A stretch of DNA of 24,141 nt from a virus, in IMG/VR virus record IMGVR_UViG_3300044800_000220, positions 1 to 24,141 of that record. One strand, 5' to 3'. Positions 1 through 24,141 of this stretch are shown in pieces (positions within the stretch are counted from its first letter, which is position 1; every line of letters begins with the position of its first letter). A program made the translations under genes and the position numbers. The notes below the pieces were generated by a model. The model searched no databases, was not told where the DNA came from, and saw nothing but the letters and a program-made list of their open reading frames with translations.

Positions 1-200
1 ATGTCAGTCAAAGAAGTCTCTTCAGCCAGCTTATGATGCTTTCGACTCCCCGTGAGATCTTCAATAAGGCGCACGATAATATCCAAGATAATTGTTCTGT
101 ATAGTTTTGCAGATAGTTGGAGATTTTTTGCAGATAGTTGGAGAAAGAAATTGCACCCGAAATCGCAGACGCACCAATCCTGTCGCACCTACGAACTTCT
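1..200. other. Left-edge region with no convincing gene, AT-rich, possible phage end
   Basis: This stretch lies downstream of the last phage gene and its probable terminator. It is more AT-rich than the rest of the window. I see no reading frame with a ribosome-binding site and a recognisable product. A minus-strand frame opens at a GTG at 188 and runs off the left edge, but its translation is unfamiliar and has only a weak AAGAAG upstream. The one clear structure is the pair of direct repeats at 105-144. If the element is Mu-like, its right end and the host junction would be expected here or just beyond the window; this is inference from gene order. Confidence 0.4.
105..144. repeat. Two 19-base direct repeats, 21-base period
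   Basis: The 19-base unit TTTTGCAGATAGTTGGAGA occurs at 105-123 and again, identically, at 126-144, separated by two T residues. The spacing of 21 bases is two helical turns, so a protein bound to both copies would sit on one DNA face. Transposable phages of the Mu group carry transposase-binding repeats near their ends, and this pair lies just beyond the last phage gene. That role is inference. Chance tandem duplication is the alternative. Confidence 0.75.
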
Positions 201-242
201 TAAAAAAGAGACAAAATGCGGCAGGATTTATGTATTCTGCCG
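201..242 (-). terminator. Probable intrinsic terminator after the methyltransferase gene
   Basis: On the minus-strand transcript a 6-bp stem (CGGCAG at 242-237 with CTGCCG at 224-219) encloses a 12-base loop. It is followed by a T-rich run that reads CATTTTGTCTCTTTTTT. It begins a few bases after the methyltransferase stop codon (248-246), the expected place to end the late transcript. A second weak stem, CGAGCC at 267-262 with GGCTCG at 246-241, overlaps that stop codon. The stem is short and the T-run is interrupted, so efficiency is uncertain. Confidence 0.5.
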
Positions 243-245
243 AGC

Positions 246-1034
246 CTACTGTGACAATATCGGCTCGTAATTCATGATCAGTAATTCGGTTACTTTCTTC
301 TTCTTGTCGGCCCCTCCGGCAGAGTAAGATGTGTTAACCTTTTCCATATAAAAGCCCTTGAATAAGGTTCTGATCTCCTTCACGTCATTTATCGATAATA
401 TGAATTTGCCCTGAATGCTCTTCAGGACATCCCTAAGCTTCAGAAAATCCTCCCGGTGGAAAATATCTTCGCCGTAGAGGTCCTCCCAGCCATAATAAGG
501 AGGATCCAAATAGAAGAAGGTGTCTGGTTTGTCGAAACGAGCGATAAACTGCTCATATGGCTTATTCTCGATGTAGACCCTCGCCATGCGGAGATGAACA
601 GCCGACAACTCTTCCTCTATCCGAAGCAGGTTGAGGCGCGGTCTGGCGCTTGTGGCCACGGAAAACGATGGATTCTTGATCCTCGCCGCATACCCTGATT
701 TCAATAGATAATAGAATCGGACGGCCCTCTGTATGTCCGTCAGTGATTCCGGCGTCTCGGCCCTGAATCGCTCAAATTCATCCCTGGCGACGAGTATCCA
801 TTTCAGGTACCTGATGAACTCTTCGAGGTGGTGCTTTACGACTCTGTAGAGGGTCACCAGGTCGGTATTGATATCGTTTATAATCTCGACGTGGGATGTC
901 ATTTCGTCCTTTTTAAACAGCAACCAGGCTGCTCCCGCGAACACCTCGCAATAACAATTATGCTCAGGTATTTTCTCAAGTATTTTACCGGCAAGCAGCG
1001 ATTTTCCGCCCATGTATGCCAAGAAGCTCTTCAT
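246..1034 (-). CDS. DNA adenine N6-methyltransferase, D12 (Dam) class
   Basis: Predicted to transfer a methyl group from S-adenosylmethionine to adenine N6 in DNA. The 262-residue protein shows the family's motifs: AYMGGK at 6-11 (FxGxK-type SAM site), VFAGA at 31-35, NDIN at 53-56 and the catalytic DPPY at 177-180, with a C-terminal ELLIMN strand. The length is normal for phage Dam enzymes. I chose the ATG at 1034 because GGGAGG lies six to seven bases upstream; an in-frame ATG 18 bases earlier lacks such a site. It is the last gene of the late cluster, where Mu carries its DNA-modification gene mom, so protection of phage DNA from host restriction is the likely role. No partner endonuclease is visible, so it looks like an orphan enzyme. 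The target (GATC or another) cannot be read from sequence alone. Confidence 0.93.
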   Translation of the reverse strand: MKSFLAYMGGKSLLAGKILEKIPEHNCYCEVFAGAAWLLFKKDEMTSHVEIINDINTDLVTLYRVVKHHLEEFIRYLKWILVARDEFERFRAETPESLTDIQRAVRFYYLLKSGYAARIKNPSFSVATSARPRLNLLRIEEELSAVHLRMARVYIENKPYEQFIARFDKPDTFFYLDPPYYGWEDLYGEDIFHREDFLKLRDVLKSIQGKFILSINDVKEIRTLFKGFYMEKVNTSYSAGGADKKKKVTELLIMNYEPILSQ

Positions 1035-1174
1035 ACCAACCTCCCGTTGCAATGAGGAATTAACCCTGCTATGAATCTATCCGTTCGGTCGAGCGGATGG
1101 TAGCGGGTTATCCCGTCTTGTGCTTCTGGCACATGGTCTGGGGAGGTTGGACTCCCTGGAATACTGTCCGCGTT
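1035..1174. other. 140-base intergenic gap upstream of the methyltransferase gene
   Basis: This is the longest non-coding gap between genes of the window. It holds an imperfect hairpin at 1079-1098 (ATCCG/CGGAT outer stem, 8 pairs with one wobble on the plus strand, GGTC loop) and a weaker 5-bp stem at 1141-1156 (GGGAG/CTCCC). I see no credible -35/-10 pair and no reading frame beyond a few codons. Because Mu regulates mom separately from the other late genes, this gap could hold an independent control region for the methyltransferase, but that is inference. Confidence 0.4.
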
Positions 1175-1684
1175 TTATTTAACGATCGTGGCTCTTGCCG
1201 CCTGGCCCGCAGATTCGTGATCCTTGAGGATCTGCGGGGCATCAGACTGTTTCGCGACCCATTCTCGAAGTGACCGGATGGATTGTAGATCAATCGCGGC
1301 GAGAGTAGCCTTGATCGATGCATTGTCACTCTCTTTTTTCTTTTCCTCATCCAGCACCCATTTCCCCCCGTCCCATTTCGGAAATTGACACGGAACGAGC
1401 AGCGTATATCCATCAGGAACCGGGCCGAGAGCGACCATCGAATTGACGTGGGCGTCGACGGTGCTGTAAATCGGGATGCCCCGGTGATCCTCGATCTGCA
1501 GCCATTCTCCATTCCTGAATACCCGCGCCTTTCCTTTCTGTAATTCCGGAGGCGCGATCTCGGCGGCGTGGGCAGGAATCAAAAATACGTCATGACCCTG
1601 CACTTTACTTTCTAATGGATCCAGACTCGCATCTGTGCATCCCAAAAATTCTCCCGTCTCGTGGTGGTAATGATATATTTTCAT
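1175..1684 (-). CDS. Tail fiber assembly-type protein
   Basis: A 169-residue soluble protein directly after the tail fiber gene. Its first half follows the pattern of phage proteins found downstream of fibers: a short Tyr/His-rich start, a G-E-F-L-G turn, DPLE at 22-25, an A-P-P segment and a VFRNGEW strand leading to D-R-G. The C-terminal third is charged and helical. Such proteins usually act as fiber folding chaperones or, less often, stay on the fiber. ATG at 1684 has AGGGGAGATATC upstream, a good ribosome-binding site. The gap to the fiber stop is ten bases, so the two are expressed together. The family assignment rests on position and the N-terminal pattern, so the chaperone role is moderately supported. 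Confidence 0.65.
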   Translation of the reverse strand: MKIYHYHHETGEFLGCTDASLDPLESKVQGHDVFLIPAHAAEIAPPELQKGKARVFRNGEWLQIEDHRGIPIYSTVDAHVNSMVALGPVPDGYTLLVPCQFPKWDGGKWVLDEEKKKESDNASIKATLAAIDLQSIRSLREWVAKQSDAPQILKDHESAGQAARATIVK

Positions 1685-1694
1685 GATATCTCCC

Positions 1695-2576
1695 CTAATA
1701 GTAAATTATAGGCATAACATATTTGTTGATCGGACGCGTTTCATTGCCGCCGGTTGCAACGGTGTCAACGTTTAAGGCGCCCCATGTGCCAGGATCTCCG
1801 AAAGTGTATAGAAGCTCCGCGCCTTGTGACCCGCTACTTCCGCAAGCCTTTTCTTGGTGCCCATGCGTCATAAACCCGTCTGCCTGTTCCGTTCCGACGT
1901 GATTCCCTGCTATCATGGTTGCACCGGTCGCCGTTACCGCTGTTCTGATAGCCGCATCCGGATCAAGTCCTTTCCCGTGATCCCAGTATCGTGGAACACG
2001 ACCGCGGTCATCAGGAAGATTGAAATGGTTCGCGTCCGCCGCACCGTATAAAGTACCTATCACAGCGAATAAGGCCGCATAGGTCGTCCTCAGAAGCGAT
2101 GCGCCGGCACGCTCCAGGGCACCAGGTGGCACTGTTTCTGTGGGCCAGTCAAGCATAGCGCCGGCGGGTAGTCGGTCTATCCCCGTGAATGAAATCAACT
2201 GATAATTTGTTCCGTCATAAACGACGATGAACAGTCCTCCCGCTATGATGCTATTTGCGGGCGGATCCGAGCCATTGGGAAGTTTGATTGGCACGGCCGC
2301 CATGCCATTTACGGCAACGGTTGACGCCCCTGTGTTGGCATGGGCCGCGATGATCACAATCGGCATGCCGGGGACATGTGCCGTGAGGGCCGGAGTGAGA
2401 GCGACTGCATAGGCATTGGCCGCTCCCGTATCGACGGCGAAATCAATGGCGCCGTCGCCGTCGACGGCGAGGCCGCGATGGCGGTGGTTATTAAGCGCGT
2501 TTAAAAAAGCGGCATTAACGATGGTCCCCAATATCTGCTGTGAGGGATTGCCGTCCACGAAGACTGTTTTGGCCAT
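1695..2576 (-). CDS. Tail fiber with phage collar domain
   Basis: A 293-residue receptor-binding tail fiber, attached below the baseplate and expected to touch the cell surface. Residues 45-130 form a beta-rich N-terminal region seen in many prophage fibers (GAANAYAVALTPALT, an NTGAST turn, then VVYDGTNYQLIS). Residues 137-196 are the phage tail collar domain (PAGAMLDW through LPDDRGRVPR), and the C-terminus ends with the usual ETRPINKYVMPIIYY-type strand. A THGH at 237-240 resembles the HxH iron sites of trimeric fibers. It is short, so either the virion also uses another fiber or receptor reach is small. ATG at 2576 follows AAGGAGG. It lies after the gp48-like gene and before a fiber-assembly-type protein, exactly as in Mu-type tails. 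Confidence 0.88.
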   Translation of the reverse strand: MAKTVFVDGNPSQQILGTIVNAAFLNALNNHRHRGLAVDGDGAIDFAVDTGAANAYAVALTPALTAHVPGMPIVIIAAHANTGASTVAVNGMAAVPIKLPNGSDPPANSIIAGGLFIVVYDGTNYQLISFTGIDRLPAGAMLDWPTETVPPGALERAGASLLRTTYAALFAVIGTLYGAADANHFNLPDDRGRVPRYWDHGKGLDPDAAIRTAVTATGATMIAGNHVGTEQADGFMTHGHQEKACGSSGSQGAELLYTFGDPGTWGALNVDTVATGGNETRPINKYVMPIIYY

Positions 2577-2585
2577 AACTCCTCC

Positions 2586-3134
2586 TTATGAATAATTAAA
2601 CAAAACGTACGTATGGGCAGGTTTTAAATCGTTGAACAATTCTTCCAGTGTCGCGTTGCTGATCCACCAGGTTAACCGCTCGCCCGCGGCAGACATGGCC
2701 GTCCGAAACCAAGATACCGCGGATCCCGCCACGTTCACACGCCAGATCCAGCGGCATTCTGGAACATAAAGGTAGTCTGCGGATCGTCCGTATCCACTCA
2801 TAAAGGGGAGCAATTCATCGATGGTGATCGTCCAACCCATGCATAGGGCCAGGTTGATAAAATATTGCCTGGACAATCCTCTGCGATTGCGTATTTTGGC
2901 GACGACGGCATTTCGCCGCGATTGCAAAGTGGCATCGGCCGCCGGGATGACACCGTATACCCGCTCCCATGACGCGATTAATTCACTCGTCATATCCGGA
3001 AACATTTCCATCAGAAGCGTCTCAGCGGATGTTTGAGTATCATCGAGGGCGCCCCCATCGATGGCCATGTCGGTATCATGGATCCCGGATAATTCAACCG
3101 GAAATAATAATTTCAATACATCGCTGTGGTTCAT
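2586..3134 (-). CDS. Baseplate wedge protein, Mu gp48-like (DUF2313)
   Basis: A 182-residue protein of the DUF2313/YmfQ family, which joins the baseplate J protein to the tail fiber. The N-terminus (HSDVLKLLFPVELSG) fits the family's start. The middle has an R-R-N-A-V-V-A-K-I helix and GLSRQYF, and the C-terminal half holds CRWIWRVN near residue 125, the W-rich strand typical of the family. The C-terminal end (ELFNDLKPAHTYVLF) matches the usual 'lkPaHT' ending. The ribosome-binding site is weak, but no better start lies nearby. The gene follows the gp47-like gene by 21 bases. Order and motifs agree, so the assignment is secure although the molecular role is known mainly by homology to Mu and P2 baseplates. 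Confidence 0.88.
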   Translation of the reverse strand: MNHSDVLKLLFPVELSGIHDTDMAIDGGALDDTQTSAETLLMEMFPDMTSELIASWERVYGVIPAADATLQSRRNAVVAKIRNRRGLSRQYFINLALCMGWTITIDELLPFMSGYGRSADYLYVPECRWIWRVNVAGSAVSWFRTAMSAAGERLTWWISNATLEELFNDLKPAHTYVLFNYS

Positions 3135-3155
3135 AATTTATGACTCAAGATCAAT

Positions 3156-4148
3156 TCATGTGACCGATATATTCCCTGGCCTCAGCATTGCATACCCCGC
3201 CGGTATAACGTCCGCAGCCGGTACAGTGATGGTCGCATTGTCGGCGCCTGCCGCCACCGCGATCGCGCTTAACTGGGTCCGATAGAGCGGTTGGCCCGGG
3301 ATCAGTGACTGCATATACGCGGTAATTTGTGCGGCGATTTTTATTTTGTCTACAGCGGGCCCGGTGACCGCCATCGTCACATCTTGTAACTGCGGGGTGG
3401 GAGGCAATATGCGGACGACAGAGGCTGTCACGGGCCGGACACCATCGATATAATCGTGCACCTGCACGGTGAGGGATTTTACGGTATAAGCCTGCGTTAC
3501 GACGGTAAAAATATCCGTATCCAAGGATAATTGCGTTGCGCTGTCCACGCCAGTCACGACGGCACGAGTTTGCGGACCATTATTTACAGCCACATCCCCG
3601 ATCCGCACCGGGTTGACTGCATTCGTAAAATTCGCGGCGCCGTCAATCAATTTATTCGCAAGCAGCGATGTGGCGGTCCCTGCCATTGCATGGGAACTGG
3701 GGATCTCCGAACCCGTCGTATCCGCATGAGCCAGTATTACCACATCAACTGTGCCCAGTCCCTGCGCCAGGGGGAAGCACCAGACTTTCGCAACGTAATT
3801 AAGGGAGAGCACCCATTTAACATAATCATATTGATTACCACCAGCTGGCGGCCGGCGGATATATTCCAGCAGACGGGCGAGCAGATCCGCATCCGTCTCT
3901 CCGACAGTCCGCGTGATGACCCGCACCCATGCGTGATGTTCCAATTGCGCGGTTTCGGCGGTGTCCGGGAAAATCTGTGTTGCGATCCAGTCCTGGTATT
4001 TATACAAGCCCCAAAGTGCGGAAGCGAGGCACGCGGACTTCACATAAATGAGACTGCCCTTTGACAGATCTGCCTCCGGATATTGGTTTAGCCAATCAGT
4101 CAGGAGGGCATTGAATAATGTATCAAAATCTTTCTGAAAGTTCGTCAT
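3156..4148 (-). CDS. Baseplate J-like protein (Mu gp47)
   Basis: A 330-residue baseplate wedge protein of the gpJ/gp47 family, part of the ring that holds the tail fibers and triggers sheath contraction. The N-terminal helical region carries a Y-P-E-A-D-L-S-KGS turn near residues 19-28. Then come a helical ALWGLYKYQDW segment, ETAQLEHHAWVR near residue 85, and an RPPAGGNQYDYVKW stretch that is very typical of the family. The C-terminal part is beta-rich, ending in a small domain with IPAGYAMLRPG. ATG at 4148 follows GGTGG by eight bases. Three bases separate it from the preceding gp46-like gene. Confidence 0.93.
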   Translation of the reverse strand: MTNFQKDFDTLFNALLTDWLNQYPEADLSKGSLIYVKSACLASALWGLYKYQDWIATQIFPDTAETAQLEHHAWVRVITRTVGETDADLLARLLEYIRRPPAGGNQYDYVKWVLSLNYVAKVWCFPLAQGLGTVDVVILAHADTTGSEIPSSHAMAGTATSLLANKLIDGAANFTNAVNPVRIGDVAVNNGPQTRAVVTGVDSATQLSLDTDIFTVVTQAYTVKSLTVQVHDYIDGVRPVTASVVRILPPTPQLQDVTMAVTGPAVDKIKIAAQITAYMQSLIPGQPLYRTQLSAIAVAAGADNATITVPAADVIPAGYAMLRPGNISVT

Positions 4149-4151
4149 ATG

Positions 4152-4523
4152 TCATACCACCGGAATGAATGTTTGAAATTGCACCGGCGGCCCCGCGATC
4201 GGCGTGACCTGCACCAGGAGCTTCAAACGATTGATATTCTGTGTAAGGTCCCGCTCGGCATAGACATCGTTCTGTGTCGTCTTGCCTTGATCCAGAAGCC
4301 ACTGCAGGGCTTCCCGGCAATAATCCTCGGCCAGTCGCGCCGTCCTGTCCGTATTTTTCTCGCGCTTTAGAAGATGCAATTTTGATCCGAATTGCGGATC
4401 ATAAAAAAACGATCCCTGTTCAACCATGATCGACAGATATACGTTATTCATGATCGTTTCGGTCTCATCGGCTGTCATGGCAGCGAGGCCGGTCCGGTTA
4501 TCGATTTGCAACATGAAATCCAT
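4152..4523 (-). CDS. Baseplate protein, Mu gp46-like
   Basis: A 123-residue protein of the phage GP46 family, related to the gp25/gpW-like baseplate proteins at the sheath-baseplate joint. The visible family pattern is an N-terminal D-N-R-T-G strand, an ETIMNNVYLSIMVEQGSFFYDPQFGS segment split over residues 21-47, the L-H-L-L-K-R run, and a helix with LAEDYCREALQWLLDQG. ATG at 4523 lacks a strong ribosome-binding site. A second ATG three codons later is possible. It lies seven bases after the spike gene, so coupling with upstream translation probably drives it. Size and place agree with Mu gp46. Confidence 0.9.
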   Translation of the reverse strand: MDFMLQIDNRTGLAAMTADETETIMNNVYLSIMVEQGSFFYDPQFGSKLHLLKREKNTDRTARLAEDYCREALQWLLDQGKTTQNDVYAERDLTQNINRLKLLVQVTPIAGPPVQFQTFIPVV

Positions 4524-4530
4524 TTAAACT

Positions 4531-5097
4531 TTAATCCGCCTTCGTTTTTATAGTGCAGACATTATTAAGCGATAATATCTGCCCCGCAGCAGCGGAAGAA
4601 TCCGTGCCGATTGTTACGCCCGCATGGGTATGATTATTGAACAGGTCGATCAGCCGCTGGTCAACGAGATAACGGACCGTGCCGCGATCATCGCCTAGAT
4701 TGATAATGGGGCTGTTAACCTGGCAACTTTCCGACGCCGTCACCACGGCCTTTATCGTTGTTATGTCCACTTCATTCGTCACATCGGCGATGAGCTTATT
4801 CCCGCTGACGATATGAATGGTTTTATCCCGCATCAAATGAATCTTGTCGCCCTCGTCCGTATAGATCGCGACCTCGCCTTCTTCCAGGGCAATGCGGTAT
4901 CGACGGTCATCGGAGGCAATGGCCACGTAGTGGTTATCCTCCTGGATGATAATCAATTCCGCGTCCGGTTTTGGACGCGACGTAAATCCATAATGCTGGA
5001 AATATTCCCGGTCATCGATGGTTTCATCCGTCCGGCCGTAAGCGGAAAACCGCTTGATTACTCCTTCGATCACCTGTTTGACAATGCCGCGTATCAT
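4531..5097 (-). CDS. Baseplate central spike, Mu gp45/gpV-like
   Basis: A 188-residue homolog of the trimeric membrane-piercing spike at the tail tip. An N-terminal OB-like domain comes first: FSAYGRTDETIDD, the QHYGFTSRPKPDAE stretch near 34-46, then a D-D-R-R-Y-R-I turn. It is followed by a repetitive beta-helix (residues about 75-145), and then the tip with HTH at 156-158. In P2 gpV and related spikes an HxH at the apex binds iron, and the position here fits. ATG at 5097 overlaps the stop of the gpP-like gene as ATGA. Length is close to Mu gp45. Confidence 0.93.
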   Translation of the reverse strand: MIRGIVKQVIEGVIKRFSAYGRTDETIDDREYFQHYGFTSRPKPDAELIIIQEDNHYVAIASDDRRYRIALEEGEVAIYTDEGDKIHLMRDKTIHIVSGNKLIADVTNEVDITTIKAVVTASESCQVNSPIINLGDDRGTVRYLVDQRLIDLFNNHTHAGVTIGTDSSAAAGQILSLNNVCTIKTKAD

Positions 5098-6170
5098 GCC
5101 ACCAACCCCGGAGGCCCTAATTTCAATCTCGTTATAGGTCCCTCGTTTTTCGATAATTCAAAAGTCCGTCCATAAATAAGATAGACCTTGTCGATCTTCT
5201 GCACCTCATCCTTAACCTGGCAGAGTTCATTGATCGTCCAGTTTTTCCCGTTCTGGCTGTACCTGGCGACTTTGTATTCCAATTTCATGCCTTCCCGCCG
5301 ATGCTTTTCCATCCGCATCCGGGCATGTTCTTGAGGACTCCATTGATCATTGTTATCGTGGCCGACGAATGGCTTGTAAAAGGGGAAATCGGGATCCGTA
5401 ACGCTGGCCTTGGTATTAATCTTCGACGCACCGCCGAATATCCCTTGCACATCCTGCCCCTGTTGCTGGCCCATTATCGTGTACTTGGAATAGCGTTTAG
5501 AGATATCGTCGATTTTCTCGGATTCGATGACATTATTCCCGATGCCATCCCGTGAGAGGTGCAATGTATACGCAGGTTCCCCCATCGCCTTTGGCCTCCC
5601 GAATACAAATGTTCCGTCGGGCAAGGAATAAAAAAGCATTCCCCTACTCTGGGCATAAGGCTTTAGTACCTCGAAGATCGTCATGCCCGGCTCGATCTGC
5701 GAGATCCTCTGCGGGGCCTCGAGGAGTCCGATATAGCCACCCTTGGCGGCAACTTTGCTTTTCTTCTTCAGTTTACCTGCAACATTTTCCTGATATACGA
5801 CATTAATGCGATTCAGATGATATATCCGTGAAAGCAGCAGCTCCGCGAGGTCTTTCAATTTTTTCCCGGCGACGCTGATAAAGTCTTCACAGTAAGAGTC
5901 CACCGCGATACCCATCAGGTCCCGGCCCGCGACGGCCAGAGCCACGCCGTTTTTATCGGCCTTACGATTTACCTTATCGACGATTCCTGTCAGTTCGAGG
6001 GCGTCGTTAACATAGAGTTTGCAATCCATGCCTGCCGTAATATCAGTCTCCGGATTGGAAAGCTGGAATTGAAAAGCGGCGGCGGGAGTATAAATGTCCG
6101 CGTCGACCTGATAGCTCAGAAAATGCTGGATGCGGACATTACCGATCTGCAACTCGATCTTATCGGGCAT
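5094..6170 (-). CDS. Baseplate hub protein, Mu gp44 (gpP)-like
   Basis: A 358-residue hub protein of the gpP/gp44 (P2 gpD-like) family, which forms the baseplate centre that carries the spike. The N-terminal beta domain has NPETDITAGMDCKLYVND and ELTGIVDKVN, the family's pattern of a strand pair with G-D-x-x. A later segment reads PGMTIFEVLKPYAQSRGMLFY followed by G-T-F-V-F-G-R-P. I chose the ATG at 6170 (start MPDKIELQI) because GGGGAGG lies nine bases upstream; an ATG 18 bases further up has no site. It overlaps the end of the gpN-like gene by 11 bases. Location between gpN-like and gp45-like genes is that of Mu. Confidence 0.92.
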   Translation of the reverse strand: MPDKIELQIGNVRIQHFLSYQVDADIYTPAAAFQFQLSNPETDITAGMDCKLYVNDALELTGIVDKVNRKADKNGVALAVAGRDLMGIAVDSYCEDFISVAGKKLKDLAELLLSRIYHLNRINVVYQENVAGKLKKKSKVAAKGGYIGLLEAPQRISQIEPGMTIFEVLKPYAQSRGMLFYSLPDGTFVFGRPKAMGEPAYTLHLSRDGIGNNVIESEKIDDISKRYSKYTIMGQQQGQDVQGIFGGASKINTKASVTDPDFPFYKPFVGHDNNDQWSPQEHARMRMEKHRREGMKLEYKVARYSQNGKNWTINELCQVKDEVQKIDKVYLIYGRTFELSKNEGPITRLKLGPPGLVA

Positions 6171-7476
6171 AGACAAATACCTCCCCATCCGTGAAGTTGG
6201 GGTTCCGGATCCGGTTCACTTTCAGCAGTCGCTCCGCATCTGTATAGGACAGGCCGTATTTAAGACAGACGATATGCAGCGGCATGGGGTTATCCAGGGT
6301 GACTTGCATCATTTTTTCGCGTTCGAGACGGATTTTATTCACGTGGATCAGGAGCGCCTCCGCCATCGTTTTCAAGGATGAAACAAGATCATCGCTCCCT
6401 TCGCCGGCGCGTGCGTTTTCGACGGCCGTCTCAATAACATCGCGGACCGACGCCAGGGTTTGCTCGAATTCTCCGATAGTCAGGATCTGAAAGTCCGGGT
6501 CGCCCTCCTTAAAGGCAGTCTCTTCCGCATCGTAGATACCCGCTGCTTCTAACGCCAGTCGCTGGGCGCACGCAATCTGGAGATGGGTGGTCATCAGATC
6601 CGCCGGTGCCGGCGCGGGAGAGGACGGATCCTTCTTCCCGAAATCCTGGAATGCGCTGGAGAGGCCGTCAAATGCATTCCGCAGATTGCCGAGGAACAGC
6701 GCAGGATAATTGTCGATAGTCTGATAAAGCAGCGCCGTCTTTTCCACCGCACCGGCAATGGAGCCGAGGATCCGGCCGGGGAGGGTGAGGCTGTATTGGA
6801 TTGTCGCCTGGAGTGAATTGATGGGACTCGTTATCTGGCTAACGGTCGCCTCGGCAGTGGATATATATCCTTCCACTGTGCCGACGAATGACCTGGTCTT
6901 TGCGGTATATTCCTGCACCTGGGCAAGGAGTCCCTGCCCGGCGTCCAGTATTTTGGTTACCGCGCCGGCATCACAAGCAGCGAGAGCCTTTTTGAGGTCG
7001 GCGCCGAGTTTGTTTTCCTGCGCCGACTGCCCCGCGATATAGGCCTCTTCGAGAGAGGATTTTACCGGCGGCAGATCGAGCGTTTCAATGACGCCGCGCA
7101 TCTGCTCCACAAACGAGATATCCAGCTCGGCGCAACGCGCCTCGTCGTCATGGTGGACGGAGATGGATTCTATTTTTCCCTGCATGAGGCCGTATTTCGG
7201 GTGGTCGAAGGGTACCAGGCCTTTATCCGTCAGATTGTTCAGGAGCAAAATATGATCGTCATAGCCGCTGGAGTTTTTATCGACGTCGTCATAGAAATAG
7301 GCGCGGATTTTGATAGTATGCGCTTTTTCCCCCATGTCCTCAAGATCGGCTCCATCGGCATATGGATAGTCGTATTTGGCGATGGCCTTTTCAAAGGTAT
7401 CGTCGATGGTTTCCATCTCGATGGGGAGATCGTCCAGAGTGCCTTTGTCAAAAGTTTGCTTAACCGTGATTGCCAT
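6160..7476 (-). CDS. DNA circularisation/tail protein, Mu gpN-like
   Basis: A 438-residue protein with the N-terminal domain named for DNA circularisation (Mu gpN, gp43). In contractile tails it is a structural baseplate component between the tape measure end and the hub, and the 'circularisation' name is historical. The domain covers about residues 1-130 and includes D-L-P-I-E-M-E-T near 16-23, G-x-K-A-H-T-I-K-I-R-A-Y, and DKGLVPFDHPKYGLMQGKIES split across 84-105. A long helical middle follows. The last 40 residues resemble a LysM-type repeat (HIVCLKYGLSYTDAERLLKVN), common at the end of this family. The ATG at 7476 shares one base with the tape measure stop (TGATG). Confidence 0.93.
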   Translation of the reverse strand: MAITVKQTFDKGTLDDLPIEMETIDDTFEKAIAKYDYPYADGADLEDMGEKAHTIKIRAYFYDDVDKNSSGYDDHILLLNNLTDKGLVPFDHPKYGLMQGKIESISVHHDDEARCAELDISFVEQMRGVIETLDLPPVKSSLEEAYIAGQSAQENKLGADLKKALAACDAGAVTKILDAGQGLLAQVQEYTAKTRSFVGTVEGYISTAEATVSQITSPINSLQATIQYSLTLPGRILGSIAGAVEKTALLYQTIDNYPALFLGNLRNAFDGLSSAFQDFGKKDPSSPAPAPADLMTTHLQIACAQRLALEAAGIYDAEETAFKEGDPDFQILTIGEFEQTLASVRDVIETAVENARAGEGSDDLVSSLKTMAEALLIHVNKIRLEREKMMQVTLDNPMPLHIVCLKYGLSYTDAERLLKVNRIRNPNFTDGEVFVYAR

Positions 7477-9149
7477 CAGAATGCACCGCGCTCCAGGTTA
7501 ATTCCGATTTTGGTAAACCAGTCGCTGGTCTCTGCCCAGACCCTATCATCCTTATCGATGCGGATATTCATCTGTATGTCGTTTTTGACTTCCGGAGGTT
7601 TCATGGAGGAAAAACTCTTTTGCAATATCTCCTCATGAGATTCATGAACATCCCTGTGATCGTCATATAGATGCGCCTCCGCCATGTCGGCGAGTTCCGG
7701 GTGTTTATAGGTCATAAACGCCAGAGCCGCAGTGCCCCCGATTGCCAAGGTCACGGGATTCGCGGCCAGCACCACCAGCCAGGGGAGCACCTTCGCCGCG
7801 GTGGATTTTACTGTGTCGCCCCCAGGGACAGGCGTGATGCCGCCGCCGGGAAAGAGTCCTCCGGCAGGCCAGTTTGTGATGAATACGGGGGTCACACCGG
7901 TTGCCGCTTCCACGGCCTTCCCCGCGGCGATGCCGCCGCCCATCTTGCCGAGGCTCCCCAGAACATTCTTTATCTTGCCATAGCCCAGGCCCAGAAGAAC
8001 CGCCGTTGACAATCCCGCGGCGCCATAGGCCGCCCCTTTTGTCAATCCCGATGAATCCGCAAGAAACTTCACCGGCTTTTTAGCCAGGTCGTAAAGCCAC
8101 CCCAAATCCATTTTGATCGCGTCCAGGTTCCCCTTAATTTTATCAAACTGATGTCCCCAGGTTTCCGTGGCACCCTCCAAACGCTTGGCGGCGATCTCCC
8201 CTGCGTTACCCATATCTTTTATTCCGGCTTTAAAGGCTTCGATTTGTTTAAAGACGAAATCCAACTTTCTTTCAGCGTTCTCACCAAATATTTTATTAAG
8301 TCCTTCCTTATATTCCTTTGAGGAGAGGGTTTTTTTATGTTTTTCTAAATATACTTGAAGATCTTTCAATACCTCGATCTGATCGCGCCAATTCTTCTCG
8401 CCGGTCTTAGCGTCAATGTCGAACATCTTTATCCCGCTATGTTGGAGAACATCTGCTTTACTCTGGAGCGCATCCAGAACCTCATTTACCTGGCCGACGA
8501 CTCGCGGATTGCTCATTCCCGCTTTACTGAGCCCTAAAAGAAAACCTAATGTTTCGGTGTACGCTTTTTTTGAGCCTCCCCGTAAAGCCAGACGCTGGAG
8601 AATAGTGTCCAACTGCTCTAAATTCGCACGCGAGGCGACGATGGCATCCGCGACACCCTTGGCTTCACTTGGAGCCAGCCGGTAAATCTTCATCATCTGG
8701 ACGACCCGGTCCGTGACCGTGTCAAGATCCGCCTCCATCGCCTTGGCCGACGACGCAGATGCCGCCATGATCTGCATGATATCGTCCGGCTTATAAGCGA
8801 TGGAGAGTTTCTTTGCGGAGGCAAAGAGTTGCTGCATGTCCTGCCCGGCGCTTCCTGCCATCGATATGAGGCGTGTTTTTAATTCGTCCGCCTCCTCGGC
8901 GGTGGCCTTGAGGTTTGCCTTCATCATCAGGATGGATGCATCAATGGGCATGAAATCGCGGAGGGAAAAGAGCTTCTTCAGCACCAAGCCAGTCCCAAGC
9001 GCTGTCATAGCGGTTCCGAGCAGGCCGATCTGCGATGTCGCATGCTGCACGAAATCGGAAACATGCCTTGACCCGTCCCGCAGACCGTCGCGTAGCTTTG
9101 CTGCATTTGCAGAGAGCTCCATCATTATTTTCATGCTTCCTTCGTTCAT
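7476..9149 (-). CDS. Tail tape measure protein
   Basis: A 557-residue tape measure, which sets tail length and passes into the cell during infection. It is mostly helical, with a TP901-type core at about residues 75-340 (Q-D-M-Q-Q-L-F-A-S-A-K-K, then LNKIFGENAERKLDFVF). Two hydrophobic, Gly/Ala-rich segments follow, near 372-415 and 454-480, as expected for a protein that enters the membrane. The C-terminal strand VKNDIQMNIRI is also usual. At about 0.15 nm per residue the tail would be around 80 nm, an estimate. The ATG at 9149 overlaps the stop of the chaperone extension (ATGA). An internal ATG five codons in has AAGGA before it and could be the true start. Confidence 0.92.
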   Translation of the reverse strand: MNEGSMKIMMELSANAAKLRDGLRDGSRHVSDFVQHATSQIGLLGTAMTALGTGLVLKKLFSLRDFMPIDASILMMKANLKATAEEADELKTRLISMAGSAGQDMQQLFASAKKLSIAYKPDDIMQIMAASASSAKAMEADLDTVTDRVVQMMKIYRLAPSEAKGVADAIVASRANLEQLDTILQRLALRGGSKKAYTETLGFLLGLSKAGMSNPRVVGQVNEVLDALQSKADVLQHSGIKMFDIDAKTGEKNWRDQIEVLKDLQVYLEKHKKTLSSKEYKEGLNKIFGENAERKLDFVFKQIEAFKAGIKDMGNAGEIAAKRLEGATETWGHQFDKIKGNLDAIKMDLGWLYDLAKKPVKFLADSSGLTKGAAYGAAGLSTAVLLGLGYGKIKNVLGSLGKMGGGIAAGKAVEAATGVTPVFITNWPAGGLFPGGGITPVPGGDTVKSTAAKVLPWLVVLAANPVTLAIGGTAALAFMTYKHPELADMAEAHLYDDHRDVHESHEEILQKSFSSMKPPEVKNDIQMNIRIDKDDRVWAETSDWFTKIGINLERGAF

Positions 9150-9367
9150 TTCCGCTTTCTCTTTACCCGGTATGTTTTACCCTTGGCGGTCGGGTCTTCC
9201 AGCTCCCTGCAGGATTTCAGGTATTGCCAGGCTTCTCTTTCCGGCATCGCCAAAATAGTGTCATACTCGAACCCCCGCCGGAGCAGGGAGACGATCAGTT
9301 TACGGCGCGTCTCAGTCCTTGTCGCGAAAGGAATCCCGGCGTTCTTCCAACCTCTTCTCCGCAGCCT
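9146..9367 (-). CDS. Frameshift extension of the tail assembly chaperone
   Basis: This open frame lies in the frame one base ahead of the chaperone gene. It opens after a TGA at 9370-9368 and ends with TGA at 9148-9146, sharing ATGA with the tape measure start. From about 9310 on, the translation looks real: RRKLIVSLLRRGFEYDTILA, followed by an E-A-W-Q-Y-L-K-S segment and a basic end. That is the usual form of the second half of tail chaperones (gpG/gpGT principle; Mu gp41/gp42). It has no ATG, GTG or TTG ahead of the conserved part, so it is best read as made by ribosomes shifting out of the 9632-9312 gene. Slipping at 9329-9326 would give about 161 residues. Confidence 0.75.
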   Translation of the reverse strand, partial: RLRRRGWKNAGIPFATRTETRRKLIVSLLRRGFEYDTILAMPEREAWQYLKSCRELEDPTAKGKTYRVKRKRK

Positions 9368-9632
9368 TCAGAGCGTTGATGTCCTCCTGGTACATGCCGA
9401 GGAGCATATCCGCCGTGATGGCCTCTTTCGGGATCGTGCCGATGCCTATGAGCAGATTCGCCGTGATGCAGATGCCGAGATAATAGCTGTTCACCGCCGC
9501 CCGCAGGGCCTGTTTGGGATCGTCGAAGACGTCTATCATGTCGCGGACGATCTGCTCGCGGATTTCAAAATCACTATGGACCTTGCCGTCATATTCGACG
9601 CCGATAGGGAGTGTCCCTTTTTCGGTAAACAT
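9312..9632 (-). CDS. Tail assembly chaperone, Mu gp41-like
   Basis: A 106-residue protein between tail tube and tape measure, where long-tailed phages carry the chaperone that coats the tape measure during tail assembly. The N-terminal half has EYDGKVHSDFEIREQI, the pattern of Mu gp41-type chaperones. A hydrophobic helix follows, then NSYYLGICITANLLIGIGTI. The C-terminal end is highly charged and helical. ATG at 9632 follows AAGGAG. The stop at 9314-9312 lies inside a longer frame that continues to the tape measure start, so this gene probably makes a short form and, by frameshifting, a long form. Confidence 0.85.
   Translation of the reverse strand: MFTEKGTLPIGVEYDGKVHSDFEIREQIVRDMIDVFDDPKQALRAAVNSYYLGICITANLLIGIGTIPKEAITADMLLGMYQEDINALKAAEKRLEERRDSFRDKD
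9326..9329 (-). promoter_or_regulatory. Candidate +1 frameshift site UUU-C
   Basis: The chaperone frame reads TCC TTT CGC here. A Phe-tRNA (anticodon GAA) on UUU can move forward one base to UUC, its better match, giving GCG as the next codon in the extension frame. I stepped through the codons of the overlap window (9367-9312) and this was the only one where the tRNA re-pairs well after a +1 move. I could not find a convincing -2 slip site, although Mu itself is, as I recall, described as using -2. The site is five codons before the zero-frame stop. Confidence 0.5.
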
Positions 9633-9642
9633 GGTCTACTCC

Positions 9643-9999
9643 TTACTTCCGGGTTTTCGCCGAGAATTTTATGGTCCGGGAAGATTCTTTATCGCCGTCA
9701 TGTTTCAGTGCGCCGATCTCGAGCACGTAGACGCCGCTGTAATTGATGCGCGTGCCGTTCTGGTAGTCGATGACGATCTTGCCGCCCTTGACCGCGGTAA
9801 AATCAAATTCTGGGGTATCCATCGGGACGATATACTCTACATTTACGCCGTACCGTTCCTTGGTTTTCATATGCCCGGTTGTATTCATGAGGTTCACCGC
9901 CTTGTAAACCTCAAATTCTTTTTCTTCCACCGTTTTGAAATCGGTGATGGACTGCCCGTCCACTTCCAGGAGCACCTGGGATACAAATTCTTCCGCCAT
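9643..9999 (-). CDS. Tail tube protein, Mu gpM-like
   Basis: A 118-residue major tail tube protein, hexamers of which stack to make the inner channel under the sheath. It starts with a short acidic segment leading to VLLEVDGQSITDFKTVEEKE, then VNLMNTTGHMKTKERYG, and ends with strand pairs such as GVYVLEIGALKHDG. This is the usual pattern and length of Mu gpM-type tubes. ATG at 9999 follows TTTAAGGAGG, one of the strongest ribosome-binding sites in the window, fitting a highly made protein. The junction with the sheath gene is 55 bases, long for this cluster, and holds the hairpin at 10022-10045. Confidence 0.92.
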   Translation of the reverse strand: MAEEFVSQVLLEVDGQSITDFKTVEEKEFEVYKAVNLMNTTGHMKTKERYGVNVEYIVPMDTPEFDFTAVKGGKIVIDYQNGTRINYSGVYVLEIGALKHDGDKESSRTIKFSAKTRK

Positions 10000-10021
10000 G
10001 AGAGCCTCCTTAAATCCCCTA

Positions 10022-10045
10022 GTCCCCCTTTATGAAAAGGGGGAC
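10022..10045. repeat. Perfect 10-bp inverted repeat between sheath and tube genes
   Basis: GTCCCCCTTT at 10022-10031 pairs with AAAGGGGGAC at 10036-10045 across a 4-base loop (ATGA). It sits in the 55-base gap between the sheath stop and tube start. No T-run follows on the minus strand, so it is not a normal terminator. It could protect or process the tube mRNA. Its layout (pyrimidine-rich arm, purine-rich arm, then AGGGAT-AAAT) resembles the palindrome at 13473-13490, and both look like short palindromic intergenic repeats found in many bacterial genomes. Confidence 0.7.
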
Positions 10046-10054
10046 AGGGATAAA

Positions 10055-11479
10055 TTATAGTATCAGATCGATGCGGCCGGCGAACACGTGGAGCCCATTC
10101 ACCACATCCGTGGGGATTTTCGCATCGAGCCGGTTCGGATCCTGCAGATCCCTTTCACAGATTACGCCGTTGGCATTGTCCGCCACATTCTCGACGATTT
10201 CCAATTGCTCCAACTGCTCCAGAACGTCCATGATCTGATCGCGGACGGCGGCCGGCGTTCTGCTGGAGAGTTTTTCGCGCGGGAATCTCAGCGCGATGCG
10301 GGTCCGGATGGCTGCCCGCACATAATCGAGGGTGCGGATCGTGGTGATATCCAAAAGTGATATATCGAGAATACTCTGCGGGTCTTTAATATATGTGCTG
10401 ACGGCGCGGACGATTTGAACCACTTCACCGGGACCCACTTCCAGCGGCGTTGTTCCGTTGTAGAGGCAGTTTTCCTGCTCTGTCCGGGACAATCGATTCG
10501 CTATAGCAGGAGCGGCGATATTGACCAGTGCGAGAGTATTTAATGGGCGGGCCGGGTCTTCCTCAAAGGCCATCACTGCCGCCATTGCGGCGCCGATTTC
10601 ATAGGCCGGACTGTAGGTGCCGCGCAAATAGGCGCAAACGATGCGGCCGGAATTGACGGTACTGGCCAGCGTGGTGACCGTTGCCAGGACGTCGTCATCG
10701 GCGACTACTCCGATTCCAGGGCGCTCCTCCTGCGGTCCGGAGACATTGTCCAGGTGCGTTTTGAGCGACGTAAGCGATGTCGCATCAATAAACGGGCTGG
10801 CGATGATGTTATATTGTTCTGCGAAGACGGCGGCCAGAGCCGTGGCGAGCACCGGGTCAACCGAACCGGGTGTGGTTGCCGTTAAAGTTCCCGTGACGCC
10901 GGTTGCCGTGATATTGGCGGTAAAATCAATCTGGTTAGCCACGGTGCCCTTGTTTTTGGCGGTGAAGACCAGTGTGCCGGTGGTATGAACATAGGTAAAG
11001 GGCAGCGCTGGATCACCGTCCAGCGCCGATTTCAGGGCGGCGCCGATAATGGTGGCTGAATCCGCAGAATTGATGCCGATCTGATAACAGACGTTTCCGA
11101 CATATAGCGTTAAAACGCCGCTGGAAGTGGCGGGGCCGACAAGCGCCAGAGTATGCACGCGGGCAACCGGAGCTGTTGCGGAATCGTCCAGGGCGCAGAC
11201 GGTCAAGTCCAGATAGGCATTGGCTTTGATCGCCGCCCTGACCATCAGGTGAGCGATGGAGCCGTTCCCGAAGTATGCGGCCGCATCGCTGTCGGAAAAG
11301 ACTAGGGTCGGAATGAGTTGTGCGACGGTACCTGCTGCCAGTCTTTGCGCGATAATCAGCATGCGCTGCAGGTTGGCTGGAAGTGTCCGCACCGCCAGTT
11401 TGGTGTTGAATTCAAAATATTTTCCAGGCTTCCTGATGGAACTGGGAATCTGGTCGAAAGAAATGTTTGGTGAGGCCAT
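10055..11479 (-). CDS. Tail sheath protein, Mu gpL-like
   Basis: A 474-residue contractile sheath protein, which surrounds the tube and drives injection by shortening. It opens with SFDQIPSSIRKPGKYFEFN near residues 7-25, the gpL-type start. It then has LQRMLIIAQR and DAAAYFGNGSIAHLM. The central part contains a Ser/Thr-rich inserted domain (about 120-215). The C-terminal end has the typical IRTLDYVRAAIRTRI and a final strand reading FAGRIDLIL. The size is similar to Mu gpL. The start ATG at 11479 shares one base with the stop of the DUF2635 gene. A contractile (myovirus) tail follows directly from this gene. Confidence 0.95.
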   Translation of the reverse strand: MASPNISFDQIPSSIRKPGKYFEFNTKLAVRTLPANLQRMLIIAQRLAAGTVAQLIPTLVFSDSDAAAYFGNGSIAHLMVRAAIKANAYLDLTVCALDDSATAPVARVHTLALVGPATSSGVLTLYVGNVCYQIGINSADSATIIGAALKSALDGDPALPFTYVHTTGTLVFTAKNKGTVANQIDFTANITATGVTGTLTATTPGSVDPVLATALAAVFAEQYNIIASPFIDATSLTSLKTHLDNVSGPQEERPGIGVVADDDVLATVTTLASTVNSGRIVCAYLRGTYSPAYEIGAAMAAVMAFEEDPARPLNTLALVNIAAPAIANRLSRTEQENCLYNGTTPLEVGPGEVVQIVRAVSTYIKDPQSILDISLLDITTIRTLDYVRAAIRTRIALRFPREKLSSRTPAAVRDQIMDVLEQLEQLEIVENVADNANGVICERDLQDPNRLDAKIPTDVVNGLHVFAGRIDLIL

Positions 11480-11676
11480 CAGTCCTTCCCTCCTTTTTTG
11501 ATTTTTGTTTCTCCGTTAGCGGTTTGAGCCGCTGTCGCAGCCAAGAGGGATCCCTCGCCGACCAGGCGAATATAGTACGCAGTATCCGGGACATTTTGCG
11601 GCTCGGAATCATTGATATATTCCCTCGGCCTTCCTTCCATCGGGCAACGCGTGCCCGGCGCTGATATTACTTTCAT
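11479..11676 (-). CDS. Small protein of the DUF2635 family (Mu gp38-like)
   Basis: A 65-residue protein directly ahead of the sheath gene, as in Mu. It has the family's order of features: a short beta start (KVISAPGTRCPMEGRP), a V-P-D-T-A-Y-Y-I-R-L-V-G-E-G turn and a small polar tail. The usual pattern 'vP.t.YW.R.l.dG' is clear. Function is not known, but its fixed place beside the sheath gene suggests a role in tail assembly. ATG at 11676 follows AAAGGAGG, a strong site. The C-terminal lysine-rich tail (KIKKGGKD) is poorly conserved in such proteins. Confidence 0.85.
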   Translation of the reverse strand: MKVISAPGTRCPMEGRPREYINDSEPQNVPDTAYYIRLVGEGSLLAATAAQTANGETKIKKGGKD

Positions 11677-11686
11677 ATTTCCTCCT

Positions 11687-12232
11687 TTATTGACCTTGCA
11701 ATGTAACTATATCCTCGGCGTCTGATATGTCATCGCCGGGTTTCAGGTAATAATTAAGATCGACTGTGATCAGATCCGTGATCACATCATCGGACACCGC
11801 TTCCACTACTTCCGGGACATCGAGAGCGATCATCGCGCAATGGCAGAGGACGGGGCCGAACATGCGCGGCTCGATCGAATTTACCTTCGGGAGCGTATGC
11901 AGGCATGCGCCCGTTACTTTTTTGCTCATGAACTGAAGCAGTATGGCGTCCACGATCGCATTGAAAGAAATCTCGGAGGCCTTCGCATCCTGCAGCCCGT
12001 AATATCCTTTCAGCAGATAGGAATGAGTCACCTTGAACTTGCTGCCGATACGTTCTATTTTGGGCACCGCGTTTCTGGTGATCTCCCATCCCATTATCTT
12101 GCCGTCGACTTTAAAAAAAGCGAGAAAGGCGGCATCGTCTTTTGCCCAGCGTTCGTAATTATAGACGGCGCCGGTGCCGGGAACTTCCGAAAGAAGAGAA
12201 TTAATCGATTCCCTTAGCGTGCTGTCGCTCAA
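11687..12232 (-). CDS. Putative tail completion/terminator protein
   Basis: A 181-residue protein between the gp10-like neck protein and DUF2635, the place of Mu gp37 (DUF1834). I do not recognise it confidently by sequence. It has a short N-terminal helix (DSTLRESINSLLSEVPG), a central alpha/beta region with HSYLLKGYYGLQDAKASE, and a helix followed by strands near the C-terminus. That mix is compatible with tail terminator folds. The start is TTG at 12232, overlapping the previous stop as TTGA, with GGGAG eight bases upstream. No in-frame ATG exists nearby. Position, not sequence, is the main support for its role. Confidence 0.6.
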   Translation of the reverse strand: MSDSTLRESINSLLSEVPGTGAVYNYERWAKDDAAFLAFFKVDGKIMGWEITRNAVPKIERIGSKFKVTHSYLLKGYYGLQDAKASEISFNAIVDAILLQFMSKKVTGACLHTLPKVNSIEPRMFGPVLCHCAMIALDVPEVVEAVSDDVITDLITVDLNYYLKPGDDISDAEDIVTLQGQ

Positions 12233-12744
12233 CTGTTCATCTCCCTGGTTATTTTAAGTCCCATATTGTCGAATATCCTCTGCAGGCCGGCCCAGTCGTC
12301 ATTCCATGCTCGTTCAAAAACGTGTGCGCCGGGGAAGCCTTTCTGCCCGATCTTTCGCCTGACCACAAATTCCAGTTTCTTCGCCTGTTCTTCATCGATG
12401 CCCATCTTCAAGACCATCCAACTCAATAGAGTGCCTTCCGGCGGCATCTTCTTCTGGGGAGTGCGGCCTTTATCAATCACGATACCGTAAGGGCTGCCTG
12501 TAAAAACGATTCCCTTTATTGCCGGGCTCCCCTTTCCCTGTACCTCTCCGCCAACACTTGCGAGAAAACCGCCCTTGGCTCCGTGGACTCCGATCTTTTT
12601 GGCATCGATGATATATTTTTTCACCCTCCCCTCGAGGAACAAAACGCTTTCCTGCATGGCGGCGTCCAGGTTCTTCTGTACGATCGCCGCTCCCTGCCGG
12701 AGAGTCTCATCCTTTACGGTTATATAGGCCCTGAAATCTTCCAT
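12229..12744 (-). CDS. HK97 gp10-like neck/morphogenesis protein
   Basis: A 171-residue protein likely to join head and tail. The pattern is that of gp10-like or virion-morphogenesis proteins: an N-terminal helical part (about 10-50), a YGIVIDKGRTPQKKMPP segment (residues about 85-100), the 'y.f.le.Gt..m...' type region, and a C-terminal helix reading GFPGAHVFERAWN followed by a basic end. I prefer the ATG at 12744, which overlaps the previous stop as TAATG and has AAGGA upstream. An ATG 21 bases earlier has no site. The two neighbours are also neck or tail-completion proteins, which supports the assignment. Confidence 0.7.
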   Translation of the reverse strand: MEDFRAYITVKDETLRQGAAIVQKNLDAAMQESVLFLEGRVKKYIIDAKKIGVHGAKGGFLASVGGEVQGKGSPAIKGIVFTGSPYGIVIDKGRTPQKKMPPEGTLLSWMVLKMGIDEEQAKKLEFVVRRKIGQKGFPGAHVFERAWNDDWAGLQRIFDNMGLKITREMNS

Positions 12745-13448
12745 TACCGTTTGTTCCTTGCCCATCGCGGATGCGTTAGTCTCTCGAGGCCTCCTGGATA
12801 TTTCTCACTGAGATCCACAACCGCCGTGGCCGGCGATGCCGTGTCGCCGTCCTTCAGATCCATATGACTCGCATAAAGGCGGCGACATTCCTTTGCCCTG
12901 GCCGCATAATCGCGGGATTTGCTTTTATGGTCCACGCTATCGGCCTGGATGGTACTGTCTGTCGTCTGCGCAAAATAGGTTGAGAGCATATCGCAGAAAA
13001 ACGCCGCCGCCAGTATATGTACCGCTTCGTCATCGGCTGTCGCCACGGTGCATGCGGCATCCGTGCATGTATGGGGTGTCGTATAGCTGACGCGGAAAGA
13101 TTCTCTGGATGATGGTGTCGCATTAAGAAAGCGCATGAACTTTCCGGCCGGCTTTATGTATATCTGCCACGCGTCGCCATCGAGAACGTTCGGGATCGGG
13201 AGCGAGTCATCGACGGGATATTCGATCTGTATGATATCGGAGAACGTCTCCGACCAGGAACCGAGGAGCGAGATCGCGTAGTCGAAGGAGCCGGTACCGG
13301 ATTCGTCTTCGGTGATGACCAGCGGGCGGTGTTTGGAATGTTCGTCCAGCGCCTGAGTGATTGCCTTGATCCTCTCGGGCTCTCCAAGGGGAAAATCGCC
13401 CTGCACCAGAATGCCGACTGCCGCTATGTAGTCCTCCCTCGTGCTCAT
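12744..13448 (-). CDS. Putative head-tail connector protein
   Basis: A 234-residue protein that starts the neck gene group, where Mu has gp36 (DUF1320). It is longer than gp36 and not clearly related to it. Its first part has a helix ending in an ALDEHSKHRPL turn. A beta-rich middle follows (FDYAISLLGSWSE, then IQIEYPVDDS and WQIYIKPAGKFMRF). A long helix then runs from DDEAVHILAAAFFCDMLSTY. The layout fits an adaptor protein. I chose ATG at 13448 (start MSTRED) because GAGGGACGAT precedes it; an ATG four codons upstream is badly spaced. A palindromic repeat lies in the 54-base gap before it. Confidence 0.55.
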   Translation of the reverse strand: MSTREDYIAAVGILVQGDFPLGEPERIKAITQALDEHSKHRPLVITEDESGTGSFDYAISLLGSWSETFSDIIQIEYPVDDSLPIPNVLDGDAWQIYIKPAGKFMRFLNATPSSRESFRVSYTTPHTCTDAACTVATADDEAVHILAAAFFCDMLSTYFAQTTDSTIQADSVDHKSKSRDYAARAKECRRLYASHMDLKDGDTASPATAVVDLSEKYPGGLERLTHPRWARNKR

Positions 13449-13472
13449 ATCGTCCCTCATGCCCTCGCGCTG

Positions 13473-13490
13473 CTCCCTTTGGAAAGGGAG
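13473..13490. repeat. 8-bp inverted repeat in the gap before the connector gene
   Basis: CTCCCTTT at 13473-13480 and AAAGGGAG at 13483-13490 are exact inverted arms around GG; as a hairpin this folds with 7 pairs and a 4-base loop. GTTAGGAGGGATTT follows on the plus strand. The whole unit resembles a common type of short palindromic intergenic repeat, and a related copy seems to lie at 10022-10045. It marks the downstream edge of the three-gene membrane block 13503-15701. Confidence 0.6.
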
Positions 13491-13502
13491 GTTAGGAGGG
13501 AT

Positions 13503-13961
13503 TTAATTCTTGAATATTCCGGATATGTCAAAAACGTAACTCGTGACGCCCACCACATAGCTAACGCGCACGTATTTTCCAAAGTTTGCGATTGCCTGCC
13601 GGTATTGCCCGGTCGCCGTGATCTGCCCGATCGTCGTGTGCGTGTACCAGGTCAGATTATCCGGAGACGTCTGGATGGTTACATCGAGGGTCGATGCCCC
13701 ATTCTTCGTGGTGACGTTGACGAATATCTGCCCCTCGGCATAGGCCGAAACTTCAAATGCGGTCGAATAACCAGTCGCGGCCGTATATGTCCCACTGGAG
13801 AGGAAACTGATGATCCTTGTCCTTCGGTCCTCCGCGCTGACAGGTACCGATATGTCAAAATTCTCAATCAGACCTATAGCTACAACCGCACAAATTGCCA
13901 CAAACGCCCCTAAGGCTATCTGCCGCATCCGTTTTGCCAGCCTGTCTTCCCTGTCTCTCAT
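13503..13961 (-). CDS. Membrane-anchored beta-domain protein, unknown function
   Basis: A 152-residue protein I do not recognise. Residues 1-13 are strongly basic (RDREDRLAKRMR), and residues about 16-33 form one hydrophobic segment (ALGAFVAICAVVAIGL). This predicts a single membrane anchor or uncleaved signal with the rest outside the cytoplasm. Residues 45-152 are beta-rich with Ser/Thr/Tyr repeats, including VTIQTSPDNLTWYTH, and resemble small jelly-roll or Ig-like domains found on phage surfaces. ATG at 13961 follows GGAGG. It sits thirty bases after the O-antigen ligase-like gene, so the two are probably made together. A virion role would not need a membrane anchor, which is why it stands out. 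Confidence 0.7.
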   Translation of the reverse strand: MRDREDRLAKRMRQIALGAFVAICAVVAIGLIENFDISVPVSAEDRRTRIISFLSSGTYTAATGYSTAFEVSAYAEGQIFVNVTTKNGASTLDVTIQTSPDNLTWYTHTTIGQITATGQYRQAIANFGKYVRVSYVVGVTSYVFDISGIFKN

Positions 13962-13991
13962 TTTCGAATCCTCCGATTTTGCCCGACCGTT

Positions 13992-15212
13992 TTAAATCGC
14001 CCAGGAACGGCGATCTCCGGTTCCTTGCGTAACCTCGCTCATCAGGGCGCCCTCTCTCTCGAACGTGCCCTGGTTCTGTCGGTTCCTGTGCCACAATCCG
14101 AGCCACGCGCAGCCCAATAATGCCGTCGGCGGGACATGCATGCAGAAAAAGCCGAAACAACTCACAATGAGCGCAGTCATCCCCATCGCTTCAAGAGGAT
14201 GTACCGCCTTCCTGTAAATCACGATAAACACAGTGGCAAGAAAAGCTAGGATGAGCGCCAACGACTGCACGCCCATCTCGAAAGGGGTCTGTATGTATTC
14301 ATTATGAGCCTGGGCGAAGACATCCTGTGCCAATAATACCCCGTTTTCATATGTCACTTTGCCGAGGCGGGGATCACCGGACGCAAGCAAGGGGAAGACC
14401 CACTCCCAGCTCCCCAGTCCTCTGCCGAATGCCTCTGACCGGAGAGACCATGCCGCATGTTTCCATGTGATCCATCTGGAGTTATCCGTCATCAGGTCCA
14501 GGGGTTTCACCTGCCAGAACCAGACGCCGGCAAGAAGCAACACGGCATACATGCCCATGCGGATATTTCGCCTATCCGTTACGGAAAGCCAGATATACAC
14601 CGACATGGCCGCGAGGGCTGCCAGGAAGCCCGTCGTGGACCAGGCCATGTACAACCCGCCGAAGATGAGGGGGACCAACATATATCTCCACTCCCTGCGC
14701 CACGGGGCGAGGGCGAGTAGCCGGTAAGCAAAAACGGATTCAAATCTGAAACTCCATTTGCGGAAACATCCGGGCAGGCAGAGCGCCAGGAAAATTGCGG
14801 CCGTATCCGGGTTGAACAGTCCGCCGGGTACGCCGAAATAAAGATGCGCGATCCCGAGCCTCTGCAGGGACATCCAGTCAAGGATAATCAGGACGGCGAT
14901 GCACATAAAATCCATCGTCTTTTCCCTGTCGATCCGGCTGAATCCCTCTGCACAGGCCAGGAACATGGCGATCATTAGGAGTGAAATATATTCGTCATAT
15001 GCCGGGGGAATGCGTGTTGCCGTACGGAGAAGGGCGAGGAGCAGAAAGAGCCTCCACCACCAGGAAGACAGCATGACTACCACCGCGCCGCATGCAATCC
15101 ATATGGCAACGAGCTGCCAGGACAGGCGGAAGGGCATGCCGCCCGCCGGGATGATGCAGAACATCAGCCCGGGGACGGCTGCAAGTAATATTGTCTGATA
15201 AGCTTTGTTCAC
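13992..15212 (-). CDS. O-antigen ligase/polymerase-like integral membrane protein (Wzy_C type)
   Basis: A 406-residue polytopic membrane protein with about ten to twelve hydrophobic segments. It matches the WaaL/Wzy pattern: FNPDTAAIFLALCLP at 133-147, SRWITWKHAAW at 245-255, then GRGLGSWEW at 263-271, and after a periplasmic loop AQDVFAQAHNEYIQTPFEMG ending at 314, with His303 in the conserved HNE. Family members join or polymerise undecaprenyl-linked sugar chains on the periplasmic face. The length is normal (about 400). The start is GTG at 15212, three bases after the preceding stop and with only a weak GAGG site, so coupling is likely. No other glycan gene is nearby. Its place between capsid and neck genes is unusual. 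Ligase versus polymerase cannot be told from sequence alone. Confidence 0.82.
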   Translation of the reverse strand: MNKAYQTILLAAVPGLMFCIIPAGGMPFRLSWQLVAIWIACGAVVVMLSSWWWRLFLLLALLRTATRIPPAYDEYISLLMIAMFLACAEGFSRIDREKTMDFMCIAVLIILDWMSLQRLGIAHLYFGVPGGLFNPDTAAIFLALCLPGCFRKWSFRFESVFAYRLLALAPWRREWRYMLVPLIFGGLYMAWSTTGFLAALAAMSVYIWLSVTDRRNIRMGMYAVLLLAGVWFWQVKPLDLMTDNSRWITWKHAAWSLRSEAFGRGLGSWEWVFPLLASGDPRLGKVTYENGVLLAQDVFAQAHNEYIQTPFEMGVQSLALILAFLATVFIVIYRKAVHPLEAMGMTALIVSCFGFFCMHVPPTALLGCAWLGLWHRNRQNQGTFEREGALMSEVTQGTGDRRSWAI

Positions 15213-15215
15213 GAA

Positions 15216-15701
15216 TCAGTAACCCGCCTCTGCCGATTTCGGCATTTGAATACGAATATAGTATGTCGTGGACGTCGCAGCGCTTGCCGCACCTGGTAGA
15301 ACCCATCCCACAATCTCTGCATTCGTGGGCGCTGTGGCCGTCAGGCCGCCCGGACTGTTCGCAAGATATATGCGCCCGCCGGGACTTGCCGCGGTCATGC
15401 CGGTGATGACGCCGTCAACTACAATTTCAACAGTTTTTCCGGATACGCCGCCCTTGTCAATGATGCCAACACAGGGGCGTGCTGTAGACTGGTCCGCCAT
15501 TGCCTTATATGCCTTGCCGTCGGAGCCGCTGATATAGACGGGGTCGCCGGTAACAAGAGTCGCTCCGGCGGTCGCCGAAAAACGCACATTCTTCTGTAGC
15601 CAATTAATCGCGGCCTCTGACGGCGCGACGGTCATCAGCAGAAACATCACGCAAATAACTATCATCAGAAATGCTTCTGTTAACTTTTTGAAATACCGCA
15701 T
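15216..15701 (-). CDS. Capsid cement-like protein with a signal peptide
   Basis: A 161-residue protein directly after the capsid gene. Residues 1-30 form a clear signal peptide: basic RYFKK, a 15-residue hydrophobic core (FLMIVICVMFLLMTV) and a likely cleavage after SEA at 28-30. The remaining part is beta-rich and looks like DUF2190-type head decoration proteins (TLVTGDPVYISGSDGKAYKA, PCVGIIDKG, then GGRIYLANSPGGLTA and VGWVLPG). Decoration proteins act in the cytoplasm, so an export signal is unexpected. It may have been adapted to the periplasm or outer surface, or the hydrophobic start may have another role. ATG at 15701 follows GAAGGAGG. A strong hairpin lies upstream at 15730-15752. Confidence 0.75.
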   Translation of the reverse strand: MRYFKKLTEAFLMIVICVMFLLMTVAPSEAAINWLQKNVRFSATAGATLVTGDPVYISGSDGKAYKAMADQSTARPCVGIIDKGGVSGKTVEIVVDGVITGMTAASPGGRIYLANSPGGLTATAPTNAEIVGWVLPGAASAATSTTYYIRIQMPKSAEAGY

Positions 15702-15729
15702 ATCTTTATCCTCCTTCTTCTATTCGATG

Positions 15730-15752
15730 GGGGCGGGAGTCACACCCGCCCC
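15730..15752 (-). promoter_or_regulatory. Strong GC hairpin downstream of the capsid gene
   Basis: On the minus-strand RNA GGGGCGGG (15752-15745) pairs perfectly with CCCGCCCC (15737-15730) around a 7-base loop. It sits in the 70-base gap between the capsid stop (15772) and the next start (15701). There is no T-run after it, so it is not a full intrinsic terminator. It could hold the 3' end of the capsid mRNA against decay or reduce read-through into the membrane-protein block. No clear promoter is visible in the gap. Confidence 0.6.
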
Positions 15753-15771
15753 GCTGTTTTTAGGATCTGTA

Positions 15772-18420
15772 TTACGCGACAACCGACTTATCGAAGCCGC
15801 GGTAATCCACTATTTCCCATTCATACTCATGGCGGAGCTTGTACTGGATCTTGTCGCCCATAAACATTTGCCCCACCAGCGGATTATCCGCGACGAAGAG
15901 TTCCGGCTGTTCCTGTCCGTTCAGGAAGGCCACTTCCAGGAGTTCCACGTCACCGGCATCCGCGACGAGCACCCAGTCATTTGTGTCCGCGGTGAGCAAC
16001 ATCGTGATGATGTTTTCATGTTTTTCACCGAAACGGCCGGCATGGGGGTTTCCACCAGCGACTCCCGGCCAGGGTGAATTCAGTCCCTTGGCGACTTCGA
16101 GGTATGCCCGCGGCACGCAGAGGTATTTCGGCTCAAGACCCAGCATCGCGCCCGAATCCTTTTCCGTCTGGCCATACATGGCCACCAGACGATTCGTCAG
16201 CGTCGTGATGCCTGTCGCGTCGTTGGTCAGCGCGACTGAGCCAAGATTTCCGTGGCCAGCCGTGACGACCGCCGTGTTGTCGCCCTTATACGTTGCATTA
16301 TTGACGATCTTAGCCCAACCCCTGTTTGAAAAGGTTCTCTTTGCTGCCCGTCCGATATGGGCCACGGACATCTGCACTGTCCTGAGATCGTCGTTGATGA
16401 TGACTTTTCGGTTTACCGAAAAAATGGCCCCCTTCTGGTTGAGGGAATAACTGACTTCTTCGTCAGTGATCATCGGGATCTCCTGATAGTCCGCGGTCTC
16501 CGGATCGACGTCAGCGATATCTCCGAAGTAGCCGATCCGCACCGACTCGAGTGTCCTGAAGTCACGCGCATTTCTCTTGTATGAGATCAGGATGTCCTCT
16601 CTCCACCTGGGGATATTGTAGTCCTGGATCAGCCGCCTGTACATGGTATTGCCCAGGGCATAGGTGAAGGTGGACGAACTGTACGCCGCAGGCAACTGCA
16701 TATATGCCATGTAAGCCTCACCGAATCGCACACCGTCGCGGTTTGGTATGCCGCGCACGTCAGGATCTCCCGTGATCCTCGCATATGCCGCTCGCAGGGA
16801 TGCGAATGCAACGACGTCTTTAAATTTCTCATCGACGACGACGCCCATCATCTTGTCAAGTGCCGCCTGGACGCGTTCCGGCTCCTCAGTGCCCGGCCGG
16901 ATCTGCCCGGATCCTGATACGGATCCTGACCCGGTGATCTTGTCGACGTATTCTTTTTCGTCTTTGATCGCGGCTTTCAGAGCATCGACTTCGAAGAATT
17001 TACCTTCGAACTGCTTCTTGACCCGCACCTGAGAGAGTTCGGGGAGGCCCGACTCCTTCAATTCGGAATTAAGGGTCATGCCGCAGGCGACGATCTTTGC
17101 GTCGTTAAGGACCTTCTGAACCTCGGCAACATTTCCGCCATCGGCCAGAGCCTTTTTCACGGCCGCCTGGATACGCGCATCGGTGTCCGCCGCCGGCGTC
17201 AAACCTCTCGTGAGAAGCTCCAGGACTTCTTCTTCAGTTACGGTCTTGCTTGTTACTTTTCCCTCGATGGTCGCATAGAGGTCGGGCCTCTGCGCCTTGA
17301 GGGCAGCCAATAATCTTTCAATCATCTGCTCCTCCTTCCGGCCCGCCGTTCTGGCTGCGGCCATTCTTAAAAATTTCCCACCAGCGATGGGATCATAGAC
17401 AACATCTACGGAGTCGACCCTGACGATCTTCTCCACTTCTTTCATGCCGTTCTTGCCTTTGCTATATGCCGCCAGGACGTCATGGGAAAGACCCACAAGA
17501 TCCTTTTTCCCGCGCTCCCAGGCGTCTACCACCATGTCTCTCAGCCACTTGGCGGTTTTGGAAATATTGAATATGCCCTTCACGCCTGTTGCACACGCCT
17601 TGCAGTCTGAAAGCCAACCAGCGAGATCACGGACCGATTTGCCATACGGATTCGCCGGATCATCGTGCTGTCCCTGCGATAGAGCAAATACCCGTGCACC
17701 TTCGTAAATGGGGGCTGCGGCCTGTAACACCGCAAGCGGATAGTTGGCGATGCCCTGTTTGTCTGGCCCCGCCTCCGCGATCTGCACCTCCCATTTATAG
17801 CCGTAATTAGGATCATTCTTGTCGAGTACTGACGCTGTGATTCTTGCCGCCGCCTCAACTTTCACGTACTGCCGTTCGACCTCGACCTTCTCCCCGAGGG
17901 TGACCTGATCGCCGTCTACGGAAATGGTATAGGGAATCTGCCACATGTCGTCACCAGTGTTCGAGTTTTCGACGATGACGTAATCGGGGAATGTTTCACA
18001 GATCCACCATCCATCGGGGAGTCCTGCGTAGATCATATCGCGGATATCATCGAAACTCGGCTGTTTCCCGGCCGCCGCGCCCTTTGTGACGGCTATCCCG
18101 ATCTTAAATTTCTTCTCGAACGTTGCCAGGCGACTGTCTATGACCTTCTGATCCGCTTCGGAGTATTTCGCTTTATCTTCCGCCTTCCCCCAGTAGGGTG
18201 CGGCCGCCCTGGTCTGCGCCTCATCGGGGCATGGATATGCGTAATTGACAGGATCAAGCCACTGTGAATCGGGGACTGATGCCCATTGCGGGGGCTTCGT
18301 CACATTGCCGTCGTCGCGGACGGAGATGCCGTACTTCTTCGATCGCGCCGCCTGTGCATCTTTTTCGGGAGACGTCGCGGCACCGAGAAGTCTCACGATT
18401 TTTTTACGTATTTTTTTCAT
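15772..18420 (-). CDS. Fused prohead protease, scaffold and major capsid protein
   Basis: An 882-residue protein that appears to combine three head functions normally encoded by two or three genes. Residues 60-180 hold a region often linked to prohead proteases (YPCPDEAQTRAAAPYW, then PSFDDIRD and WWICETFPDYVIVEN). Residues 183-360 look like the protease: VRDLAGWL at 263-270, AWERGKKDLVGLSHD near 300-314, VRVDSVDVVYDPIAGGKFLR near 333-352. Candidate catalytic residues are His251, Ser312 and Ser337. Residues 360-510 are a charged helical scaffold ending in a Gly/Ser linker (GSGSVSGSGQ). Residues about 525-882 are a capsid subunit of HK97 type, with AYARITGDPDVRGIPN and VAGGNPHAGRFGE. The mature capsid piece would be about 40 kDa after cleavage near the linker, an inference. 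GAGGAG precedes the ATG. Confidence 0.85.
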   Translation of the reverse strand: MKKIRKKIVRLLGAATSPEKDAQAARSKKYGISVRDDGNVTKPPQWASVPDSQWLDPVNYAYPCPDEAQTRAAAPYWGKAEDKAKYSEADQKVIDSRLATFEKKFKIGIAVTKGAAAGKQPSFDDIRDMIYAGLPDGWWICETFPDYVIVENSNTGDDMWQIPYTISVDGDQVTLGEKVEVERQYVKVEAAARITASVLDKNDPNYGYKWEVQIAEAGPDKQGIANYPLAVLQAAAPIYEGARVFALSQGQHDDPANPYGKSVRDLAGWLSDCKACATGVKGIFNISKTAKWLRDMVVDAWERGKKDLVGLSHDVLAAYSKGKNGMKEVEKIVRVDSVDVVYDPIAGGKFLRMAAARTAGRKEEQMIERLLAALKAQRPDLYATIEGKVTSKTVTEEEVLELLTRGLTPAADTDARIQAAVKKALADGGNVAEVQKVLNDAKIVACGMTLNSELKESGLPELSQVRVKKQFEGKFFEVDALKAAIKDEKEYVDKITGSGSVSGSGQIRPGTEEPERVQAALDKMMGVVVDEKFKDVVAFASLRAAYARITGDPDVRGIPNRDGVRFGEAYMAYMQLPAAYSSSTFTYALGNTMYRRLIQDYNIPRWREDILISYKRNARDFRTLESVRIGYFGDIADVDPETADYQEIPMITDEEVSYSLNQKGAIFSVNRKVIINDDLRTVQMSVAHIGRAAKRTFSNRGWAKIVNNATYKGDNTAVVTAGHGNLGSVALTNDATGITTLTNRLVAMYGQTEKDSGAMLGLEPKYLCVPRAYLEVAKGLNSPWPGVAGGNPHAGRFGEKHENIITMLLTADTNDWVLVADAGDVELLEVAFLNGQEQPELFVADNPLVGQMFMGDKIQYKLRHEYEWEIVDYRGFDKSVVA

Positions 18421-18456
18421 GTTAATCTCCTCGCTCGCGCTGCAAAGATTGTCTTT

Positions 18457-18801
18457 TTACGACGCAGTCGCCTTTTTTGCCAAATCGATGAGATCGGCTT
18501 TTTTCGCGTCCTTCGGATATTCGATCTTCTTCTCATCGAGGAGCGCCTTAAGGTCGGGAACGGTCATGGCCGCGAGAGGGTCAGCGTTGCCCTTCTTTGA
18601 GACAGTGATCTTCTGGCCGTCCATAGTAACGATCACGACATTGTCTCCGTAGTCCTTCCAGTCGAGGATGTCTTCCTGAGCCAATGCCCTCTGCTGGGGA
18701 ATATTCTGGACTATATCGCGGCCGTCCTTTTTGGCTTTCCTCTGCTCTACAAAATTGAACTTCAAACCTTCCAGGTACTTTGGATCGATTTTTTCGGCCA
18801 T
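18457..18801 (-). CDS. Small head-region protein with HeH/SAP-like domain
   Basis: A 114-residue protein between the MuF-type gene and the capsid fusion. The first 75 residues are a charged part with a small beta section (DNVVIVTMDGQKITV). Residues 78-110 form a helix-extended loop-helix motif of the HeH/SAP type (MTVPDLKALLDEKKIEYP, then a K-K-A-D-L-I-D-L-A-K-K helix), a nucleic-acid-binding fold also seen in phage head proteins. It may touch DNA at the portal or help fix head genes, but no function is established. ATG at 18801 follows AGGAGG. The gene is separated from neighbours by 36 and 51 bases, so it has its own strong start. Confidence 0.7.
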   Translation of the reverse strand: MAEKIDPKYLEGLKFNFVEQRKAKKDGRDIVQNIPQQRALAQEDILDWKDYGDNVVIVTMDGQKITVSKKGNADPLAAMTVPDLKALLDEKKIEYPKDAKKADLIDLAKKATAS

Positions 18802-18852
18802 TTCAAGTATCCTCCTTCGGAAATTAAGTTTTGCGTTTTATAATTTACGGCG

Positions 18853-19683
18853 CTATGCCGCCTGTCTTTCCGCCTTCCTTGCTTCGCCCCAGCTGGCGTG
18901 AAACGGCACATGATCGCATCCGCAATTTATCGTCTCTATAAGAGGCGCTGCGGGATCCCGGGGGAACATCATCTTGACGCCGCCGATTATAAAAGGCTGA
19001 TTCACGGGAACGTGGACCTGATCGGCAATCAGGTGAGGCAATCGCGGCTTTCTCGGATGGCCCGCGTGCAGCCACTGCTTTTCCAACCCGGGAACTTGGC
19101 CGGTGGCTTGTTCCATCCTGAGCTGCGTCGCCTTCGAGAATACGGTCCCCATCTCGTTCGAAGTGATGGTTTCCGCGCGCCCCCTGATACTTTTAAACCT
19201 TCCGGTTTCTATGGTCGTCCCTATCGCATCGGCCACTGCCTGCGGCGTTTTACCCCCCACGACCCCCAGGGTAATCTCGCCCTTGACCTTGTACCAGGCG
19301 TCATGAAAGAGGTTTTGCAAATAATCATTCGCGTAATCGGTCATTGTGTCCAAAACGGATGTCGAAAGGTGATGCGCGCCCATATGGATCTCGGTTGCGG
19401 CGAGGGGCGCGTCTACAAGGTCCTTGCCATAGCCCCATGCCTCCTTGAGAAGGCCGGCCAACTCCGCTTTTGATTTTAATGTGAAATTAGCCATCTGATA
19501 CTCGATTGCGTCCAACACCTGGTGAAGATGATATGCGTCCCAGGAGCCGAGTGCGGCCTTCCCCATCTCGGCCATTACCTGCTTATGCAGATCTTTTAGA
19601 ATCGCAAGCATGGATCCCGTGCCGGAGGCAATGCCCTTGTCTTTTTCTTTAAGAACCTTCTTTATCGCGGCTGATACCTTCAC
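18853..19683 (-). CDS. Minor head protein, Mu gpF-like (MuF domain)
   Basis: A 276-residue head morphogenesis protein, a minor virion protein that is packaged with or near the portal. The N-terminal 160 residues are helical. Residues 165-260 show the MuF domain pattern: RGRAETITSNEMGTVFSKA at 167-185, a K-Q-W-L-H-A-G-H-P-R-K-P-R stretch with HLIADQVHVPVNQPF following, and the C-terminal FPRDPAAPLIETINCGCD at 240-257 (the usual 'P.dp.ap.e.iNCrC' signature). The start codon is GTG at 19683, overlapping the portal stop as GTGA with GGAGG seven bases upstream. No toxin or ADP-ribosylation extension follows the domain. Confidence 0.92.
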   Translation of the reverse strand: MKVSAAIKKVLKEKDKGIASGTGSMLAILKDLHKQVMAEMGKAALGSWDAYHLHQVLDAIEYQMANFTLKSKAELAGLLKEAWGYGKDLVDAPLAATEIHMGAHHLSTSVLDTMTDYANDYLQNLFHDAWYKVKGEITLGVVGGKTPQAVADAIGTTIETGRFKSIRGRAETITSNEMGTVFSKATQLRMEQATGQVPGLEKQWLHAGHPRKPRLPHLIADQVHVPVNQPFIIGGVKMMFPRDPAAPLIETINCGCDHVPFHASWGEARKAERQAA

Positions 19684-21176
19684 TCTTTCCCTCCGCCGGC
19701 CGCCTTCTTTTTATTCTTGTAATCGGCATAATTGCCTGCCTCGTTCTGGTCCAGAATGCCTTGCTTGATCGCCTCAATATCGATGTCAACACCCGTGAAA
19801 TTCGTAACCGCGATGAAAATCCTGCGCGCCGTATCCTTGTCGATCCATTCCTGCATCTCCGCCGTCATCAAGGCGGTTGCGATAGCCTGCACCAGGGTTC
19901 CCAATTTGCCGACGTCCTTCGTCTCCATCTGCGGGGTCACTATTGAGTAACTGTTTGCATCGTCATCAGAGACGTTGAGATAACGGGCCTTCCGGGACTG
20001 GCTGATCTGATACCTGAATAAATCCTCGAGAATGTATGTGACGGCAAGTTGCTTTGTGCTTAGCATCTTCAGTGCCGGCGCTGCCATTTCTTCTGCTGTA
20101 GCGCGGTTGACGTCTCCGCCGCCGCCGTACCAATGTTCCGGATATCCGAATCGTCCCATTATGTGATTGCGGAAGAGTCTGGCGCCGGTCTGCGCATCTA
20201 TTGCCTGCAGTCTCGGTGCAAGTGCGGTCAGCGTGACTTTTTCGTTATGCCCGAAGGCGGATCCAGATTTCTTCGTGAATGCGTCAAGGTGTTTCTTTAT
20301 CTCCTTTTCATCACCGCCCTGGACGAGCAGATCCCAGATGAAACTGTTGAGAAGCGGCCACATGTCCGCATAGTCGAAGAGGTACTGCTCGTAAGCATCA
20401 AGCCAGTCGGAAACCGGCAGCAATGACGATCTCCCGCGGGGAGAGTTTGAAACATTGTTGATCGACCAGTAGAAGCAGTCCCCGTCAGTGAATTGGTCGC
20501 GGAGTTGCTTTGCCAGAGGTGAAAGGACGTAGTCGGCTTCCTCCGGGAGAATTGTCCGGTATTTCTTTTTCTCGGCAGTGAGCGCATAGCCGCCTATCTC
20601 TCCTATCCATCCTTTCGTCAGCACGCCGATCGGAACCTTTACATTTTCCGGATCAGTGATGACATCCATGATCTGGGCGGGATCGACATACCCAAGTCGC
20701 ACCCTGCCTGTCTGCGCCGCTACGAATGCAGGGAAACACAACTCGCCGAATGTGTGGAGTTCACCCACATGCTTGGGGAAATAAAGAGGCATCCTGTTTA
20801 TGGGGTCGTTCCAGAATCCGTCCAGTACATCCTTGACCTCGGCATTTTTCGCCTCGTAGGGCAGACCCTCGGCGAGAATAAAGGACGTGGTTATATCGAT
20901 GAGCCAGCCGGCCAGAGGATTCGTCTCCCGCAGCCAGTAGGCGATCTCGATCATGCGATCCTGGAGTACAGGCACCAGATCGCGGTTCGGATTCGTCGTC
21001 AGCCGCCTCCAGACAGTGCCGTCGGCATCGGGGGCCGGCGCCATGAGTGTATCTGAATAAGAGGCTGCCTTGAGTTCCACAATCTTCTTGTCTACTGCGG
21101 CCTGCACCTTCTCCTGGACCCTGCGATCAATTGTATCGCCGAACATTTTCTGGCTCAATTTGCCTATGATCGTCAT
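19680..21176 (-). CDS. Portal protein
   Basis: A 498-residue portal protein, the dodecameric ring through which DNA enters and leaves the head. Visible family marks are NPNRDLVPVLQDRMIEIAYWL at 62-82 in two parts, NPLAGWLIDITTSFILAEG at 86-104, and an ELCFPAFVAA segment near 145-154, followed by RVRLGYVDPAQIMDVITDPEN split at 160-178. The C-terminal half has a glycine-rich GYPEHWYGGGGDVNRATAEE and a long helix. It lies between large terminase and MuF-type gene, as in Mu (gp29). ATG at 21176 overlaps the terminase stop as ATGA. The size is usual for this kind of portal. Confidence 0.92.
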   Translation of the reverse strand: MTIIGKLSQKMFGDTIDRRVQEKVQAAVDKKIVELKAASYSDTLMAPAPDADGTVWRRLTTNPNRDLVPVLQDRMIEIAYWLRETNPLAGWLIDITTSFILAEGLPYEAKNAEVKDVLDGFWNDPINRMPLYFPKHVGELHTFGELCFPAFVAAQTGRVRLGYVDPAQIMDVITDPENVKVPIGVLTKGWIGEIGGYALTAEKKKYRTILPEEADYVLSPLAKQLRDQFTDGDCFYWSINNVSNSPRGRSSLLPVSDWLDAYEQYLFDYADMWPLLNSFIWDLLVQGGDEKEIKKHLDAFTKKSGSAFGHNEKVTLTALAPRLQAIDAQTGARLFRNHIMGRFGYPEHWYGGGGDVNRATAEEMAAPALKMLSTKQLAVTYILEDLFRYQISQSRKARYLNVSDDDANSYSIVTPQMETKDVGKLGTLVQAIATALMTAEMQEWIDKDTARRIFIAVTNFTGVDIDIEAIKQGILDQNEAGNYADYKNKKKAAGGGKE

Positions 21177-22771
21177 GCCGCCCTCCGCGTTCGTTCTCGT
21201 GGCAGATTGGACATCCCATCCCTTACATTTAGTCTTTCCGCACGCCCCGGTCTCTTCGCGTGATAGTCTTCCTTTGTGGCCTCACTTCCGGCAGACGCCG
21301 CCGGCCCCGAATTTGTCTGACTGATCGCGCCCTCGAGGGCGTCGGGCCCGTCGTCATGCACGTTTGCATCCATGATGTAAATCAACTGCTCAACCAGGGC
21401 GTCCTGGTCGGAGTGGCCTCTGATAAAGCGGATCTTCCCGTACTCGGCAAGAGGAGAAATGCAATTCACTATCCGGGCGATTTTCTCCGTCGTGTGTATG
21501 ACCTTATGCATATTCACGAAGCGTCCGGCCCTTTCGGCATATCGCTGATAGGAATCCAAAAGGAAATCCTGGAACATGTTGATCTCAACGCCCACGCCGC
21601 ATTTGAACTCTTCGTCAATCTTCCAGACTGCATCCCACATCTCGTTGACCGTGGCATGCCGGATCCATGCATGCAGCACATCGTAGATATCGGAACCATC
21701 GGACTTGCCGACGACGACGATTGATTTGAAATCCGTCGTCTCCGTTCCTTTCCCGGAGGGATCGAGGAAGGCCGAAACCCGCCATATTTTCTTTGACCAG
21801 ATCTCCGGCGCCAACTCCGCCTGCGGTATGTATTGTATCCAGGCTTCGCGGATGGGGCTGTCCTCATCGGTGACCTTGTTTCTCATCTCACGGTTGAACC
21901 GCACCGTCCCCATCTGGCGCTTCCGTTTTTCCAGCTTCTCAATGGGCCAGAGTGCCGGCCAGAGCGGCGAGCCGTCCTCCCGGATGGCGTCATAAACGCG
22001 GCTGATATAGAGAGGATCACCAGTCTCGGGATCCTTTTCCTTCATGAGTTGTGACAGGATCGAGCGTGATGCGAAAAGGTTTCCGACCATCAGCATGGAA
22101 AAACTGCCGATGAAGGACCCGAGCACAGTCTGGAGTATCCAGTCCACGCCCTGCTTCACCAGTTTCGGGTTCCTCACATTCTGGTCATTCTCGAAGTCAT
22201 CAATGACGACGCGGTCCGGCCGATACTGCATATGCTTCAGGCCTCGCACCTTCTCGCCGCGGCCTCTTGCCAGGACGCGGATCCCGTTTGCAGTTATGAA
22301 ATCCGCCTCGCCCCACTTGCGTCCCTTGAATTCGCCGAAGTCATGGATGAGCCGCGGATTTTCTTCCAGCTCGATCCTGATCGGAATCGTGAAACCCTTC
22401 GCCTGGTCATTCGTGTCGGAGATGAGCATAATGAAATGATTGCGTTCAAAAACAATGTCATCAATAGGAACGCCGAAGGTGAAGAAGGTGGATTTTGCAT
22501 GCCCGCGCGGGGCTCCGACGAGAACGAACTCGTCGCGCATGTCCGCGAGATCGGACCATTCTTCCTGGAAATCCTCAAACTCTACGGAAAAGTAGTGCGG
22601 CATATATGTTGCGAAAAAGAACAGCCGGTCCCAGGAAGCACGCTCCTTGCGCTCCGCCTGCTTCTCCGGCGTGTCGTCTTCGAACGGGGAGACGCTCTTG
22701 CGGATCCAGTCGCGCAGCTGGTCGACCCACTGGTCGAAACGGTATTCGGTTATCTTAGGTCGCTTCTGCAT
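21173..22771 (-). CDS. Terminase large subunit
   Basis: A 532-residue DNA packaging motor, with an N-terminal ATPase and a C-terminal nuclease. The Walker A-like loop is GAPRGHAKST at 86-95, Walker B is VVIDD at 188-192 followed by F-E, and a coupling-type segment SMLMVGN lies at 225-231. The nuclease domain starts near 330, with Asp337 in FLDPSGKG, Glu396 and the Asp cluster at 473-477 (HDDGPDALEG). All these acids are in the usual order, so the enzyme looks intact. The gene begins inside the end of the small-subunit gene (17-base overlap). The C-terminal 40 residues are basic and Ser/Arg-rich, likely flexible. Confidence 0.95.
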   Translation of the reverse strand: MQKRPKITEYRFDQWVDQLRDWIRKSVSPFEDDTPEKQAERKERASWDRLFFFATYMPHYFSVEFEDFQEEWSDLADMRDEFVLVGAPRGHAKSTFFTFGVPIDDIVFERNHFIMLISDTNDQAKGFTIPIRIELEENPRLIHDFGEFKGRKWGEADFITANGIRVLARGRGEKVRGLKHMQYRPDRVVIDDFENDQNVRNPKLVKQGVDWILQTVLGSFIGSFSMLMVGNLFASRSILSQLMKEKDPETGDPLYISRVYDAIREDGSPLWPALWPIEKLEKRKRQMGTVRFNREMRNKVTDEDSPIREAWIQYIPQAELAPEIWSKKIWRVSAFLDPSGKGTETTDFKSIVVVGKSDGSDIYDVLHAWIRHATVNEMWDAVWKIDEEFKCGVGVEINMFQDFLLDSYQRYAERAGRFVNMHKVIHTTEKIARIVNCISPLAEYGKIRFIRGHSDQDALVEQLIYIMDANVHDDGPDALEGAISQTNSGPAASAGSEATKEDYHAKRPGRAERLNVRDGMSNLPRERTRRAA

Positions 22772-23222
22772 ACTTCGCCTTGAACTTCTCGATCAGGGAA
22801 TCAAAGTTTTTCGCCAGCACCTTGAGACCCTCCGGGTCCGTATCCTTCAGAATGCCGGCAATGAATTCCATCGCCTCCAGGAAGAGAGCCGGACGGTCGA
22901 TCTTTGCCGCCGTCTCCTGCTTTTTATTCTGTTTTCCAGCCATAGTTTCCAGCCGGATGAATGCATATATATTTTGTGGATCCGGATTGTCCTTTGCTTT
23001 TTTCGCCAGATCCTTCCGCAGTTGCATCACTGTCGATTTGATATCTCGCCTGGCTGCCCGGAATTCTTCCCGCTTTTCCCGCCATCCTTCCGCAGCCGAC
23101 CAGTTTTTCAACTGTGTCACGGAAACTCCGGTCTCGAGTGCCGCTTCATCGAACGTGAGACCATCGACGATGTAGAGTTCCTCCGCCCGTTCACGGACTT
23201 CCCAGTCGATCTCTTTCCCCAT
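22755..23222 (-). CDS. Terminase small subunit (DUF1804-like)
   Basis: A 155-residue DNA-recognition subunit of the packaging complex. Its N-terminal 60 residues are a helix-turn-helix: AEELYIVDGLTFDEAALETG followed by VSVTQLKNWSAAEGW. A charged helix (E-F-R-A-A-R-R-D-I-K) and a longer helical C-terminal part follow, as in Mu-type small terminases such as the DUF1804 group. I prefer the ATG at 23222 because GGGGAG lies six bases before it. An ATG two codons upstream, overlapping the previous stop, has that same GGGGAG directly against it and is too close. It is directly followed by the large subunit. Confidence 0.88.
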   Translation of the reverse strand: MGKEIDWEVRERAEELYIVDGLTFDEAALETGVSVTQLKNWSAAEGWREKREEFRAARRDIKSTVMQLRKDLAKKAKDNPDPQNIYAFIRLETMAGKQNKKQETAAKIDRPALFLEAMEFIAGILKDTDPEGLKVLAKNFDSLIEKFKAKYAEAT

Positions 23223-23224
23223 CG

Positions 23225-23467
23225 TCATCTCCCCAGGATGTTTTGTATTCTTTCAAGGTTGCTGACGGTTTCCATATACTGATCGTGGGCGTCCGCCAGT
23301 TCAACGCTCCAGGCGGCGATCTTGTCCACCTGCAGTTTTTCGGTCTTTTCAAAGGGATCGAGCGCTTCGCGGAGATTCTGGACGAGCCCCTGTATTTTTA
23401 TTTCCAGGCTTTTTTTCTTGAGTTCGCTCTCCTGACGCCGCCCCATGAATTTCAATCGCTCAGTCAT
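23225..23467 (-). CDS. Small coiled-coil protein, unknown function
   Basis: An 80-residue, highly charged helical protein. The start RLKFMGRRQESELKKKSLEI is strongly basic, and the rest has a heptad-like pattern of Leu and Ile (IQGLVQNLREAL, then VELADAHDQYMETVSNLERI). No enzyme motif or membrane segment is present. Similar small helical proteins lie just before the terminase genes in Mu-type phages. ATG at 23467 overlaps the previous stop as ATGA, with AGAGGAAATAAG upstream; an earlier in-frame ATG would run far into the upstream gene. Function is unknown, possibly part of packaging or lysis support. Confidence 0.7.
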   Translation of the reverse strand: MTERLKFMGRRQESELKKKSLEIKIQGLVQNLREALDPFEKTEKLQVDKIAAWSVELADAHDQYMETVSNLERIQNILGR

Positions 23468-23826
23468 CTTATTTCCTCTGTGGATTCGCGTTGTGTGACC
23501 CTTTCCTTTTTGATTCTCACCATCGGGCAATACTGGTTCTGCCTGATCTCTTCCGAGATGGTCGTCATGACCTGAGTGTTCATCACGATAATGTTTCTCA
23601 GATCCGTCGCTACTTCCGCGTAGTCCTCGACGAGTTTTACGTTCGATGTGTACATTTTCTTCATCTCGCCGAAGCGTCTCTCCAGATCCCGCGTCATAAG
23701 AAAAGAGAACGCCCAGGGGCCGAAAAATAAGATCATTAATATTGCGACTATGGGCGCCGCGCCGATTTTGTCAATCAGGTAGCACAAAACCTGAAGGGTC
23801 GTCACAACCGCTCCGGTTTCTGTCAC
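23464..23826 (-). CDS. One-helix membrane protein with coiled-coil tail
   Basis: A 120-residue protein with one hydrophobic segment at about 21-44 (IGAAPIVAILMILFFGPWAF is its core) followed by a charged helix with a heptad-like pattern and a basic end. The form is like DUF2730-type proteins ahead of terminase genes in Mu, or a holin-like accessory protein; I cannot choose between these. The preferred start is GTG at 23826, which overlaps the zinc-finger gene's stop as GTGA and has GGAGAGGAG six bases upstream. Upstream in-frame ATGs would overlap that gene by 30-100 bases. Confidence 0.65.
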   Translation of the reverse strand: MTETGAVVTTLQVLCYLIDKIGAAPIVAILMILFFGPWAFSFLMTRDLERRFGEMKKMYTSNVKLVEDYAEVATDLRNIIVMNTQVMTTISEEIRQNQYCPMVRIKKERVTQRESTEEIR

Positions 23827-24044
23827 AGTGATCTCCTCTCCAATTTCTCCTGGCATTCCAGGCAGCGCAGGGCATCCGGGAGCGCCTTTAACTGCGCCTG
23901 GAGGATGCGCGTCCCGCATCTAAGGCATATCCTCTTGCCTTCGTTATCGTATCGCGGCTCATCGATCTGCTTTGTAAAATGCGTCCTCAGCGCCTGCATC
24001 CGGAACATCTCCTGCTTGTCCTGGGCGAGGTCGACGTCGTCCAT
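23823..24044 (-). CDS. DksA/TraR-family C4 zinc-finger protein
   Basis: A 73-residue protein with four cysteines in two C-x-x-C pairs, at 40/43 (CLRC) and 61/64 (CLEC), the mark of the DksA/TraR zinc finger. An N-terminal helical part (residues 5-25) precedes it. Such short proteins bind RNA polymerase through the secondary channel and change promoter activity without DNA binding; the plasmid protein TraR is the model. Many Mu-type phages carry one near the lysis or terminase genes. The ATG at 24044 directly follows the stop of the previous gene, and AGGTGG lies before it. Whether it acts on host or phage promoters is not visible. Confidence 0.85.
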   Translation of the reverse strand: MDDVDLAQDKQEMFRMQALRTHFTKQIDEPRYDNEGKRICLRCGTRILQAQLKALPDALRCLECQEKLERRSL

Positions 24045-24141
24045 CTACCACCTGTAGCCCGTGCTGATCATGGCCTTACCATCACCCGTCGAATTCATCT
24101 CGCCGTATAGCCCCAGGTGCAGATTCCCGACCCTGAAGAAG
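24045..24141 (-). CDS. 3' end of a gene cut by the window edge, beta-strand rich
   Basis: Only the last 31 codons are present, ending in TAG at 24047-24045 directly against the next ATG. The peptide alternates hydrophobic and polar residues (GNLHLGLYGEMN, then GKAMISTGYRW) and ends in an aromatic Tyr-x-Trp. That is similar to the last strand of an outer-membrane beta-barrel protein, whose C-terminal aromatic is read by the Bam machinery. A virion beta protein is equally possible from so short a piece. Its open frame runs to the window edge and shares the late transcript. Confidence 0.55.
   Translation of the reverse strand, partial: FFRVGNLHLGLYGEMNSTGDGKAMISTGYRW

Follow-up and report, generated by a model that had tools for sequence, protein, structure and literature searches.

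Why should a tailed phage carry a gene for an O-antigen ligase-like membrane protein among the genes that build its head? The gene, here called wzy (positions 13992 to 15212, minus strand; GTG start, 406 amino acids), lies in a 24 kb virus record. This record, the whole stretch of 24,141 nucleotides analyzed, is referred to below as the window. It holds late genes on one strand, in the order terminase, portal, head morphogenesis, capsid-protease fusion, cement, Wzy, DUF6385-like, neck, sheath and tail. Wzy is flanked on one side by the genes for the 161-residue cement protein (15216 to 15701, minus strand) and the 882-residue major capsid protein of the protease-fusion type (15772 to 18420, minus strand; PF25209, E 1.7e-28; phrog_4523, major head and protease protein). 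On its other side lie a gene for a second exported-looking protein of 152 residues, DUF6385/head-fibre-like (13503 to 13961, minus strand; DUF6385, E 7.2e-6; phrog_9522, tail, E 6.4e-6), and a conserved neck-type gene that closes the block and occupies the same place in relatives (12744 to 13460, minus strand). The first-pass annotation had remarked on this odd location between capsid and neck genes, and comparison with related phages bears it out: relatives at 67-81% identity keep Wzy in the head operon, between the cement and DUF6385-like genes. Three bases separate the cement stop codon from the Wzy GTG in the window, and a few bases do so in several relatives. The DUF6385-like gene is absent from L015, L018, L034, L036 and L045, where Wzy lies between cement and neck, making cement the constant partner. 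The maintenance of this position, together with pairwise dN/dS values of 0.17-0.24 that denote purifying selection on Wzy, indicates that the gene is neither a chance occurrence nor a one-off misassembly.

The phage is probably of the Mu type, an assignment supported by the finding of a Mu-type transposase C domain (Mu-transpos_C) in nine of the 11 larger contigs of the same family, the window itself comprising late genes only. Near the late-gene end, the window encodes a D12-class adenine DNA methyltransferase (PF02086; 246 to 1052, minus strand). The contractile-tail sheath gene lies at 10055 to 11479; by visual inspection, L002 and L005, which share the head block, have no sheath-like gene at the corresponding place, as though one Wzy-bearing head block had been joined to more than one kind of tail module. 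Beside the head morphogenesis gene of L005, inspection by eye also revealed an ADP-ribosyltransferase-like frame (903 to 1373) and an ADP-ribosylglycohydrolase-like frame (1538 to 2320). In the structural operon of a Wzy-positive relative, L101, a 593-residue glycosyltransferase with GT2 and GT4 domains (5603 to 7381, minus strand; PF00535, E 9.4e-27) is encoded between neck and tail genes.

Wzy had been described at first pass as a Wzy_C/WaaL-type protein with an HNE motif at His303, a glycine-rich GSW stretch and about ten membrane segments, and this description held. A profile search matched the protein to Pfam Wzy_C (PF04932) with 32.5 bits, above the curated cut-off of 31.7 (E 8.5e-8); the same family was matched by all 20 aligned family members and by nine of nine diverse ones (E ≤ 0.01). 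Both the HNE motif and an FGRGLGSW stretch are present, and about ten hydrophobic peaks can be discerned, two of them overlapping. The AF2 model, built from an alignment of 20 relatives (pLDDT 79), had the O-antigen ligase WaaL as its clear best PDB match (7tpg_B; Foldseek E 7.9e-4; Z 16.3 over 309 residues); next in rank came FtsW and RodA, both SEDS proteins. Like WaaL, Wzy has a catalytic-type His; unlike WaaL, with which it shares 13% identity, it does not lie in an LPS locus. The putative catalytic residue, His303 (codon at 14304 to 14306, minus strand, within QAHNEYIQ), is equivalent by motif to H349 of PglL and H338 of WaaL (PMC3643930). It is kept in all 20 relatives of alignment A4 except L016, which has Asp. 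Both R246 and H303 are at least 90% conserved in A4 and invariant in alignment A6 of diverse members, among which R246, H303, N304 and the GxG motif form a near-invariant set. The A6 sequence profile found no match in the PDB; PHROGs holds no family for the window Wzy or the A6 members, and NCBIfam none for the window protein. Tblastn searches of 50,697 records of named phages yielded no match to the window Wzy (E ≤ 10) or to the Wzy proteins of L092, L085 and L090 (E ≤ 1e-3), and a single scan of genome contigs returned only bacterial O-antigen-ligase-like genes and pointed to no prophage or host.

What the first-pass annotation had missed are the neighbors of Wzy, namely an exported cement protein encoded upstream and an exported-looking protein downstream. 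The cement protein scores just below the cut-off for Phage_cement_2 (PF09956; E 1.8e-4, 22.3 bits, cut-off 24), and nine of 22 relatives match this family at E ≤ 0.01. In its model (pLDDT 88), residues 35-159 adopt the phage decoration fold, with structural matches to Adjutor (8saj, Z 11.6), HFTV1 (8qsy, Z 11.3) and Pam3 (Z 8.8). Outside this fold, residues 2-33 are modelled as a single continuous helix corresponding to a predicted Sec-type signal peptide (MRYFKKLTEAFLMIVICVMFLLMTVAPSEA, followed by A at the predicted cleavage point; 15612 to 15701, minus strand), of a type conserved across the family. Signal peptides were called throughout by a home-made n/h/c-region test rather than by SignalP. 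The DUF6385-like protein likewise has an N-terminal signal, extending to about residue 43 (alignment A3). Export signals on both proteins recur across some 45 contigs, with AxA-type cleavage sites in nearly all family members; the notion that such signals are limited to Wzy-bearing phages was rejected, as Wzy-negative relatives have them too. The mature partner resembles Phage_cement_2 and the HFTV1, Adjutor, Pam3 and T1 decoration proteins in fold and in the place of its gene after the capsid gene, but differs from known cement and decoration proteins by its Sec-type signal peptide. Such a leader is likewise absent from the neck fibre of Anabaena phage A-1(L), a related protein. A literature search in a collection with few subscription journals found no report of a phage-encoded oligosaccharyltransferase or of signal peptides on head decoration proteins.

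The same gene pair is found in unrelated phages. Two scans that used the ligase motif QAHNEY as their anchor and took no account of the neighbors located Wzy_C genes within head modules in further lineages (L024/L092/L093/L082, L081, L083, L085, L090/L097, L006/L078, L007 and others). Between several of these groups BLAST detected no similarity of the capsid genes, some of the capsid assignments in this comparison being made by position. Of 31 distinct contigs, 30 have a signal peptide on the protein encoded directly upstream of Wzy, whereas only 24 of the 175 other genes examined in these contigs encode one (Fisher p 3.5e-20); in the 31st contig, L112, a signal peptide was recognized by eye (MKLVLTAILFMVCFSANA). 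One small gene intervenes between partner and Wzy in L007, whose Wzy (9998 to 11106) is split over several frames, with breaks near 10600 and 10990, and is either a pseudogene or an assembly error. The hits in L079 and L080 were discarded as chance DNA-pattern matches in a non-Wzy frame. In L006, a capsid-like protein encoded right after Wzy (10632 to 11768) has at its N-terminus a signal peptide plus another hydrophobic stretch; other virion-like genes of this contig, at 11779 and 15938, also start with signal peptides.

Ligase and partner covary across these lineages. The similarity of Wzy between contigs tracks that of the partner (Spearman 0.58) more closely than that of the head genes (0.31), some head scores being zero because contigs are short; among pairs with no detected head similarity the Wzy-partner correlation is 0.45, a value reached in none of 2000 Mantel permutations. 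Individual cases illustrate the point. L024 has its capsid gene in common with L092, yet L085 is its closest counterpart in both Wzy and exported protein, and L083 is that of L092.

On the outer side of the inner membrane, Wzy_C enzymes transfer lipid-linked glycan to different acceptors: the LPS core in the case of WaaL, a glycan under construction in that of Wzy, and protein in that of PglL and TfpO. The pairing with an exported decoration protein makes that protein the candidate acceptor, and suggests that these phages have their own coat proteins decorated with host sugar chains, either instead of changing the host surface or in addition to it. In the reading that we favor, and to which we give an even chance of being correct, the phage ligase would take lipid-linked glycan of the host and attach it to an exported decoration protein of the virion, in the way that PglL and TfpO modify pilins. 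A WaaL/PglL-type glycan ligase would be produced along with the other late proteins that build the particle; the cement protein, whose gene immediately precedes that of the ligase, would be exported through Sec; and in the periplasm the ligase would transfer host undecaprenyl-diphosphate-linked glycan to the cement, possibly to its Ser/Thr/Tyr-containing C-terminal tail. The glycosylated protein would then join the capsid, perhaps, we would guess, when the membrane fails at lysis. The sugar donor would have to come from the host, given that a PF00535 glycosyltransferase is absent from 29 of 30 records; the idea that the phages supply their own glycosyltransferases was rejected, L101 alone having one.

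A role for the tail is suggested by comparison within the Mu-type family. The window cement ends in a candidate recognition or attachment tail (KSAEAGY; 15219 to 15242, minus strand), and a short cement with a GAGY-like end is found in all 18 Wzy-positive Mu-type phages tested and in one of 12 Wzy-negative ones. Aligned, the GAGY-like tails have Ser in 15 of 17 cases and Tyr in 16 of 17. The remaining 11 Wzy-negative phages have a longer cement (frames of 226-609 residues) with no GAGY-like tail; in the Wzy-negative relatives L057, L055, L039 and L041 (frames of 306-609 residues) the cement contains extra repeated domains, as if an added domain replaced the ligase. The best neck-gene tree, constructed without the truncated contigs L060-L062, L065 and L067, whose Wzy state is unknown, implies nine changes of Wzy state, three of them forced by well supported branches. 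A phylogeny-aware paired sign test had only three supported pairs to draw on and was not significant (p 0.25).

Several observations count against glycosylation of the cement. On the usual view, tailed phages synthesize and assemble their capsid proteins in the cytoplasm, whereas the cement is predicted to be exported. Export is not explained by glycosylation alone, since Wzy-negative relatives have the signals too. L053 has both cement types, the tailed one included, but no Wzy, and L016 has Asp in place of His303. The partners in other lineages have no common C-terminal tail, and none of the 29 Wzy proteins scanned matches the PglL_A motif (PF15864); hence Wzy is not classed as a PglL, only as possibly working like one.

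One alternative, which takes up the idea put forward at first pass, is that an O-antigen polymerase or ligase alters host LPS or capsule, during lytic growth or lysogeny, and so excludes other phages or keeps progeny off debris. Membership in the same Pfam family speaks for it, as do known phage Wzy_C enzymes with such a role: the Wzy of phage D3 modifies LPS (PMC4815439) and those of Acinetobacter prophages modify LPS or capsule (PMC13228068). The first-pass annotation was right about gene identity and odd position, while its LPS role found no positive evidence here. The fixed place of Wzy in the head operon, three bases after cement, and its recurrent pairing with an exported virion-type protein, with which it covaries in unrelated phages, fit an enzyme acting on its partner better than one acting on LPS. 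Within the window, moreover, no inhibitor, acetylase or glycosyltransferase partners were seen. We regard this alternative as unlikely. The known phage-encoded Wzy_C-type proteins (D3, epsilon15 Wzy-beta, Acinetobacter wzyPh, VarioGold p25) also differ in setting. Their genes are reported to lie in units devoted to conversion or in morons, to neighbor genes for lysis or depolymerases, or to belong to a serotype-conversion locus, whereas Wzy of the window and its relatives is inside the head operon, paired with an exported decoration protein; it does not stand alone as a moron, as D3 wzy-beta and the Acinetobacter prophage wzy genes do. In VarioGold, the O-antigen ligase gene adjoins one for a signal-peptide protein, outside the structural genes (PMC9658991).

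A further possibility is that the exported proteins and the ligase act jointly on the cell envelope, in superinfection exclusion or receptor masking, and not on the virion. The signal peptides on both neighbors of Wzy would be in keeping with this, as would the multiple membrane segments of the ligase and the late co-expression that the operon implies; it appears improbable in view of the capsid decoration fold of the partner (Z up to 11.6), encoded directly after the capsid gene. Finally, the hydrophobic N-termini might stay uncleaved and, as anchors, direct the assembly of capsids to the inner membrane, with the Wzy-like protein as a docking platform or dead enzyme, a proposal in line with the loss of the His in L016 and with the unbroken helix modelled for cement residues 2-33, but rendered very improbable by the nearly universal AxA-type sites, the near-invariance of R246, H303, N304 and GxG among diverse members and a dN/dS of about 0.2 for Wzy.

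A close parallel to the proposed glycosylation of the cement by its neighboring ligase is offered by the protein O-oligosaccharyltransferases PglL, TfpO and PglS. These too are Wzy_C membrane enzymes in whose Wzy_C region a His and an Arg are conserved, and their genes adjoin that of an exported substrate-like protein outside the LPS locus; most PglL genes adjoin the gene for their own target protein (PMC3643930). They differ in that the window Wzy is phage-encoded and has no PglL_A match, that glycan transfer here is putative, and that the partner is a phage capsid decoration protein instead of a pilin. Extending the argument, we tentatively suggest, at somewhat less than an even chance, that ligase and partner form a two-gene cassette that is widespread and transferable and resides in head modules of tailed phages unrelated to one another. 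The decoration protein would be exported, would receive host sugars from the phage ligase and would be loaded onto the capsid at lysis; the released particle would thus wear the surface glycan of its host. The pairs described here would serve glycoengineering as a ready set of new enzyme-substrate candidates. If the proposed modification takes place, annotations of such genes as serotype-conversion morons need correcting. Part of the virion would then mature in the periplasm and bear a host-derived sugar, which could affect the sticking of particles to surfaces, their persistence and their escape from capture.
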